Below are positions 1 to 64,000 of a stretch of 64,000 bases of DNA, in pieces. Every line of letters begins with the position of its first letter. Position 1 is the stretch's first letter. Source of the DNA: Anaerosacchariphilus polymeriproducens (GTDB lineage: Bacteria > Bacillota > Clostridia > Lachnospirales > Lachnospiraceae); assembly GCF_003363435.1 (NCBI RefSeq), contig NZ_QRCT01000009.1:1-64000 (forward strand). The letters run 5' to 3'. The notes beneath the pieces were generated by a model. The model did not search any database, was not told where the DNA came from, and was given only the letters and a program-made list of their open reading frames with translations. A program made the translations under genes and the position numbers.

Positions 1-124
1 TTATGGATAACGATAAACCTTGTTACCGGACTTTTGGATATTTTAGAGTAAGAAAAATATTCAAAACCATACCCAAAATACCCTTAAACTACCCTTTTAC
101 GGAGTGGCTTTTCAATCTTACGTG

Positions 125-133
125 TGATATAAT
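125..133 (+). promoter_or_regulatory. Possible extended -10 promoter upstream of the LuxR-type regulator
   Basis: A TATAAT hexamer at 128-133 is preceded by TGA, which gives an extended -10 element (TGN-TATAAT). No good -35 lies 17 bases upstream (the bases there read TGGCTT). The leader to the start codon at 289 would be about 150 bases. The rest of 1-288 holds no gene that I can support. This is a motif match only. Confidence 0.3.
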
Positions 134-288
134 TTCGGTAAATTAAGACAATTAGTCTGAAAAAAATATAAAATATCTTTTATTTTCCGTAAAGGATGTA
201 TATAAATAACAGATCTCTCTTTTATATGTATAAGAAGCAGATTTGACGCAGCCAAAATCGTAGATGGGAGATAAAAAAGGAAGAGAAA

Positions 289-2691
289 ATGGAAAAGCGT
301 TTAGAATCCGGGTTAAAGACCGAAGAGGACTTCTACATACGACCAAGAAAAGCAAATAAAAAGATGAAGGCAGCCCAGACCATGTCGCAAACAGTATATA
401 TGTATGGAATCTCCGGTTGTGGAAAAACAGCATTTATTCGGGATTATATGGGAAAAAGACGGTATCACTATTACTCAGCAGAACAGTTGGATGAGGAAGA
501 ATTAGATTTTCCACTTAATGAAAAACAGATCATTGTAGTCATTGATGAATTGCATCAGTTAAGGACAGACGAGTTAAGAGAAGCGTTAATCAAAAAGATT
601 GAAATACTGGCAAGGCGACAAGATGTTTGGCTTATCTTGGCGGGAAGAAGTCGGCTGCCATCGTGGCTGTCACCTATTTATTATCGGAAAGTATTTACCG
701 TGATAGAAGAAGAGGATTTCTTGCTTTCAGAAGCTGAAATGATGAAATATCTAAACTGTTGGGGGATAACGCCTACACAAGAGGATTTTGACACTATCAT
801 GCGACTTAGTTACAGGCTTGGAATTGTAGTAAGGCTGGTTGCGATGGAACTTGCATCGGGTAGATCTTTTGATGCAACATATATTGAACGAATGCGAAAT
901 GATTTCTGGGATTATCTTGACTGCCATGTCTATGACCAGTGGGAGATTGAGATTCAGGAATTTCTCATGCAGGTATGTATTGTAGAAAAATTTGATAAAC
1001 ATCTGGCAGAGATGATTACAGGTAGAAGTGACGTAGAGAAAATGATTGGCACAGCTGAACAGCTGGGGAATTTTATGATATTTAAAGAGGCTGATTCAGA
1101 TAAAAGAATTTATGAAATCAGACTTCCCATGAGACGTTCCATGAGACGAAGACTTCTTCGAACATATCAGAAGGAGAGATGGGAACGACTCTATTATAAT
1201 GCAGGACTTTATTATGAACTGGAAGGTGATACACCAAACGCTCTGAAAATGTATGAGGCATGCCATGATACTGAGAGAATTGCGGGACTATTAATTTCCA
1301 ATGCAAGAAAAAACCCGGCAAGCGGACATTATTATGAACTGCGTAAATATTACCTTGCCCTGCCGGAAGAAAAGATTAGGGAAAGCATGGAATTAATAGC
1401 AGGCATGAGTATGCTCCAGTCCATGCTTTTAAGTATAGAAGAAAGCGAGCACTGGTATGAGGAACTTATGAATCTGGAAAGTTCCTTTACTGGAAGTGCA
1501 AAAAAAGTGGCAAAGGGTTGGCTTGTTTATCTGGACATTGGCCTTCCCCATCGTGGAAGTATGGCACTTGTAGATATTCTAAAAAATGCTGGTTCACTTT
1601 TAATGAAACGCAAGATTAGTTTGCCAGAATTTTCCGTTACCAGTAATCTTCCATCACAGATGAATGGAGGGAAAGATTTCTGCGAATGGAGTAAAAAAGA
1701 TAAAGAATTGGCAAAGAGTATTGGCAAAATCATAGAATTCACTTTAGGGAAATATGGAAAGGGACTTGTAAATCTTGCTCTTGCTGAAAGTTTTCTGGAA
1801 AAGGGTGAAGACAGCTATGAAATTACAAATCTGACCAATAAAGGTCTTATGCAGGCACAATCAGGTGGAAAAATCGAACAGTGTTTTGTGGCAGCAGGAA
1901 TTCTTTCCTGGCTTCATGTTTTAAATGACCATGTAGAGGATGCCAAAGAGCTGCTTTTGAACTTTCAAAAAAAGGCAGAAGAGAAGAAAGCCACAAAGTT
2001 GCTTCCCAATTTGACTGCGCTGCAGATTCGTATAGGCCTTTATCAGGGAAAAACGGCAGAGGCACTGGAATGGATGGAGCAGGCGCCGGAAGAAGAACTA
2101 GTATTCGCTACCATGGAGAGGTTTCGTTATCTGACGAAAGTTCGTATCTATCTTCTAACAGGGAAGTATGAAAAAGCAATCAGTCTGCTACAGCGTCTTC
2201 AGTATTATGCAGAAGTTATGAAGCGTACTTACATAACTATGGAAGTGGGACTTTTGCTTGCCATTACTCAGTATCGATTGGGGAATTCCAGATGGGATGA
2301 GATATTCCAAAAAACCTTAACACAAGCAGAGAGTTATTATTTTGTGCGCCTGATATCCAGGGAAGGGGCAGCGGTAAGTAAGATGCTTAAGGAAACGTCA
2401 TGGGAAAGTAAGAATCCAGAATATTTAAAGGAAATACTTGCAGAAACAGAAAAGATGGCACTTGCCTATCCGGGCTATCTAAAGGTAGCCACAGAAGAGG
2501 CAGTGTTTAGTGAAAATGCACTTAAGATACTAAAACTTCAGGCAGAAGGACTTTCCACCGCAGAGATTGCTGGAGAACTTGGACTCAAAATAGAAAACGT
2601 GAAATATCATAACAAGCAGAATTTTAAAAAGCTAGGAGTGAATAGTAAAACAGCTGCTGTTAACGAGGCAAGAAAGAGGAAGTTGATTTGA
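289..2691 (+). CDS. MalT/LuxR-type ATP-dependent transcriptional regulator
   Basis: This is an 800-residue protein built like MalT-family (LAL/STAND) activators. A Walker A motif, GISGCGKT, lies at residues 40-47, and VVIDELHQ near residue 85 is a plausible Walker B. A long helical TPR-like middle follows. The C-terminal 65 residues form a LuxR-type helix-turn-helix, with GLSTAEIAGELGL and a following recognition helix containing NVKYHNKQN. In this family ATP and a ligand drive oligomerisation and promoter activation in the cytoplasm. The start at 289 has AGGAAGAG upstream. The next gene, 76 bases downstream on the same strand, encodes a secreted repeat protein and is the obvious candidate target. 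The ligand cannot be read from sequence. The N-terminus diverges from typical MalT proteins, so the family is clearer than the role. Confidence 0.85.
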   Translation: MEKRLESGLKTEEDFYIRPRKANKKMKAAQTMSQTVYMYGISGCGKTAFIRDYMGKRRYHYYSAEQLDEEELDFPLNEKQIIVVIDELHQLRTDELREALIKKIEILARRQDVWLILAGRSRLPSWLSPIYYRKVFTVIEEEDFLLSEAEMMKYLNCWGITPTQEDFDTIMRLSYRLGIVVRLVAMELASGRSFDATYIERMRNDFWDYLDCHVYDQWEIEIQEFLMQVCIVEKFDKHLAEMITGRSDVEKMIGTAEQLGNFMIFKEADSDKRIYEIRLPMRRSMRRRLLRTYQKERWERLYYNAGLYYELEGDTPNALKMYEACHDTERIAGLLISNARKNPASGHYYELRKYYLALPEEKIRESMELIAGMSMLQSMLLSIEESEHWYEELMNLESSFTGSAKKVAKGWLVYLDIGLPHRGSMALVDILKNAGSLLMKRKISLPEFSVTSNLPSQMNGGKDFCEWSKKDKELAKSIGKIIEFTLGKYGKGLVNLALAESFLEKGEDSYEITNLTNKGLMQAQSGGKIEQCFVAAGILSWLHVLNDHVEDAKELLLNFQKKAEEKKATKLLPNLTALQIRIGLYQGKTAEALEWMEQAPEEELVFATMERFRYLTKVRIYLLTGKYEKAISLLQRLQYYAEVMKRTYITMEVGLLLAITQYRLGNSRWDEIFQKTLTQAESYYFVRLISREGAAVSKMLKETSWESKNPEYLKEILAETEKMALAYPGYLKVATEEAVFSENALKILKLQAEGLSTAEIAGELGLKIENVKYHNKQNFKKLGVNSKTAAVNEARKRKLI

Positions 2692-2766
2692 AAAAACTTA
2701 TTTGAAACCCGAATCCGGTCTAGGGAATGAACGATATATTTGTAAGATAAAGAAAGGAAGAAACGA

Positions 2767-5136
2767 ATGAAAATAAAAAGATTCATAAAAGCAATGGTAA
2801 TTACTCTAAGTACTGTAATGATGTTTGGGGTATCAAGTTTGATGGTTAATGCAGAAGGAGAGGAAGCAAGTGTGACCGAATCAGGTGGGGCAGTTACCTA
2901 CTATGGTACCATGGAAGAAGCTATTACAGCAGCACAAAGCAAAGAGGGCAGTACAGTTTCGTTGTTAAAAGATGTCACTACGGAGAGTAAATTTACGATA
3001 AATTCAGGCACCTTTACGATTAACTTAAATGAGAAAACATGGAGTTATTTAAATAATGGAACCTATTGGATGCTGGAGCAGTTGTCTACAGGAGAAATTA
3101 CTATTGAAAATGGAAATATAACTGGTGGGGCGGTAGTAGAACGGGGAGGTACATTAATTTTTAATAATGTAGACCTTAGTAATGACAATGCTCCTGCATT
3201 AATGTTTCATAATATTAACGACAGTAAAGTGATTTTTAACAGTGGTTCTGTTTGTGCAACAAATTATTATTTTTCTGTGGATATTGCAAAGGTTTATTCC
3301 AAAGACTGCAGTATGCAAATCAATGGAGGAACTTTTTCAGGAGGTAGCAATTCTAATATTAGGGTTGCGCAAGGAGCATATTTAGAAATGACGGGTGGTG
3401 AGATTCAAGGTACATTAGAGGTGAATCGTGCTAGTGCAAAACTTACAGGTGGAAGGTATGGTATGATAAAAGCTGTTACCTGTGGTAACGTAGATAATTT
3501 GTTAGGTGAGGGTTATGTATATCGTTCTACCAGTGAAGGTATGCCTTGGCTGCAAAATACTGCAGTTACTGAAGTGCGTGGCGTCACAGTACAGCAGGCA
3601 CCGATCCAAATTACTGCACAGCCTCAGGGGGCAGCTGTAAGCTATGGTTATGGTGCAGCGTATACATTAAGTGTAACGGCACAAAAGACTGGAACCGCAA
3701 TAGGAGAGATTTTATATCAGTGGTACAAAGTCAAAAGTGGAACGGAAACAGATGATGTAGCAATCGGAACCAACTCTAGTACTTATACGCTTTCTAAGGC
3801 TCTTCCAATTGCAACAGATGATAACTACTATTGTGCCGTTACTTGTGATGGCTATACCGTAAACACAAAAAATGTAAATTTTAATGTCGAAAAGGCTACG
3901 CCCGTTATAAATGTAAATGCAACCATTTCAGGAGAAGTAGGAAGTCGTCAGGCTGAATTATCAGTTGAAGTAAGTCCTGTAGGTGAGGGAATTTATCCTT
4001 CCGGAACATTAAGATTTGTTGACTGCACAAGCGGCAGTGAGGTGGATATGTCAGGTGCAACCGCAGTCAATATGACAGATGGCAAGGCAACCTATACATG
4101 GACGGGACTGGCCGATCAGATTTACAAGGTCAAGGTAGTTTACAGCGGAGATGGAAATTATAATACTGTCACCAGTGCTGAATTTGAAGTTGATACCATT
4201 AAAAAGAATCAATCAGCGCTTACTATAAAAAATATCGGGACAAAGACCTGCGCGGATCGTGCATTCCCTCTTAATACATCTGGTGGAAGTGGTAACGGAG
4301 CAGTTACTTTCACAAGTTCTAATCCTAGGATAGTCAGTATTTCCGGTAATATTGCAACCATTCATAAGATAGGCAGCGTGACCATTACAGCCACTAAGGA
4401 AGCAGATAATACGTACCTTAAAGCGACAACATCTGTATTGTTAACGATTTCAAAGGCGAAGATTGTCAGTGCAACCATATCAGGAATTTCAAGCATGAAT
4501 TATACTGGAAAACCCATAACACAGCTAAAGATGGTTTTGAAAGTAGATGGAAAAGTGTTGAAGAACGGAACTGATTATACCATTACTTATCAGAACAATA
4601 AGAATATTGGTAGAGCAACAGTCATCATTAATGGAAAAGGAAGCTATACAGGAACAGTGAAGAAGAGCTTTAAAATCAAAGTAAGTAAAGGTAAGATTTA
4701 TACAATAAACAATCTTAAATACAAAGTAACAAATGCAGTGTCTAATGGAAAAGGAACCGTAACCTTAACTGGTTCTTCCAAATCAAAATCCCAATTAAAA
4801 GGAACGTTAAAGATTTGTAATACCGTTAAGATTGGTGGAAAGCGTTTTCAGATTACAGCTATCAAAGCAAAGGCATTTAAAGGATACACGAAACTTATGC
4901 AGGTAATCATCGGAAAGAATGTTACTACAATTGGAAACCAAGCATTTTCAGGATGTAAAAATCTGAAGACGATAACCATTGAATCAAAGAAATTAAAGAC
5001 TGTTGAAAAGAATGCATTCAAGAGAATATACAAAAAAGCAGTGATAAAAGTTCCATCAGCAAAGGTAACTGCTTACAAGAAACTATTTAAAAGTAGAACT
5101 GGAATGACAAAAATCATAAATATTAAGAAGAAATAA
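2767..5136 (+). CDS. Large secreted cell-surface repeat protein, Ig-like and BspA-type LRR modules
   Basis: This 789-residue protein starts with a clear signal peptide (KIKR, a hydrophobic stretch, and likely cleavage after VNA at residue 29). Residues about 45-265 look like a beta-helix or pectin-lyase-like region with repeated NGG/TGG turns. Ig-like stretches of the Big/MBG kind follow. Around residues 560-640 there is an MBG/YDG-type module (NYTGKPI, NGTDYTITYQNN, GKGSYTGT). The end, about 690-775, resembles BspA-type leucine-rich repeats (AFKGYTKLMQVIIGKNVTTI, AFSGCKNLKTITI). There is no LPXTG motif or cell-wall-binding repeat, so the anchoring mode is unknown. The RBS AAAGGAAG lies just upstream. 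It is probably an adhesin or surface-display protein controlled by the upstream LuxR-type regulator; the substrate or partner is unknown. Confidence 0.8.
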   Translation: MKIKRFIKAMVITLSTVMMFGVSSLMVNAEGEEASVTESGGAVTYYGTMEEAITAAQSKEGSTVSLLKDVTTESKFTINSGTFTINLNEKTWSYLNNGTYWMLEQLSTGEITIENGNITGGAVVERGGTLIFNNVDLSNDNAPALMFHNINDSKVIFNSGSVCATNYYFSVDIAKVYSKDCSMQINGGTFSGGSNSNIRVAQGAYLEMTGGEIQGTLEVNRASAKLTGGRYGMIKAVTCGNVDNLLGEGYVYRSTSEGMPWLQNTAVTEVRGVTVQQAPIQITAQPQGAAVSYGYGAAYTLSVTAQKTGTAIGEILYQWYKVKSGTETDDVAIGTNSSTYTLSKALPIATDDNYYCAVTCDGYTVNTKNVNFNVEKATPVINVNATISGEVGSRQAELSVEVSPVGEGIYPSGTLRFVDCTSGSEVDMSGATAVNMTDGKATYTWTGLADQIYKVKVVYSGDGNYNTVTSAEFEVDTIKKNQSALTIKNIGTKTCADRAFPLNTSGGSGNGAVTFTSSNPRIVSISGNIATIHKIGSVTITATKEADNTYLKATTSVLLTISKAKIVSATISGISSMNYTGKPITQLKMVLKVDGKVLKNGTDYTITYQNNKNIGRATVIINGKGSYTGTVKKSFKIKVSKGKIYTINNLKYKVTNAVSNGKGTVTLTGSSKSKSQLKGTLKICNTVKIGGKRFQITAIKAKAFKGYTKLMQVIIGKNVTTIGNQAFSGCKNLKTITIESKKLKTVEKNAFKRIYKKAVIKVPSAKVTAYKKLFKSRTGMTKIINIKKK

Positions 5137-5285
5137 TTCATTACAAGAATGTGATTTGAAGATGAGCTTTTCGTATGGTAGAAAATATAGCTTAAAACAT
5201 AGTTACAATGAACATCTGTATCTCGAAAAAAATTCGGTATATGGGTGTTTTTTATATAATTTATTATTTGCTGAGGAAAGATTAA

Positions 5286-5513
5286 ATTAATGGACTTTCG
5301 TCTTCAGCAGGAATCTTAGAATGGCTAGCGGTATTTGGAATTTTTGGGATATTTACACTTACTTTAATTTGGATTGCTGTAATTGCGAGACTTGCTGCTA
5401 AGACACCAGATGGTGCAGGGGCGTTCTCTTACCCAATCATCTTCTTACCATTCATCAGTTCTACGTTTGTACTAACAGATACGATGCAACAGGCCTTTTT
5501 GTTATGGATATAA
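5286..5513 (+). pseudogene. Remnant of an ABC-2 type transporter permease
   Basis: An open stretch of 75 codons begins directly after a stop codon at 5283-5285 and has no start codon of its own. It reads as membrane segments typical of ABC-2 permeases, including LEWLAVFGIFGIFTLTLIW and then KTPDGAGAFSYPIIFLPFIS, which matches the conserved permease segment with a proline and a phenylalanine-rich helix. The first half of the gene and the ATPase partner are missing. The rest of the 5137-5688 gap holds nothing else that I recognise. Confidence 0.7.
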
Positions 5514-5688
5514 AAATATCATAAAAGGAAGGTAAAGTCAAATTAGTTATGGAACTGTTAAAATCTAGATGCCTGATGTAAATAGAAAATGAAGCAGGTA
5601 TAGTAAATACTTATGTCTTATGATAGGATAGGTTAATAGTTACAGTAAACTAATACAAACTAAGCATTAAAAAAGGTGAGTCTAAAGA

Positions 5689-6588
5689 ATGAATATTGCA
5701 AAAGAAAAAGAAAATAAGGTTCACGGAACGGAAAGTTTTCCCTGCAGTTATTATAATCATAATCCAGAACAAGGTCAGTTAGAAGTTAAGATGCATTGGC
5801 ATCTGGAAAATGAAATCGTACATTTAATAGACGGTCAATTTACAGTTGAGATAAATGGAGAGCGTAAAGTTTATGAGAAAGGCTATTTATTTATTAATAG
5901 AGATGAACTTCATTCTATTTCATCAAATAATGGAGCTAGCGAGGATGCGGTTATATTCAGAATGGAAATGTTGAAATTCTGGGAACAGACAGAGTTACAA
6001 TTAAAAGTGATACAGCCATTAGTAAAAGGAGAACTAAAATTTTCTAAATTCATCTCGGAAGAAAAAAAGGAATTTCATTATATAGACAAATATTATAAAA
6101 ATATAGTGAATTGTCATAATGGTTTGAAAACTAAAAATGATGGGGCTTGCGGGAAAGTTTCTACATCACAAGGAAATCAGTTAGAAATCATAGGAAATTT
6201 GATTGCTATTTTAGGGATACTAATGAATAATCAATTATTGATAAAAGCAGACAATCATTTAGTAGACAAACGTATTTATAATATAAAGAATGCATTTACT
6301 TTTATCGAAAAAAACTATGATATGCCTATTAGTGTAGGAGCGATTGCAAGTGAAGTAGGTATGAACGAGCAATACTTTTCTAGAGTATTTAAAGAAATAG
6401 TTGGAATACCCCCCATGGAATATGTAAATATCTATAGAATTAAAAATGCTAAACATTTATTATCAAGTACAAATAAAACAGTCACAGAGATTGCATTAGA
6501 GTGTGGATTTCATAATATGGGAAATTTTATAAGGAATTTTAAAAAAGAAACGAAGGTAACACCTAAAGAATATCGGAAAAGGTCTTAA
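5689..6588 (+). CDS. AraC-family transcriptional regulator with N-terminal cupin
   Basis: The 299-residue protein has an N-terminal cupin sensor (residues about 15-90, with MHWHLENEIVHLIDG and GYLFINRDELHSI). Residues about 195-299 form a paired AraC helix-turn-helix (AIASEVGMNEQYFSRVFKE and VTEIALECGFHNMGNFIRNF). Such proteins bind DNA in response to a small effector, often a sugar. The start has AAAGGTGAG upstream. The gene is followed 113 bases later by an aldo/keto reductase on the same strand, which is the likely target. The pair sits between two decayed permease fragments, so it may have moved in as a cassette. The effector is unknown. Confidence 0.87.
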   Translation: MNIAKEKENKVHGTESFPCSYYNHNPEQGQLEVKMHWHLENEIVHLIDGQFTVEINGERKVYEKGYLFINRDELHSISSNNGASEDAVIFRMEMLKFWEQTELQLKVIQPLVKGELKFSKFISEEKKEFHYIDKYYKNIVNCHNGLKTKNDGACGKVSTSQGNQLEIIGNLIAILGILMNNQLLIKADNHLVDKRIYNIKNAFTFIEKNYDMPISVGAIASEVGMNEQYFSRVFKEIVGIPPMEYVNIYRIKNAKHLLSSTNKTVTEIALECGFHNMGNFIRNFKKETKVTPKEYRKRS

Positions 6589-6701
6589 TATCGTAGAAAA
6601 CCCTCATGAATTCGTAAGATAATAGGTAAATTTTGAAATATAATTATTACTGCAAAGTAATTCAGTGGTAAACCTATTAAAAAAATTTAGGGGGAATTTA
6701 G

Positions 6702-7523
6702 ATGAAAAAATTAAAGTTAAATAACGGAGTAGAAATTCCACAATTGGGATTGGGAGTATTTCGGACAGAAGTGGGAGAGCAGACAGAGAATGCTGTAAAG
6801 TGGGCACTAAAAGCAGGGTATAGACATATTGATGCAGCAAAAATTTATAATAATGAAAAAAGTGTTGGGAAGGCAATTAGAGAGAGTGGAGTAAAAAGGG
6901 AAGATATTTTTGTAACTACAAAGTTATGGAATGATGATATTATTCAAAGAAGAACGAAAGAAGCCTTTTATGAAAGTTTAGAAGCCCTGCAAATGGATTA
7001 TGTAGATTTATACTTAATTCACTGGCCTGTTGAAGGTTCAGACGAGGCATGGCATGAAATGGAAATGCTCTATTTAGCGGGAAAAATTAGAGCAATAGGA
7101 ATAAGTAACTTCCATAAACAGAATATAGAACGCTTAGAAAAAGCAGCATCAATTATACCTGCAGTAAATCAAATTGAATCACATCCATTATTGAATAATC
7201 AGAAACTGATAGACTTCTGTAAAGCAAAAGGAATACAGGTACAAGTATGGAGTCCTCTGGGAGGAACTGGGAGTAATTTGCTGCAAAATGAAATACTAAC
7301 ACAGATGGCAACGAAGTATGATAAAACGCCTGCGCAAATCGTTATTAGATGGAATATTCAAAGAGATGTAATTGTAATTCCAAAATCAGCCCATGAAAAT
7401 AGAATCATTTCAAATAAGGATGTCTTTGATTTTGAACTTGAACAGGAAGATATGAGTATTATACATGAAATGGATAAAAATTTTAGAGTAGGCCCAAACC
7501 CTGACGATTATAATTTTAAATAA
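6702..7523 (+). CDS. Aldo/keto reductase, 2,5-diketo-D-gluconate reductase-like
   Basis: This cytoplasmic 273-residue protein has a complete aldo/keto reductase barrel of usual length. The catalytic tetrad is visible: Asp and Tyr in GYRHIDAAKIYNNE, Lys in TTKLWND and His in YLIHWPVEG. Near the C-terminus IPKSAHENRI is the family's NADPH-binding segment. It should reduce an aldehyde or ketone with NADPH. The nearest characterised subgroup is the AKR5-type 2,5-diketogluconate or methylglyoxal reductases, but substrate cannot be assigned. RBS AGGGGG lies 10 bases before the ATG. The AraC gene upstream probably controls it. Confidence 0.9.
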   Translation: MKKLKLNNGVEIPQLGLGVFRTEVGEQTENAVKWALKAGYRHIDAAKIYNNEKSVGKAIRESGVKREDIFVTTKLWNDDIIQRRTKEAFYESLEALQMDYVDLYLIHWPVEGSDEAWHEMEMLYLAGKIRAIGISNFHKQNIERLEKAASIIPAVNQIESHPLLNNQKLIDFCKAKGIQVQVWSPLGGTGSNLLQNEILTQMATKYDKTPAQIVIRWNIQRDVIVIPKSAHENRIISNKDVFDFELEQEDMSIIHEMDKNFRVGPNPDDYNFK

Positions 7524-7524
7524 A

Positions 7525-7760
7525 ATTTGGAGAGAACTCAGATTACTCTTTTCAGTTATCAGTCATAATGTCGTTGTAGGATATTTGGTGTCATTTGTAT
7601 ATGTAATACTGAATTGGAGTGGGGCAATTCCAAAAACATCGAAGTTTTATCTGTTTTCAATGATGGAGGGGATTTAACTACAAAAACTTATTTCTTGCTT
7701 ATGTCATTAATTGGTATTTTAGCAATTTACTTTATTATAGATATTTCTTCTTTAAAGTAA
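7525..7760 (+). pseudogene. Frameshifted C-terminal remnant of an ABC-2 type permease
   Basis: In one frame the DNA reads WRELRLLFSVISHN followed by VGYLVSFVYVILNWSGAIPK and a segment ending YLFSMMEG. After a one-base shift near 7671 it continues as DLTTKTYFLLMSLIGILAIY and ends at TAA 7758-7760. This is the pattern of the last two membrane helices of an ABC-2 permease. There is no start codon and the N-terminal part is absent. Its end overlaps, on the opposite strand, the last codons of the GHKL kinase gene, which suggests that the junction arose by deletion or insertion. Confidence 0.6.
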
Positions 7761-9036
7761 TAATTGTATGAAAAGTCAGATCATCCTCATTGTAATAAAT
7801 CTGCATCTCACCTTGATATTTTCTGACAATATTTCTTATACTTTTCATACCTAACCCATGATTAAGTTTATCGGATTTATTTGTGGATAACTTCTTGCTA
7901 TTTTGGGAAAAAGGATTTTTTTGACAGGAGTTAATAACAGTTATTATAATAAAAGGTGTTTTGGTTCTTTGGGTAATATTAAGTTCTATAATGGAATTAG
8001 GTATAAGTATAGCAGCATCAAAAGCATTATCCAGCAGATTACAAAACAAAGAAGTAAGGTCATTGTCTGAAATAAAATTTATTGTTCCACTGCGTACATC
8101 GGTGTGGAAAGTGAGATGCTCATTATTACATTTTATTTGATAGCGGTATAGTATGGCATTAAGTATTTCGTTATCGCATAATTGCTCAGATACCTGTAGG
8201 CTGGATGATAAATTTAATTGTTCAATATAAGCAGTTATTTGTTCGTGCTCTTTCTTATCATTTAATAAAGAAATTGATTGCAGATGTTTCTTAATATCAT
8301 GAATCAAGATACTCTGGTCTTCTGTTTGATGTAAAAGCATTTTATAATATTCTGTTAAATTATTTTCTTTTTGAATTAGCAGTTGCATTTGGGTGAATTC
8401 TCTGCTTTTATTAAGGTTATACTGGTTTATTCCGAATATAAGTAAGTTTACCAAAAGCAAAAGAATAGAACTTATTACAATCATCCAGTCATGGAATGCT
8501 GATAATACATATTCTTTACAAATATTAAAGATAGTAAGCATTACTATAAGGGTGGTCATTGGAACCAGTCCTAGGGGGAAAGTGCTTATGTCATACTGCT
8601 GATTATATTCTTTCCTGTCTTTAAAAAGGTGATATAGAATGCACAAAATCGAGAAATATATTATTTTACTAAACACAGTAAGAATAATAAGATTACGGAA
8701 GTGTGTGACATTTGCGACAAAATGTGAGATGACATTTAAAACCACTAATTCACTAATCCCCATAACAACCGTGGTAATTGCAGAATGAAATAATGCAAGT
8801 GACCATTTTAATTGATACATAGTAATAAGAAAAGTAAAGTTGACTAGAAGAAAAAAGATGGTGTTAAGCTCTGAAATCTGAAAAAATGAAACTAAATACA
8901 GCAAAAGATACATTCCAATAAGCACATAAATTTCTCTCTTTTTCGAGTATAAGGAAACAAAGAGAGCAGAAGTATATTGCCAGAGGATAAAGGCTTCAAT
9001 TAAAATGATAAAAAAATAGAAAATGGCTGTTTCCAT
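7735..9036 (-). CDS. AgrC-like GHKL sensor histidine kinase
   Basis: The 433-residue protein has about six membrane helices in residues 1-210, a coiled linker, and a cytoplasmic kinase half. The phosphoacceptor His lies in LIHDIKKHLQSI. The N box is FCNLLDNAFDAA and the G box is NHGLGMKSIRNIVRKYQGEM, which places it in the HPK10/GHKL (AgrC, ComD) class. These kinases usually bind a secreted cyclic or linear peptide pheromone. It is translated after the LytTR regulator from a start 6 bases beyond that gene's stop, so the two form an operon. The AgrD-like gene at 10104-10256 on the opposite strand is a candidate ligand source. Confidence 0.88.
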   Translation of the reverse strand: METAIFYFFIILIEAFILWQYTSALFVSLYSKKREIYVLIGMYLLLYLVSFFQISELNTIFFLLVNFTFLITMYQLKWSLALFHSAITTVVMGISELVVLNVISHFVANVTHFRNLIILTVFSKIIYFSILCILYHLFKDRKEYNQQYDISTFPLGLVPMTTLIVMLTIFNICKEYVLSAFHDWMIVISSILLLLVNLLIFGINQYNLNKSREFTQMQLLIQKENNLTEYYKMLLHQTEDQSILIHDIKKHLQSISLLNDKKEHEQITAYIEQLNLSSSLQVSEQLCDNEILNAILYRYQIKCNNEHLTFHTDVRSGTINFISDNDLTSLFCNLLDNAFDAAILIPNSIIELNITQRTKTPFIIITVINSCQKNPFSQNSKKLSTNKSDKLNHGLGMKSIRNIVRKYQGEMQIYYNEDDLTFHTIITLKKKYL

Positions 9037-9042
9037 GCAGAA

Positions 9043-9750
9043 TTACCTCATACTTTCCAGATATAGAAGATATGCGTCTTTAAAGCTTTTATATTTTCGT
9101 CTTGTCAGATATGCATCATATTGATTTTCAGCTAAATGTATAAGGGAATGGTCGAAATTGGAGACGTGTTCCATATTTATGATAAAACTTCTGTGAGTTT
9201 GAAAAAAATTATTTCTGGGAAGCGAATCAAGCCAGTATTTCATATTATGAATAGATTCATAATCGTTTTTTTCAGTATGTATGATGACACGTCGTCCCTG
9301 TGCTTCTACAAATATAATATCGGAAGTAAGAATCGTATGGACTCCCTGTTTGGTTTCTATGGGGAGTTTTATCATTGAAGTATTGTATAGATTTAGTGCA
9401 TCCTTCATATTATTTTCAAAACGCTTCTTATCTAACGGTTTAAATAGGTAACGAAATACCTGAATGCGCATGGCGTCATCCAAGTATTTAAGGTACGAAG
9501 TTACGATAAATATGATAATGTTATTATTTCTTTTTTTCAATTCACTTCCAGTATAAATTCCATTTAATCCAGGCATCTCTACGTCAAGAAAAAGAATATC
9601 CTTTTCCCCCTGATCTGCAAGAAGGGATTCTCCATTCGTGAAGCAAAAAATTTCCGGGCAGTTAGCGTTTGTATGTTTAAAATAATCCTGTATGTATTCA
9701 CAAAGCTGCTTGCTTATTAGTGAATCATCATCGCAGATAAGTATACGCAT
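9043..9750 (-). CDS. LytTR-family response regulator, AgrA-like
   Basis: A receiver domain (residues about 1-120) has the acidic pocket ILICDDD, the phosphoacceptor Asp in DILFLDVEMPGLNG and the conserved Lys in FKPLDKKRF. A LytTR DNA-binding domain follows (residues about 135-235), with FVEAQGRRVIIHT and FFQTHRSFIINMEHV. I prefer ATG at 9750 over TTG at 9759, because GGAG lies 9 bases before that ATG. It is cotranscribed with the GHKL kinase downstream. Such regulators bind paired direct repeats upstream of agr-type and bacteriocin genes; likely targets here are the divergent autoinducer and secreted-protein genes. Confidence 0.9.
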   Translation of the reverse strand: MRILICDDDSLISKQLCEYIQDYFKHTNANCPEIFCFTNGESLLADQGEKDILFLDVEMPGLNGIYTGSELKKRNNNIIIFIVTSYLKYLDDAMRIQVFRYLFKPLDKKRFENNMKDALNLYNTSMIKLPIETKQGVHTILTSDIIFVEAQGRRVIIHTEKNDYESIHNMKYWLDSLPRNNFFQTHRSFIINMEHVSNFDHSLIHLAENQYDAYLTRRKYKSFKDAYLLYLESMR

Positions 9751-9780
9751 TTTAATCAACTCCGTTCTTAAATATCATGA

Positions 9781-10020
9781 CTATATTTTAATAGCACAAA
9801 TGATTAGTAGACTAGGTAATAACTTTTTTGCAATTCTTTTGATTTTGCTATAACTTAATCCTAGCACAAAGAGTTGTTCTCTATTTCTTAATTTACTTTT
9901 AAAATAGAATTGTTTTAGTTTTTGCATAAAAAGACATTTTTTGACTGCTTTCGATTTGGTTAGAACCATAAAATACTGACTCCATGTCCAAAAATGAATG
10001 ATAAATTGCTCTTCATGCAT
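9781..10020 (-). CDS. Small basic hypothetical protein upstream of the LytTR gene
   Basis: A 79-codon frame ends 30 bases before the LytTR start on the same strand. It is rich in Lys and Arg and ends in a short hydrophobic stretch (LLPSLLIICAIKI). I see no convincing ribosome site and no family. It is far too short for AgrB (about 200 residues with five or more helices) and lacks AgrB catalytic His/Cys motifs. It may be a spurious frame in a leader region. Confidence 0.2.
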   Translation of the reverse strand: MHEEQFIIHFWTWSQYFMVLTKSKAVKKCLFMQKLKQFYFKSKLRNREQLFVLGLSYSKIKRIAKKLLPSLLIICAIKI

Positions 10021-10103
10021 TTGAGGTTGAATTTTTGAAAAAACATATTAATATAATCTTCGTGGAATTAAATGATAATATAATGTAAAGGGGGAATGAA
10101 AGT

Positions 10104-10256
10104 ATGAATAGTCAAAAGTTATCAAAGATTATTGCTAAAGGTGCAATATCATTTTTAAATACAGCATTACGTTTCAATGCAAATACAACATCATGTGTAA
10201 TCGTATATCAGCCAAAGCTTCCAAAAGAATTGGACAGGTTCAATAGAATAAAATGA
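10104..10256 (+). CDS. agrD: AgrD-type cyclic lactone autoinducer peptide precursor
   Basis: A 50-codon gene. The first 24 residues form an amphipathic leader (KIIAKGAISFLNTALRF). The core is NANTTSCVIVYQPKLPKEL, followed by a charged tail. The Cys of the future thiolactone ring and the YQPKxPKEL recognition tail are the signature of clostridial cyclic lactone autoinducer precursors. A GGGGG ribosome site lies 9 bases before the ATG. In the family, AgrB cuts the tail and cyclises the Cys to the C-terminal residue, and the exported ring is sensed by AgrC. The divergent GHKL/LytTR pair fits that role. No agrB is present between 7.5 and 17 kb, so processing must be done by a distant AgrB or the locus has decayed. 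The ring boundary is inferred. Confidence 0.8.
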   Translation: MNSQKLSKIIAKGAISFLNTALRFNANTTSCVIVYQPKLPKELDRFNRIK

Positions 10257-10447
10257 TTGAAAGATGTATAGATACAATGATGGAATGGCTTGACCAAAAG
10301 TAGCATTAAAAAGTCGTTTGGTGTATGGGCAATTGAAAATATAAATAAAGTCAGTTATGCTGTGTTTAATCATTGATTCCACGTTTAAGTTAACTAGCAA
10401 AATAATTAAATTAGCTTGAAAATGAGCAGAAAGATGAGGAAGTTACT

Positions 10448-10840
10448 ATGATTAAAAAAAACCTTAAAAAAGTGATGGCAACAACATTGATGGGATTAAT
10501 AATGTTGAGTTCTACAGGAGTAGTACATGCAGCGACTGCATCTACGGTATATGGTAAGATGATATATGATATGGAATCAGATTACGATTGGGTTAGTGCT
10601 TGGACAACTATGCCAACTGGAAGTGGAAGATACAGTTATATAAAAACTACACTTGAAGTTCAGGATAATAGTACTGGATTAACTCTATTTAAAAAGAATT
10701 CAAAATCAACTTACACATATGATGAGAATACAACATCAGTATATGCAAATAACATGACAACAACATCATTGGCTGCATTTAGTTGCCATGAGGTCGTAGG
10801 ACAAATTGCTTATGCGAAATATATGAGTAGTACATTCTAA
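10448..10840 (+). CDS. Small secreted protein of unknown family
   Basis: This 130-residue protein has a strong signal peptide (MIKKNLKKVMAT, a hydrophobic core, likely cleavage after VHA near residue 28). The mature part of about 100 residues is rich in Ser, Thr, Tyr and Asp, and Cys is nearly absent (one near the C-terminus in FSCHEV). The overall shape recalls secreted lactococcin-972-like or similar small exported proteins found beside ABC transporters, but the diagnostic motifs of that family are not clear, so I leave it unnamed. It follows the autoinducer gene by about 190 bases and precedes two lipoproteins and an ABC transporter, so it may be a product or target of that locus. Confidence 0.6.
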   Translation: MIKKNLKKVMATTLMGLIMLSSTGVVHAATASTVYGKMIYDMESDYDWVSAWTTMPTGSGRYSYIKTTLEVQDNSTGLTLFKKNSKSTYTYDENTTSVYANNMTTTSLAAFSCHEVVGQIAYAKYMSSTF

Positions 10841-10871
10841 ATTGGTCTATCTATCATATTTTAATATTTTA

Positions 10872-10903
10872 GCTGGCAATATTTGATAAATAATATTGCC
10901 AGC
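10872..10903 (+). terminator. Strong hairpin after the small secreted-protein gene
   Basis: A perfect 12-bp stem, GCTGGCAATATT at 10872-10883 and its complement at 10892-10903, has an 8-base loop. The run of T that follows (10912-10916) starts 8 bases after the stem, so termination may be partial. It lies 31 bases beyond the stop of the secreted-protein gene and 25 before the lipoprotein start. It could lower expression of the transporter genes relative to the secreted protein, or stabilise the upstream mRNA. Confidence 0.6.
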
Positions 10904-10928
10904 CCAAATTATTTTTAGGAGGATTTAT

Positions 10929-11945
10929 ATGAAAAGATTACTATTATGTTTATGTGCTGCGCTCTCTATTTATATGGCAGGATGCAGAGCAGATGATGTA
11001 AGAGACAGTAGCAAAGAAACGAATATTTCTGCAAAAAGTGAACAGACAGAAGAAACTTCTTCCAAAACAGAAAAGCAGGATGAAATTAGTTTTGGATATA
11101 TTGCCAATGGATCGGGTGAAATGAATGTTTATAATTATGATGGAGATACCATAGAGGTTCCTTTTTCATTTACTGCACTAAATAAAACCGGACACGACAT
11201 TGGATTTTTAGTATTTATTGATGGAAAACTTCAAAGATATACCGTTAAGTATTCGGACGGCACAATTTCGGATGAAACCATGATGCAGAAATTTTACTGT
11301 GATGGGAAAGGGAAACAGCAATTTTCCTTTGAAATCTTGCCAAATACCGGAAAGAAAGGAGATAAGCTGGGGATTTATGTATGTGCGATTGTTTATCCTT
11401 CATTTAAGCCGAAAAATGCAGAACAACCATCTTATCAGTATTACGGTTCACTTTCACAGGTAGTTCCACAGCAGGTAACTTTCAATGCGGATGTACCAAA
11501 AGAAGAAATAAAGTATATTGAAACAAAAGACGGACTTAAATTAACGGAAGATATTACAAAATACATCGAGTATTTTTCAGCAAAAAGTGTTCAAGAAGCG
11601 CTTGAGAACAATACTTATGTAAATTTATATCAGAAATCACTGGATGAAAATAAAATTTACAGTGAGGATGGAAAGGTAACACTGCATTTACAATTATATG
11701 GAGGAGTTGATGGAATCTACAATACAACCATTTTCGTTAATAACCAGCCGATTACTATAGATGGAGCAGATTTTATAAAAACAGAAATGAAAGCAAATAA
11801 AATGGCGGAATGTGAGATAACATTGGATTTGGACAATCTCGACGAATTGAACACAATTTACGCAGTTTCAGTACCTGCAGATAATGCTTATTTAGATTAT
11901 GCTCCGGTCACTAAAACAAACAGCGTATTGATGATAAACAAATAG
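10929..11945 (+). CDS. Secreted lipoprotein of unknown function
   Basis: I chose ATG 10929, which has AGGAGG 7 bases upstream; an in-frame codon at 10896 has none. The 338-residue product opens with a lipoprotein signal (KRLLLCLCAALSIYMAGC, lipidated Cys near residue 19). A disordered Ser/Lys/Glu linker follows, then two probable beta-sandwich domains, judged from alternating hydrophobic strands such as EVPFSFTALNKTGHDIGFLV. It should be anchored on the outer face of the membrane. It is the first gene of a tightly spaced run with a second lipoprotein and three ABC transporter genes, so it probably works with that transporter. No known family was recognised. Confidence 0.7.
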   Translation: MKRLLLCLCAALSIYMAGCRADDVRDSSKETNISAKSEQTEETSSKTEKQDEISFGYIANGSGEMNVYNYDGDTIEVPFSFTALNKTGHDIGFLVFIDGKLQRYTVKYSDGTISDETMMQKFYCDGKGKQQFSFEILPNTGKKGDKLGIYVCAIVYPSFKPKNAEQPSYQYYGSLSQVVPQQVTFNADVPKEEIKYIETKDGLKLTEDITKYIEYFSAKSVQEALENNTYVNLYQKSLDENKIYSEDGKVTLHLQLYGGVDGIYNTTIFVNNQPITIDGADFIKTEMKANKMAECEITLDLDNLDELNTIYAVSVPADNAYLDYAPVTKTNSVLMINK

Positions 11946-11963
11946 CATAAAGAAGGAGAAATC

Positions 11964-13211
11964 ATGAATAGAAGTAATAAGAAAAGATATTGTTGGATAA
12001 TACGGATATTTTCATTACTTATTATGTTTTCTTTGTCAGGTTGTAGTAACAAAAAAGAAAATGAAGCAGAAAGACCAACATCCAATTATGACAGTGAATC
12101 TGATATACAGAAGAAATCAGAATTAAATGATGAATCAGAGGGTGGCTATAGGTATTCAGATGCTGTAAATATAAAAGGTAATATAGATGGAATGATTGGG
12201 TTCATGAATAATGGCAAGAAACTTGTTTATTGGAGTGGAAATCAAATTAATATGTTTGATTTAGAAACTTCAGATATCAAAGAAGGTTTTTCGTTTAATA
12301 ATAAAAGTATTATGTCAGTTAAGCTGCTTTGTGAAGAGGAAAGTTGTTTTTATTTGTATGTTGTCGCAGGTCAGAGAGAGGAAATGGATACAGATGTGGA
12401 TGGACTTGAAGTTTCTTCAAGCAGCTGTGGAACAGAAGACTATAAAATACTTTGCTTTGACTATGAATTGCATCAAATTGAAAATTATGATTTGGATGAG
12501 CTTTGGTCGGAGCAACTCTCTGATATACATTATGAAAGTATTTGTATGAGTAAGGATGCATCGACGATATATGTATATGCTGACAATGCACTGTATTCTT
12601 ACAAACCCAATTTTCAGAAGCTAGTCACAGCTTATGATTTTTCCGAGAAAAAAAAGACAGATATAAGTATGAAACAAATGGAAGTCTCAACGGACAAAAA
12701 GAGGGTAGCATTTGTTGGATGTGAACTGGATCAGGATAAATATTTGTTGTATGGTATTATTGATTTGGAAAATAAGGAGATTACAACAAAGCAGACTGAA
12801 AATGCCTATGGAAGTAATCTTCATATTCAGGGAGATACAGCCTATATAACAGATAGTGAAATACCAAGGGAATACAAAGCAAGTGGGATGATTCACTGCA
12901 TTGATTTAACAAATAAAAAAATTACTGATTTTACTGTAGATAATCTGGAAAGTACCAATGCATATCTATCATCTAATGGAAAATATCTTATTACCGGATA
13001 CAATACGGTTGCAGAAGACGGAACAATACATGGATACTGTATCGGTGTTTATGATTTTAAGACAGGAGAGCTGATAGAAAAAGGCAAAAATACAGTTGAT
13101 GGAAGACTGTATGGTCTTTGCGCAACAGATAAATTTGCGCTCCAGCTTGTAACAAAGGATCGTTGTGGTTCCATATATCATTCAGAGTTAAGGAGTGAAA
13201 GGACTAAATAA
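11964..13211 (+). CDS. Lipoprotein with probable beta-propeller domain
   Basis: The 415-residue protein has a lipoprotein signal (lipobox SLSGC, Cys about residue 27) and an acidic linker. A long repetitive region follows in which strands such as GKKLVYWSGNQINMFDLET, DASTIYVYADNALYSYKP and NGKYLITGYNTV recur every 40-50 residues. This is the look of a TolB/WD40-like beta-propeller. It starts 18 bases after the previous lipoprotein and ends directly before the ATG of the ABC ATPase, so the genes are one operon. Its role is likely as an extracytoplasmic accessory of the transporter; ligand unknown. Confidence 0.7.
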   Translation: MNRSNKKRYCWIIRIFSLLIMFSLSGCSNKKENEAERPTSNYDSESDIQKKSELNDESEGGYRYSDAVNIKGNIDGMIGFMNNGKKLVYWSGNQINMFDLETSDIKEGFSFNNKSIMSVKLLCEEESCFYLYVVAGQREEMDTDVDGLEVSSSSCGTEDYKILCFDYELHQIENYDLDELWSEQLSDIHYESICMSKDASTIYVYADNALYSYKPNFQKLVTAYDFSEKKKTDISMKQMEVSTDKKRVAFVGCELDQDKYLLYGIIDLENKEITTKQTENAYGSNLHIQGDTAYITDSEIPREYKASGMIHCIDLTNKKITDFTVDNLESTNAYLSSNGKYLITGYNTVAEDGTIHGYCIGVYDFKTGELIEKGKNTVDGRLYGLCATDKFALQLVTKDRCGSIYHSELRSERTK

Positions 13212-14081
13212 ATGGAATTAAGGATTAACAATATTAGTAAAAGATATGGAAAACAATATGCCTTAAAGGATTTTACTGTGTCACTAAATGATGGAATTTA
13301 CGGTCTCCTTGGACCAAATGGAGCAGGAAAGACCACCCTGATTAATACAATACTCGGAATTATCAAACAGGATGAGGGAAGTATCGAACTTGACGGAAAG
13401 GATGTAAGAAAACTTGGAAGTCACTATTATAATCTGGTTGGGTATTTACCACAGTATCCCCAATTCTATAAAAACTTCACATGCAGAGAATTTATGGAGT
13501 ACATGTGTACATTGAAGGATGTACCGAAATCGCAGATATCGAATCGCATAAATGAGTTATTGGATTTGGTAAATCTGTCAGACAGCACAGCAAAAAGAGT
13601 AGGAGCATTTTCAGGAGGGATGAGGCAGAGGCTTGGGATTGCACAGGCTCTTGTAAACGATCCGAAGATACTTATTTTGGATGAGCCTACAGCAGGGCTT
13701 GATCCCAAAGAACGTATTCGTTTTCGGAATATCATTTCAAAGCTTTTGAAGGAACGGATTGTAATATTGTCTACACATATTGTATCAGATGTGGAATATA
13801 TTGCAAAAGAGGTAATTATGATTGACAGAGGAAGTTTAGTAAAGAAAGGAACACTGAAAGAACTTACAGAACAAATTGCAGACAAGGTTTGGGAGATACA
13901 TACTGACGATACAACAGCTAACCTATTGATGGAACTTTATTCAATTGGAAACGTGCTTGCGACAGAACAAGGATATTGCCTAAAGATTGTAAGTGAAAAA
14001 TGTCCAGCATCTGGAGCTGTTCATGTTGTAGCTAATCTGGATGATGTCTTCTTGCATTATTTTGGAAAGGAAGAGACATGA
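13212..14081 (+). CDS. ABC transporter ATP-binding protein, ABC-2/bacitracin-export type
   Basis: A 289-residue ATPase with Walker A GPNGAGKTT, signature FSGGMRQRLG, Walker B ILILDEPTAGLDP and the switch His in STHIV. The C-terminal 80 residues are the usual extension of BcrA/NatA-type exporters. It begins at the base after the preceding stop codon and overlaps the next permease by 4 bases (ATGA), so translation is coupled. With the two permeases it should form an exporter or a membrane-protection pump. The substrate may be the small secreted protein or the autoinducer-regulated product upstream, but that is inference. Confidence 0.9.
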   Translation: MELRINNISKRYGKQYALKDFTVSLNDGIYGLLGPNGAGKTTLINTILGIIKQDEGSIELDGKDVRKLGSHYYNLVGYLPQYPQFYKNFTCREFMEYMCTLKDVPKSQISNRINELLDLVNLSDSTAKRVGAFSGGMRQRLGIAQALVNDPKILILDEPTAGLDPKERIRFRNIISKLLKERIVILSTHIVSDVEYIAKEVIMIDRGSLVKKGTLKELTEQIADKVWEIHTDDTTANLLMELYSIGNVLATEQGYCLKIVSEKCPASGAVHVVANLDDVFLHYFGKEET

Positions 14082-15271
14082 AGTTATTTTTTTATGAATT
14101 AAGGAAAAGCTTTCTTCGTAAATATGTGATTGTTTTTTTGATTGTATTTTCGGTTCTTGATGTGACCAAAATCAGTCTAAACTATTATCAGGGAAATATT
14201 GATCCGATATTACAGGAAAATGAATCAAACCAGGGTGCAGCAGAGCAGATGTATACACTTACCAAAGGAAGCATCACACAAGATAAATTTACTTTTTTAA
14301 AAAAAGAAGAAGAGCGTCTTGGAGAGATATATAGTAAAAAGTTAGGTAACAAAGATGAAAATGAGGTTACATATTCAGGCAATTTGTATGAGGACTACCG
14401 TCTTCTGAAATTATATATAGCAGAGGGGTTTCATTATGCAGAAAACTATAGTCAATACAGTAAGACTATTACAAAAATTGCAGAGGATAATATTGGTTAT
14501 TATAAAAAACAAAATAACTTTCTTAGTGCGATGGAAAATAAGTTCATAGCAGATACATATAGCAGAAGAAACATCACATCCTTTTACAGGTCAGATGCAG
14601 TGGAAAGCTATTTTGATGATTTTTTCTCGTTCATATTAATCCTAATTATGTGTTTTCTTTGTATTGCACCGGTTTTCGGCCAGGAATATGAAACGAATAT
14701 GAATGTATTGTTGTTATCCTCCAAAAAAGGAAGAATAAAAAGCACTATTATAAAAATGATGGCTTCGCTTTGTTGTGGAGCTTTTATTACATTATGGTTT
14801 TGTTTAGTAGATTGGCTTACATATCATTTATTGTGCGGTTTTGAAGGATTGGACAACCCTATATGGGCACTTCCATCGTTTAAGGAAAGCTTTTTAAACA
14901 GCACAATTACACATTTTATGCTATCCGAGATATTACTCCGTGTGTTGGCTGTCATAGTAATTGTACTTTCACTTCTTATTCTTTCCCTGCTCTTGAAGAA
15001 ACCATTGTATGTTGGAGGCTCATTTTTGGTACTGCTGGGTGGATGGTACTTGTTAAGCAGACTTTCCGTTCAGTCAGATATGTTAAAAAGTCTTGTAGGT
15101 TTATGCAATCCGGTTTGTTTATATTTAAATAAGCAGTTGTATCAGGAGTTTCATTATCTGGAATTCGGAACAAGATTTTATTTGATGAGTAATATATCCA
15201 TTGCAGGAAATATCATACTGGCAGTTGTTCTAATATTGATATTATTCGGCCTAAAGAGGAGGATGAATTGA
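14078..15271 (+). CDS. ABC transporter permease, first subunit
   Basis: A 397-residue integral membrane protein with one N-terminal helix, an extracytoplasmic loop of about 130 residues rich in Lys and Glu, then about five more helices. The segment VFGQEYETNMNVLLLSSKKGR is the conserved cytoplasmic motif of ABC-2 permeases of this kind and recurs in the next gene. It is coupled to the ATPase gene by a 4-base overlap. Membrane subunit of the exporter; substrate not determined. Confidence 0.8.
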   Translation: MKLFFYELRKSFLRKYVIVFLIVFSVLDVTKISLNYYQGNIDPILQENESNQGAAEQMYTLTKGSITQDKFTFLKKEEERLGEIYSKKLGNKDENEVTYSGNLYEDYRLLKLYIAEGFHYAENYSQYSKTITKIAEDNIGYYKKQNNFLSAMENKFIADTYSRRNITSFYRSDAVESYFDDFFSFILILIMCFLCIAPVFGQEYETNMNVLLLSSKKGRIKSTIIKMMASLCCGAFITLWFCLVDWLTYHLLCGFEGLDNPIWALPSFKESFLNSTITHFMLSEILLRVLAVIVIVLSLLILSLLLKKPLYVGGSFLVLLGGWYLLSRLSVQSDMLKSLVGLCNPVCLYLNKQLYQEFHYLEFGTRFYLMSNISIAGNIILAVVLILILFGLKRRMN

Positions 15272-17337
15272 TGATAAAAAATGAGGCTTATAAGTTTTTC
15301 ATCAAACAGCGAGTACTCTTGTGTATTTTAGTGTTTATTGGTCTAAAAATAATTTTCACAATATATATGGCTGGAACAAGCGAAACAAAACCAACAGATA
15401 GCTATACTGAATATTTAAAGATACTTGGTGGAGAACTAAATGATGAGAAGACAGCATATATAGAAAAACAATATGAAAAACTGAAAAATGTATCAACAGG
15501 GATTAATGATTTGGAGGAACAAGTTGCACTGGGTCATATCACTCAGGAAGAATATGAACAAACTTTGAGAGAACTTTCTAAAACCAAGCAGGAACAGACC
15601 GAGATAAAGCTCTTTTATCAAAAATATCAGTATGCGCTTGAAAACAGGAAACAACATTATATCATTGATGAGGAAGGGTGGAATGAAGTTCTTACCACTG
15701 AAAAAATGGATATTCTTCTGATTTTTTTCATCTTTATCATTTCAATTCCGGTATTTTGCAGTGAATATGAAACAGAAATGAATTATCTACAATTATGCAG
15801 CAGGAAAGGTAGAGACAGATTAACACTGATAAAAATAGTTATGACGTGTATGACCTCCTTGATTTTGTGTCTATTCTGTTTACTCTGTGATTTTATGAGA
15901 CTGAAATTTTTATATGGAATGGACTTTGCATATGCACCGATTCAATCACTTACTTTTTTTAAAAATAGTGGTCTAAAACTTACACTCTGGCATCTTATGG
16001 GGCTGATTATGGCAGTTAAGATTTTGGGAAGTATATTCCTTACAGTATTTATAATGGCAATAAGTATTTTGTTCCATAAAAGTCTCATTACAATTCTTGT
16101 TAGTGGTGCAGGAACAATACTTCCGGCATTTTTGACGTCATCTGCTAAGCTGAAATATTTGCTGCCACTACCTACAGGACTATTGTCTGGAGCAGGATAT
16201 TTCTTTCCTGATATATACAAATACCAGTTGGTAAGTTCAGATATAGATTTGGATGTAGAAAAATACCTGTCTTTTTCAGCTTTTACAGTTAGAGAACGGA
16301 CATTACATTTTTTATTGTATTTTATTGTTATTTTGATTCTGGTTGCTTTAATTTTTATTGGATATAAAGGAACGTTAAGGATTTTTTTAATGCTTAGCAT
16401 TTCTTGTATGCTATTGTGTGGATGTGCCAAAAGTGATATATATAATGAGGAAGTATTTTATGAGAATAGCAGCGAGAGTAATCATATTGTGACTGACAAA
16501 TATTATTTTTATCAGAAAGACAATAATATTTTGTGTAAGAATATAGATACTGGAGATGAGTTTTCCATAATAAGAGATCCGTTCAAACAGACAAAAGACG
16601 ATTTTGAATGTTCCCTATCTATGTTTGCAACAAATCAATATCTGTATTATGCCAAAGATTACGATCAGGTACTTATTATTTATCGTGTAAATCTTACTAA
16701 TTTTGAGGAAGATGTCATCTACTCAAAAGAATATCAAGGTAACCATTATTATAATTTGGCAGTTGTTACAGAAAATAAATTTTATGTCTATGATTCGGAA
16801 TCCTCAGATTTTTATGAAATAAGTCGAAAATATCACAAGTGGAATTGTTTAGGAAATATAGAGTATTTAACAACAGGTGATTATGGGAATAAGATCTATT
16901 ATGAAAATTTGAATAGTCAACTGGTAAAAATGGATGTAAGCACAGGTAAGCAACATATTTATAATGATATCAGTCTTCATAGCAAATATTCAACACAATC
17001 CAGCAGATTTTGTATTCAGAGTGATTATTGCTATTATACAAATTTGATGGATCATGATTATATATACAAGTATTGTTTTGCGACAGGAGAAAACCAATTG
17101 ATTTTAAGTAAATCAGATATTATTTATTTTGCAACAAATGGACATTATTTTTATTATATTGGAAATGATAATTGCCTTTACTGCATGGATTTGGAAACAA
17201 AAAAGACAGAACTTTTGATGAAAGATGTGGGCGGGAAGATTATCATGTCAGAGGATTATAGTGATATTTATCAAATATTAGAGAAGGATGATAAGATTAT
17301 TATTGAAAAGATAGAAAGATTGAACTTTATCAGTTAA
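15271..17337 (+). CDS. ABC transporter permease continuing into a lipoprotein-like propeller domain
   Basis: Residues 1-365 repeat the architecture of the previous permease: N-terminal helix, helical loop, then the FCSEYETEMNYLQLCSRKGR motif and several helices. The frame then runs without a stop into LMLSISCMLLCGCAKSD, which looks exactly like a lipobox. About 300 further residues follow with repeated YYF/YYY strands, resembling the propeller-like lipoprotein upstream. An internal ATG at 16390 has AAGGA 8 bases before it. So the frame may encode a fusion, or a permease with a lipoprotein made from an internal start. I chose ATG 15271 because AGGAGG lies 8 bases upstream. It overlaps the previous stop by one base. 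Confidence 0.75.
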   Translation: MIKNEAYKFFIKQRVLLCILVFIGLKIIFTIYMAGTSETKPTDSYTEYLKILGGELNDEKTAYIEKQYEKLKNVSTGINDLEEQVALGHITQEEYEQTLRELSKTKQEQTEIKLFYQKYQYALENRKQHYIIDEEGWNEVLTTEKMDILLIFFIFIISIPVFCSEYETEMNYLQLCSRKGRDRLTLIKIVMTCMTSLILCLFCLLCDFMRLKFLYGMDFAYAPIQSLTFFKNSGLKLTLWHLMGLIMAVKILGSIFLTVFIMAISILFHKSLITILVSGAGTILPAFLTSSAKLKYLLPLPTGLLSGAGYFFPDIYKYQLVSSDIDLDVEKYLSFSAFTVRERTLHFLLYFIVILILVALIFIGYKGTLRIFLMLSISCMLLCGCAKSDIYNEEVFYENSSESNHIVTDKYYFYQKDNNILCKNIDTGDEFSIIRDPFKQTKDDFECSLSMFATNQYLYYAKDYDQVLIIYRVNLTNFEEDVIYSKEYQGNHYYNLAVVTENKFYVYDSESSDFYEISRKYHKWNCLGNIEYLTTGDYGNKIYYENLNSQLVKMDVSTGKQHIYNDISLHSKYSTQSSRFCIQSDYCYYTNLMDHDYIYKYCFATGENQLILSKSDIIYFATNGHYFYYIGNDNCLYCMDLETKKTELLMKDVGGKIIMSEDYSDIYQILEKDDKIIIEKIERLNFIS

Positions 17338-17359
17338 AATGGAACGGAGGTTATATTTA

Positions 17360-17404
17360 ATGAATTACAATACATTGAATAAGAGTGCATGGGAAGAGGC
17401 TTAG
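17360..17404 (+). pseudogene. Start fragment of a lost gene, possibly a methyltransferase
   Basis: ATG at 17360 follows a good GGAGG site and encodes 14 residues (NYNTLNKSAWEEA) before a TAG. Such openings are common in small SAM-dependent methyltransferases, so this may be the head of a deleted gene. The evidence is only the start site and this short similarity. Confidence 0.3.
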
Positions 17405-17467
17405 AAGGTTAAAAGAGTTTGAGTCTCAAAAAAATAGATACATAAGAATGAAAGGTGAAACACATTG

Positions 17468-17911
17468 ATGAAAAAAACGATAAGAAAAAATATCATAAAC
17501 ATTCCATACTCTTTACATGATTCCCATATTAAAAAAATCAAAATACAAAAAATAGATGATGAAGATTTTGTGAATATAAAAATTCTATTTAAGGAAGGAT
17601 TTTATGTTCCAAAAGATAATGATACCATTCAGATTAAAGGGAAATTACTTTTTAAACAAGTGGATTTAGATTGTTCTTTTGTTTATATTATGGGAATAAA
17701 AGGACTTAATTGCGGAAAGATCGCTGGTAGGAAGTATAGTTTGAAAAGTTTCGTTGAAAAATATGAAAAAGTGGATATGGAAATTATTGACGCTACGTAT
17801 GGGTATAATATGTCAAATTTTTCAGGATATATGTATTTTAAACATAAGATTAAAGAATTTACAATAGAATTATATCATTTTGGTGATATGATATTTCTGA
17901 CGGAAATATAG
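17468..17911 (+). CDS. Hypothetical cytoplasmic protein
   Basis: The 147-residue protein starts at ATG 17468, with AAAGGTGA about ten bases upstream; TTG 17465 is the in-frame alternative. It has no signal peptide or membrane segment. Alternating hydrophobic and charged residues suggest a mainly beta fold (IKIQKIDDEDFVNIKILFK, IKEFTIELYHFGDMIFLTEI). I recognise no domain. It stands alone between the transporter operon and an AraC/GyrI regulator. Confidence 0.55.
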   Translation: MKKTIRKNIINIPYSLHDSHIKKIKIQKIDDEDFVNIKILFKEGFYVPKDNDTIQIKGKLLFKQVDLDCSFVYIMGIKGLNCGKIAGRKYSLKSFVEKYEKVDMEIIDATYGYNMSNFSGYMYFKHKIKEFTIELYHFGDMIFLTEI

Positions 17912-17972
17912 TGATGTGTTCGTATAATGTAGTTGTTTTTAATAGTAAATTCCAGGAACAGGAGTGAATGTT

Positions 17973-18908
17973 ATGTCAGAGTTAGATAAAAAATGCAAGG
18001 AAGATTACATACGAAGAATTCATAAAGTACAGGACTATATTGAACAAAATATTGGGAAATCTATGACGATCGAAGAACTTTCGAATGTTGCTGGGTTTTC
18101 TAAATACCATTTCAGCCGTATTTTTCAGGGAATGCTGCATGAGTCGTTAGCTTATTATGTGAACCGAATACGAATGGAAAGGGCATTATTTTTGCTGGCA
18201 CACCGGGCAGATAAAAATATGACGGATATTGCATATGAACTTGGGTTTTCGGATTCAGCTGTGTTTTCCCGGACATTTAAAAATTACTATGAAGTCAGTC
18301 CAAAAGAATATCGGAAGGAATATAACGAGAATTTTAAAGATTCTTTTTTATTGTCTGAGTATAATAAGAACAAAGAAAAGAAAGAATGGGAGGTCGGTCC
18401 GCGTTCCGTATCCGGTCTGATTACCATCGAAAATATAGAGGAGAAACAGGCCGTCTATGTGAGGCATAATGGTACTTATGAAACGTTAGCGAAAGCGTAT
18501 GTGAGTCTGATGCAGACGTTATTTATTCATGCGGATAATCAGAAACTTCTTGTTGATGGACAGAATTGGGTGCTTGCGATATATCATGACAATCCGGAAT
18601 TTGGAGAGAAGAGTCAGTTTCGTACCAGTCTTTGTCTGACGGTACCAAAAGACATTCGGATTCAGGAAGACGGTGTACTTGGAAGGATGATAATAGAAGG
18701 TGGTCTGTACGCAGTCGGACATTTTCAAATTCAGAAGGAACAGTACAGCGATGCCTGGAATTACATGTACCAGGAGTGGATTTCTGGAAGTGGTTATGTT
18801 CCAAGAAATTACTGTCCGTTTGAAGTGTATCGTAATAATCCACATACCAGTGAGAACCATATCAATGAGGTTGACATATACGTTCCCATTGAGCAAATTC
18901 ATTTCTAA
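17973..18908 (+). CDS. AraC-family regulator with GyrI-like effector-binding domain
   Basis: The first 110 residues hold a double AraC helix-turn-helix (IEELSNVAGFSKYHFSRIF and MTDIAYELGFSDSAVFSRTF). Residues about 150-311 form a GyrI-like/SOUL effector domain, with the usual start KQAVYVRHNGTYETL and end NEVDIYVPIEQI, as in Rob and BmrR-type drug sensors. I chose ATG 17973 because AGGAG lies 8 bases upstream; GTG 17964 sits within that site. It probably senses a hydrophobic or cationic compound and activates an efflux or detoxification gene. A decayed copy of its central part lies at 21130-21253, just ahead of a UvrA-like gene. Confidence 0.87.
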   Translation: MSELDKKCKEDYIRRIHKVQDYIEQNIGKSMTIEELSNVAGFSKYHFSRIFQGMLHESLAYYVNRIRMERALFLLAHRADKNMTDIAYELGFSDSAVFSRTFKNYYEVSPKEYRKEYNENFKDSFLLSEYNKNKEKKEWEVGPRSVSGLITIENIEEKQAVYVRHNGTYETLAKAYVSLMQTLFIHADNQKLLVDGQNWVLAIYHDNPEFGEKSQFRTSLCLTVPKDIRIQEDGVLGRMIIEGGLYAVGHFQIQKEQYSDAWNYMYQEWISGSGYVPRNYCPFEVYRNNPHTSENHINEVDIYVPIEQIHF

Positions 18909-18953
18909 CAAGCTGCAAATCAATAACAATCCAAGTTTTGAAACTAAGTTTTT

Positions 18954-19511
18954 TTATAAAAGTAGATGAAGACTTAATCCAACTACTCCACAAAAACACA
19001 TAACTAGGATTGGATTCCATTTGTATTTTCTTAATAAAAAGAAGGCAAAAAGAAAAATTCCACCATCAATCCAATTGATATTACTTGGTTGGATAGATTC
19101 TCCATTGAAGAGTACAAGGCTTAAGATAGAGAGTCCGGCAGAAGCAATTAATGCAACGATAGCAGGTCTCAGACTGGATAAGATGCTTTTTAAAGCTGAC
19201 ATTTCTTTGTATCTATAATAAAGGAAAGCCAAAAAGGATACAATCAAACAGGAAGGAAGAATACAGCCTAAGGTTGCAATGATTGCACCACCGATTCCGG
19301 CAATTCGCATACCTGCAAAAGTTGCAGAATTAATTGCAATCGGACCAGGTGTCATTCCTGAGATTGTGATCAGATCAGTATATCCACTCATGGTAAGCCA
19401 GCCATGTTTTGTCACAACCTGGCTTTGAATCAGAGGCATAGCAGCATATCCACCACCTATACTAAACATGCCTACCTGTATAAAACTAAGAAATAATTCA
19501 AGATAAATCAT
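18954..19511 (-). CDS. Chromate-transporter family (CHR) protein, second short subunit
   Basis: A 185-residue membrane protein of the short CHR type. It has the N-terminal FSIGGGYAAMPLIQ and the TPGPIAINSATFAGMRIAG motif that marks the family. About five or six helices are visible. Short CHR proteins work in pairs, and its partner is immediately upstream with a 4-base overlap. CHR proteins export chromate in some bacteria, but the true substrate of many clostridial members is untested. A divergent LysR regulator probably controls the pair. Confidence 0.87.
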   Translation of the reverse strand: MIYLELFLSFIQVGMFSIGGGYAAMPLIQSQVVTKHGWLTMSGYTDLITISGMTPGPIAINSATFAGMRIAGIGGAIIATLGCILPSCLIVSFLAFLYYRYKEMSALKSILSSLRPAIVALIASAGLSILSLVLFNGESIQPSNINWIDGGIFLFAFFLLRKYKWNPILVMCFCGVVGLSLHLLL

Positions 19512-20092
19512 TTTTTCACCTCCTTAAAGCGCCATAATTCTTTGCCAATACCAACAATAGTAGCAATAACAATAATATAGATGACATTAACATGAAAGAA
19601 AAAGGTTGCAATAAAACCAACTATCATAACTAAGTTTTTAATAATTGATTTTTCTTTCACTATATTTAGTCCAAGTTCACAAACTACATCCAGAATAACA
19701 GCAGCCACACCAGCCTGCATTCCCTTTAATACCAATGCTACATAAAGATTGCTGGCAAATGTGGAATAAAAGAAAGAAATAACAGATAGTATAAGCATCG
19801 GAGGTAAAATAGTTCCGATGATAGCAATTAATATTCCAAAGAATCCGGCAATACGCCAACCAACTAGAATGGAAGCATTTACCGCAATAGCACCGGGAGC
19901 CGATTGGGCTAATGCAGTTAAATCCAACATTTCATCTTCCTCTATCCAGTGAAGTTCATCAACAAATTTCCGTTTCATGAAAGTAATAATAACAAATCCG
20001 CCACCGAAGGTAAAAGTACTAATATAAAGAGTGCTAAGAAATAGCTTAAGCAATTTTTTTTGAGAATCTTGGCATTTTAAATTGTTTTCCAT
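19508..20092 (-). CDS. Chromate-transporter family (CHR) protein, first short subunit
   Basis: A 194-residue membrane protein with the paired CHR motifs FTFGGGFVIITFMKRKFVDE and SAPGAIAVNASILVGWRIAG. I moved the start from 20113 to ATG 20092, because AGGAGG lies 7 bases before it. It is the first gene of a two-gene operon with the other short CHR subunit. Together they probably form an antiparallel heterodimer in the membrane. Function as a chromate or sulfate-like anion transporter is by family only. Confidence 0.87.
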   Translation of the reverse strand: MENNLKCQDSQKKLLKLFLSTLYISTFTFGGGFVIITFMKRKFVDELHWIEEDEMLDLTALAQSAPGAIAVNASILVGWRIAGFFGILIAIIGTILPPMLILSVISFFYSTFASNLYVALVLKGMQAGVAAVILDVVCELGLNIVKEKSIIKNLVMIVGFIATFFFHVNVIYIIVIATIVGIGKELWRFKEVKK

Positions 20093-20146
20093 ATGAATTC
20101 CTCCTCTTACCAATCATAACTCTTGCAAGAAAATGTGTAAAATGCT

Positions 20147-20156
20147 ATAAATTTAT
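20147..20156. promoter_or_regulatory. Possible LysR-binding palindrome in the divergent chr/lysR gap
   Basis: The 80-base gap between the divergent genes contains the perfect palindrome ATAAATTTAT, with flanks that extend a T-N11-A pattern typical of LysR boxes. A TATAAT lies at 20177-20182, very close to the LysR start. Placement between divergent genes fits autoregulation plus control of the transporter pair. Confidence 0.35.
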
Positions 20157-20193
20157 TAAGAACATAACAAAAATGATATAATGGAGATAATCA

Positions 20194-21096
20194 ATGACAA
20201 TGAAACATATGAAGATATTTATACAAGTATATCAAATGCAGAATATCACACAGGCCGCAGAAATATTACATATGACCCAACCAGCAGTATCAAGAGCTAT
20301 TCAGGAAATAGAAAGACATTATGGGGTCTGCCTATTTGAACGCATGAATAGAAGACTGTCAATTACCGAAAGTGGAAAACAGTTCTATGCACAAGCATTG
20401 CATATCGTAGAGGCTTTCGACAATATGGAAAAGGGGATGCAAAATTGGGATACATTCGGGATATTACGAATAGGCTCCAGTGTCTCAATTGGTAATTTTT
20501 TATTACCCCAGATTATTAGTATATATCAAAATAGGTATCCTGATATGAGGATACAAGTCAACATTGCAAATGGTAATACTTTGCAAAAGCTATTACGGGA
20601 TAATCAGATGGATATTGCTTTGATAGAAGGTAGTGTAGAAGAAATAGAATTGCATGCAGAATCTTTTAATAGAGATCAATTACTATTAATTACGCCACCA
20701 GTCCATCCCTTATTATCTGTGAAAGAACTGAAATTAGAAGATCTAATAAAATATCCAATGCTGTTAAGAGAAAAAGGAAGTGGGGTAAGAACATATATTG
20801 ATGATGCGTTCTCTGTAAGAGGGCTAACGATTCATCCAAGATGGGAAAGTACAAGCACACAGGCAATTGTAAAAGCGGTTAGTTTGGGAATTGGAATTTC
20901 TTTTTTGCCCAAGCTTTTGGTTAATAAAGATATAGAAAACGGATTAGTGAAAACACATGAAATTTCTGATATGAAATTAAGCCGCCAACATTTTATAGTA
21001 TGGCATAAAAACAAATATTTAACTACTGCGGCAAAACAGTTTATAGAATTATGTAAGGAGATAACAGCATCCTCTTCTATAATTGATGGAAAATAA
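20194..21096 (+). CDS. LysR-family transcriptional regulator
   Basis: A 300-residue protein of normal LysR length. The N-terminal winged helix-turn-helix is clear (QNITQAAEILHMTQPAVSRA, then EIERHYGVCLFERMNRR). Residues about 90-290 form a periplasmic-binding-like effector domain (LRIGSSVSIGNFLLPQII and LGIGISFLPKLLV). It is transcribed divergently from the CHR transporter pair with an 80-base gap, the usual arrangement for a LysR regulator that controls its neighbour. The effector is unknown; an oxyanion would fit. Confidence 0.9.
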   Translation: MTMKHMKIFIQVYQMQNITQAAEILHMTQPAVSRAIQEIERHYGVCLFERMNRRLSITESGKQFYAQALHIVEAFDNMEKGMQNWDTFGILRIGSSVSIGNFLLPQIISIYQNRYPDMRIQVNIANGNTLQKLLRDNQMDIALIEGSVEEIELHAESFNRDQLLLITPPVHPLLSVKELKLEDLIKYPMLLREKGSGVRTYIDDAFSVRGLTIHPRWESTSTQAIVKAVSLGIGISFLPKLLVNKDIENGLVKTHEISDMKLSRQHFIVWHKNKYLTTAAKQFIELCKEITASSSIIDGK

Positions 21097-21129
21097 GAAC
21101 ATACTTTTTTACTTCAAAAGTTTGCAGAG

Positions 21130-21253
21130 AAGGAATATAGCAAGAATTGCAAAGCTTCTTCTTGATTTTCCGAGTACAATAAGTACACAGCAAAAAAAGA
21201 ATGGGTAGTCGATCCATTTTCTATATCTGGTCAGATTCCCCTAAGTGGGAGTG
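21130..21253 (+). pseudogene. Decayed copy of the AraC/GyrI regulator gene
   Basis: The stretch from AAGGAATATAGCAAGAATT aligns base by base with the interior of the AraC/GyrI gene starting near 18314 (AAGGAATATAACGAGAATT). It stays alignable through AAAGAATGGGTAGTCGATCC versus AAAGAATGGGAGGTCGGTCC and on to the equivalent of 18425. The word GCTGCAAATCAAT, found just after that gene's stop at 18911, recurs here at about 21262. The reading frame is broken and both ends are lost. It appears to be the scar of a second AraC/GyrI gene that once preceded the UvrA-like gene. Confidence 0.7.
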
Positions 21254-21289
21254 GACTAATATGCTGCAAATCAATTTAGAGGTGAACAA

Positions 21290-23575
21290 ATGGAAGAAAT
21301 CAAGATTCAAGGAGCACGAATTCATAATTTAAAAAATATCAATCTGAAGATTCCTAAACGTCAACTGGTGGTCATTACAGGTATTAGTGGATCAGGAAAA
21401 TCCAGTCTTGCATTCGATATTTTGTTTGAAGAAGGTAAGAATCAGTATCTACAGTCGATTGGGATTCTAACGGGACTTGATAATGAGGATCGGTTCGATA
21501 TGATAGAAGGAATTGGTCCAACGGTGGCGGTACATCAGAATACTGTCCGGCAGAGCAATCCCCGTTCTACAGTAGGCACAAAGACAGGAATTTTAAATCA
21601 GCTGGCTCTTGTTTATGCCTGCGATGGAGAAGTTTTAGATGAGCATAGGGAACATCTCTCTCCAGGTCAATTTCTCTATACAACGGCCGAAGGCATGTGT
21701 ATTAGCTGTCAAGGAAGAGGTTCTTATTTTGATATTAAACTGGAACAGTTGATCCCAGATAAAACAACAACGTTATTTGAGGTCTATGAGAGTCTTAAGG
21801 TAACATCTGGTTTCTTACGGATTCTAAAGAAGAAATATGGTGAATATTTTGACACTCCATTCTGGCATCTTCCAGAAGATATTCAAAGTGAAGTGGTTTA
21901 TGGAACGTATGACAATGGAAAACAAAGCTACTGTCTTGAACGGATTCTTAAGAATGCGTTTGAAAAAGGGGAAGATGTTGAGGAAGTCTATGTAAAGACT
22001 ATCTGTAAAGATTGTCAAGGGGAAAGGATCAGTGATGATGCAAGAGAAGTCTTTCTTCGTGGAAAGCGGATTGGTGAATTGGGACAGATGACACTGACAA
22101 GTCTTCTTAAGTTTCTGGATGGAATACCTGGCGAAGAATTATCCCAGTTCAGTAAGAACGTAATAAAAAGTGTGAGGCAGAAACTAAAGTATCTGATTCA
22201 GTTTCGTTTGGGACATCTGATGCTTTACCGTGAGATGTCTTCCTTAAGCGGTGGCGAGGTACAGCGCATCTTTCTCTATCGACATCTTGAGTCCGGAATG
22301 GATTCCCTGATTTATATCTTTGATGAACCGATGGCAGGATTACACCCGTCAGAGAAGCAAAACGTGATAAAAGCGATAAAGAAATTAAGGGACATTGGTA
22401 ATACAGTGCTTGTAGTAGAGCATGATAAAGAGATGATTTTTCAAGCTGACCATATCATTGAGATTGGCCCTAAGGCTGGGGTAGAAGGAGGAATAGTGGT
22501 TTATCAAGGTGATTATGAAAAGTATGAGAAAGCAGATACTCTGCTTAGCCAGTATATTTTTAATAAATGTTTGGTGTTCGAGCGGAAGGTCAAAAAGCAT
22601 ATTTTTGATAAACAAAACTCTCTGACTCTAGATCATGCTGATGCCCATTATTTAAAGGATCTTACAGTAGAATTTCCACTTCATTCTATGGTTGGGATTG
22701 CCGGATTATCCGGGAGTGGTAAGAGTTCACTGATCGAGGAGACATTATTGAAACGTCTTGTCAGTGCCAAGAAATATGGTCGTGCAATTGGTATAGCAGG
22801 GGTAGAACGAATCAGTGGTTTTGTCAGGATATCCCAGGCTCCAATTGGAAGAAGTTCCAATTCTACACCTGCCTCATATATAGGAATATGGGATAAGGTC
22901 AGGAAACTTTTTGCAAAACAGCCGGAAGCAAAAAAAAGAAACATGAGTGCCGGACATTTTTCGTTTCATTCAAAAGGAGCATGCCCGGACTGTGGTGGCA
23001 GTGGCTATGAAAGAATTTTTCTGACCGCTGATTTTTCTGTCGACAAGCAATGTCAGACGTGTCATGGAAAGCGGTTTCAGGAAGAGAGCCTTTTTGTGAA
23101 ATATAAAGGGAAATCGATTACCGATGTATTGGAAATGAGTATTGAAGAGGCTTGTTCCTTTTTTTTAGGTCAGGAAAGCATTGTAAAACCTCTGCGTATT
23201 TTAGAGCAGATGGGTATGAATTACTTAACACTTGGTCAGCCTACTTCTTCTTTAAGCGGTGGTGAGGCGCAGCGAGTGAAGCTTGCAAAAGAACTAGGGA
23301 AACAGCGCGGGGGCAATATACTCTATGTGCTGGATGAACCAACAACCGGACTTAGCATGTATGATACGGCATTGTTGCTAAAATTATTGGATAATTTGGT
23401 TCTCAATGGAAATTCAGTAATTATCATTGAACACAATATAGAGGTCTTAAAGAACTGTGATTATATAATTGAACTTGGTCCCGAAGGTGGAGATATGGGC
23501 GGTGAGATTATTGCGAAAGGAACACCGGAACAATTGAGAGACAATCCAAATTCCAAAACAGGGAGGTATCTTTAA
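21290..23575 (+). CDS. Short UvrA-like (UvrA2/DrrC-type) tandem ABC ATPase
   Basis: This is a 761-residue cytoplasmic protein, about 180 residues shorter than canonical UvrA (near 940). It has two ABC cassettes: Walker A GISGSGKSSLAF near residue 31 with LSGGEVQRIFLYRHLESG, and GLSGSGKSSLIEE near 470 with LSGGEAQRVKLAKELGK. Zinc-binding pairs are visible (CISCQGRG, CKDCQGER, CPDCGGSG, CQTCHGKRF). Short UvrA-like proteins of this kind occur with drug-resistance genes (DrrC) and are thought to protect DNA from intercalating or bulky agents rather than replace housekeeping UvrA. The end overlaps the next gene's ATG. A decayed AraC/GyrI drug-sensor gene sits directly upstream. Confidence 0.88.
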   Translation: MEEIKIQGARIHNLKNINLKIPKRQLVVITGISGSGKSSLAFDILFEEGKNQYLQSIGILTGLDNEDRFDMIEGIGPTVAVHQNTVRQSNPRSTVGTKTGILNQLALVYACDGEVLDEHREHLSPGQFLYTTAEGMCISCQGRGSYFDIKLEQLIPDKTTTLFEVYESLKVTSGFLRILKKKYGEYFDTPFWHLPEDIQSEVVYGTYDNGKQSYCLERILKNAFEKGEDVEEVYVKTICKDCQGERISDDAREVFLRGKRIGELGQMTLTSLLKFLDGIPGEELSQFSKNVIKSVRQKLKYLIQFRLGHLMLYREMSSLSGGEVQRIFLYRHLESGMDSLIYIFDEPMAGLHPSEKQNVIKAIKKLRDIGNTVLVVEHDKEMIFQADHIIEIGPKAGVEGGIVVYQGDYEKYEKADTLLSQYIFNKCLVFERKVKKHIFDKQNSLTLDHADAHYLKDLTVEFPLHSMVGIAGLSGSGKSSLIEETLLKRLVSAKKYGRAIGIAGVERISGFVRISQAPIGRSSNSTPASYIGIWDKVRKLFAKQPEAKKRNMSAGHFSFHSKGACPDCGGSGYERIFLTADFSVDKQCQTCHGKRFQEESLFVKYKGKSITDVLEMSIEEACSFFLGQESIVKPLRILEQMGMNYLTLGQPTSSLSGGEAQRVKLAKELGKQRGGNILYVLDEPTTGLSMYDTALLLKLLDNLVLNGNSVIIIEHNIEVLKNCDYIIELGPEGGDMGGEIIAKGTPEQLRDNPNSKTGRYL

Positions 23576-24558
23576 TGACCTTAAAAACGCAGATGGAAAA
23601 GATAATAAATAGAAGCTACAATAATATTGGAGGCATAATTGTACTAAAAAATGGTAAAACAGTATATGAAAAATACTTTAATGAATGCACAGCTGCTAGC
23701 AGCTTTCATGTTTTTTCAGTAACAAAAAGCATTATTTCTATATTGATTGGTATTGCCATAGACAAGGGGAATATCAAAAGTATCAACCAGAGAGTATTGG
23801 ACTTTTTCCCAGATTACATAATTAAAAGGGGAGAAAAAACGATACAGAGTGTTACCATTAAGGATCTGCTGACAATGACAGCTCCATATAAATATAAATC
23901 AGAACCCTATACAGAATATTTTGCAAGTGATAACTGGGTAAAAAGTGCGCTTGATTTATTAGGAGGCAAGGGGAAGATAGGAGAATTCAGATATACTCCA
24001 CTCATAGGTCCAGATATTTTGTCCGGTATTCTTGTAACAGCGACTGGACAATCCGTACTCGATTTTGCAACAAAATACTTATTTTCTCCATTGGAAATTA
24101 GTGCTAAGAACAATGTGGTCTTTCAAAATAAAGAGGAACAATTTGCATTTTATGAAGCAAAAAGTGTCAGTGGATGGGCTGCTGACAGGACAGGAGTAAA
24201 TACAGCAGGATGGGGGCTTACGCTGACTCCGGTGGAAATGGTAAAGATAGGTCAATTATATTTAGATGGTGGGATATGGAAGGGCAAACAAATAGTATCA
24301 ACTAAGTGGATTGATGAGAGCACAAAGGAACATAGCAGAAGTAACCAGTGGAAGCTGTCGTATGGTTATCTTTGGTGGATCATTGATGATAAAAAACATG
24401 TTTACGCTGCTATGGGAGATGGAGGAAATGTGATATATGTCAATGAAAAGAAAAAAATGGTGGTCTCTATTGCTTCTCTTTTTATGCCACGTGCTAAGGA
24501 TAGAATAAAACTGATTCAAGAGTATATTGTACCTGTGTTTGAAAATTGTGTACAGTGA
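23575..24558 (+). CDS. Class C beta-lactamase-fold serine hydrolase
   Basis: The 327-residue protein has the serine hydrolase signature SVTK (nucleophile Ser near residue 50, in FHVFSVTKSIISIL), the lid segments LLTMTAPYKY and GWGLTLTPVEMVKIGQLYLD, and the end pattern GYLWWIID and GDGGNVIYV. No signal peptide is evident, so it may be cytoplasmic. Members of this fold include esterases, D-aminopeptidases and PBP-like enzymes; the sequence does not discriminate. Its ATG overlaps the stop of the UvrA-like gene, so the two are cotranslated and may share a detoxification role. Confidence 0.82.
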   Translation: MTLKTQMEKIINRSYNNIGGIIVLKNGKTVYEKYFNECTAASSFHVFSVTKSIISILIGIAIDKGNIKSINQRVLDFFPDYIIKRGEKTIQSVTIKDLLTMTAPYKYKSEPYTEYFASDNWVKSALDLLGGKGKIGEFRYTPLIGPDILSGILVTATGQSVLDFATKYLFSPLEISAKNNVVFQNKEEQFAFYEAKSVSGWAADRTGVNTAGWGLTLTPVEMVKIGQLYLDGGIWKGKQIVSTKWIDESTKEHSRSNQWKLSYGYLWWIIDDKKHVYAAMGDGGNVIYVNEKKKMVVSIASLFMPRAKDRIKLIQEYIVPVFENCVQ

Positions 24559-24568
24559 AGTAGTTTTC

Positions 24569-24597
24569 TTGACAGTATATCGGAATGCCGATATACT
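24569..24597 (+). promoter_or_regulatory. Promoter with a perfect palindromic operator for the HTH/kinase pair
   Basis: The -35 TTGACA (24569-24574) and -10 TATACT (24592-24597) are separated by exactly 17 bases. A perfect inverted repeat, AGTATATCGG and CCGATATACT with a 4-base centre AATG (24574-24597), fills the spacer and the -10. A repressor bound there would block RNA polymerase. The helix-turn-helix gene starting at 24618 is the natural candidate, as in HipB autoregulation. Confidence 0.8.
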
Positions 24598-24617
24598 AAT
24601 GATAGGGGTGAAAAACG

Positions 24618-25073
24618 ATGACAATTATGGAATTATTAAAAGAAAAAGGCCTGTCACGATATAGTTTATCCAAAATAAGCGGTATCCCTTGGGCAACGCT
24701 TGCAGATATCTGCTCGGGCAAAACAAGCCTTAACCGATGCAATGTGCAGACGCTTTCAAAGCTGTCCAGAGCACTGAATATATCCATGGAAGAAATCTTT
24801 GAATTGGAAACAAAGCCACAAAAAGTTGAAAAATCAGGGAAACCTGCAGATAAAACTTATTTGGAAACTAACTTGTCCTTGCAATTAACAAAGGCGATAA
24901 AAGATTATGAGCAGGGAGATAAAGACAAGGTATCTTATATGGATTGTTTGTGGGGAGAGCTTTATGGATCTATCAATGCAGACTTTTGGGCAGGTTGTAT
25001 TTCAGAAGAACAGGCAAACTATTTAAGAAAAAAATATCTTTACAGTGAAGAACAGGAGGGATCGGATGATTGA
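24618..25073 (+). CDS. XRE-family helix-turn-helix protein, HipB-like
   Basis: A 151-residue protein. Residues about 1-65 form an XRE-type helix-turn-helix (SRYSLSKISGIPWATLADIC and NVQTLSKLSRALNISMEEIF). The C-terminal 75 residues are a separate helical part (KAIKDYEQGDKDKVSYMDC) that may bind its partner. AGGGGTG lies 8 bases upstream. It overlaps the HipA-like kinase gene by 8 bases. This arrangement, with the palindrome in the promoter, is that of a toxin-antitoxin operon with autorepression. The family call is firm, the antitoxin role is inferred. Confidence 0.8.
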   Translation: MTIMELLKEKGLSRYSLSKISGIPWATLADICSGKTSLNRCNVQTLSKLSRALNISMEEIFELETKPQKVEKSGKPADKTYLETNLSLQLTKAIKDYEQGDKDKVSYMDCLWGELYGSINADFWAGCISEEQANYLRKKYLYSEEQEGSDD

Positions 25074-25950
25074 TTTTACATCATGTGCTGTTAATAAGTT
25101 TAAAGCATATGGCGGTGCCAACGGGAACAAAATCAATATTTTATATAAAGGAACAAGCTATATGCTTAAATTTCCGCCGGTTCCAAGCAAAAGTAAGGCT
25201 ATGAGTTATACAAACAGCTGCATCAGTGAATATCTTGCCTGTCATATCTTCAAGTCAATTGGTATACCGGCACAGGAAACATTGCTCGGTACCTATACCG
25301 ATAAACGAGGAAAGGAAAAAATTGTGGTGGCCTGCAGGGATTTTACCGAGAATGGAAAAAGGCTTATGGAATTTGCCCACCTAAAAAACACCTGTGTAGA
25401 TAGTGAGCAAAGTGGCTATGGAACCGAGCTGTCTTCCATTTTGAAAGCCATTGATGAACAAGCACTGATATCATCGGTTGAACTACGAGCATTCTTTTGG
25501 GAAATGTTTGTTGCAGATGCCTTGCTTGGAAATTTTGACCGTCATAATGGCAACTGGGGAATTTTAATAGATGAACAGAAACAAACAGCAGAAATCGCAC
25601 CGGTTTATGATTGCGGCTCCTGTTTGTTTCCACAACTAGATGGAGAGCATATGGAGAAGGTTCTAAATAGCGAGGATGAAATAAACCAACGAATCTATGT
25701 TTTTCCTACCTCAGCTATTATGGAAAACGGAAAAAAAATTTCCTATTTTGAATTCATATCTTCCCTACAAAATGAAGAATGTAATGCAGCATTGCAAAAA
25801 ATATTCGAGCGAATTGATATCGATAAAATTGAAAGACTGATTGAAGCAACCCCAGTTATTTCTAGGATGCAAAAGGATTTTTACAAGACGATGATTTTAG
25901 AGCGAAAAGAAAAAATTTTTGATTATAGCATGAACCTTCTGATGAAATAG
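25066..25950 (+). CDS. HipA/CtkA-like serine/threonine kinase, probable toxin
   Basis: The 294-residue protein resembles the short HipA-like kinases (CtkA type). The N-lobe has YMLKFPPV with the ATP-binding Lys. Catalytic features are ALLGNFDRHNGNWGIL (HipA-type D-R-H-x-x-N loop) and APVYDCGSCL (metal-binding Asp). ATG 25066 has AGGAGGG upstream and is preferred to GTG 25045. Such kinases phosphorylate host targets (a tRNA synthetase for HipA) and cause growth arrest. The paired helix-turn-helix gene would neutralise or repress it. The target here is unknown. Confidence 0.82.
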   Translation: MIDFTSCAVNKFKAYGGANGNKINILYKGTSYMLKFPPVPSKSKAMSYTNSCISEYLACHIFKSIGIPAQETLLGTYTDKRGKEKIVVACRDFTENGKRLMEFAHLKNTCVDSEQSGYGTELSSILKAIDEQALISSVELRAFFWEMFVADALLGNFDRHNGNWGILIDEQKQTAEIAPVYDCGSCLFPQLDGEHMEKVLNSEDEINQRIYVFPTSAIMENGKKISYFEFISSLQNEECNAALQKIFERIDIDKIERLIEATPVISRMQKDFYKTMILERKEKIFDYSMNLLMK

Positions 25951-26064
25951 AGATGCAACAGCTGAGTAAAGTCTTTTAATTATACTACTTATGAATAAAT
26001 TTTAAATAATGTAGAAATACTTCCAATAATACATTATCATAAATTTGATATTAATGGAGGTAAA

Positions 26065-26991
26065 ATGAAGACTGAAAGACGATTGAATAATACTTATAAA
26101 AATGCAGAAAAGATATATTTTGATAATAATTCAAAATATATCTTTTTTAGTGATATGCATAGGGGTGACGATAGCGTTTCTGATGAATTCACAAGAAATC
26201 AGAATGTCTTTTTACATGCATTAAATTATTATTATAAAGAAGGATATGAATATATTGAAGTTGGGGATGGTGATGAGCTTTGGGAATACAAGAACTTTAG
26301 TGTTATTCGTTTAGCACATAGCGATGTATTTACGGTTATAAAAAAGTTTTATGATGAAGGCCGCTTTATCATGCTATATGGTAATCATAATATTTATTTA
26401 AAGTCAAAACGATTCATCAAAAATAATTATTATCAGTATTACGATGAATACAATCAAAAACGAGTGGACTTATTTAGGGGATTGGAACCGAAGGAGGCGA
26501 TCATTCTAAAACATAAGAAAACGAAACAGAAAATTTTTGTGCTGCATGGTCATCAGGGTGACTTTATGAATGACCAATTTTGGGTTTTTTCCATGTTATT
26601 ACTTCGATACTTTTGGAGATATTTGCATATTGTTGGTTTTGACAATCCGACCAGTCCGGCTCGTAATTTGTATAAAAGACATAAAGTAGAGAAGGTCTAT
26701 AGTAAATGGATAGAAAAACACAAAATAATGATAATCTGCGGGCATACCCACAGACCCAAATTTCCAAAAGTGAATGAACTTCCATATTTTAATTTAGGTT
26801 GTTGTACACGAACTCGTGGTATTGCAGGGATTGAAATTGTTAATGGTAAAATATTAATGGTTGATTGGAGAATTGCTGCAGCCGAAAATGGGGAATTGAA
26901 AATTCATAGGACAGTAGTAAGAGGACCGGAACCTATTGAAAAATTTAATTCTAAGAATAATCAATATCCTATTCATTGTAAGAGGAATTAA
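26065..26991 (+). CDS. Metallophosphoesterase (calcineurin-like), LpxH/UDP-sugar-hydrolase-like fold
   Basis: A 308-residue cytoplasmic protein with all five metallophosphatase blocks: FFSDMHRGDD (D-x-H), VGDGDELW (G-D-x-x-D/E), LYGNHNIYL (G-N-H), VLHGHQGD (H) and ICGHTHRPKF (G-H-x-H). It should hydrolyse a phosphomonoester or diester using two metal ions. Similar proteins in Clostridia are annotated only as metallophosphoesterases. GGAGG lies 6 bases before the ATG. The gene appears monocistronic, with a strong terminator 37 bases after its end. Confidence 0.88.
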   Translation: MKTERRLNNTYKNAEKIYFDNNSKYIFFSDMHRGDDSVSDEFTRNQNVFLHALNYYYKEGYEYIEVGDGDELWEYKNFSVIRLAHSDVFTVIKKFYDEGRFIMLYGNHNIYLKSKRFIKNNYYQYYDEYNQKRVDLFRGLEPKEAIILKHKKTKQKIFVLHGHQGDFMNDQFWVFSMLLLRYFWRYLHIVGFDNPTSPARNLYKRHKVEKVYSKWIEKHKIMIICGHTHRPKFPKVNELPYFNLGCCTRTRGIAGIEIVNGKILMVDWRIAAAENGELKIHRTVVRGPEPIEKFNSKNNQYPIHCKRN

Positions 26992-27027
26992 TATATCATT
27001 TATTATAGTTAAGGTAAATAAGTTATT

Positions 27028-27067
27028 GCTCTATATTCTTGAAGTTTACGAGAATATAGAGCTTTTT
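27028..27067 (+). terminator. Rho-independent terminator after the metallophosphoesterase gene
   Basis: A perfect 12-bp stem, GCTCTATATTCT (27028-27039) and its complement (27051-27062), has an 11-base loop and is followed by TTTTT. It lies 37 bases beyond the stop codon. Confidence 0.9.
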
Positions 27068-27149
27068 AATGGCTTTTTAGACAAAGGTATAGTATAATTA
27101 TTCAGATAAAAAAAGGCTTTTGAATTTGATTTTTAAGGAGTAAAATTTT

Positions 27150-27599
27150 ATGTATAGTATAGTAGAATTGGAAATGAAGTTGGAAAATGAGCAGGCAAAG
27201 TACGAATTAATAAAGCAAAATGAAGCTATATATTCAATAGAAGATGCAAAAAAATATTACAAAGTTGAAAAAGCTGCACCAACATTTATCCTACAATGCG
27301 AAGATGGACTTATAGCTTGTATAGTATCTGCTTGCAGAGGAAAATTAGATTTTGATGCTATGAAGAAACAATTCGGATACTCTAAGCTTAAAATGGCTAA
27401 TAGAGAAAAGGTTGAAAAACAAACAGGTTATAAGATTGGTTCTGTTCCCTTAATAGGGCTTAATTTACCATGCATTTTTGACAATACGCTTTTGCAGTTT
27501 GATTATATTTATGGTGGTACTGGAAATGAATTGATTACACTTAAAATTGATCCTCATGATGTTATACGACTGAATAATGTAATTAATTTTATAGATTAG
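27150..27599 (+). CDS. YbaK/ProX-type aminoacyl-tRNA deacylase domain protein
   Basis: A 149-residue single-domain protein of the YbaK/prolyl-tRNA-synthetase-associated fold. Matching features are APTFILQCEDGLIACIVSAC near residue 48, the conserved Lys in CRGKLDF, and GYKIGSVPLIGLNLPCIFDN, where the family has G-x-x-x-G-x-V-x-P. Such proteins clear mischarged tRNAs (for example Cys or Ala on tRNA-Pro) in the cytoplasm. It lies alone between a terminator and the van cluster. Substrate specificity cannot be read from the sequence. Confidence 0.75.
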   Translation: MYSIVELEMKLENEQAKYELIKQNEAIYSIEDAKKYYKVEKAAPTFILQCEDGLIACIVSACRGKLDFDAMKKQFGYSKLKMANREKVEKQTGYKIGSVPLIGLNLPCIFDNTLLQFDYIYGGTGNELITLKIDPHDVIRLNNVINFID

Positions 27600-27672
27600 T
27601 ACATTAAAAAGTTAGTAATTAATAAACGATGTAGACAAAAAGTTCGAAATACGAAAGAAGGTATTAAGTAAA

Positions 27673-28374
27673 TTGAAAGAGAAAATATTAATAGTAGACG
27701 ATGAGTCAGAAATTGCTGATTTGGTAGAAGTCTATTTGAAAAACGATGGTTATGAAGTATTCAAATATTATAATGCGACAGATGCTTTAGAATGTGTCGG
27801 CAGGGAAACTCTTAGTATTGCAATTTTAGATGTTATGCTACCGGACATGGATGGTTTTACACTTTGTCAGCGAATTCGCGAGAATCATCTGTTTCCAATC
27901 ATTATGCTTACTGCTAAAGTTGAAGATATGGATAAAATTACAGGGCTTACACTTGGAGCTGATGATTACATTACAAAGCCATTTAATCCATTGGAGCTGA
28001 TTGCTCGCGTAAAAACGCAGCTACGCAGATATACCCGTTACAATACTGCAGATGTATCTTTGCAAGAACCGGAGATAGAAGAGATTGATATTCGTGGCTT
28101 ACATATAGCAAAAAAAAGTCATAAATGTTTCTTGAATGGTGAGGAATTGACACTAACTCCGATGGAATTTAATATTCTCTGGTATTTGTGTGAGCGAAGG
28201 GGGAATGTGGTATCTTCGGAGGAGCTATTTGAAGCAGTCTGGGGAGAAAAATATCTGGATAATAATAATACAGTAATGGCACACATTGCAAGATTAAGAG
28301 AGAAGCTGCATGAGCCGGCTCGAAAACCAAAATTCGTAAAAACAGTTTGGGGGTGTGGATATACCATTGAATAA
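27673..28374 (+). CDS. vanR: VanR-like OmpR-family response regulator
   Basis: A receiver domain (residues about 1-120) has DDES, phosphoacceptor Asp in AILDVMLPDMDG, and Lys in DYITKPFNPLELIARV. A winged helix follows (about 135-233; LTPMEFNILWYLCERRGNVV and IARLREKLHEP). This is the architecture of VanR/PhoB-type regulators. The start is TTG 27673, with AGAAGG about 12 bases upstream, so translation may be modest. It overlaps vanS and heads the vanG-type cluster, whose structural genes it should activate after phosphorylation by VanS. Confidence 0.88.
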   Translation: MKEKILIVDDESEIADLVEVYLKNDGYEVFKYYNATDALECVGRETLSIAILDVMLPDMDGFTLCQRIRENHLFPIIMLTAKVEDMDKITGLTLGADDYITKPFNPLELIARVKTQLRRYTRYNTADVSLQEPEIEEIDIRGLHIAKKSHKCFLNGEELTLTPMEFNILWYLCERRGNVVSSEELFEAVWGEKYLDNNNTVMAHIARLREKLHEPARKPKFVKTVWGCGYTIE

Positions 28375-29476
28375 GAAAAATTCAGGAAGGCAATATGTTC
28401 AGATTTCCCGTATTATTATACAATATACTTTATCAATACTTGGTCTTGTTGGTGTGATGATTGGAGGTTATTTACTCGTCTGGTATATATGCTCTCGTTA
28501 CATTTGGTATGAGACGAATCGATTATATAATATTTTAAAGGCGATTCAAACATTATTTCCGCTGATATTTTTTATAATCATTATTATCGGTAGCATACTA
28601 TTGACACGACGAATGCTATTAAAGTCACTCAGACATATGGACGAGGTGATTGAGGCTGCTAAAAAGTTATCCCACCCTGATGAAAGACCTATAAAACTTT
28701 CTCAGGACATGATTGATGTACAAAATGAATTGAACCTGGCTCGGGAACAGGGATTACGGAATATCTTAGCTGCTAAAGAGGCTGAGCAGAGAAAAAATGA
28801 TTTGATTGTCTATCTGGCACATGATTTGAAAACACCACTTACAAGTGTCATAGGATATCTGACGTTGCTTAGAGACGAACCACAGATTTCTTCTGACCTT
28901 CGTACAAAATATACAGGCATAGCGCTAGATAAGGCAGAGCGATTAGAGGATTTGCTCAATGAGTTCTTCGATATTACCCGCTTTAATCTTACGACGCTTA
29001 CTCTTGAACCAGAAAGAACGAACTTAAGCCGGATGCTTGAGCAGATAACATACGAATTTAATCCAATACTTGCTGAGAAGGAGTTAAAGTGGAATATGGA
29101 AATAACTTCTGATGTTGAAGTTCTATGTGATAGTGATAAGCTGGAACGAGTATTTGATAACCTGATACGTAACGCGGTAAACTATAGTTATGCAGGTACT
29201 GAAATTACACTTTCGATGAAACCGGTAGATGATGGAGTAAGAATAGTTGTTGGAAATAATGGAAAAACCATACCACCTGACAAACTGAATCGGATTTTTG
29301 AACAGTTTTTCCGTTTGGATTCTGCACGTTCGACATCTACGGGTGGTTCAGGTTTGGGACTTGCTATTTCAAAGGAATTAGTTGAACTACATGGTGGACA
29401 GATTCAGGCAGTAAGTGAAGATGAAAGTATTATTTTTACGGTATGGATTCCTATGGATTGTCATAAAATCGTATGA
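28355..29476 (+). CDS. vanS: VanS-like membrane sensor histidine kinase
   Basis: A 373-residue kinase with two membrane helices (about 22-50 and 68-92), a short extracytoplasmic loop, a HAMP-like linker, the phosphoacceptor His in LAHDLKTPLTSVIGYL, and ATP-binding motifs NLIRNAVNYS, FEQFFRLD and GGSGLGLAIS. The short loop is typical of VanS proteins that sense glycopeptide or its effects at the membrane. ATG 28355 overlaps the vanR end by 20 bases; TTG 28367 is an alternative. It should phosphorylate VanR and, without antibiotic, dephosphorylate it. Confidence 0.88.
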   Translation: MDIPLNKKNSGRQYVQISRIIIQYTLSILGLVGVMIGGYLLVWYICSRYIWYETNRLYNILKAIQTLFPLIFFIIIIIGSILLTRRMLLKSLRHMDEVIEAAKKLSHPDERPIKLSQDMIDVQNELNLAREQGLRNILAAKEAEQRKNDLIVYLAHDLKTPLTSVIGYLTLLRDEPQISSDLRTKYTGIALDKAERLEDLLNEFFDITRFNLTTLTLEPERTNLSRMLEQITYEFNPILAEKELKWNMEITSDVEVLCDSDKLERVFDNLIRNAVNYSYAGTEITLSMKPVDDGVRIVVGNNGKTIPPDKLNRIFEQFFRLDSARSTSTGGSGLGLAISKELVELHGGQIQAVSEDESIIFTVWIPMDCHKIV

Positions 29477-29530
29477 TTTTGTAAATAAATTTACATGATT
29501 TTAGAAAGGAATATCGAAAACCTAAAACAA

Positions 29531-29573
29531 CTGGTTTTGATACAATTCAAGTATCAAGACCAGGTGTTTTTTT
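29531..29573 (+). terminator. Terminator or attenuator between vanS and vanG
   Basis: A 13-bp stem with one G-U pair, CTGGTTTTGATAC (29531-29543) and GTATCAAGACCAG (29551-29563), has a 7-base loop and is followed by TG and seven T residues (29567-29573). It ends 46 bases before the vanG start. There is little room for a full promoter after it, so it may be a leaky terminator or an attenuator that splits regulatory from structural genes. Confidence 0.8.
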
Positions 29574-29619
29574 GTTGACAAAAGCCAACAGTGATACACC
29601 TGAAGAAAGGACTAAAGAT

Positions 29620-30669
29620 ATGAATAAATTAAATATTGCTATTATTTTTGGAGGATGTTCCTCAGAGTACGGTGTATCACTTGAATCCGCGTCCGCAGTC
29701 ATCCGCAATTTAGACGAGAGTAAATATAAACCGGTCTTAATTGGAATCTCCAATGAGGGAGATTGGTTTTATTACACCGGTCCTGTAGATAAAATTCAGA
29801 ATGATACATGGAAAAATTCTAAAGATTGTGTTTCCGCAGTTATTTCACCAAATCGTAGAACGCATGAATTGCTGCTACTTGGCAAAGAAGTACCAGCCTC
29901 CATCAAATTTGATGCTGTTCTTCCAATTCTGCATGGTAAGAATGGTGAAGATGGAACGGTTCAAGGGCTTATTTCTCTTTCGGGAATCCCTCTGGTTGGT
30001 TGTAATGTTCTTGCCTCATCTCTTTGCATGGATAAAGATCGTGCACACAAATTGGCCGGTCTTGCAGGTGTCCGTGTTCCAAAAGCTATGGTAATCTTAT
30101 CAGCTGCTGAAATAGAAGAAGCAAAATTGTTTGCAAGAAAAGTTGGATTTCCACTGTTCGTTAAGCCGGTTAAAGCAGGCTCTTCCTATGGAGTCAGTAA
30201 GGTACAGTCAAAGGACAGCCTACAGAAAGCTATTGAAGCAGCGTTTCATTATGATACAGAGGTTATTATTGAAGAAAATATTGATGGCTTTGAAGTTGGC
30301 TGCGCAGTACTTGGGACTAATGAGCTGATTACTGGAGAAGTAGATGAGATTGAGCTTTCAGGAGGATTTTTTAATTTTACGGAAAAGTACACATTAAAAA
30401 CATCTGCAATCCATGTACCAGCCAGAATCAGCAAGGAGAAGTCATCGGAAGTCAAAGAAACTGCAAAACGCATTTACAAGGCATTAGGTTGTTCAGGCTT
30501 TGCAAGAGTTGATATGTTCCTGACTACTTCCGGTGAAATTGTTTTTAACGAGGTCAATACTATTCCAGGCTTTACTGAGCACAGCAGATATCCCGGCATG
30601 ATGAAGGCAGCAGGTTATTCTTTTCAGATCCTTCTCGACAAAATAATTGAACAGGCGGTGAAGAAATGA
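29620..30669 (+). CDS. vanG: VanG-type D-alanine--D-serine ligase
   Basis: An ATP-grasp ligase of 349 residues. It opens with IAIIFGGCSSEYGVSLESAS, as D-Ala-D-X ligases do. It has PVLHGKNGEDGTVQGL, GCNVLASSLCMDKD, FVKPVKAGSSYGVSKV (ATP-binding Lys), FTEKYTL in the omega loop and the metal-binding end EVNTIPGFTEHSRYPGMM. The EKY omega loop with the HSRYP end fits VanG/VanC-class D-Ala-D-Ser ligases rather than housekeeping Ddl. I start at ATG 29620, preceded by GAAAGG, rather than TTG 29572. It makes the altered precursor terminus that lowers vancomycin affinity. VanXY downstream overlaps by 4 bases. Confidence 0.9.
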   Translation: MNKLNIAIIFGGCSSEYGVSLESASAVIRNLDESKYKPVLIGISNEGDWFYYTGPVDKIQNDTWKNSKDCVSAVISPNRRTHELLLLGKEVPASIKFDAVLPILHGKNGEDGTVQGLISLSGIPLVGCNVLASSLCMDKDRAHKLAGLAGVRVPKAMVILSAAEIEEAKLFARKVGFPLFVKPVKAGSSYGVSKVQSKDSLQKAIEAAFHYDTEVIIEENIDGFEVGCAVLGTNELITGEVDEIELSGGFFNFTEKYTLKTSAIHVPARISKEKSSEVKETAKRIYKALGCSGFARVDMFLTTSGEIVFNEVNTIPGFTEHSRYPGMMKAAGYSFQILLDKIIEQAVKK

Positions 30670-31415
30670 ATAAAATTTCTTTGACGAAAGAACAAATTTA
30701 TTTTGGCAGTTTAATTCTCGTGAACCATGAATATCCGTTAGTAGAGATGGGATTAGACCCTTTAGTGACAAATTTAGAGAAATCAGATATCAAACTGCAA
30801 AGACAAGCATCCGTTCTTCTGTCAAATTTGATGCGAGAGATAAACGGATGGAAAGAAATTGTTCCTGTTAGTGGATGGCGTTCCTTAGGGGAACAACAGA
30901 AAATATGGAATGATACTGTAAAAGAAAGAGGCTGGGAATATGCAAGAAAATATGTGGCAGTTCCTGGTCACAGTGAACATCAGACCGGATTGGCAATTGA
31001 CCTTGGATTAAATCAAAATAATATTGATTTCATTTGCCCGGAGTTCCCGTATTTTGGAATTTGCCAACAGTTTCGAGAGAGAGCAGCCAGCTATGGCTTT
31101 ATCGAGCGATACCCTGCTGGTAAGGAATCTATTACCGGAATTGGTCATGAGCCTTGGCATTTTAGGTATGTTGGAGTTCCACATGCACAGATTATAATAA
31201 ATGAAGGATTAACTCTTGAAGAATACATTTCCTTTATAAAGCAGTTTTACTATGGAAACAAAACGTATTCCATTCATGGAGGTGGACAAAATATTTCTAT
31301 TTCTTACATTTCAGCCATCCAGGCAGCTGATACGGAAATCAAAGTGGGTCATAACAAGCCTTACAGTATCTCTGGCAATAATACAGATGGATTTATTTTG
31401 ACAGAATGGAGGTGA
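30666..31415 (+). CDS. vanXY: VanXY-type D,D-dipeptidase/D,D-carboxypeptidase
   Basis: A 249-residue zinc peptidase of the M15B class. The ligands are in GHSEHQTGLAIDLG (His and Asp) and GHEPWHFRYVG (catalytic Glu and zinc His). VPVSGWRSLGEQQ is the conserved Arg-containing segment. The C-terminal 60 residues are an extension with beta character. There is no signal peptide, which matches cytosolic VanXY enzymes that remove D-Ala-D-Ala and trim D-Ala from pentapeptide. It is coupled to vanG (ATGA overlap) and to vanT. Confidence 0.88.
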   Translation: MNKISLTKEQIYFGSLILVNHEYPLVEMGLDPLVTNLEKSDIKLQRQASVLLSNLMREINGWKEIVPVSGWRSLGEQQKIWNDTVKERGWEYARKYVAVPGHSEHQTGLAIDLGLNQNNIDFICPEFPYFGICQQFRERAASYGFIERYPAGKESITGIGHEPWHFRYVGVPHAQIIINEGLTLEEYISFIKQFYYGNKTYSIHGGGQNISISYISAIQAADTEIKVGHNKPYSISGNNTDGFILTEWR

Positions 31416-31419
31416 TCAC

Positions 31420-33552
31420 TTGCGTACGAAACAAAATTACGGTGGGCTTGATGTTTTCCGTCTTTTGGCTGCAATTTTGGTCATTGCGATCCATACGTCT
31501 CCTCTGATTTCTATCAGTATGGACGGAGACTTCTTCTTTACTAGGATTCTTGCAAGAGTTGCTGTACCATTCTTCTTTATGGTAACAGGTCAATTTGTAA
31601 TTACAAAATTCTTTCTATCTAAAGAGAGTGCAAAAGATGAATTACTTTCCTACCTGAAAAAAGTATGTATACTATATGGTATTGCAATTTTGATTTACAT
31701 ACCAATTGGAATCTATGCCGGACATTATCAGAAGTTGTCGTTATATGATATTGTTCGAATTTTTCTGTTCGACGGTACATTCTATCATTTATGGTATTTT
31801 CCTGCTTCTCTAATAGGAACAACTCTGATTTATGTACTCAGTCGTTTTATGAGCTTGCAGAAAATAACTATAATAGCAGGTTTATTATATTGTATTGGGT
31901 TATTAGGGGACAGTTATTTTGGATTTATTCAAAATGCACCTGTTATTGGATCTATATACAATTGGGCTTTTCAAATATTTTCGTATACTCGTAATGGATT
32001 GTTTATGGCACCTATATTTTTACTTCTTGGTACGTGGATGAGCAAAATTAAATGGAGATTTAAGAAAAATACTTTGGTTATTGGAGTGACGATCACCTTT
32101 TTGGGAATGACAGCAGAAGGCTTTCTGCTCCACAGTATGAATGTTCAGAGGCATGACAGTATGTATTTGATGCTGATTCCTACTATGGTTTTTCTTTATC
32201 AGTTATTAATGCGGTGCAATCCTATTAAGCTGCCGGGAGCAAGGCTGCTTTCAACATGGGTATATGTTCTTCATCCTGCAATGATTGTCGTGACAAGAAT
32301 AATGAGCAAGTCATTAAATTTGTCAAAGCTGTTGGTTGAAAATAGCATGATTCATTTTCTAGTTGTTGTTGTTCTTTCGTTATTATCTTCATTCATATTG
32401 GTTATGGTTATCGGATATTCAAATAAAAAGCAATTTCTAAGAGGAAGGGCATGGATAGAACTGAACAGAAATGCTTTGGTAAAAAACGTGAAATTTCTTC
32501 AGTCACAATTACCAAAAGACTGTATTTTGATGCCAGCAGTAAAGGCAAATGCTTATGGTCATGGGGCTGTTATTATTTCTAAAGAATTGAATGCAATAGG
32601 CGTACGGGCATTTTGTGTTGCCAGCGTGACGGAAGGAGTTGCTCTTAGGAAAAGCGGAGTAAAAGGTGCAATACTAATTCTTGGATATACACATCCTAAG
32701 CAGTTTTATCTGCTTTGGCGTTATCATTTACTGCAAACGGTTGTGGATTATGAATATGCTGTGATTTTGAATCAATATGGAAAGAAGCTGCATGTACATC
32801 TTGGTGTTGATACCGGGATGCATCGCCTTGGTGAACGAAGTGAGAATATAGATCGTTTGTGTATGATTTTCGAAATGCCCAATTTAGTGATTGATGGTAT
32901 GTTTACACATTTATCTGCCGCAGACTGCATGGAACCCAAAGATCAAATATTCACAAAACGACAGGTGGATAATTTTTACCAATTGGTGGAATCATTAAGA
33001 GATATAGGATATACAATCCCAAAATTGCATTTGCAGTCTAGCTATGGAGTTTTGAATTATCCTCAAATTGGAAATGATTATGCCAGAGTCGGAATCGCAT
33101 TATATGGAATGCTCAGTACGAAAGAGGATACAGAGTCCTGGGCAGATTCTCTTTCACCAGTATTATCGTTGAAAGCTAGAGTTGCGTCTGTCCGCAAATT
33201 ATATCCAAATGAATCGGCTGGCTATGGAATGGCATTTATTGCAGAGCGTGAAATGATAATTGCAACAATTACAATTGGTTATGCAGATGGTCTACCTCGT
33301 TCTCTATCAAATGGAGCAGGTGAGGTTTTGATAAATGGAAAGAGAGCTCCAATTATTGGAAGAATCTGTATGGATCTAGCAATGATTGATGTTAGTAGAA
33401 TTAGTCATGTCAAGGAAGGAGATACTGTTGTGATTATTGGAAAATGCGAAAATGAAGTGATATCAGCAGCACAATTAGCAGAACAAACAGGCACGATTAC
33501 AAATGAAATATTAAGTCGTCTTGGAGATAGATTGGATAGGGTAATGCAGTAG
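31420..33552 (+). CDS. vanT: VanT-type membrane serine/alanine racemase
   Basis: A 710-residue two-domain protein. Residues 1-340 form about ten membrane helices of the acyltransferase-3 type (GLDVFRLLAAILVIAIHTSP). Residues about 345-710 are a PLP-dependent alanine racemase domain with the PLP Lys375 in PAVKANAYGHG, the FTHLSAADCM segment, SAGYGMAF with the catalytic Tyr, and GRICMDLAMIDVS. VanT supplies D-Ser for VanG and may import L-Ser. The start is TTG 31420 behind a GGAGGTGATCAC site. The cluster has no VanY or VanW partner in this window. Confidence 0.92.
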   Translation: MRTKQNYGGLDVFRLLAAILVIAIHTSPLISISMDGDFFFTRILARVAVPFFFMVTGQFVITKFFLSKESAKDELLSYLKKVCILYGIAILIYIPIGIYAGHYQKLSLYDIVRIFLFDGTFYHLWYFPASLIGTTLIYVLSRFMSLQKITIIAGLLYCIGLLGDSYFGFIQNAPVIGSIYNWAFQIFSYTRNGLFMAPIFLLLGTWMSKIKWRFKKNTLVIGVTITFLGMTAEGFLLHSMNVQRHDSMYLMLIPTMVFLYQLLMRCNPIKLPGARLLSTWVYVLHPAMIVVTRIMSKSLNLSKLLVENSMIHFLVVVVLSLLSSFILVMVIGYSNKKQFLRGRAWIELNRNALVKNVKFLQSQLPKDCILMPAVKANAYGHGAVIISKELNAIGVRAFCVASVTEGVALRKSGVKGAILILGYTHPKQFYLLWRYHLLQTVVDYEYAVILNQYGKKLHVHLGVDTGMHRLGERSENIDRLCMIFEMPNLVIDGMFTHLSAADCMEPKDQIFTKRQVDNFYQLVESLRDIGYTIPKLHLQSSYGVLNYPQIGNDYARVGIALYGMLSTKEDTESWADSLSPVLSLKARVASVRKLYPNESAGYGMAFIAEREMIIATITIGYADGLPRSLSNGAGEVLINGKRAPIIGRICMDLAMIDVSRISHVKEGDTVVIIGKCENEVISAAQLAEQTGTITNEILSRLGDRLDRVMQ

Positions 33553-33605
33553 AAATTATCTTACTTACATAGTAGAGATAAATGAAGAGGAAAGATGGAG
33601 TCAAA

Positions 33606-34508
33606 ATGAAAAGTATAAATGATAAAAATGCACTGAGACAAAGAAGAAAGAAACATCCGATAAGATATACATTTAAAACAGTAAAAATATTGATATGTCT
33701 CTTGCTCTCGATATATTTAATTTTTAGAATAATCAATAAAGATAATAATTTTTCAGTGCCTGAAACAAATCGAATAGTAAAAAACGTATCAAAAGATAAT
33801 TTAAACAAGCCCAAAACTCATTCAAATGTTAACATAAGGAATGAATTAGAAAAGTTAGCTGAGACATCGAGTGAATATCGTGAAATTTATAGTAATTTAG
33901 ACTGCTATCCTGAGGAATTGCTTGCAGCACTTTGCAGTAATTCAGAAATGCTTGAGTTTGCATTGGGTTACAATAATAAGGATAGTAGTGTACCCTGTGA
34001 ATTTACAAAGGAAGAATTAAAAGAAAAATACCCACTTTTTATGCAGTGGGACAAACGGTGGGGGTATGTTTCTTATGGAGATAGTTGTATAGGACTTGCA
34101 GGTTGTGCACCAACATGTTTATCAATGGCTATTTTGGCATTAACAGATAATAAAGATGCTACACCGGATAGAGTGGCAATTTATGCACAAGATGCAGGAT
34201 TTTATATGAAAGGATCAGGGACATCCTGGAGTTTTATGACCGAGGGAGCATCACATTTTGGCATAAATGGAAAAGAAATCTGTTTAAGTCAGGGTACTGT
34301 ATTTTCGGAAATACAATCAGGACATCCAATTATCTGCAGTATGGGCCCTGGAGATTTCACAACGCAAGGACATTTTATTGTATTAGTAGGAGAACAGGAT
34401 GGAAAGATTATTGTCAATGATCCAAATAGCAGAGAACGCAGTAGTGTGCTGTGGGATTATGATGTGTTACAGGGACAAATAAAAAATTTATGGGCATATA
34501 GTAGGTGA
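33606..34508 (+). CDS. C39-like membrane-anchored cysteine peptidase
   Basis: A 300-residue protein with an N-terminal membrane helix (ILICLLLSIYLIFRII) and a C39-like papain-fold domain at about 140-300. Catalytic Cys lies in AGCAPTCLSMAIL, His in GHFIVLVGEQ and Asp/Asn in IVNDPNSR. ATG 33606 has GGAG upstream, so I prefer it to 33582. It should face the outside of the cell. It follows vanT by 53 bases with no obvious terminator, so it may be cotranscribed with the van genes, though no standard van cluster has such a gene. Substrate unknown. Confidence 0.78.
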   Translation: MKSINDKNALRQRRKKHPIRYTFKTVKILICLLLSIYLIFRIINKDNNFSVPETNRIVKNVSKDNLNKPKTHSNVNIRNELEKLAETSSEYREIYSNLDCYPEELLAALCSNSEMLEFALGYNNKDSSVPCEFTKEELKEKYPLFMQWDKRWGYVSYGDSCIGLAGCAPTCLSMAILALTDNKDATPDRVAIYAQDAGFYMKGSGTSWSFMTEGASHFGINGKEICLSQGTVFSEIQSGHPIICSMGPGDFTTQGHFIVLVGEQDGKIIVNDPNSRERSSVLWDYDVLQGQIKNLWAYSR

Positions 34509-34534
34509 ATTTATCAAAATTCCGAAATTTATTT

Positions 34535-34819
34535 TCATTCGTATTTTAGTAATTCAATTTTTCTTTTAAGTTCATCTATTTCTTTACGCATTTCCATATT
34601 TATTTTATTTTCTTGAACTTGTTGTTGAGCTGCTTCAGTTAAAATTGCCTGACCTAAATTAACAATGAAATTACCTAAAGCATTTTTTTCATTAACACTC
34701 AGATCATCTGATATAATAACACCTAATATTCCACTAATCAGAGCAAATTGTTTTGGCTCTAGAGTAGAAAAACAATAATCCATACACTCACACTTATTAT
34801 TCTTTATATTTTCTTGCAT
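34535..34819 (-). CDS. Small hypothetical protein with C-terminal coiled coil
   Basis: A 94-residue protein, convergent with the peptidase gene. The N-terminal half has a hydrophobic segment (FALISGILGVIISDD) and the C-terminal 35 residues form a strongly charged predicted coiled coil (EMRKEIDELKRKIELLKYE). It contains three Cys near the start (KCECMDYC). I recognise no family. The start at 34819 is followed on its 5' side by an AT-rich stretch but no clear AGGAGG. It could be a small regulatory or phage-type protein. Confidence 0.5.
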   Translation of the reverse strand: MQENIKNNKCECMDYCFSTLEPKQFALISGILGVIISDDLSVNEKNALGNFIVNLGQAILTEAAQQQVQENKINMEMRKEIDELKRKIELLKYE

Positions 34820-34978
34820 ATCTCATTTATAATAGTCTCTATTTTGTTATATTATATTATTTATAACAGACTTTGTTACGATTAAAATTTATTAAGAAAA
34901 ATTATCTTAAGATATTATAAGAATTGACACTTTTCATTTTTCATAGGATTTATGAAATAGAGTTAATGGAGAGTAACT

Positions 34979-35119
34979 ATGAATTCTAATCAGGACAGAA
35001 CCGGACAGATATTAGACCTCAAACTGGAGGATTATGGAAGAATCGATGTGAATGAAGCTGAAATGACTCCTTATGCTGAGTCTGGAGCCTTATGGAAAGT
35101 AACAAAAGATTTCGATTAG
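34979..35119 (+). CDS. Short hypothetical peptide or gene remnant
   Basis: ATG 34979 has GGAG upstream and opens a 46-codon frame that is hydrophilic and acidic (LKLEDYGRIDVNEAEMTP, then GALWKVTKDFD). A TTGACA at 34924 lies upstream. It could be a true small protein or the tail of a larger protein of a lost mobile element. No family recognised. Confidence 0.35.
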   Translation: MNSNQDRTGQILDLKLEDYGRIDVNEAEMTPYAESGALWKVTKDFD

Positions 35120-35157
35120 CAATTGACACGATAATCCAATTTAAACAGACAGAGTAG

Positions 35158-35286
35158 AATTTCCTAAAAAATATCATAAATATTCGTTATCCTGAATTGG
35201 AGAAGCGAATGAAACAAAGTCATTTAGCTTCGTATTTGGGAATTACTCCTGTATCTCTTAGTAGAATCAGAGCATTCTTAGTATAA
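35158..35286 (+). pseudogene. C-terminal remnant of a Crp/Fnr-family regulator
   Basis: A 42-codon stretch with a stop codon directly before it encodes RYPELEKRMKQSHLASYLGI followed by TPVSLSRIR, the typical end of the Crp/Fnr winged helix in clostridial members. The cyclic-nucleotide-binding domain and the first half of the DNA-binding domain are absent. The final residues diverge (AFLV) and end at TAA 35284-35286. A terminator follows 15 bases later. Confidence 0.75.
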
Positions 35287-35301
35287 GTTAGAATAATTTA
35301 T

Positions 35302-35345
35302 GATCGTTCATTTTCAAATTATTTGAGAAAGAGCGGTCTTTTTTT
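35302..35345 (+). terminator. Rho-independent terminator after the Crp/Fnr remnant
   Basis: A long imperfect stem pairs GATCGTTC (35302-35309, written with the T-G pairs) with GAGCGGTC (35331-35338) around an inner TCAAATTATTTGA hairpin, and is followed by seven T residues. It has kept the shape of a terminator although the gene in front has decayed. Confidence 0.6.
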
Positions 35346-35456
35346 ATACGAATGAATCAAAATAGAATGTAGTTCTTATTGAGTGTATATTTTCAAATCC
35401 TTCTAACCATAATATTCTGTGTATTATCATCTATCATAAATCAAGGAGATAATTAA

Positions 35457-36062
35457 ATGGATTATAATTGGGTTTGGGAAACAATAGCAATCTTTTTTAT
35501 TGGTAAAGTAATTTTAAGAATTGGGGGAAGAAAATCCATTTCTCAAATGACAATTACGCAAACAATTGTAATGATAGGTATAGGTTCATTATTAATACAG
35601 CCAATTGCAGGAAAAAATGTTTGGAAAACATTGGCAATTGCTTTAATCTTTACTCTGCTCATGGTTTTTTCAGAATACTTAGAAATTAAATTTGATATTA
35701 TGGAATCCTTGTTTTCCGGAAAGGCTGTTATTGTTATTGAAAATGGTGAAATCGATTATAAAAACTTAAAGAAACTTCGTCTTACAGTAGATCGATTGGA
35801 AACACGTCTCCGTCAAAATGGTGTATCGTCAATAAAAGATGTTAAAACTGCAACATTAGAAGTAAGTGGACAAATTGGATATGAATTAAAAGAAGATAAA
35901 AAACCTCTGACTAAGGAAGACTTTATCATTATAATGTCTGAAATAGAAAATAAGAGTCAAATAAACCAAGGCATTCAAAATACCAAGAAAGATAATACTG
36001 ACAATATATTTCAAGAAGTTATCAATAAGAGTAAAGAGGGTAAAAATGAACCGTCAGTATAA
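35457..36062 (+). CDS. DUF421-family membrane protein
   Basis: A 201-residue protein with two or three N-terminal membrane helices (residues about 5-80; TIVMIGIGSLLIQPIAG) and a cytoplasmic DUF421 domain (VIVIENGEIDYKNLKKLRL, then DRLETRLRQNGVSSIKDVK). The last 35 residues are polar and disordered. DUF421 proteins (YetF/YdfS types) are common in endospore formers, and several are spore-associated; the molecular role is not settled. It lies 28 bases before the hemerythrin gene, which suggests an operon. Confidence 0.87.
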   Translation: MDYNWVWETIAIFFIGKVILRIGGRKSISQMTITQTIVMIGIGSLLIQPIAGKNVWKTLAIALIFTLLMVFSEYLEIKFDIMESLFSGKAVIVIENGEIDYKNLKKLRLTVDRLETRLRQNGVSSIKDVKTATLEVSGQIGYELKEDKKPLTKEDFIIIMSEIENKSQINQGIQNTKKDNTDNIFQEVINKSKEGKNEPSV

Positions 36063-36089
36063 TTCGTTTGAATTGAGAAAGGTGGTATC

Positions 36090-36644
36090 ATGTACGGAAT
36101 TGAAATATTAAAAGAAGAGCATCAGAATATCTTGAAATTCAATGCTTATTTACGCAAGTTATGTTGTAAAATTATGGAAGGGGACGAAATAGACGTTCCC
36201 TTATTCCATGAATGCATTTACTTTGTAAGAAATTATGCAGACAAGCATCATCATGGAAAAGAAGAAGAGATACTTTTTAAGATCATGACAGAACAGATGG
36301 GAGAGGTCGCACAGAAATTGATCCGAAATGGTATGTATGTTGAACATGATATGGGGCGTATGCATATAACTTATCTGGAAAATAGTTTGGCAGAGTATGA
36401 GAAAAGTCCTACTACTGAAAACAGAATGAACATTATTGTTCATGCAGTAAGTTATGGGAATCTTCTAAAAAGACATATAGAGAAAGAAGATTCAGTCGTT
36501 TATAGTTTTGCAGAGCGCATGTTATCGGAGGAAGTTAAAAATCAGATTAACCTATTAAGCTTAGAGAAGGACAAGGATACAGAAAGTGCAGCGATTAGGG
36601 ACAAGTGCTTGAATTGGCTGCAGGAAAGATTAAAGGAGAGATGA
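36090..36644 (+). CDS. Hemerythrin-like domain protein
   Basis: A 184-residue four-helix protein with the di-iron ligands of the hemerythrin/HHE family: EEHQNI near residue 10, HECIYF, then DKHHHGKEEEILF and VEHDMGRMH and finally LLKRHIEKEDSVVY. Such proteins bind oxygen, nitric oxide or peroxide in the cytoplasm of anaerobes. AAAGGTGG stands before the ATG. It is probably cotranscribed with the DUF421 gene upstream and could serve oxygen or iron handling. Confidence 0.9.
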   Translation: MYGIEILKEEHQNILKFNAYLRKLCCKIMEGDEIDVPLFHECIYFVRNYADKHHHGKEEEILFKIMTEQMGEVAQKLIRNGMYVEHDMGRMHITYLENSLAEYEKSPTTENRMNIIVHAVSYGNLLKRHIEKEDSVVYSFAERMLSEEVKNQINLLSLEKDKDTESAAIRDKCLNWLQERLKER

Positions 36645-36789
36645 ATGTAATTACATTGAAATAGTTAAATATTAACATGTCTTATGAATTAAAACTAGAT
36701 AAGTGTTTGTTGAGTAATTGAAAGTTTTAGTATAGAATTAAATTAGCATTTTTAAATTAGTTTAATTCATAAGGAGTGATGATTATATT

Positions 36790-37764
36790 ATGAGAATAGA
36801 AAATAAGATGATTGATAAAGAAATAAGAACCGCTGGTAGGATAATTAGAATTATCAATAGAACATATACAGAAAAAAAATTTCGGTTACTTGCAAAATTG
36901 AAAGTTAAAATTAGAAAAAGAGAGAAATCGTTTCAATTTATAGAACAATGGATTCCACGTGAAGACAGCACAAAGATGCGAATCTGTATATTTAAGCCAC
37001 TAGAGCAAAAAAAAAATATTCCGGGTGTACTTTGGCTGCATGGTGGAGGTTATGCAATTGGAAGCCCGGAATTATCTAAAGTGATAATAAAAAGATTAAT
37101 GGAAGCAAGCAATTGTGTAGTGATAGCTCCGGATTACCGATTATCAGTTGAAGCTGCATATCCAAAGGCACTAGAAGATTGCTATGCGACACTTTTATGG
37201 ATGAAAAGGCATGCCAAAGAGTTGGGAATCAGAGATGACCAGCTTATGGTAGGAGGTGATAGTGCAGGAGGTGGATTAACTGCTGCCCTCACTCTTTATG
37301 CAAGGGACAAAGGAGAAGTAGCTATTGCATTCCAAATGCCATTGTATCCAATGCTGGATGATAGAATGAATAGCAAATCATCGAAGAATAATAATGCGCC
37401 TGTCTGGGACTCAAAATCTAATTATAATGCTTGGAAATTATATCTAGGCGACTTATTCAATCAAGACAATGTTCCTTATTACGCGGCACCTGCCAGAGCC
37501 CAGGATTATAGAAATTTACCTCCGACAGTTACTTTTGTAGGTGACTTAGAACCATTCAGGGATGAAACAATTCAATATGTTGAAAATTTAAAAAAGGCTG
37601 GAGTTCCAGTTAAATTTGAAATATTTAAGGGATGCTTTCATGCATTTGAACAAATATGCCCTAAAGCAGAAGTTAGTAAAAAGGCAATTTCTTTCTTCAT
37701 AAATTCTTTTACATATGCAGTAAATCATTATTTTGCTGAACAGAAAAATAATCAAAAAAGGTAG
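36790..37764 (+). CDS. Alpha/beta hydrolase, hormone-sensitive-lipase family esterase
   Basis: A 324-residue protein of the HSL (family IV) esterases. The oxyanion motif HGGGYAIGS is near residue 80, the nucleophile Ser lies in GGDSAGGGLTAAL, the acid Asp is in VGDLEPFRDE and the His is in GCFHAFE. The N-terminal 60 residues are basic and helical, forming the cap. It should cleave short acyl esters in the cytoplasm. Its stop codon lies within the terminator hairpin of the convergent cold-shock gene. Confidence 0.88.
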   Translation: MRIENKMIDKEIRTAGRIIRIINRTYTEKKFRLLAKLKVKIRKREKSFQFIEQWIPREDSTKMRICIFKPLEQKKNIPGVLWLHGGGYAIGSPELSKVIIKRLMEASNCVVIAPDYRLSVEAAYPKALEDCYATLLWMKRHAKELGIRDDQLMVGGDSAGGGLTAALTLYARDKGEVAIAFQMPLYPMLDDRMNSKSSKNNNAPVWDSKSNYNAWKLYLGDLFNQDNVPYYAAPARAQDYRNLPPTVTFVGDLEPFRDETIQYVENLKKAGVPVKFEIFKGCFHAFEQICPKAEVSKKAISFFINSFTYAVNHYFAEQKNNQKR

Positions 37765-37778
37765 CTTTAAGCTACCTA
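37752..37778 (-). terminator. Terminator of the cold-shock gene
   Basis: A 7-bp stem, AGGTAGC (37759-37765) and GCTACCT (37771-37777), has a 5-base loop. On the minus strand it is followed by a run of six T (37753-37758 complement), so it terminates transcription of the cold-shock gene. It overlaps the last codon of the convergent esterase gene. Confidence 0.75.
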
Positions 37779-37869
37779 AAAACATAAGATTATGAATGAT
37801 ACAAATATTAAGTTGGAAAGAACTTTCGAAAATTTATGATTCAATACAATCTGTGTTTTATTAGTAAAA

Positions 37870-38082
37870 TTATGCAAGTGTTACATTACTTGCCTTCATT
37901 TTCCTTTTGTCTTTTGGATCAGATTCGATATCGAATGTTACTTTCTGTCCTTCTTCAAGACTCTTAAAGCCGTTTGAAACGATAGCTGAGAAATGTACAA
38001 ATACGTCTTCCCCGCCTTTGTCATTTGTTAAAAATCCAAATCCTTTTTGTGAATTAAACCACTTTACTGTACCAGTATTCAT
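37870..38082 (-). CDS. csp: Cold-shock protein, CspA family
   Basis: A 70-residue OB-fold protein with both RNA-binding motifs, [15 protein letters not shown] (RNP1) and DVFVHFSAI (RNP2), and the typical end [10 protein letters not shown]. It binds single-stranded nucleic acid and acts as an RNA chaperone. GGAGG lies 6 bases before its ATG. The 130 bases upstream on this strand could form a cold-shock leader, but I did not find the conserved box by eye. Confidence 0.95.
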
Positions 38083-38252
38083 CTTAGTACCTCCAATTAT
38101 ATTTGTATCAAAATATAAAAAAAATAGCCTATTTATAAGTCATTCTGAAATAACTTACATACAAGCTAGCTCGAATTACAAATTGATTGTTTGAATATTA
38201 TCATACTATACTAAAAAAGTCAATAGTTTAGTATGATATTTTTAAAAATCTA

Positions 38253-38309
38253 TTGACAAACAGACTATAAAGTCGTAGAATGTGAATGAACAAAAAAATA
38301 TTCATTCAC
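38253..38309 (+). promoter_or_regulatory. Promoter and TetR operator of the tetR-apbE-FMN operon
   Basis: The -35 TTGACA (38253-38258) and -10 TAGAAT (38276-38281) are 17 bases apart. Directly after the -10 begins the inverted repeat GTGAATGAA (38282-38290) and TTCATTCAC (38301-38309) with a 10-base AT-rich centre. The core GAATGAAC...TATTCATTC recurs at 40349-40372 with only two differences, before the flavodoxin gene. Position over the start of transcription fits repression by the TetR encoded just downstream. Confidence 0.82.
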
Positions 38310-38338
38310 ACAAATCAGTAAAAGTGGGAGGTATATAA

Positions 38339-38926
38339 TTGCTAGAAAAAAAGAACGAAATATTAAAAAGTGCAAGAGAGTTATTTTCAGAGAAGGGATT
38401 TAAGGATACCAATATCTCAGAAATTACAAAGAAGGCAGGTATGGCTACAGGCACATTTTACAATTATTATTCATCAAAGGATAAGATTTTTATGGATATC
38501 TTTTTAGAAGAAAATGTAAAGTTAAAGAAAGAGATAATGGAAAAAATTAATGTAAATGACAATCCGATGACTGTAGTTGGTACTATGATGAACCTCAATG
38601 AGGAAGGTATGCGATCTAATCCCATACTAAAAGAATGGTATAATAGGGATGTTTTCAACAGACTTGAAAAAATCTATAAGGAAGAAAAGGGAATTGATCA
38701 TTTAGAATTTATGTATGACAGTTTTATTGAGGTAATACGTGTCTGGCAATCTCAAGGTATGCTCAGAAAAGATATTAATGCGGAGATGGTTATGGCAATA
38801 TTCGGAGCACTAATCAATGTTGATACACACAAGGAAGAGGTTGGAATACAATATTTTCCTAAAGTAATGGAGTATTTAGCTGATTTTATTTTGAAAGGAT
38901 TGATGGATTGTTCAAAAGATGTATAA
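38339..38926 (+). CDS. TetR-family transcriptional repressor of the redox cluster
   Basis: A 195-residue protein. The N-terminal helix-turn-helix is clear (SARELFSEKGFKDTNISEIT and AGMATGTFYNYYSSKDKIF). The remaining helical part binds the unknown ligand. The start is TTG 38339 behind GGGAGG. The promoter before it carries a palindrome that recurs before the flavodoxin operon, so the repressor most likely controls both itself and the electron-transfer genes around it. It overlaps apbE by 8 bases. Confidence 0.88.
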   Translation: MLEKKNEILKSARELFSEKGFKDTNISEITKKAGMATGTFYNYYSSKDKIFMDIFLEENVKLKKEIMEKINVNDNPMTVVGTMMNLNEEGMRSNPILKEWYNRDVFNRLEKIYKEEKGIDHLEFMYDSFIEVIRVWQSQGMLRKDINAEMVMAIFGALINVDTHKEEVGIQYFPKVMEYLADFILKGLMDCSKDV

Positions 38927-39869
38927 AGAAACCAAATTTTATAAGATGGGGACTGTGATAAGTAATAGGGTTTTTGGGAAGCATGTGGATGAAGTACTTT
39001 TGGCAGCATTTCAGGAAGTTGAGAGATTGGAAGGAATGTTAAGCAGATTTATATCAAATAGTGAAATAAGCAAAATGAATCATTTATCAGGTATTGGCTA
39101 CCAACAAGTTAGCAGTGAGACATATGAGTTATTATCGAATGGAGTAAATTTTTCAAAGCTTAGTAACGGGTGTTTTGATATAACAATCGGACCTTTAGTT
39201 GATTTTTGGAGACAATCAAAATCTAATAGGACGCAACCAAATCATTATGAATTAAAAAGTATTTTACCTCTTGTAAACTTCATAGATATTGAATTTGATG
39301 AATGTAAAAAAACGGTTGCACTTAAAAAAGCTGGTCAATCAATCGACATAGGGGGGATTGGTAAAGGTTATGCTGCTGATAAAGTAATAGAAGTCTTCAA
39401 AAAGTATGGTATGGAATCGGGTTTTACAAACTTTGGAGGTAATGTGGCTGTTATGGGAGTCAAGCCTGATAATTCTCCTTGGAATATTGGAATTCGTCAT
39501 CCTAGGAAAGAAAACAGTATAATAGGAGTTGTTTCTGTGACAGATAAATCGGTAGTTACTTCAGGAGACTATCAAAGATATTTCATAGATAATAAGGGAA
39601 ATAGGTATCATCATATCTTGAACCCATGCACAGGTTATCCATCAGAATCAGGATTGATAAGTGTAACAGTGTTAGCGGACAGTTCTATGGAAGCGGATGC
39701 TCTTTCAACCATAATATTTATATCTGGGTTAAGTAATGTAAAGAAATATTTGAATGTATTTCCTGGAATAGAAGTAATTCTAATAGATAAAGAGTTAAAC
39801 GTTTACATTTCTTCAGGAATAAAAGATTGTTTTAAGACTACAAAAAATATTGAAGTAAATATATTATAA
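38919..39869 (+). CDS. apbE: ApbE-family FAD:protein FMN transferase
   Basis: A 316-residue protein with the ApbE core: LSRFISNSEISKMN, GCFDITIGPLVDFWR, QSIDIGGIGKGYAADKV, NFGGNVAVMG, HHILNPCTGYPSESGL and ADSSMEADALST with the metal-binding Asp. ApbE moves FMN from FAD onto a Thr of its client. It has no signal peptide or lipobox, unlike most Gram-positive ApbE proteins that work outside the membrane, and its overlap with tetR leaves no room for one. Its client is almost certainly the FMN-binding protein encoded 15 bases downstream. Confidence 0.9.
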   Translation: MYKETKFYKMGTVISNRVFGKHVDEVLLAAFQEVERLEGMLSRFISNSEISKMNHLSGIGYQQVSSETYELLSNGVNFSKLSNGCFDITIGPLVDFWRQSKSNRTQPNHYELKSILPLVNFIDIEFDECKKTVALKKAGQSIDIGGIGKGYAADKVIEVFKKYGMESGFTNFGGNVAVMGVKPDNSPWNIGIRHPRKENSIIGVVSVTDKSVVTSGDYQRYFIDNKGNRYHHILNPCTGYPSESGLISVTVLADSSMEADALSTIIFISGLSNVKKYLNVFPGIEVILIDKELNVYISSGIKDCFKTTKNIEVNIL

Positions 39870-39884
39870 ATTGGAGTGATTAAA

Positions 39885-40337
39885 TTGAAAAGCATAAATG
39901 AAGTTAAAATAAAAAGAAAGGGTAAGAAAAAAATGGTAGGATGGTCTATAGCTATAGTTTTTATTGCAGTACTAGGTATTGGAGGAACAATAGGATGGTC
40001 GAAGGTGTCCAGAGAACATATAGAAGCAAAAAGTCTTCCTCTTGATGGAGTTGATTTCAATAAGTTAAGTGATGGTACTTATATTGGTGAGTATGAGGGA
40101 GGGATGTACAAATGGAGAACGAATAAAGTGCAGGTTACTGTTGCTTCAGGAAAAGTTACTGATATAAAATTGATTAGTTCAAAAGAACTTAGTGAAAATA
40201 ATACATATCATATAGATTTATATAATAGAGTTCTGGAAGAGCAAACTTTGAAAGTAGATACGATAAGTGGTGCAACTCTTACATCGAAAGCTTATCTGCA
40301 AGGGATAGAAAATGCATTAAAACAAGCACAGAAATAA
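39885..40337 (+). CDS. Membrane-anchored FMN-binding domain protein, ApbE client
   Basis: The preferred start is TTG 39885, with GGAG 8 bases upstream. One membrane helix near the N-terminus (MVGWSIAIVFIAVLGIGG) is followed by an FMN-binding domain. The motif SGATLTSKAY near the C-terminus is the flavinylation site, the second Thr being the expected FMN-phosphoester position. Such domains carry electrons in Rnf/Nqr-like and extracellular electron-transfer systems (PplA-like). Together with ApbE upstream and the flavodoxin/ferredoxin gene downstream, it suggests a small flavin-based electron path at the membrane. Confidence 0.85.
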   Translation: MKSINEVKIKRKGKKKMVGWSIAIVFIAVLGIGGTIGWSKVSREHIEAKSLPLDGVDFNKLSDGTYIGEYEGGMYKWRTNKVQVTVASGKVTDIKLISSKELSENNTYHIDLYNRVLEEQTLKVDTISGATLTSKAYLQGIENALKQAQK

Positions 40338-40348
40338 TGCACCAAAAT

Positions 40349-40372
40349 GAATGAACAATGAAATATTCATTC
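40349..40372 (+). promoter_or_regulatory. Second copy of the TetR operator, before the flavodoxin operon
   Basis: GAATGAAC (40349-40356) and TATTCATTC (40364-40372) form an inverted repeat that matches 22 of 24 positions of the palindrome at 38284-38307. It lies 42 bases before the flavodoxin/ferredoxin start and 12 bases after the FMN-binding gene. The same repressor should therefore act at both sites. Confidence 0.8.
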
Positions 40373-40413
40373 AATAATCATATTGGATGATTTTAAAGGA
40401 GAATTAAAATACT

Positions 40414-41202
40414 ATGAATGAAATATATTATTTTTCAGGAACGGGAAATTCAAAAAGAATTGCAGAAGATATTATTGAACATATGCCACAGACAAAATTA
40501 TTTTCAATAGCTGATGTAAGAAATGAGAAAATTGAGACGCAGGCGAAAACGGTTGGATTTGTGTTTCCCATTTACTCGTTAGGAATCCCTAGAATAGTAG
40601 AAAAGGTAATTAAAACGATGGAGTTTCAGGGAACAAAATTCATATATGCGGTAGCTACAATGGGTGGAAATTATGGGATAGCTTTTGAACAGATAAGCAA
40701 GATTCTTAAGGGAAAAGGAGAAAAATTATCAGCAACATTTTCTTTGACTATGGGAAGTAATAGCAACCTTTTTATGAAAATACCGGGAACTGGTTTAATA
40801 TCAAGTGAAGAAGAACAAGAAAAGTTATATACATCAGCTTTAGAAAAACTTGATACCATTGTAGACTGTATAAAGAATAGGATAGAGCTTTATGAACCTG
40901 ACATTAAATTTTCATCTAAACTGATATCTGGATTAGCAACTAAGGCCTTTATAGGAGGGCTATCAAAATACGACAAGGGCTTTCGAGTAAGTAATTGTAT
41001 CAAATGTGGAAAATGTGCGAAATGTTGTCCGGTTGATAATATTGAAATGGACGAAAATGGACCAAAATGGCTGGGAAAGTGTGAGGCATGCCTGCGTTGC
41101 TTCAATATGTGCCAAAATAAGGCTATATTATATGGAAAAATGGATGAACCTGAAATGTATAAGCGTTATAGGAGAAACATTGATATAGTCACAATGGATT
41201 AA
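40414..41202 (+). CDS. EFR1-type flavodoxin/ferredoxin fusion
   Basis: A 262-residue protein. Residues 1-160 form a flavodoxin-like domain (IYYFSGTGNSKRIAEDI is the FMN-phosphate loop). The C-terminal part has two 4Fe-4S motifs, CIKCGKCAKCCPVDNI and CEACLRCFNMCQNKAI. It should pass electrons between ferredoxin-type and flavin carriers in the cytoplasm. It follows the second TetR operator and precedes a CPBP protease by 27 bases. Confidence 0.9.
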   Translation: MNEIYYFSGTGNSKRIAEDIIEHMPQTKLFSIADVRNEKIETQAKTVGFVFPIYSLGIPRIVEKVIKTMEFQGTKFIYAVATMGGNYGIAFEQISKILKGKGEKLSATFSLTMGSNSNLFMKIPGTGLISSEEEQEKLYTSALEKLDTIVDCIKNRIELYEPDIKFSSKLISGLATKAFIGGLSKYDKGFRVSNCIKCGKCAKCCPVDNIEMDENGPKWLGKCEACLRCFNMCQNKAILYGKMDEPEMYKRYRRNIDIVTMD

Positions 41203-41229
41203 AATTTCACTTTATAAGGAGTAAAAGTT

Positions 41230-42066
41230 ATGATTAATTTAATAAAACGATTTCCAATAGTTACTTATATGCTTTTAACATTTTTAATATCTTGGAGTGG
41301 ACTACTAATAATTCTTGGTATTGATGTTTTTACAGGGAAGGCAGAGATATTAGAAAATGAAATGCCGCTTCTGTTTTTGGCTATGTGTGCCGGTCCCTCT
41401 GTTGCTGGGTTATTAATGATATATGTTATGGATGGACGGAGTGGAATTACTGCCTTATTCAAGAGTCTTGTCAAATGGAAATTAAATTTCAAATGGTATC
41501 TCTTTGCATTATTGACAGCACCAATAGTTACAATAGCCACTGTTTCTTTACTAGCATTATATTCGCCAAGATTTATTCCAGACATTCTTTCCTCTGATGA
41601 GAAAGTGATACTTATTGTTGGCGGAATAGCCGGTGGAATGATGGCAGGTTTTTTTGAAGAAATAGGCTGGAGTGGTTTTGCAATTTCTAAGATGAGATTC
41701 CGTAACAGTATTCTGACGGTAGGGATTTTTGTAGGAGCTTTATGGGGGGTATGGCACCTTCCCCTTTTTACGAGTGTCGATCCTACTGGCAAGATTCCAC
41801 TTATTGTTCTGTTAGTGTCTAGACTATTAACCCAATTACCTGCATATAGAATATTGATTGTTTGGTTATATGATTGTACAGATAGCTTATTCATAACGAT
41901 AGTGATGCATATGTCCTTAACAACCTGCACCCTTACATTTCAATCATCTAATATTAGCAGTGCAGATTCAATAATTTTTAATGTGACTTGGACCATTATG
42001 ATTTGGGCGATAATTTTTCTATTAAAAAGATTTACCAAAGGGCAACTCAATAGATCTATGATATAA
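41230..42066 (+). CDS. CPBP-family intramembrane metalloprotease (CAAX-protease-like)
   Basis: A 278-residue protein with about eight membrane helices. The three Abi/CPBP motifs are present: GFFEEIGWSGFAI (paired Glu), WGVWHLPLF (His) and IVMHMSLT (His). Such proteins cleave or process membrane peptides, and some give immunity to self-made bacteriocins. AAGGAG lies 8 bases before the ATG. The link to the flavodoxin gene upstream is by position and shared operator only. Confidence 0.88.
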   Translation: MINLIKRFPIVTYMLLTFLISWSGLLIILGIDVFTGKAEILENEMPLLFLAMCAGPSVAGLLMIYVMDGRSGITALFKSLVKWKLNFKWYLFALLTAPIVTIATVSLLALYSPRFIPDILSSDEKVILIVGGIAGGMMAGFFEEIGWSGFAISKMRFRNSILTVGIFVGALWGVWHLPLFTSVDPTGKIPLIVLLVSRLLTQLPAYRILIVWLYDCTDSLFITIVMHMSLTTCTLTFQSSNISSADSIIFNVTWTIMIWAIIFLLKRFTKGQLNRSMI

Positions 42067-42090
42067 AATTTTAAAGATAAAAAATATGTA

Positions 42091-42119
42091 TTGACAAAAG
42101 GAAATTACCGGCATATAAT
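42091..42119 (+). promoter_or_regulatory. Strong sigma-A-type promoter of the mcc genes
   Basis: TTGACA (42091-42096) and TATAAT (42114-42119) are separated by exactly 17 bases. Transcription would start about 70 bases before the first mcc codon. I see no riboswitch in that leader; a weak partial repeat (TATACC and GGATATA) may be a regulator site. Confidence 0.85.
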
Positions 42120-42196
42120 CCTACTATACCTATATGAAAAGTATGGATATATAAATTGACATACTGTAAAATTGAAATTAAAAAGGAGAGAGGATT

Positions 42197-43366
42197 ATGG
42201 CTAACATTAAAAAAACAATTAATACGAGACTGATTCACGGCCCGGTAGACGGTGATAAACACACAGGAGCTGTAAACGTACCAATTTATCAAACCTCAAC
42301 TTATTCACAAATATCTCCTGGAAAACATAAAGGATATGAATATTCCAGAACAGGAAATCCGACCAGAGAGGCATTAGAAAAACTAATCGCGGATCTTGAA
42401 AGTGGGTATGCAGGATTTGGCTTTGCATCGGGGCTTGCGGCAATAACAGCTGTTCTTAGTCTTTTTAAAAGTTGTGATAAAATTATAATTTCCAATAATG
42501 TATATGGGGGTACATTCAGAGTATTAAATACTGTCTTTAAAAATTTCGGTATTGGTCATGAACTTGTGGACACCAGTAAGCCGGAAGAAGTTGAAGCAGC
42601 AATAACTGATGGCGTCAAAGCTATCTATATTGAAACTCCAACGAATCCACTACTTAATATCACAGATATTAAAGCAATATCAGAAATTGCAAAAGCTCAT
42701 AACCTTTACACTATTGTAGACAATACTTTTTACACACCATATCTTCAAAGACCAATCGAATATGGGGCAGATATTGTAATTCACAGCGCAACAAAATATC
42801 TTGGAGGTCACAGCGATCTGATTGCAGGACTTGTGGTGGTAAATAACAAGGAAATAGCATCTAAAATTGCATTTATACAAAATTCAATGGGAGGAGTTTT
42901 GCAACCATTTGATTCTTTTCTACTTATAAGAGGAATTAAGACATTGGGAGTACGAATGGACAGACATGTTTCAAATGCAGAAATTCTTGCAGAAGCATTA
43001 CGGAACAATTCTGAGGTAAAAAAAATATATTACCCCGGATTTAAGGAGCATCCTGGTCATGATATCAATTTCAAGCAGGCAAAAAATGGTGGAGCAATTA
43101 TTTCATTTGAATTGACGGAAAATCATAATGTGGATCGGTTTTTTGAGGGCCTTAAACATTTTATCCTTGCAGAAAGTCTTGGAGGAGTGGAATCTCTTGT
43201 ATGCCATCCGGCTTCCATGACACATGCTGCTATACCAAGAGAAATAAGAGATTCTGTAGGAATTACAGACAGTCTTATCAGATTATCAGTTGGTATTGAG
43301 GATGTAAAAGAGTTGCAGGACGATTTAGAACAGGCGATAGCCGCTTCAAGGAGGTATGGGAGATGA
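42197..43366 (+). CDS. mccB: Cystathionine gamma-lyase-type PLP enzyme, MccB-like
   Basis: A 389-residue member of the Cys/Met-metabolism PLP family. It has the N-terminal YQTSTYSQ, YSRTGNPTREALE, FASGLAAITAV, NVYGGTFRVL, VDNTFYTPYLQRP and the PLP Lys in HSATKYLGGHSD. The family includes cystathionine gamma-lyase and gamma-synthase, which length and motifs do not separate. The cysteine-synthase-like gene immediately downstream (4-base overlap) favours MccB, which splits cystathionine to cysteine in reverse transsulfuration. GGAGAGAGG lies 8 bases before the ATG. Confidence 0.88.
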   Translation: MANIKKTINTRLIHGPVDGDKHTGAVNVPIYQTSTYSQISPGKHKGYEYSRTGNPTREALEKLIADLESGYAGFGFASGLAAITAVLSLFKSCDKIIISNNVYGGTFRVLNTVFKNFGIGHELVDTSKPEEVEAAITDGVKAIYIETPTNPLLNITDIKAISEIAKAHNLYTIVDNTFYTPYLQRPIEYGADIVIHSATKYLGGHSDLIAGLVVVNNKEIASKIAFIQNSMGGVLQPFDSFLLIRGIKTLGVRMDRHVSNAEILAEALRNNSEVKKIYYPGFKEHPGHDINFKQAKNGGAIISFELTENHNVDRFFEGLKHFILAESLGGVESLVCHPASMTHAAIPREIRDSVGITDSLIRLSVGIEDVKELQDDLEQAIAASRRYGR

Positions 43367-44274
43367 AATATTACGAATCAATGCATGAACTTATCGGAAA
43401 TACTCCTATGGTCAAACTCCCCTACGTGGGGGCAGATTTGAGTTCCGACTTATATGCTAAACTTGAATTATACAATCCATCAGGAAGTGTAAAAGACCGT
43501 GTGGGGAAATATATGATTGAAGATGCAGAAAGGAAAGGTATACTAAAACCACATTCAACTATAATAGAAGCTACAGCTGGAAATACAGGACTTGGAATTG
43601 CATTTGCGGCACTGAATAAAGGCTATCGAATTATTTTTGTTGTACCGACCAAATTCTCAATAGAAAAACAGCAACTAATGAAAGCACTTGGGGCAGAGAT
43701 AATTAATGTCCCAAGAGAGGAGGGAATGCTTGGGGCTGCAAAAAAAGCTGAAGAATTAAAGGCAGAGATTCCAGGTGCGATATCATTTGAACAGTTTAAA
43801 AATCAGAGTAATCCACTTGCCCATTATGAAACTACAGGACCTGAAATCTATAAACAAATGAATGGCAGGATTGACTACGTGGTACTTGGTGCCGGTACCG
43901 GTGGAACTTTTACAGGGATACTTAAATATTTAAAAGAAAAGAACCCGGATATACAAGGTTTTCTTGCGGATCCGGTAGGCTCAACAATTGGTGGAGGAGA
44001 GCATGCAGACTACAATATTGAGGGGATTGGTAATGATTTTATTGCAGACGCCATGGATATTTCTTTGGTAGATAAAGTAATAAAAATAAATGATGAAGAA
44101 GCATTCCGTGCATCCAGGGAACTGGCAGCTAAAGAAGGAATTTTTGCAGGTTCCTCATCAGGAGCTGCTCTTGCCGCAGCAAAGAAGCTTGCAATGGAGG
44201 TAGAAGAAAAGAACATAGTGGTAGTTTTTCCAGACAGGGGAGACAGATACTTTAGTTCACATCTATATGAATAG
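43363..44274 (+). CDS. mccA: Cysteine-synthase/cystathionine beta-synthase-type PLP enzyme, MccA-like
   Basis: A 303-residue fold-type II PLP enzyme. The PLP Lys is in GSVKDRVGKYMIE, the substrate loop in EATAGNTGLGIAF, and the phosphate loop in GAGTGGTFTGIL. It lacks the CBS domains of eukaryotic enzymes, as MccA (O-acetylserine-dependent cystathionine beta-synthase) does. The gene order here is mccB-mccA, the reverse of that in Bacillus subtilis. Together they would convert homocysteine to cysteine. A plain O-acetylserine sulfhydrylase remains possible. Confidence 0.87.
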   Translation: MKYYESMHELIGNTPMVKLPYVGADLSSDLYAKLELYNPSGSVKDRVGKYMIEDAERKGILKPHSTIIEATAGNTGLGIAFAALNKGYRIIFVVPTKFSIEKQQLMKALGAEIINVPREEGMLGAAKKAEELKAEIPGAISFEQFKNQSNPLAHYETTGPEIYKQMNGRIDYVVLGAGTGGTFTGILKYLKEKNPDIQGFLADPVGSTIGGGEHADYNIEGIGNDFIADAMDISLVDKVIKINDEEAFRASRELAAKEGIFAGSSSGAALAAAKKLAMEVEEKNIVVVFPDRGDRYFSSHLYE

Positions 44275-44339
44275 AAAGGAAAGTTTGAAGCATTAGAAAA
44301 AAACATTTTAATGAAAGATGGATAAATAACATAAGAGAG

Positions 44340-44379
44340 ATAGCCGTAGTATAAGTTGTAGATAACTATGGCTATTTTA
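44340..44379 (+). terminator. Rho-independent terminator after the mcc operon
   Basis: An 11-bp stem with one G-U pair, ATAGCCGTAGT (44340-44350) and ACTATGGCTAT (44365-44375), is followed by TTTT. It lies 65 bases beyond the mccA stop. The rest of the gap to 44573 is AT-rich, and I see no gene in it. Confidence 0.8.
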
Positions 44380-44573
44380 ATATTTCAATTTTGAACTGTT
44401 TTGCTAGCGCTAGAATAACAGTAAGAAAGAATTTACTAATTATAGAATATTATGTAATTTATTAGGAAGTTCAAGGAAAAACTAATTCAATAAACATAAT
44501 TGATAAAAATATGATAATATAAAAGTAAATGAATAGTTGTCTTTTATTACGTTAAGAAAGAAGAGGATTGTTA

Positions 44574-45320
44574 ATGTTCAAAAAAATACGATTAAAAAAA
44601 TTTATTCAATATCTTGCATTAATTTTATTTCCGGTAACGATTAATTATTTCTCTCCATACTTAATTATGGTAGGTGCTACAAAAGGAATTGTTAACGGAA
44701 GCATGATTTTATTTGGAAGTTTACTCATTAGTTCTATTTTATTTGGAAGACTTTTCTGTTCAACTCTGTGTCCTGTGGGAGCAGCAGGTGACTATCTTTG
44801 TTTTTCTAATGAAAGACGGGTAAAGAATGGAAAGTTTAATCTAATAAAATGGTTTATATGGATTCCTTGGTTAGCAGGAATTATTGCTGGGCTGTTATAC
44901 GCAGGTGGAATCAGTGAAGTGAATCCATTGTTTATGACTGAAACTGGAATCTCGGTTGATCGTCCCGGAGCATATATAATTTATCTTGGTGTACTTGCTC
45001 TGGTCACGATAATTAGTATAACGGTGGGTAAAAGGGCATTCTGTCATTATGTATGTTGGATGGCTCCATTTATGATTATCGGTATACATATTAGAAGCTT
45101 TTTCCGCTTACCTGGTTTTACACTGACTGCCAAAAAGGAAACATGCATCAAATGTGGAAAGTGTAATAATGTTTGTCCAATGAGTTTGGATATAAGGGAA
45201 ATGGTACAAATGAATAAAATGACCCACGTTGAATGTATCTTGTGCGGACAGTGTGTGAAACAATGCCCGAAAGATACCATCGATTTTGGATTTGAAAGGG
45301 GGAAACTAAACTATAAGTAA
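44574..45320 (+). CDS. NapH/YccM-type membrane 4Fe-4S protein
   Basis: A 248-residue protein with four or five membrane helices. Cys motifs in the membrane part (CSTLCPVGAAGDYLC and CHYVCWMAPF) are typical of NapH/NosR-like electron carriers, and two ferredoxin motifs close the protein (CIKCGKCNNVCPMSLDI and CILCGQCVKQCPKDTI). It should move electrons across or along the membrane. ATG 44574 follows GAGG and is preferred to TTG 44568. It could serve the flavin system at 39-41 kb, from which it is separated only by the mcc operon. Its end abuts an insertion-sequence remnant. Confidence 0.87.
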   Translation: MFKKIRLKKFIQYLALILFPVTINYFSPYLIMVGATKGIVNGSMILFGSLLISSILFGRLFCSTLCPVGAAGDYLCFSNERRVKNGKFNLIKWFIWIPWLAGIIAGLLYAGGISEVNPLFMTETGISVDRPGAYIIYLGVLALVTIISITVGKRAFCHYVCWMAPFMIIGIHIRSFFRLPGFTLTAKKETCIKCGKCNNVCPMSLDIREMVQMNKMTHVECILCGQCVKQCPKDTIDFGFERGKLNYK

Positions 45321-45324
45321 GCCA

Positions 45325-45613
45325 ATTGTAGTTTTGGATACCTTCTCGAGTAAAGTTGGTATCCCAGTATTTATTGTTGTAAATAGAAATAATTTCACTC
45401 TTTAGGTTATCAGAGAGAGTATGGGCTGGTTTGCGCTCTAAATTGGTATGAATCAATCCTGCCTTTCCTTCCGTAATATATCTTTTTAAGAGGCGTTTGA
45501 TGTGTCGTCTGGAACAACCGATCTTGATAGCGGCATAGTCTTTAGAGATATGACAGACGTTTAATAATTTCGTATTGTTCTTGTGCTTTCATTGATAATG
45601 TAACCTTTCGCAT
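45325..45613 (-). pseudogene. Truncated, frameshifted ISNCY/IS1202-type transposase
   Basis: On the minus strand ATG 45613 (with GGAG upstream) begins MRKVTLSMKAQEQYEIIKRL. After a frameshift near 45545 it continues as IKIGCSRRHIKRLLKRYITE, then HTNLERKPAHTLSDNLKSEI and YNNKYWDTNFTREG. This is the N-terminal helix-turn-helix part of ISNCY-family transposases. The catalytic domain is gone, cut where the iron-sulfur protein gene ends. I found no terminal inverted repeats by eye. Confidence 0.8.
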
Positions 45614-45748
45614 TTGTAGTCTCCTCATTTCATTAGTTATGAGGGAAAAGTATACCATATATAATCCTAATAGGACATAATCATGTGTGGTATATAAAGA
45701 CATTATCTAAAATAGGGTAGAAAAATAGAAATTTATTATTAGAGAATA

Positions 45749-45777
45749 TTGACAAAGTATTAAAATTCGTGTATAAG
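45749..45777 (+). promoter_or_regulatory. Likely promoter of the nonribosomal peptide synthetase gene
   Basis: TTGACA (45749-45754) and TATAAG (45772-45777) are 17 bases apart. The leader to the start at 45862 is about 80 bases. No clear operator is seen. Confidence 0.7.
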
Positions 45778-45861
45778 TATATAATTAATATACCCCCATA
45801 CATTTTCCTGCGTCTTATAGTTTATGTTCAGTAACTATAAAAAAATTAGTGGAGGGATATC

Positions 45862-48800
45862 ATGCGTACAGTTCAGGATACTTTTATAAAAACAAGAGGA
45901 AAAGTAGGGGGGAATGACTTTTGGTTAAATTTATTAGAAGGAGAAATAAAATATTCAAGTTTTCTATTGGTTAATATTAAAAATAAACCAAGTAGGTATA
46001 AGGATTTTAAATTTGAATTTTCCAATAATTTACTTAAGGATTTTGTAAATAAAAGACAAAATTCAGAAATAGTATTACTTTCTGTTTTAAAAGTATTGTT
46101 ATATAAATATACGTCTAATAATGATGTGATAATAATGATACCAGTAAAAACAGAATTAAATTATAACAATAGTAAAAACAAAAGTTTATTTATTAGAAGT
46201 TTTATTCATGAAGATATGACAATGGATGAAATAGAAAATGATTTAAAAATATTATTAAACAAAATATATAAAAATCAGAATATCAATTTAGAAGAAATAA
46301 TGAAAGAGTTGGAATTAGAGCAAGATTTGACAGACATACTATTTGCTTTTAATTACAATGGCATTGAAGATATAGCTAAGAAATCAAATTGTAATATTAT
46401 ATTTAATTTTAATATTATAGAGGATAATTTTATAGTAGAAATAAAATATAATAGTCAAATATATAATGAATTTTTTGTTAATCAATTATGCAGACATTTT
46501 GAATTAGTTTTAGTTTTCGCACTTAATTCAAAATTAGAAAAAGTTAAAAATCTAAAACTAATGAATAATCAAGAAATAAATTTGTATAACAATTTAATTA
46601 ATAGTACTTCTACATCATGGAATTATAATAAGTCTATAGTTGAATTATTTCATGAGCAGGTTGAAAAAAATCCTTTATCATTAGCAATTAAATCCCAAAA
46701 GGTAGAAATTAGTTACATTCGATTGGAAGAAGTGTCCAATAAATTGTCAAATTTATTAATAAAAAGAGGAGTAAAAAAGGGAGATTTTATTCCTATTATA
46801 GCTGAAAGAAGTTGTGAGATGATAGTAGGAATGCTTGGAGTCCTTAAGACTGGATCATGTTTTGTTCCAATAAGTAATAAATTGCCTAAGGAAAGACGTG
46901 ATTTTATACTTGAAGATTGTAATGCAAAAATTGTATTAATACAAAAGAAGGACTTCTTATTTAAAGAAGACAATTATGAAAGTATTGTTTTAGATTTAGA
47001 TAAGAATTCTTTTTTTTTAGAGGAAAAAAATTTCATAGGCGTGTTACCTGAAGGTGAAGATTTAGCTTATGTTCTTTATACTTCTGGTACAACAGGAAAT
47101 CCTAAAGGTGTTTTAATTAAAAATAATAGTGTAGTTAATTTAAGTTATTGGTTTGGAAAAACTTTTCATTTAGATAGTAATAAAAATATTTTACATATGA
47201 CTGATATATCATTTGATGTTTCAATAGAAGAAACTATAGTTACGTTACTAAATGGGGCCCAAATTTTTATTATACCAGAGGAAATAAAATTAAATAAGTA
47301 TTATTTTGAAAGTTATTTAATAGATAATTCGATTAATATAGCTCAATTTGTGCCGGTGACACTACGTGAATTACTTCCCAAGAATAAAAAAATAAGGTCA
47401 TTAGATGTTATTATTTGTGGAGGAGATAAATTGAATTCAAAATTGAAGGATGAAGTATTGAATTTAGGTTATTCTTTATATAATAATTATGGACCTACAG
47501 AAACTACTGTTGATGCAATTTCGACAAAATGTGAAAAAGAATTAGATGTTATTGGGAAACCAATCAGTAATACAGAAATATATATTTGTAATGAATTTGA
47601 AGAAATTTTACCAATTGGAGTAATTGGTGAAATATATATTTCTGGAGTAGGATTATCGGATGGTTATCTAAATAGGAATGAATTGACAGATGAAAAATTT
47701 ATTTTTAATAAATTATTATTGAAAAAAGTGTATAAAACTGGAGATTTAGCTCGTTGCTTACCAAATGGGAATATTGAATTTATAGGACGTAAAGATAATC
47801 AAGTGAAAATAAATGGTGTTAGAATTGAATTGGATGATATAGAAACTAGATTATCAAAATTTGAATTAATTGAAGAAGCAGCAGTAATAACTAAAACAAG
47901 TAAAAAAGGAGATTTATATATATGTGCGTTTTATACTGCAAAGAATGAAATTTCTTCAGAAAATTTTAGAAATTATTTAGGAAAATATTATCCGTCCTAT
48001 ATGATTCCAAAATATTTTATTAAAATTGAAAAATTTGACGTGTCATATAATCAGAAAATAAATAAAAAAAATTTAGTACATATTAAGTTAGAAGTAAATG
48101 ATAATTTATGTATTCAGCCAAGAAATAGTATCGAAAGAAAGTTGATAGACATATGGAAAAACAATTTAGGTGTTGAACATATAGGTATTACGGATAAATT
48201 TATTAATTTAGGTGGAGATTCTTTAATTGCAACATCAATTGTTAATGAAATACAAAAAGTATTATGTAGTAAATTTACATTAATTGACTTTCATAATAAT
48301 ATTAGTATAGTTGAAATTTCAAAAATAATTAATAATTTGGATGAAAAAACATTATTGAAACAATTGAATAATAATATAATTTTGTTAAAAAAAGGCTACA
48401 AGGAAAATCTGAATCTGTTTTTTATACATGCTGGTAATGGTGAGATAGATGTTTATAAAAATTTATCCAAGATACTAAATAATAATTATAACTATTGGGG
48501 TATAAGAGCAAATTGTATTGAAAGTTATTGCCCTATAAATATCACCATACCATTAGTAGCAAGTCAATATATAGAAGAATTAAAAAAAATACAATCAAAT
48601 GGACCTTATTTTATTTTAGGATGGTGTATAGGGGGAAGTATAGCATATGAGATTGCATTACAATTAGAAAGCTTGGGAGAAAAAGTTGAGTTCTTAGGTT
48701 TAGTAAATAGTTTTGCTCCAGATAAGAAATTTTGGGGATCAGTTAGTGATTTTACATTTCAAAGTGAAATAGAGGAAGCTATGAGGTTTATAGGAGAATC

Positions 48801-49230
48801 ATCGATTGAAACAATTTTAGAAAAAAAAGAAAGCATTGAAGAAATTTGGGATTATACAGTTACACTATTGGAAAATAGGAAATTTGATTGTAATCTAATA
48901 AAAAAACGTGTATTAGATGATATGGACAGAGCTATACCTCATTTTAAAGACGTTTTAAAAATAAAAACTATTATATATTACGTTAATATTCTTAGAACTT
49001 TTGATAGAGGTCGAGCATTATATTATCCTAATTCGTTCGTTAACGTATCAATTAATTTTTTTTCAGCATGTTATGAAAGAGCTGCGAATGGTTATAATTG
49101 GAAAAATTTCACGAATAGTAAATTTAATTATTATGAAGTACCTGGAGATAATTTTTCAGTTTTTTTAGAACCGAATGTTCAAATAATGGCAGAGAAAATT
49201 AATCAGATACTAAATATTTATATTTCTTGA
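45862..49230 (+). CDS. Single-module nonribosomal peptide synthetase, partial C - A - PCP - atypical TE
   Basis: A 1122-residue protein. Residues 1-235 match only the second half of a condensation domain (VLKVLLYKYTSNNDVIIMIP); the HHxxxDG half is missing. An adenylation domain runs about 250-735: LYTSGTTGNPKGVL, FDVSIEE, NNYGPTETTVDA, YKTGDLARCLPNG, and NQKINKK with the catalytic Lys. My hand-read specificity positions are D-V-E-Q-I-G-N-V-D-K, closest to ornithine or lysine codes. The carrier domain has GGDSLIA with phosphopantetheine Ser787. The thioesterase fold starts at LFFIHAGNGE, but its nucleophile motif is GWCIGG (Cys922), the Asp position reads LVNSF (Asn949) and the His position GDNFSV (Asn1097). 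It is far more AT-rich than its neighbours. No phosphopantetheinyl transferase is in the window. An EamA exporter follows 20 bases downstream. Confidence 0.9.
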   Translation: MRTVQDTFIKTRGKVGGNDFWLNLLEGEIKYSSFLLVNIKNKPSRYKDFKFEFSNNLLKDFVNKRQNSEIVLLSVLKVLLYKYTSNNDVIIMIPVKTELNYNNSKNKSLFIRSFIHEDMTMDEIENDLKILLNKIYKNQNINLEEIMKELELEQDLTDILFAFNYNGIEDIAKKSNCNIIFNFNIIEDNFIVEIKYNSQIYNEFFVNQLCRHFELVLVFALNSKLEKVKNLKLMNNQEINLYNNLINSTSTSWNYNKSIVELFHEQVEKNPLSLAIKSQKVEISYIRLEEVSNKLSNLLIKRGVKKGDFIPIIAERSCEMIVGMLGVLKTGSCFVPISNKLPKERRDFILEDCNAKIVLIQKKDFLFKEDNYESIVLDLDKNSFFLEEKNFIGVLPEGEDLAYVLYTSGTTGNPKGVLIKNNSVVNLSYWFGKTFHLDSNKNILHMTDISFDVSIEETIVTLLNGAQIFIIPEEIKLNKYYFESYLIDNSINIAQFVPVTLRELLPKNKKIRSLDVIICGGDKLNSKLKDEVLNLGYSLYNNYGPTETTVDAISTKCEKELDVIGKPISNTEIYICNEFEEILPIGVIGEIYISGVGLSDGYLNRNELTDEKFIFNKLLLKKVYKTGDLARCLPNGNIEFIGRKDNQVKINGVRIELDDIETRLSKFELIEEAAVITKTSKKGDLYICAFYTAKNEISSENFRNYLGKYYPSYMIPKYFIKIEKFDVSYNQKINKKNLVHIKLEVNDNLCIQPRNSIERKLIDIWKNNLGVEHIGITDKFINLGGDSLIATSIVNEIQKVLCSKFTLIDFHNNISIVEISKIINNLDEKTLLKQLNNNIILLKKGYKENLNLFFIHAGNGEIDVYKNLSKILNNNYNYWGIRANCIESYCPINITIPLVASQYIEELKKIQSNGPYFILGWCIGGSIAYEIALQLESLGEKVEFLGLVNSFAPDKKFWGSVSDFTFQSEIEEAMRFIGESSIETILEKKESIEEIWDYTVTLLENRKFDCNLIKKRVLDDMDRAIPHFKDVLKIKTIIYYVNILRTFDRGRALYYPNSFVNVSINFFSACYERAANGYNWKNFTNSKFNYYEVPGDNFSVFLEPNVQIMAEKINQILNIYIS

Positions 49231-49250
49231 AAAAAGGAAGGGAATGCATT

Positions 49251-50156
49251 ATGACGAAACAGATGAAAGCAGATATATTTATTATTTTTGTAACTTGTAT
49301 ATGGGGAATGTCGTTTCCGTTAATAAGAAATGTGTTAGTTTATATTTCATATGATCAATATTTAGCTTTACGATTTTTGATTGCCAGCGTTATAATAGCC
49401 GTTATGTTTTATCGTAAATTATTAAGAATTAAGTTATATACTTTAGTATGTGGAGCTATTTTAGGAATTTGTTTAGCTGGAACATTAGGATTAACTGTTT
49501 ATGCCTTAAATTATACATCATCTTCTAACGTCGCTTTTATAACAGGTCTTAATATCGTTTTGGTACCATTGGTATCTGCTATTTTGTTGAAAAAGATTCC
49601 TAGAATAAGCAGTGTTCTAGGAGTTGTTATTGGGTTAATTGGAATCAGTGTACTTGTTGGTGGAGTTAATGTTGGGACAAATATAGGGGATTTGCTGGCT
49701 TTTGCAAGTTCTTTATGTTTGACAGGTCAAATAATATTGATAGACAAATTCAATGAGAAAGGTGATCCTTTAATTCTGGGGATTTTACAAATAATTTTTG
49801 CGGCAATCATATTTTTATTTATTTCATTATTATGGGGACAAGGGATAAAGATAACAGAATTTAATAATACAGTAGTATTTGTAATTGGTTTGACTGGAAT
49901 ATTTGGAACAGCATTAGCATTTGTTGGGCAGACATATGTACAGAAGTTTACCACACCAACACATATTGCAATCATATTTATGGGGGAACCTATTTTTGGA
50001 GCTTTATTTTCATTGATGATACCTGATGATAATGGTGTTACCGAAAAGTTAACATTAAATATGATGATAGGTGGATTATTTATTATTTCAGCGATTATAA
50101 TATCTGAGTTGAATTTGAAAAGTTTTGTATTTAAAAAATATAAGAATACATATTGA
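49251..50156 (+). CDS. EamA-family (DMT) membrane exporter
   Basis: A 301-residue protein with ten membrane helices in two EamA repeats (IWGMSFPLIRNVL near the start; NVAFITGLNIVLVPLVSAIL; HIAIIFMGEPIFGALFS near the end). ATG 49251, with AGGAAGGG upstream, is preferred to 49227. DMT exporters move small amino-acid-like compounds; one member, CntI, is known to export the opine metallophore pseudopaline. It is the second gene of the synthetase operon and the natural exporter of its product. The tetR promoter overlaps its stop codon. Confidence 0.87.
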   Translation: MTKQMKADIFIIFVTCIWGMSFPLIRNVLVYISYDQYLALRFLIASVIIAVMFYRKLLRIKLYTLVCGAILGICLAGTLGLTVYALNYTSSSNVAFITGLNIVLVPLVSAILLKKIPRISSVLGVVIGLIGISVLVGGVNVGTNIGDLLAFASSLCLTGQIILIDKFNEKGDPLILGILQIIFAAIIFLFISLLWGQGIKITEFNNTVVFVIGLTGIFGTALAFVGQTYVQKFTTPTHIAIIFMGEPIFGALFSLMIPDDNGVTEKLTLNMMIGGLFIISAIIISELNLKSFVFKKYKNTY

Positions 50157-50208
50157 CATTTATTTTAATTTAGTGTAACATAACACTGTTATTAAATAAC
50201 GGCGTTAT
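50153..50208 (+). promoter_or_regulatory. tetR promoter with two copies of a 13-bp operator
   Basis: TTGACA (50153-50158) and TAACAT (50176-50181) are 17 bases apart. The palindrome ATAAC-N3-GTTAT occurs at 50180-50192 (centre ACT) and 50196-50208 (centre GGC), overlapping the -10 and the start point. A third copy lies before the ABC exporter at 50898. The outer arms GTAACATAAC and GTTATGTTAC also pair. This is a convincing TetR target. Confidence 0.85.
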
Positions 50209-50233
50209 GTTACCACTTTGTGGAGGTGAAAAC

Positions 50234-50851
50234 TTGAAGAATGATAACGAAACCCAATCTAAACTTCTATTAAGCGCAAAAAGAGAATTTATGGAAAAAG
50301 GTTATATGAAGGCATCTCTTCGAAATATATGTAAAGAAGCAGGTGTGACGACCGGAGCTCTTTATTTTTTCTTTCAAGATAAGGAAGATTTATTTGCTTC
50401 TCTGGTTGAAGAGCCATTAGAGATACTATTAAATATTATGAAGCAACATTATTCTGAAGAATTGGTAGATTCCGAATTTAAAGAAAATGGAAAATTAGAT
50501 TTTTCCGATGATTTAGAAGTCGTTAAACATGTGATTCATCACTCGTATCAGCATTATGATGAATTTCAATTATTATTAACCAAAAGTCAAGGATCGCGTT
50601 TCGAAAAATGCATTGATCAGATTGTGGAATTCTCTGAGAAACATTATCGTATTCTAGCGGATATGTATTCAGAGCAGACAAATACTAAAAAACTGGATGA
50701 TTATATTGTTCATTGGTTTGCTCATATGCAGATTGATATTTTTGTTCATATGTTAACACATGAGAAATCAGAAGAAGCAGCGTTACAGTCTATGGTATCA
50801 ATAATGAAGTATCTAATGGCCGGCTGGTCCGGATTATTTGATGAAATTTAG
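50234..50851 (+). CDS. TetR-family repressor of the adjacent ABC exporter
   Basis: A 205-residue protein with an N-terminal TetR helix-turn-helix (AKREFMEKGYMKASLRNIC and AGVTTGALYFFFQDKEDLF) and a helical ligand domain. I prefer TTG 50234, which has GGAGGTG 7 bases upstream, to the codon at 50207, which lies inside the operator. It is divergent in role but on the same strand as the FtsX-type exporter genes. Three shared operators indicate that it represses itself and them. Confidence 0.88.
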   Translation: MKNDNETQSKLLLSAKREFMEKGYMKASLRNICKEAGVTTGALYFFFQDKEDLFASLVEEPLEILLNIMKQHYSEELVDSEFKENGKLDFSDDLEVVKHVIHHSYQHYDEFQLLLTKSQGSRFEKCIDQIVEFSEKHYRILADMYSEQTNTKKLDDYIVHWFAHMQIDIFVHMLTHEKSEEAALQSMVSIMKYLMAGWSGLFDEI

Positions 50852-50897
50852 CTATACGGCAATAAAATGTACGTATAGCTAAAAAATTACTTTAAAG

Positions 50898-50910
50898 ATA
50901 ACAGTGTTAT
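50898..50910 (+). promoter_or_regulatory. Third copy of the 13-bp TetR operator, before the ABC exporter
   Basis: ATAAC-AGT-GTTAT at 50898-50910 repeats the palindrome found twice before tetR. It lies 17 bases before the ABC ATPase start at 50928. Binding here would hinder transcription or elongation from tetR into the exporter genes. Confidence 0.82.
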
Positions 50911-50927
50911 GTATAGGAGGAAATTTT

Positions 50928-51629
50928 ATGTATTTAGAAGTAAAAAGTATGAAAAAGAGTTATGGACAGAATGAAAGTTATATTCAGGTGTTAAAAGGTA
51001 TTACAACAGGAGTAAAGAGAGGGCACATATGTGCGATAGAAGGATCAAGCGGCTCTGGAAAATCTACATTTTTAAATTGTATCGGAGGACTCGATACACT
51101 GGACTCAGGTTCTATATTAGTGGACGGAAAAGAGATTGTAGGTCTGAAACAGAACGAACTATCTGATTACAGACGTGACAACTTGGGATTTATTTTTCAG
51201 TTTTATAATTTAGTGCCTAATCTTACGGTGGAAGAAAATATTCAGGTATGTGAATATTTAGCTGAAAATCCTTTAGATATGGAAGAACTTTTAGATATAT
51301 TAGGACTTAAAGAGCATCAGAAAAAATTTCCATCCCAATTATCAGGAGGTCAGCAGCAAAGATGCGCAATAGCACGTGCACTGATTAAAAATCCCAAGTT
51401 ACTTCTTTGTGATGAACCTACAGGAGCATTGGATTCTAAGACATCCAAAGATATTTTGATCTTATTGGAGAAGATTAATAAAAAGTATGGGACAACGATT
51501 CTTATCGTAACGCATAATAATTCAATAAAAAAAATGGTACATAAGGTCATTGACATAAAGGATGGTCAAATAAGTAAAGAATATGAGAATGAAATAAGAG
51601 TTCCGGCAGAGAAATTGGAGGATTTATAG
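50928..51629 (+). CDS. MacB/LolD-type ABC transporter ATPase
   Basis: A 233-residue ATPase with Walker A GSSGSGKST, Q-loop FIFQFYNLVPNL, signature LSGGQQQRCAIARAL, Walker B LLLCDEPTGALD, and switch His in VTHNNS. ATG 50928 has AGGAGG upstream and is preferred to GTG 50904. It pairs with the FtsX-type permease that starts 1 base after its stop. Such pairs export peptides or lipids, or act in antibiotic protection (MacB, BceA). Confidence 0.92.
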   Translation: MYLEVKSMKKSYGQNESYIQVLKGITTGVKRGHICAIEGSSGSGKSTFLNCIGGLDTLDSGSILVDGKEIVGLKQNELSDYRRDNLGFIFQFYNLVPNLTVEENIQVCEYLAENPLDMEELLDILGLKEHQKKFPSQLSGGQQQRCAIARALIKNPKLLLCDEPTGALDSKTSKDILILLEKINKKYGTTILIVTHNNSIKKMVHKVIDIKDGQISKEYENEIRVPAEKLEDL

Positions 51630-51630
51630 G

Positions 51631-53856
51631 ATGCAGAAAATATTATTCAAACGATTATGGAGGGAATTTAAGTCGAATCTGTTCCGTTATTTTTCACTTG
51701 CATTTCTAATTATAATGGGAATGTATCTGGTAATCAGCCTTGTTGGAGCAGCAGAAACGGTAATTACCGGAGTGGATAAAAAAGCAGAAGAGAATCGGTT
51801 GGAAGATGGTGAATTTCAAGTATTTGAGCCTTTAACTGAAACAGAAGAGTTGAAACTGCATAAGACAGGAATTTCATTAGAAAAAATGTTTTCTCTTGAT
51901 TTTAAACAGGAAGATGGAAGTACAATTAGAGTTTTTAATAATAGGAAAAAAGTGAATCTTATTGATCTTGATAAAGGAAGATTAGCCCAAAGGAATGATG
52001 AAGTCGTATTAGAAAAGCGTTATTGCGAAGAACATAATTTAACAATAGGGGATCGAATTACAATAGGAGCAAATGCATTACATATTGTAGGAGTTGGAAG
52101 TGTTCCGGATTATGACGCTGCCTATAAGAACCTATCGGATAGTAGTGTAGAAAGCAAACAATTTGGCTTAGCATTTGTTTCTGATTCTGCATATAATCTG
52201 TTTAAAGCGGCTGGAATGAGTATTAAGTCAGAGGAGTATGTGTACGCATATCATTTAAACGGGAAGATGACAGATGAGGAGTTGAAAGAGAAAATAAAAG
52301 CGATACAATTTATAAAAGCATCAGATAACCCAAGAATTAAGGCTTCTGCGGAAGACCAGGTGATTAATAAAATAGCAGGGCTGATAGCAGGCATTATAAT
52401 TCTGATTTTGTTTACTTATGTTATTTCTGTATTTGTAATTCATGGAATTGAAAAGGAAAGTAGTGTTATTGGATCCTTATATGCTTTGGGAGTTAAAAAA
52501 AAGGACCTTCTATTGCATTATATCATGCTTCCTGTTACAATTACGTTTTTGTCAGGAATTATCGGAACAATGATTGGATATAGCAAATGGGGAATTGATT
52601 ATCAGATGGTAAATTGCTACAACTATTTTTCCGTACCCAAATTGCAAAAGGTATATTTTGTTTATCTTTTGTTATATGGAATTTTGCTGCCTCCAGTCGT
52701 TGCAGCAATTGTGAATTGTATTGTTATTAGAAAAAAATTATCACGACCAGCCTTAGAATTAATCAAAAATGAAAAGAAGAATCGTAACATTAGTAATGTG
52801 AACTTAGGAAATATGGGATTCATTGGAAGATTTCGGATAAGGCAGATGTTAAGAGAAGCAAGAACCGGATTTACGGTATTGTTCGGTATGTTCATAGCTC
52901 TATTAATTATGATGCTGGGAATTAATTGTTATGTAATGTGTAAACATATTAGTAAAGACAATAAAAAAGATACAAAGTATGAGTATATGTATACCTATAA
53001 ATATCCCCAAGATAAGGTGCCGGATGGTGGGGAAGCGTGTTTTGCCAAGACTCTTAAGAAGGAAATACTTGGTTATAATCACAATATCACTCTTTTAGGA
53101 ATCAATGAAAAGAATCCATACTTTGAAGTGAAAACGTTCAAACAGAAAAACTTAGTCGTCATTTCATCAGCAATGGCGCAAAAGTACCATTTATCGATAG
53201 GGGATTCCCTGATATTATCAGATGAGGAAGAAGATATTGATTATGCATTTAGAGTAAAAGATATTGTACAGTACTCAGCAGGGTTTTATGCATTTATGGA
53301 TATTGAAACTATGAGAGAGCTTTTAGGAGAGAATGATAGGTATTACAATGTAATATTATCTGACAAGAAATTAGATATTAGTCCTGAAAGACTATATGCA
53401 ACAACATCAAAACAAGAAATAAGTAAAGCTTCTGATGTCTTTGTATCTATGATGATGCCGATGATTTATCTGATGACAACGGTATCTGCTTTTATTTTCT
53501 GTGTGGTTATGTATCTTATGATGAAGGTTATGATTGAGCGTTCCGCGTTTAGTATTTCGCTGATTAAAATATTTGGTTATCGTTCTAAAGAAATTCGAAA
53601 ACTATTTTTAAATGGAAATTTCTATTTAATAGCAGTAGGTGCTGCTATTTGTATTCCCTTGTCCAAGAAATTAATGGATATAATGTACCCCATATTAGTG
53701 TCGAATGTAGCTTGCGCAATGAATCTTACTTTTAGTTGGAAATTATATCTTGCTATTTATCTTGTTGTTATTGCATTATTTTTTATTATTAATTTTATGC
53801 TAACTTCTAAAATAAATAAAATAGTTCCGTCAGAATTATTAAAGAACAGAGAGTAA
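51631..53856 (+). CDS. FtsX-type ABC transporter permease
   Basis: A 741-residue protein with two FtsX repeats. There is one helix near residue 20, an extracytoplasmic region of about 220 residues, three helices around 250-360, another helix and large loop from about 410, and three final helices with the motif ALGVKKKDLL and its second-repeat equivalent KIFGYRSKEIRKL. It resembles the MacB/BceB/YxdM class. With the ATPase upstream it should form a mechanotransmission exporter or peptide-resistance pump. A TetR repressor controls the pair. Confidence 0.87.
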   Translation: MQKILFKRLWREFKSNLFRYFSLAFLIIMGMYLVISLVGAAETVITGVDKKAEENRLEDGEFQVFEPLTETEELKLHKTGISLEKMFSLDFKQEDGSTIRVFNNRKKVNLIDLDKGRLAQRNDEVVLEKRYCEEHNLTIGDRITIGANALHIVGVGSVPDYDAAYKNLSDSSVESKQFGLAFVSDSAYNLFKAAGMSIKSEEYVYAYHLNGKMTDEELKEKIKAIQFIKASDNPRIKASAEDQVINKIAGLIAGIIILILFTYVISVFVIHGIEKESSVIGSLYALGVKKKDLLLHYIMLPVTITFLSGIIGTMIGYSKWGIDYQMVNCYNYFSVPKLQKVYFVYLLLYGILLPPVVAAIVNCIVIRKKLSRPALELIKNEKKNRNISNVNLGNMGFIGRFRIRQMLREARTGFTVLFGMFIALLIMMLGINCYVMCKHISKDNKKDTKYEYMYTYKYPQDKVPDGGEACFAKTLKKEILGYNHNITLLGINEKNPYFEVKTFKQKNLVVISSAMAQKYHLSIGDSLILSDEEEDIDYAFRVKDIVQYSAGFYAFMDIETMRELLGENDRYYNVILSDKKLDISPERLYATTSKQEISKASDVFVSMMMPMIYLMTTVSAFIFCVVMYLMMKVMIERSAFSISLIKIFGYRSKEIRKLFLNGNFYLIAVGAAICIPLSKKLMDIMYPILVSNVACAMNLTFSWKLYLAIYLVVIALFFIINFMLTSKINKIVPSELLKNRE

Positions 53857-53975
53857 ATAAATTCAAAAAACCCCTGGGGAGGCTTGCATAATTGCTAACT
53901 GTTCTTATATACTTTATTTGACATTTTTTTTAAAATATGAAAAGAAAAGATACAAGTAATAAGGAGGAATAATTC

Positions 53976-54524
53976 ATGGATGCTTTGCTTCATCAGTTAT
54001 GTGAAGATGTAAGTAGTAAGAATAATACAGTTAGGAAAGCTGCGCTAGATAAATTATTAGAGATGACAGAAGAACAAGTGGAATGGGTTTATGACATTTG
54101 GGATATTATGGTTGAAAAATTATCATCCGAAAATTCCTATCAACGAAGTATAGCAGTTTTTGTCTTGGCAGGTTTGGCCAAAAGTGATACACAACTAAGA
54201 TTTGCATCCATACTAGAACAATATTTAAGTAAGGCCAATGATGATAAATTTATTACATCAAGGCAAACATTGCAACAATTGTGGCTTATTGCAATTTCTC
54301 AGGAATCTTTATGTAGTAAAATAGTTGATTTTTTATATGAGAACTTTATAAATAATAGGCATCTTACAACGCATGGAAATTTAATAAGAAAAGATATCAT
54401 TTATAGTTTAAGTGAAATTTATAAAAAGAGACCTGATCAAGTCAATCTAGACAAATTTGAAATTCTAATACATTTAAAATGCGATGAGAAAGAAAGTAAA
54501 GAGTTATTGAAATTTTTAAAATGA
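53976..54524 (+). CDS. Small HEAT-like helical repeat protein
   Basis: A 182-residue cytoplasmic protein of paired helices that resemble HEAT/ARM repeats (NTVRKAALDKLLEMTEEQVE, SYQRSIAVFVLAGLAKSDTQ). AAGGAGG lies 7 bases before the ATG. It ends 11 bases before the start of the importer's binding protein, so it heads that operon. Its role is unknown; similar small HEAT proteins scaffold other proteins. Confidence 0.65.
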   Translation: MDALLHQLCEDVSSKNNTVRKAALDKLLEMTEEQVEWVYDIWDIMVEKLSSENSYQRSIAVFVLAGLAKSDTQLRFASILEQYLSKANDDKFITSRQTLQQLWLIAISQESLCSKIVDFLYENFINNRHLTTHGNLIRKDIIYSLSEIYKKRPDQVNLDKFEILIHLKCDEKESKELLKFLK

Positions 54525-54535
54525 GGAGAAAAGTT

Positions 54536-56065
54536 ATGAAAAAGAAGTTGTTTGGAATTTTATCTATTGTAACGCTTACCATATTTGCTTTTTCAGGCTG
54601 CAAAAATCGTGGTACAACAGCAGAAAATAGAAATGAAACAGGTAAGAAAATATTAAAGTGTTCTGAATCCTTTGCACTTGAAACATTGAATCCACATCAG
54701 GATTATCAAGGATGGTATACCTCTATTTATGGTTTGACAGAAGCATTATTTATTATGAATGATCAGTCGTCTGTAGAACCGATGCTTGCAGAGAGTGCCA
54801 AAGCAGATGGAAACATCTGGACAATAAAATTAAAAGAAGCTGCAAGCTTCTCTAATGGAAACACAGTGACTTCGGATATGGTGATACGCAATCTGCAGAA
54901 TGCAGGAAAAACGAACTCTCGTTTTGCATATTTAAAAGATTGTTCCTATCAGATTTTAGATGACAAAACGTTTACGATTGAAACTTCTGAAGTATATCCG
55001 ACTTTACTGAATGATCTTGCCAGTCCGGAGCTTGCTATTGTGGATTTGGACAATAGTAAAGATATGGGTTCACAGCTTGTAGCAACAGGACCTTTTGTCG
55101 TATCATCATTTGAACCGGGAGGAACGATCAAAGTAAAAAGAAATAGTAGTTATTGGAATGGAGAAGTTAAATTAGATGGTGCAGAATTTTATTATATGCC
55201 GGAACCAGATACTTCACTTATGGCAATGCAGAATGGTGAAATTGATTGCTACACTGGTGTGACAGCTGATGCTGCGGAGATATTTAAAAATGATCCGGAT
55301 ACTTATAAATTGGTATCGATTCCGGCAACAAGGCTGCAGTTTTATATACTGAATAAAAATAGGCTGGATGATTCTGTTAGAAAAGCAATTAATCTGACCA
55401 TTGATACAAAAGCAATCGAAACATATTTAAATGGCACAGTGACCAGCACAGATGGACCATTTGATTCGTCTGCACCTTATGGAAAGGTAACGAAGGAGCC
55501 TGTCGACATAGAGGCTGCAAAAGCGCTTCTTGAAAAAGATGGATACAGTTTGAATGCAGATGGATATTATGAAAAAGACGGACAAGTTCTTACTATAAAT
55601 ATTGCATATTATGCAGCAAGAAGTTTAGATACTTTAGCTACATTAATGCAGGAACAGTTAAAAACAATTGGAATAAAAGGTACATTGACCTGTGAAGTGG
55701 ATCCGGATGAAACCTATATTGCTACCGGAGATTTTGATATTGCTTTATACTGTATGATTGCAGATAAGGCGGGGGATCCATATTATTTTATTAGCTGTAC
55801 TCTGGCAAAAGGGGCTCCTTACAATTGTGGTGGATTCTCGAATGAAAAAACACAAAAATTAATCGATGAATTAAAGGTAACTTCTAATAATGATAGACGC
55901 GCAGAATTAGCGAATGAGATTGTGCAGACAGCAATTGATGAAGATGCTTTTGGATATGTAGCACTTTTTAATAAGACGACCGTTATGCGCAATAATGTAG
56001 TAAATGTATTTGAGAACTGTCCATTTGATTTTTATTTCTTAAATGCAAATACCGATATGAATTAA
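54536..56065 (+). CDS. Extracellular solute-binding lipoprotein, NikA/OppA family
   Basis: A 509-residue family-5 binding protein. ATG 54536 has AGGAG 8 bases upstream; 54521 overlaps the previous stop. The lipobox is AFSGC (Cys about residue 21). Family features are ALETLNPHQDYQGW, NGNTVTSDMVIRNL, and SYWNGEVKLDGAEFYYMPE. This type binds nickel, nickel-chelator or oligopeptide ligands outside the membrane and hands them to the permeases downstream. The closest functional subgroup (nickel, opine or peptide) cannot be settled by eye. Confidence 0.88.
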   Translation: MKKKLFGILSIVTLTIFAFSGCKNRGTTAENRNETGKKILKCSESFALETLNPHQDYQGWYTSIYGLTEALFIMNDQSSVEPMLAESAKADGNIWTIKLKEAASFSNGNTVTSDMVIRNLQNAGKTNSRFAYLKDCSYQILDDKTFTIETSEVYPTLLNDLASPELAIVDLDNSKDMGSQLVATGPFVVSSFEPGGTIKVKRNSSYWNGEVKLDGAEFYYMPEPDTSLMAMQNGEIDCYTGVTADAAEIFKNDPDTYKLVSIPATRLQFYILNKNRLDDSVRKAINLTIDTKAIETYLNGTVTSTDGPFDSSAPYGKVTKEPVDIEAAKALLEKDGYSLNADGYYEKDGQVLTINIAYYAARSLDTLATLMQEQLKTIGIKGTLTCEVDPDETYIATGDFDIALYCMIADKAGDPYYFISCTLAKGAPYNCGGFSNEKTQKLIDELKVTSNNDRRAELANEIVQTAIDEDAFGYVALFNKTTVMRNNVVNVFENCPFDFYFLNANTDMN

Positions 56066-56073
56066 ACTAGATG

Positions 56074-56111
56074 AGAGCATAGAGCACAGCCTGTAAAGGT
56101 TATGCTCTTTT
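56074..56111 (+). terminator. Hairpin between binding protein and permease genes
   Basis: An 8-bp stem, AGAGCATA (56074-56081) and TATGCTCT (56101-56108), with a 19-base loop is followed by TTTT. It lies 9 bases after the binding-protein stop. It may be a partial terminator that raises binding protein over permease, as is common in ABC importers. Confidence 0.55.
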
Positions 56112-56183
56112 CCTCGTTTATCCAATGTGTCGTAAAACCCCTTACTTTAGCTATGGGGAGTGTGAAGAATATAGGAGAGTAGC

Positions 56184-57110
56184 GTGAAACATTATATAAC
56201 AAAACGATTATTACTATTGATACCGATAATTTTGGGACTTACTTTTTTGACATTTGCATTATTATATATAACTCCAGGCGATCCTGCGAAGAAAAAGCTA
56301 AGTGCTCAAGGTATAGCAGTAACAAACGAAGTATTAGAAAAAACAAGACAAGAAATGGGATTGAATCAGCCATTTATGAAACAATATCTTGATTGGTTTG
56401 GAAAGTTTCTAAAAGGTGATTTGGGTAATTCTTTTAAAGATGGTACATCGGTTGCTGATAAATTAAGTAAAGGGATGAGATACACTTTTATTTTATCTTT
56501 TAGTGCTTTCTTTCTTGCAATTACAATTTCTATCCCTCTGGGAATTTATACAGCAGTCAAACAGAATCGATTTGTTGATTACTTTATTCGATTTCTCTGT
56601 TTTATTGGAAATGCAGTACCTAATTTTCTTCTGGCGGTTTTATTCATTTATTTCTTTTGTATATATATAAAAGTTTTTCCAGTCGTAGCGAAAGGAAATA
56701 TGCAAGGTCTTTTTTTGCCTGCTCTATCATTGGCACTACCTTTAGTAAGCCGATTTATACGACAGATTAGAGCAGCAGTTTTGGAACAATTAAATGCAGA
56801 ATATATAACAGGTGCACGAGCGAGAGGAAATAGGGAAACATATATTTTGTTTCGGGATGTCCTTCATAATGCGCTGATTTCTATTATTTCAATATTCGGA
56901 TTCTCAATTGGTACATTATTGGGAGGAAGTGTAGTAATAGAAAGTATATTTATGTGGCCGGGTGTTGGTAAATTAATGATGGATTCTATCAATGCAAGAG
57001 ATTATCCGGTGATCCAGGGTTTTGTAATAATTTCTGCCATGATTTATGTAGTTGTGAATCTGCTGATTGATTTATGCTATCAATTGATAGATCCTAGAGG
57101 AGAGGAGTAA
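56184..57110 (+). CDS. ABC importer permease, NikB/DppB type
   Basis: A 308-residue permease with six membrane helices. It opens with the typical LLLLIPIILGLTFLTFALLY and has the EAA loop EYITGARARGNRE that contacts the ATPase. The start is GTG behind AGGAGAG. It pairs with the NikC/DppC-type permease that starts 3 bases after its stop. Confidence 0.9.
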   Translation: MKHYITKRLLLLIPIILGLTFLTFALLYITPGDPAKKKLSAQGIAVTNEVLEKTRQEMGLNQPFMKQYLDWFGKFLKGDLGNSFKDGTSVADKLSKGMRYTFILSFSAFFLAITISIPLGIYTAVKQNRFVDYFIRFLCFIGNAVPNFLLAVLFIYFFCIYIKVFPVVAKGNMQGLFLPALSLALPLVSRFIRQIRAAVLEQLNAEYITGARARGNRETYILFRDVLHNALISIISIFGFSIGTLLGGSVVIESIFMWPGVGKLMMDSINARDYPVIQGFVIISAMIYVVVNLLIDLCYQLIDPRGEE

Positions 57111-57113
57111 GGA

Positions 57114-57935
57114 ATGGTTCAAAAAGTTAGAAAAAAAGTCACTTTCTTCACGGTTTTAGGGTTAATTTTGCTAGGTATCAGTTTACTGGCACCTTATATT
57201 GTGAAAAACGACCCTTATGAGACAAATGCTTTCTATATGAAAGCAGTCCCCAATCTCCAGTTTCCTTTTGGTACTGATAAATTAGGAAGATGTATCTTTT
57301 CCAGAGTGTTAGTCGGAGCCAGAATGTCCATTTTTCCATCTCTATTGCTTGTATTGATAACCATGGCGGCAGGTATTCTACTTGGTATGCTCGCAGGATA
57401 TTATGGTGGAGTTCTTGATCAGATTATTATGCGTTTGGTAGATATCATTTTAGCTTTTCCCCAGATGGTACTTGCAATTGCAGTAGCTGGTGTATTAGGC
57501 GGGAGTATGATAAATGCAATGATTGCACTTGGATTAACCGGATGGACTTTATTTGCAAGGCTGGCGAGGGGACAAGTGATGGCATTGAAACATGAAGAAT
57601 TTATTCATGCAGCCAGGCTTAGTGGTAACAGTAATTTACGTATTATGTTCGTTCATATTCTACCGAATATTGCCGGTGAAATGATTGTAAATGCTTCGAT
57701 ACAAATTGGTTCGACGATGATCGGGATTGCCGGTCTATCTTATCTTGGACTTGGAGTACAGGTGCCTGAAGCGGAGTGGGGCTCTATGATAAATGAGGCA
57801 AAAGGCTATATGCAGCAAGCTCCATGGGCAGTATTGGCACCAGGAATTGCTTTGTTTATTACAGTGGTGATTTTCAATTTACTTGGAGATGCTTTGAGTG
57901 AATATATTGGGATAAGGAGTACGAATGATGAATGA
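57114..57935 (+). CDS. ABC importer permease, NikC/DppC type
   Basis: A 273-residue permease with five or six helices. The FGTDKLGRCIFSRVLVGAR segment and the EAA loop EEFIHAARLSGNSNLRIMFV are standard for the DppC/NikC family. It overlaps the ATPase gene by 11 bases, so the importer subunits are translationally coupled. Confidence 0.9.
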   Translation: MVQKVRKKVTFFTVLGLILLGISLLAPYIVKNDPYETNAFYMKAVPNLQFPFGTDKLGRCIFSRVLVGARMSIFPSLLLVLITMAAGILLGMLAGYYGGVLDQIIMRLVDIILAFPQMVLAIAVAGVLGGSMINAMIALGLTGWTLFARLARGQVMALKHEEFIHAARLSGNSNLRIMFVHILPNIAGEMIVNASIQIGSTMIGIAGLSYLGLGVQVPEAEWGSMINEAKGYMQQAPWAVLAPGIALFITVVIFNLLGDALSEYIGIRSTNDE

Positions 57936-59490
57936 TACAATTCTTTCAATTAATAATCTTTCTGTAAGTTATAGTAGAAATAATGATGTGGTATCCAATG
58001 TTTCTTTTGATTTAAAGCAAGGGGAGATAATAGGAATTGTAGGCGAGAGTGGTAGTGGGAAAAGTACACTATTAAAGGCAGTTTTACCAATAGAAAATGG
58101 AGTTCTCCTGTCTAGTGGGGAAATTATGTTTCAGAATAAAGGGTTATCATCCATGCCACAAAAAGAGAAGATGAAATTACGTGGAAAACAGATTGGAATG
58201 GTATTTCAGAATCCAAAAGCATCGTTTAATCCAATTCGTACATTTCGAAAACAGTTTATTGAGACTTTAAAAAGCCATGGTAGATATGAGAAAGAGAATT
58301 TCAATCAACAAGTCTGCGAGGTTTTTGAGAGTCTTAATCTAATGGAGGGAAAACGAATTTTAGACAGTTGTCCATTTGAGATGAGTGGTGGGATGAATCA
58401 AAGAATATCAATTGCTTTGTCAGTATTATTGAAACCTTCCATACTGCTTGCGGATGAACCGACCAGCGCATTGGATGTGACATCGCAGGAACAGGTAATG
58501 GATGAGTTACTTCGTATGAGAGAACATTATCAAACGTCAATCATTATTGTAACACACAATATTGGTCTTCTGGCAAAAGTAGCAGACAAAGTGGGAGTTA
58601 TGTTTCAAGGAAGAATCGTAGAATTCGGAACGACAAATGAGGTACTTCAACGTCCGAAAAATTTATATACAAAAAAGTTATTGAGTGCGGTTCCAAAAAT
58701 AAGTGACAGACTTGAAAAAATTGAGAGCAAGAATACAGAGGATCTTTTAGAACTGAAACAGTTAAGTAAGGAATTTATTAAAAACAGGAAATGCATGTTT
58801 AAACTATCTCAGGTCAATATGCAGTTGAAAAAGGGAGAAATACTGGGAATCGTAGGAGAGAGCGGAAGTGGAAAAAGCACATTGTTAAAACAGATTGGAG
58901 GGTTACAGCACCCAACAGCAGGGACCATAGTTTTTAAAGGAAAGAAATTAGAATTTCATAGAACAAAATCGGATTATTGCGGTATGCAAATGATTTTTCA
59001 AAATGTTTTTGAATCATTTAATCCAAGGTTAACAATTCGCTCTTCCTTGAGTGAGACTTTGAAGAATTTATGCGGCATTAAGGATTTAATAGAACGGAAT
59101 AACAGAATTGATAACTTAATGGGAATGGTAGGTCTTAAACCACATCTTGCGGATAGATATCCGACCGAATTAAGCGGTGGACAATGTCAAAGAGCAGCCA
59201 TAGCAAGGGCGATTTCAGTAAATCCGGAGTTATTATTGTGTGATGAAATAACCAGTGCGCTAGATGTTTCGGTACAGGCAGAAATAATAAAATTACTGCT
59301 AAATTTATCGCAAGAACTAAATATGGCAATTATTTTTGTTTCTCATGATATTGTTTTATTAAGTAATATTTGTGAAAAAATTATGGTGATGCATCAAGGG
59401 AAATGTATTGAATCCGGATCGGTAAATGAGATTATTAAGAATCCGAAAGAGGATTATACAAAAAGATTGTTAACGATATTGACCAATTGA
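57925..59490 (+). CDS. Fused double ATPase of the NikDE/DppDF type
   Basis: A 521-residue protein with two full ABC cassettes in one chain. The first has GESGSGKSTLLK, MSGGMNQRISIAL and ILLADEPTSALD. The second has GESGSGKSTLLK near residue 310, LSGGQCQRAAIARA and LLLCDEITSALD. In the second the usual P of the Walker B end is I (DEI), a mild deviation. Most bacteria encode these as two genes; the fusion is a known variant. It drives uptake of a small peptide, nickel or chelate. Adjacent genes end here; the next gene begins 55 bases downstream. Confidence 0.9.
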   Translation: MMNDTILSINNLSVSYSRNNDVVSNVSFDLKQGEIIGIVGESGSGKSTLLKAVLPIENGVLLSSGEIMFQNKGLSSMPQKEKMKLRGKQIGMVFQNPKASFNPIRTFRKQFIETLKSHGRYEKENFNQQVCEVFESLNLMEGKRILDSCPFEMSGGMNQRISIALSVLLKPSILLADEPTSALDVTSQEQVMDELLRMREHYQTSIIIVTHNIGLLAKVADKVGVMFQGRIVEFGTTNEVLQRPKNLYTKKLLSAVPKISDRLEKIESKNTEDLLELKQLSKEFIKNRKCMFKLSQVNMQLKKGEILGIVGESGSGKSTLLKQIGGLQHPTAGTIVFKGKKLEFHRTKSDYCGMQMIFQNVFESFNPRLTIRSSLSETLKNLCGIKDLIERNNRIDNLMGMVGLKPHLADRYPTELSGGQCQRAAIARAISVNPELLLCDEITSALDVSVQAEIIKLLLNLSQELNMAIIFVSHDIVLLSNICEKIMVMHQGKCIESGSVNEIIKNPKEDYTKRLLTILTN

Positions 59491-59545
59491 CAAATATATG
59501 TAAAAATATTACAAATTGAAACAATAATAAGGGGATAGAGAAGTA

Positions 59546-59833
59546 ATGAAGAATATAAAGATTAATCTTACAAAATTCAAATCAAAAAAGTCAAAAATAC
59601 TTAGTTCAGCAACTGATGTAAAGGAAGCAGAAAAAAGTTTTAATTTTGCTTCTTATACAGACCTAAATTCCAGTCATGAAATGAAATCCACATATAACGA
59701 ACAATTAAAACATTCCAAGAGCTACCTATCTCAAGTAAAGTTAGATATGGAAAATCTACAAACAATTATAGATAACTTGAAAAAAGTGGATCAATATAGT
59801 GCAACAAAAATGCGAATGAAGGTGAAACACTAA
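59546..59833 (+). CDS. Small helical LXG-partner protein, first of two (DUF3130-like)
   Basis: A 95-residue protein of the WXG100-like size, helical and free of Cys. The run TYNEQLKHSKSYLSQVKLDM is a long amphipathic helix. Two small alpha-helical genes before an LXG toxin match the Lap1/Lap2 partner pairs (DUF3130 and DUF3958) that assist LXG secretion in Streptococcus; the family match is by position and look. Its stop codon overlaps the next ATG by one base. Confidence 0.65.
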   Translation: MKNIKINLTKFKSKKSKILSSATDVKEAEKSFNFASYTDLNSSHEMKSTYNEQLKHSKSYLSQVKLDMENLQTIIDNLKKVDQYSATKMRMKVKH

Positions 59834-60201
59834 TGGATCAACAAGAACAACTGGAAAAGATAGAAAGTAAGTTAAGAATAACAAATCAGGAACTAGAATC
59901 CATGGACCCCCTATCCAAATATGAAGATGAGGAAGAAGACATGCACTGGATCATCAAGAAGAGTGAAAGGTCAAATGAAGAGTTGTGGAATCATTTTGGA
60001 GGAAGAAAAGCGGAACAATATTTTATAGATCTGGATCAGGGTGAACAGGAGTACCGTAAAAATATGAAAATATCTTTTTCAGACAAATACGATGAAATAG
60101 AACATAATAGAAATGTACTGCTCAGAGAACGTGAGGAACTTTCCGAAGAGCATATTAAAATAAAAAAGGATTTAGAAAAGCCCCAGAAAGAAAGTGAATA
60201 A
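59833..60201 (+). CDS. Small helical LXG-partner protein, second of two (DUF3958-like)
   Basis: A 122-residue highly charged coiled-coil protein (NQELESMDPLSKYEDEEEDM, NHFGGRKAEQYFIDLDQGE, ending in a basic helix). The FG turn between two long helices resembles the WXG turn. It matches the DUF3958 (Lap2-like) type of LXG partner. It lies 37 bases before the LXG toxin. Confidence 0.7.
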   Translation: MDQQEQLEKIESKLRITNQELESMDPLSKYEDEEEDMHWIIKKSERSNEELWNHFGGRKAEQYFIDLDQGEQEYRKNMKISFSDKYDEIEHNRNVLLREREELSEEHIKIKKDLEKPQKESE

Positions 60202-60238
60202 GGGAAGTATAGAAATACAAAAGAAGGGATGAGACAGG

Positions 60239-61774
60239 TTGAAATTAAATATCGGAGAAATCAAAAGTCAGGTCGATCAAATGAATGCGAACTTGATTTT
60301 AAAATCTGTTCAAATGGATGAATTACGGAACGCGATGGAAGAATTGATTGAGGAGGATGAGTTAGAAGGGAAGGCGCTTGAAGCTGCGAAAAATTATTTT
60401 AAGCAGTTACATATACCGATTATACGAGGTATGATCATGGCTTATGATGAGATAAAGAAAGCGAATACAAGCTATCTAAATGATCTGTATACACAAGTAG
60501 AAGCTGATGACGGATTTTATATCGATACGGATGCGGTGAATTCAGCTATTAAAGAGAAACAGGCAGTAATAAGTGGCTTAGAAGAAAAAGTAAGTACACT
60601 GAGTAAAACAATGCCATCTTTGGCAGTTCATACTCAAAGCTATATCAATCAACAGCAACAGGCGGTTGTAACACTTCAGAAAGAGCAGCAGAAGGTAATT
60701 GATTTTGAGTCCATACATGGCAGTCATTATCATTTAGCAAATCTATATCTTGAAAATGTCAGCAAAGGAATCTCGTGTATTCAGTGGAAACATTTTGATA
60801 AGAATTATTTATTACATAAAATAGATGCAAAGAATCTTAACTGGGCAAAAGCTTTAAATAATGGCTGGAAGATAAAGAAATCAAAGAAAGTCAGAACAGA
60901 TCAGGTCGATTATAAAAAATTAAACAGTGAATTCTGGAATCGGAGAGATGGTTATTTTGATGGGAACTGGTGGCAAGACCCCGAGAAATTAGAAGAGGTA
61001 ACCGCAGTATTAAAGGCTGAAGCAAAAGCAAATGGAGGTATTTCGCTTGAAGAATTAATTAGTCAGTATAGTGCAGAAGAAATCAATTTAAGGCTTTATG
61101 CGCTGCAAGCGTTGGCAAATGCCTTGAGGACTGGTAATTATGATGAAGATGTGATTAATGCGTTAACAGTTGCCTATTATAAAGAAGGGAAAGAATTTGA
61201 TATTGATTCCAAGAAGATTACAGTAGCAGACTTAGCGATGTTGCTGGCGCAGGAGAAAAATATCAAGGGTAGAAAATTAGGTAATTGGCTTGAAGGTGGC
61301 GGACTTCACTTACTTTATGGAGCAGCTTTAATTGCAGTATCGATTTATGGACAGAATATGGATACAATTGAGCAACAAGTGAATAAGGTAAAGCAGATTA
61401 TTAAAGATAAATCAGGATATGAAACTTATAAAAAATGGTTGCAGGATGAGGCTGGTGGAGTTAAAATACCGAAAGGTAAGGGTTGGAATAAGGGGGATAA
61501 AACATCTATACCAGATAAGGCTAAAGATATAGCAAATCAAATTAAAGCAAAAAATGGAGTAGCACCACAAGGATATAAGGGTGGAAGAACGTATAAGAAC
61601 ATACCACAAGAAGATGGAGCACAAAAATTGCCAGAAGGGATAAGTTATAGAGAATATGATGTAAATCCTTATGTTAAGGGGCAAAACCGAGGAACGGAAA
61701 GAATTGTGATTGGAGATGATGGTTCAGTTTGGTATACAAATGATCATTATTATACATTCACTAAAATTGAATAG
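60239..61774 (+). CDS. LXG polymorphic toxin with C-terminal barnase/RNase-N1-like domain
   Basis: A 511-residue protein. Residues about 1-190 form the LXG helical domain (LNIGEIKSQVDQMNANLIL, then DDGFYIDTDAVNS), which targets type VII secretion. A middle part has a hydrophobic stretch (LHLLYGAALIAVSIYG). The C-terminal 85 residues read GYKGGRTYKN, SYREYDVNPYVKG, GTERIVIGDDGSVWYTNDHY; this is the barnase/RNase N1 pattern with catalytic Glu (REYDVNP), Arg (RGTERIV) and His (NDHYYTF). It should cleave RNA of neighbour cells. The start is TTG 60239. The immunity gene follows 13 bases later. Confidence 0.87.
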   Translation: MKLNIGEIKSQVDQMNANLILKSVQMDELRNAMEELIEEDELEGKALEAAKNYFKQLHIPIIRGMIMAYDEIKKANTSYLNDLYTQVEADDGFYIDTDAVNSAIKEKQAVISGLEEKVSTLSKTMPSLAVHTQSYINQQQQAVVTLQKEQQKVIDFESIHGSHYHLANLYLENVSKGISCIQWKHFDKNYLLHKIDAKNLNWAKALNNGWKIKKSKKVRTDQVDYKKLNSEFWNRRDGYFDGNWWQDPEKLEEVTAVLKAEAKANGGISLEELISQYSAEEINLRLYALQALANALRTGNYDEDVINALTVAYYKEGKEFDIDSKKITVADLAMLLAQEKNIKGRKLGNWLEGGGLHLLYGAALIAVSIYGQNMDTIEQQVNKVKQIIKDKSGYETYKKWLQDEAGGVKIPKGKGWNKGDKTSIPDKAKDIANQIKAKNGVAPQGYKGGRTYKNIPQEDGAQKLPEGISYREYDVNPYVKGQNRGTERIVIGDDGSVWYTNDHYYTFTKIE

Positions 61775-61787
61775 AGGTGACAAATAT

Positions 61788-62333
61788 ATGAATGAAAAAT
61801 GTTTAAAAGTGTTAAAAGAATATGGAGTAGAATTTGAGAAAGGATTGGAACTTGAGGAAATAGCAGAGATAGAAAATTTATATGGAATAAAGTTTCCCGA
61901 TAGTTTAAAAGATTTATTAATGACTATATTACCGATATCTAAGGGGTTTTATAATTGGAGAAATAAGAAAAAAGATAATGTTATGTTTATAAAAGAAATT
62001 ATAAAAAGACCAATCATGAATATTCAGGAAATGGCAGGAGAAGTTTACTGGTGCGATGATTGGGGAGACGAACCGGAAACTGAAGATGAAATAGCAAAAG
62101 AGGTAAGAAAACGTATAAAAAGTGCACCAAAGTTAATCCCAATTTATGGACATAGGTATATGCCAATAATAATGGATGAAAAGCCACCAATAATCTCCAT
62201 ACATGATATTGATGTCATATATTATGGAAGAGATATAGAAGATTATATTGAGGTGGAATTTGGTAAAAAAAATCAAAGTGATATAGATTTTAAAAGTATA
62301 AAAACAATTAAGTTTTGGACAGAAATAATGTAG
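61788..62333 (+). CDS. SMI1/KNR4-like immunity protein
   Basis: A 181-residue cytoplasmic protein. The N-terminal EIAEIENLYGIKFPDSLKDL is the SMI1/KNR4 fold start, which is common in immunity proteins to polymorphic toxins. I chose ATG 61788 behind AGAGGTGAC rather than 61710, which lies inside the toxin gene. Acidic stretches (CDDWGDEPETEDEI) could bind the basic active site of the RNase. It should protect the cell from the RNase encoded just upstream. Confidence 0.82.
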   Translation: MNEKCLKVLKEYGVEFEKGLELEEIAEIENLYGIKFPDSLKDLLMTILPISKGFYNWRNKKKDNVMFIKEIIKRPIMNIQEMAGEVYWCDDWGDEPETEDEIAKEVRKRIKSAPKLIPIYGHRYMPIIMDEKPPIISIHDIDVIYYGRDIEDYIEVEFGKKNQSDIDFKSIKTIKFWTEIM

Positions 62334-62581
62334 AATATTTACCTGGTCCTATGTCAAGATTTAGTACAAATTAGTTATAGTTACGAATACTGAAACGATT
62401 TAGCCATTCGCCTTATATTAATGAATGGAAGTAATAGAACAGTACCAGATGCAAAGATTCGATATCTGAAACTTCGCAAGAAGATTGACTTGATTTTTGT
62501 GTGTTCTAACGATTGTCATAAAACATTTGTTAATTGAATCTTTAATTGATAAAATCGAATAATAAGGATGGTGAAATGTAG

Positions 62582-63601
62582 ATGACAAATGAAATAATAA
62601 ATCCATTGGTTGGAGAAATAAGAGATATACTCGTCACTGCCAGAAAAAATGTTGCAAGTGAAGTAAATAATGAACTGATTATTTCTTATTGGAAGATTGG
62701 CGAGATTATTGTTCGATATGAGCAGAATGACAGTATTCGAGCCGAATATGGAGAACAGACATTGAAATTGCTAGCAAAATCATTGACAGCAGAATTTGGT
62801 AAAGGGTTTTCGCGTGCTAATATTTATAATATGAGATTGTTTTATCAGACGTACCCAAAAATCCAGACAGTGTCTGGAAAATTGAGCTGGTCTCATTATT
62901 GCGAATTACTCAGCATATCTGATGAGGATAAGCGGAATTTTTATGAAAAAGAAGCTATAAATGCAAAATGGTCTGTGAGAGAGCTCAAAAGGCAGATAAG
63001 TACTTCATTATACGAGAGGTTATTGCTTTCAAAGGGTGAGGTTAATAAAAAAGAAGTACTGAAATTAGCTATGTGTGGTATTGAAATAAATGAGCCAAAG
63101 GATATTATTAAAGATCCCTATGTTTTTGAATTTCTTGGAATTCCTGAAGATAAGCCAATGCTGGAAAGCGACTTGGAAAAAGCTTTGATGGATCAAATTG
63201 AAAAATTTCTGCTTGAACTTGGCAGAGGCTTTATGTTTGTTGGAACCCAGCAGAGAATAACAATTAATAATACGCATTATTATGCAGATATGGTTTTCTA
63301 CAATAAGCCTTTAAAATCTTATGTGATTATAGAGCTTAAAACAACTAAGCTGATGCCAGAGGCAGCAGGTCAGTTGAATATGTACTTGAATTATTATGAA
63401 AACGAAGTGAATGACGCGGGAGATAATAAGCCAATTGGCATTATTCTTTGCACAGACAAGGATGCTCTGACAGCTGAATATGCATTAGGAGGATTATCTA
63501 GTAATATCTTTGCTTCTAAATACACTTACTATATTCCGGATAAAGAACTGTTGATTGCCGAAGTTGAGAAGGTAATTAATAGGTGGAGAGAGAAAGAATA
63601 G
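62582..63601 (+). CDS. DUF1016/YhcG-family PD-(D/E)XK nuclease protein
   Basis: A 339-residue protein with the DUF1016 N-terminal domain (residues about 10-160; VNNELIISYWKIGEIIVRYE, FSRANIYNMRLFYQTYP, LSWSHYCELL) and a C-terminal PD-(D/E)XK nuclease core (THYYADMVFYN with Asp and YVIIELKTTKL with Glu and Lys). YhcG-type proteins occur with restriction-modification and other defence loci, though the function is not settled. The 248 bases before it hold no gene I can support. Confidence 0.88.
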   Translation: MTNEIINPLVGEIRDILVTARKNVASEVNNELIISYWKIGEIIVRYEQNDSIRAEYGEQTLKLLAKSLTAEFGKGFSRANIYNMRLFYQTYPKIQTVSGKLSWSHYCELLSISDEDKRNFYEKEAINAKWSVRELKRQISTSLYERLLLSKGEVNKKEVLKLAMCGIEINEPKDIIKDPYVFEFLGIPEDKPMLESDLEKALMDQIEKFLLELGRGFMFVGTQQRITINNTHYYADMVFYNKPLKSYVIIELKTTKLMPEAAGQLNMYLNYYENEVNDAGDNKPIGIILCTDKDALTAEYALGGLSSNIFASKYTYYIPDKELLIAEVEKVINRWREKE

Positions 63602-63698
63602 AAAATAATATAATTGGATAATGTTAAAAGTAAAAGCCCAGTGGATAGCGAATGATAAGAAAGATTACTAACTCAAAAAATGTAGAGGAAATAAAATA

Positions 63699-64000
63699 AT
63701 GGAAAAAATAGAAGAACGTGTAAGAGGATATTGGACAAAACGAGCAGAAGATTTTAGTACAGTTCGTAGGATGGAACTAGAGGATGAAATAAGTGAGCGT
63801 TGGATAAATGAAATTAAAAAGAAGTTACCGGAAAGGAAAAAACTAAGAATCCTGGATGTTGGAACTGGAACGGGATATTTTGCAATACTGCTCGCAGAAC
63901 AAGGATATGATCTGGTCGGTGTAGATTTGACACCTGCTATGATAGAAGAAGCAAAAAAGCTTGCGAATGAAAAACAGCTAGACATTCAATTCTTAGTAAT
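63699..64000 (+). CDS. Class I SAM-dependent methyltransferase, cut by the window end
   Basis: The first 100 codons are present; the gene continues beyond the window. ATG 63699 has AGAGG about ten bases upstream. The SAM-binding motif I is RILDVGTGTGYFAI, followed by the acidic motif II in DLVGVDLTPAMIEEAKKL. It belongs to the Methyltransf_11/25 type of small methyltransferases. The substrate is unknown. Confidence 0.85.
   Translation, partial: MEKIEERVRGYWTKRAEDFSTVRRMELEDEISERWINEIKKKLPERKKLRILDVGTGTGYFAILLAEQGYDLVGVDLTPAMIEEAKKLANEKQLDIQFLV

Follow-up and report, generated by a model that had tools for sequence, protein, structure and literature searches.

Our preferred, although tentative, reading of the gene at positions 45862-49230 (forward strand) is that a single-module nonribosomal peptide synthetase (NRPS) with the order condensation (C), adenylation (A), peptidyl carrier (PCP), and thioesterase (TE) was acquired horizontally, lacks roughly 200 residues from the start of its C domain, and has been kept as an A-PCP-TE protein. 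The gene lies within a 64,000-nucleotide stretch of DNA from Anaerosacchariphilus polymeriproducens, which was analyzed in full and is called the window herein. The ORF list and Pfam describe a truncated NRPS (half-C/A/PCP/TE) of 1122 amino acids, with matches in the order Condensation, AMP-binding, PP-binding, and Thioesterase. A preliminary description of this DNA had remarked that the long frame is intact and that simple decay is therefore not the explanation. For the frame as a whole this holds, since 45862-49230 is a single uninterrupted frame of 1122 codons.

What remains of the condensation domain is a degenerate C-lobe (aa 19-238; 45916..46575, forward strand; Pfam and alignment). The Condensation match to these residues covers only profile positions 196-451 of 456, and the HHxxxDG motif is absent from the whole ORF, exactly as first described. 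A split N-lobe was sought upstream of the NRPS gene and is present in no frame there. Full C-A-PCP-TE relatives with the same layout, namely the proteins of loci L098 (1336 aa), L168 (1328 aa), and L116 (1323 aa), have C domains that are complete, with HHxxxD[AG] around residue 140. In an alignment with relatives, the window protein starts where the N-lobe ends. Because the closest one-module relatives are full-length and carry this motif, we conclude that the window gene has lost the N-lobe. The surviving lobe retains 4 of the 13 residues that are invariant among relatives, is 18% identical to them (compared with 30% among the relatives themselves), and has five in-frame gaps. Its GC2 of 0.14 equals its GC3, as against GC2 values of 0.27-0.29 in the A and TE domains of the same protein and 0.26-0.34 in the C-lobes of relatives. 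Residues 1-44 are predicted to be disordered, and the full-length structure model (mean pLDDT 58.8) is too poor to judge the C-lobe. From these sequence features, we infer that peptide-bond formation is impossible for the window protein.

Consistent with the preferred reading, the GC content of the NRPS gene is 24%, versus ~34% in the neighborhood and the window, and that of the next gene (EamA) is 30%. No whole-protein orthologue was found in a genome-contig scan with the full protein or among 397 family, 391 class, and 398 phylum genomes, where the best match is ~35% identical, and plasmid records hold only ~26-30% matches. Just upstream of the NRPS gene, on the reverse strand (45360..45615), is a frameshifted, transposase-like remnant with a helix-turn-helix, spread over two frames whose joined reading matches HTH_28 (E 6e-6). 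Its location hints at how the 5′ end may have been lost.

The same remnant is a starting point for the main rival explanation, according to which the gene is an early-stage pseudogene: the 5′ end was removed by an insertion sequence event, after which condensation activity was lost, drift set in across the C-lobe, the catalytic His of the TE disappeared, and nothing useful is made. Loss of the N-lobe, drift of the C-lobe, the single-base change that cost this copy alone its His (see below), and the lack of a related gene in sampled relatives are all in keeping with this possibility, which we consider serious but doubtful. It must nonetheless accommodate 1122 open codons in an AT-rich frame in which ~10% of amino-acid-changing mutations would be stops, as well as a TE that retains 27 of its 28 invariant positions. 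It must also accommodate a promoter-like site and a ribosome site located at the new start. The former, TTGACA-17-TATAAG (11/12; 45749..45777, forward strand), has an equal in 32 of 4000 sequences obtained by dinucleotide shuffling of the upstream 200 bp, and five sites as good occur across the whole window; a generic promoter scanner gives no excess in the NRPS upstream region. The latter is GGAGGG at 45851..45856 (forward strand), ahead of the ATG. A drifting C-lobe with neither a stop nor a net frameshift, located beside a well-kept TE, argues on sequence grounds that the frame is under selection and that the protein has been kept.

Retention as an A-PCP-TE protein, our preferred reading, is also consistent with the state of the loading domains. 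The A domain (aa 263-750; 46648..48111, forward strand; Pfam AMP-binding match at aa 263-603) and the PCP (48139..48324, forward strand; PP-binding match at aa 760-821) were delimited by Pfam and alignment. As the preliminary description had held, they look active: motifs A3, A5, A7, A8, and the A10 Lys (Lys732) are all present, as is the PCP Ser (Ser787 in LGGDSL). The A domain retains 74 of 93 residues invariant among relatives, and the few that are gone include G731Q next to the A10 Lys, losses that would fit slow decay. The genome has two PPTase-type genes, and loading of an amino acid by the A-PCP portion is likely.

The ten-residue specificity code, read by alignment, is DVETIGNVDK. Basic residues have published codes such as DMEDVGSVDK (Orn/Lys) and DVETLGGISK (Orn-type), and the published Arg cluster reads D-A/V-E-D-I/V/L-G-A-V/I-T/D-K (PMC12283262). 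The nearest of these published clusters is that for Arg, which agrees at 8 of 10 positions, versus 6 of 10 for the Orn and Lys codes. The original proposal of ornithine or lysine is borne out to the extent that the substrate is likely a basic residue (Arg, Orn, or Lys).

The TE domain (aa 838-1122; 48373..49227, forward strand; Pfam, model, and fold search) is unusual in its active site rather than in its fold. Its Pfam match spans aa 852-998 (PF00975, 74 bits versus a cut-off of 26.4), and its AlphaFold model is confident (pLDDT 93.1, pTM 0.92). The fold is that of an alpha/beta-hydrolase, with Z scores of 20-26 to many NRPS, PKS, and FAS TEs. In the model, Cys922 of GWCIGG (TGT, 48625..48627) follows strand beta5, Asn949 (AAT, 48706..48708) lies directly after beta6 at acid position I, and Asn1097 (AAT, 49150..49152) is in the loop past beta8, all on the forward strand. 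These strand positions establish that the three residues, first noticed from the sequence and found at exactly these nucleotides, occupy the true triad positions. Therefore, in place of a Ser or Cys/Asp/His triad, the domain has Cys, Asn for Asp, and Asn for His. A substitute histidine elsewhere in the TE is not evident from the family alignment and the model: His856, invariant in the TE family, lies where one of the early core strands ends, and His1027 belongs to the lid and is not conserved within the family.

To place these substitutions, relatives were gathered first from an NRPS-rich Clostridia genome and then by a genome-contig profile search with a ten-sequence alignment. The TE family was defined as the 35 TEs, window copy included, that score above 200 bits with its own profile after duplicates were removed; the other 34 are ~26-37% identical to the window TE. 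Cys922 and Asn949 are common to relatives, and Asn occupies position I in 8 of 10 Cys members but in only 1 of 25 Ser members (Fisher p 1.6e-5 over 35 TEs, with related sequences counted as independent). An independent-pairs test of the association has no power because it contains only two supported pairs, and the poorly resolved TE tree is compatible with Cys-Asn arising once or several times. The window TE shares both the Cys nucleophile and the position I Asn of a Cys-Asn branch, but not its His. Among the nearest members of the family are the NRPS of Acetivibrio alkalicellulosi (L096) and those of L098 and L168, which have the Cys-Asn pair, GWC[IL]GG, and the C-A-PCP-TE order in common with the window protein, but differ from it in their retained His and full C domain.

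In contrast to the other two residues, Asn1097 is private to the window copy within the TE family. All 34 other members have His after beta8, and the change from His to Asn requires a single base (CAT to AAT). Because Cys-Asn is common among relatives and His is present in all 34, the three apparent anomalies reduce to one private change. The preliminary description had listed all three substitutions as departures from the expected triad; only the His loss sets this copy apart, and the Cys and Asn are normal for relatives. It had also named orthologues with a normal triad as evidence that this copy is a decaying outlier; the relatives are normal in this sense at the His position only. Elsewhere in the domain, the window TE retains as many of the 28 near-invariant positions as its relatives do.

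The coupling of Cys to Asn across the TE family suggests that papain-like Cys-His-Asn release chemistry exists in NRPSs, of which we found no report in a non-exhaustive search of the open-access literature. The window copy, which has no His, then offers a natural experiment on how many of the triad residues a thiol nucleophile requires.

A thiol, unlike serine, can attack a thioester without a histidine base. Perhaps, then, the window TE is an active cysteine catalyst that dispenses with His, in which Cys922 attacks the carrier thioester directly. Among 81 aligned TEs, all four that lack His (the window copy and those of L140, L154, and L173) have Cys, and none of the 58 Ser TEs lacks His (Fisher p 0.005, with related sequences counted as independent). 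Also, the remainder of the window TE is conserved, and the L173 enzyme arrived at Cys-Asn-Asn independently. However, only three lineages are represented and related sequences are not independent, L140 and L154 are difficult to align around the His loop, and the triad of SulM, itself a Cys TE, still includes His (PMC11298585). We therefore judge an active catalyst of this kind unlikely. A broader form of the idea, that Cys-nucleophile, His-less NRPS TEs of at least three lineages constitute a class that releases products by thiolate chemistry and that the window enzyme is a working single-amino-acid releaser belonging to it, seems to us somewhat less likely still.

Of the other His-less enzymes, those of L140 (TE at 3062-3925) and L154 are Cys-type TEs from Deltaproteobacteria MAGs with Pro in the His column, and that of L173 (3-956) is a Cys-Asn-Asn TE from a Bacteroidia MAG. 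Plasmid relatives of L140 were considered as further examples and were rejected because His is present in all five that were read.

A Cys nucleophile on an alpha/beta-hydrolase fold is likewise found in the SulM TE (8W2C) and ObiF1 TE, and the preliminary description had raised the possibility of an altered catalyst resembling ObiF. Both SulM and ObiF have a Cys-Asp-His triad whose Asp follows beta7 (PMC11298585). By analogy, the window TE might make a beta-lactone or beta-lactam with its acid moved to position II, for which Glu1072 (49075..49077, forward strand; model and by-eye alignment) is a candidate. In the model, this residue is three residues past beta7, near the second acid position of SulM and ObiF, and by eye it aligns with Glu in L096 and with Asp in L098 and L168. 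Yet the window TE lacks the His, and the C domain is dead. SulM is 10% identical to the window TE and ranks 48th among the structure matches listed (Z 20.8, versus 25.6 for AB3403 and 25.5 for the human FAS TE), and no ObiF chain is among the matches listed. This proposal is weak, and we find it highly improbable.

A closer counterpart is AB3403 of Acinetobacter baumannii (PDB 4ZXH), which has the same C-A-PCP-TE order as the window layout. Among the matches listed, it is the best match to the window TE by both sequence and fold (rmsd 3.2 over 231), and the human FAS TE and Pks13 TE are also among the nearest solved structures. AB3403 has Cys in a GWCFGG motif that resembles the GWCIGG of the window TE, but its C domain is whole and its TE has both a position I Asp and the His.

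Another way to account for a TE fold retained without its His is that the domain is structural and that the A-PCP portion, whose signatures are intact, loads a basic amino acid for use by another enzyme. The preliminary description had similarly entertained a partner that finishes the product. No candidate partner came to light. The genome has no stand-alone C domain, no transferase adjoins the NRPS gene (Pfam), and the only complete C domain resides on another contig in an unrelated bimodular NRPS of 2462 aa with a conventional Ser-Asp-His TE (G000:C12:266446-273834; L093 4450-11835). A role as an aminoacyl-carrier donor is thus very unlikely.

If the truncated protein is instead kept as an A-PCP-TE enzyme, as we tentatively favor, then its A domain would activate a basic amino acid, whether Arg, Orn, or Lys, and load it on Ser787. 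With no His to raise a thiolate or to activate water, the TE would at best perform slow aminoacyl transfer to Cys922. The product might then depart by uncatalyzed hydrolysis or, in the case of Orn or Lys, by attack of its own side-chain amine to give a lactam. Release would thus fall to the His-less TE, proceed uncatalyzed, or fail altogether, and by the window protein it is probably poor or uncatalyzed. The adjacent gene (49251..50156, forward strand; ORF list and Pfam), which begins 20 bp past the NRPS stop and has its own ribosome site, encodes an EamA-type 10-TM transporter that could possibly export the putative product.

Several full-length relatives reside in a genetic context that the window gene lacks. 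An operon composed of genes for an NRPS, a 7TM histidine kinase (HisKA_7TM), and a REC-DUF3369-HD-GYP regulator is conserved in many Clostridia, including at L096 (3207-12155), L098 (4812-12197), L168 (4863-12215), and L116 (4067-11433). The kinase gene is directly downstream of the NRPS gene in all four, and PF16927 is present in the three kinases scanned. The window NRPS gene is outside any such operon, and has neither the kinase nor the HD-GYP regulator that follow the L096, L098, and L168 genes. A 7TM kinase partner for the window gene was rejected because the HisKA_7TM genes of its genome sit on other contigs, and a relative of the operon kinase is absent from both loci checked in this genome (C15 and C12).

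A kinase search over the 391 class genomes yielded 18 with full-length relatives (E <1e-100). The NRPS gene is directly upstream of the kinase gene in 13 of these, and in two more the upstream ORF, at a contig edge, matches the C-terminal portion of NRPSs of this kind. For the remaining three, the kinase gene is instead preceded by a gene that matches the N-terminal, PilZ-bearing part of the Acetivibrio NRPS. This PilZ-containing region of ~550 aa corresponds to aa 1-550 of the 1886-aa L096 protein, and a stand-alone gene for it precedes the kinase gene in L223 (4179-5828, reverse strand), L224 (3818-5482), and L227 (3111-4775), with 28-30% identity. Perhaps c-di-GMP controls the NRPS through this region. 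The operon probably specifies a signal made by the NRPS together with the sensor for it, and c-di-GMP would be the output. In this regard, it resembles the Vfm system of Dickeya, for which sensing of an NRPS product by a dedicated two-component system has been proposed (PMC9306890). We found no report on point in the literature on NRPSs with HD-GYP proteins or 7TM kinases. Some operon NRPSs carry a C-terminal release-type domain of ~400 aa (L217 5264-6472, with homologues in L215, L216, L218, and L192). This domain has no Pfam match and resembles PigE and SbnB weakly, but it matches PDB 9E4S, an 'amino acid adenylation domain protein', with an E value of 4e-93.
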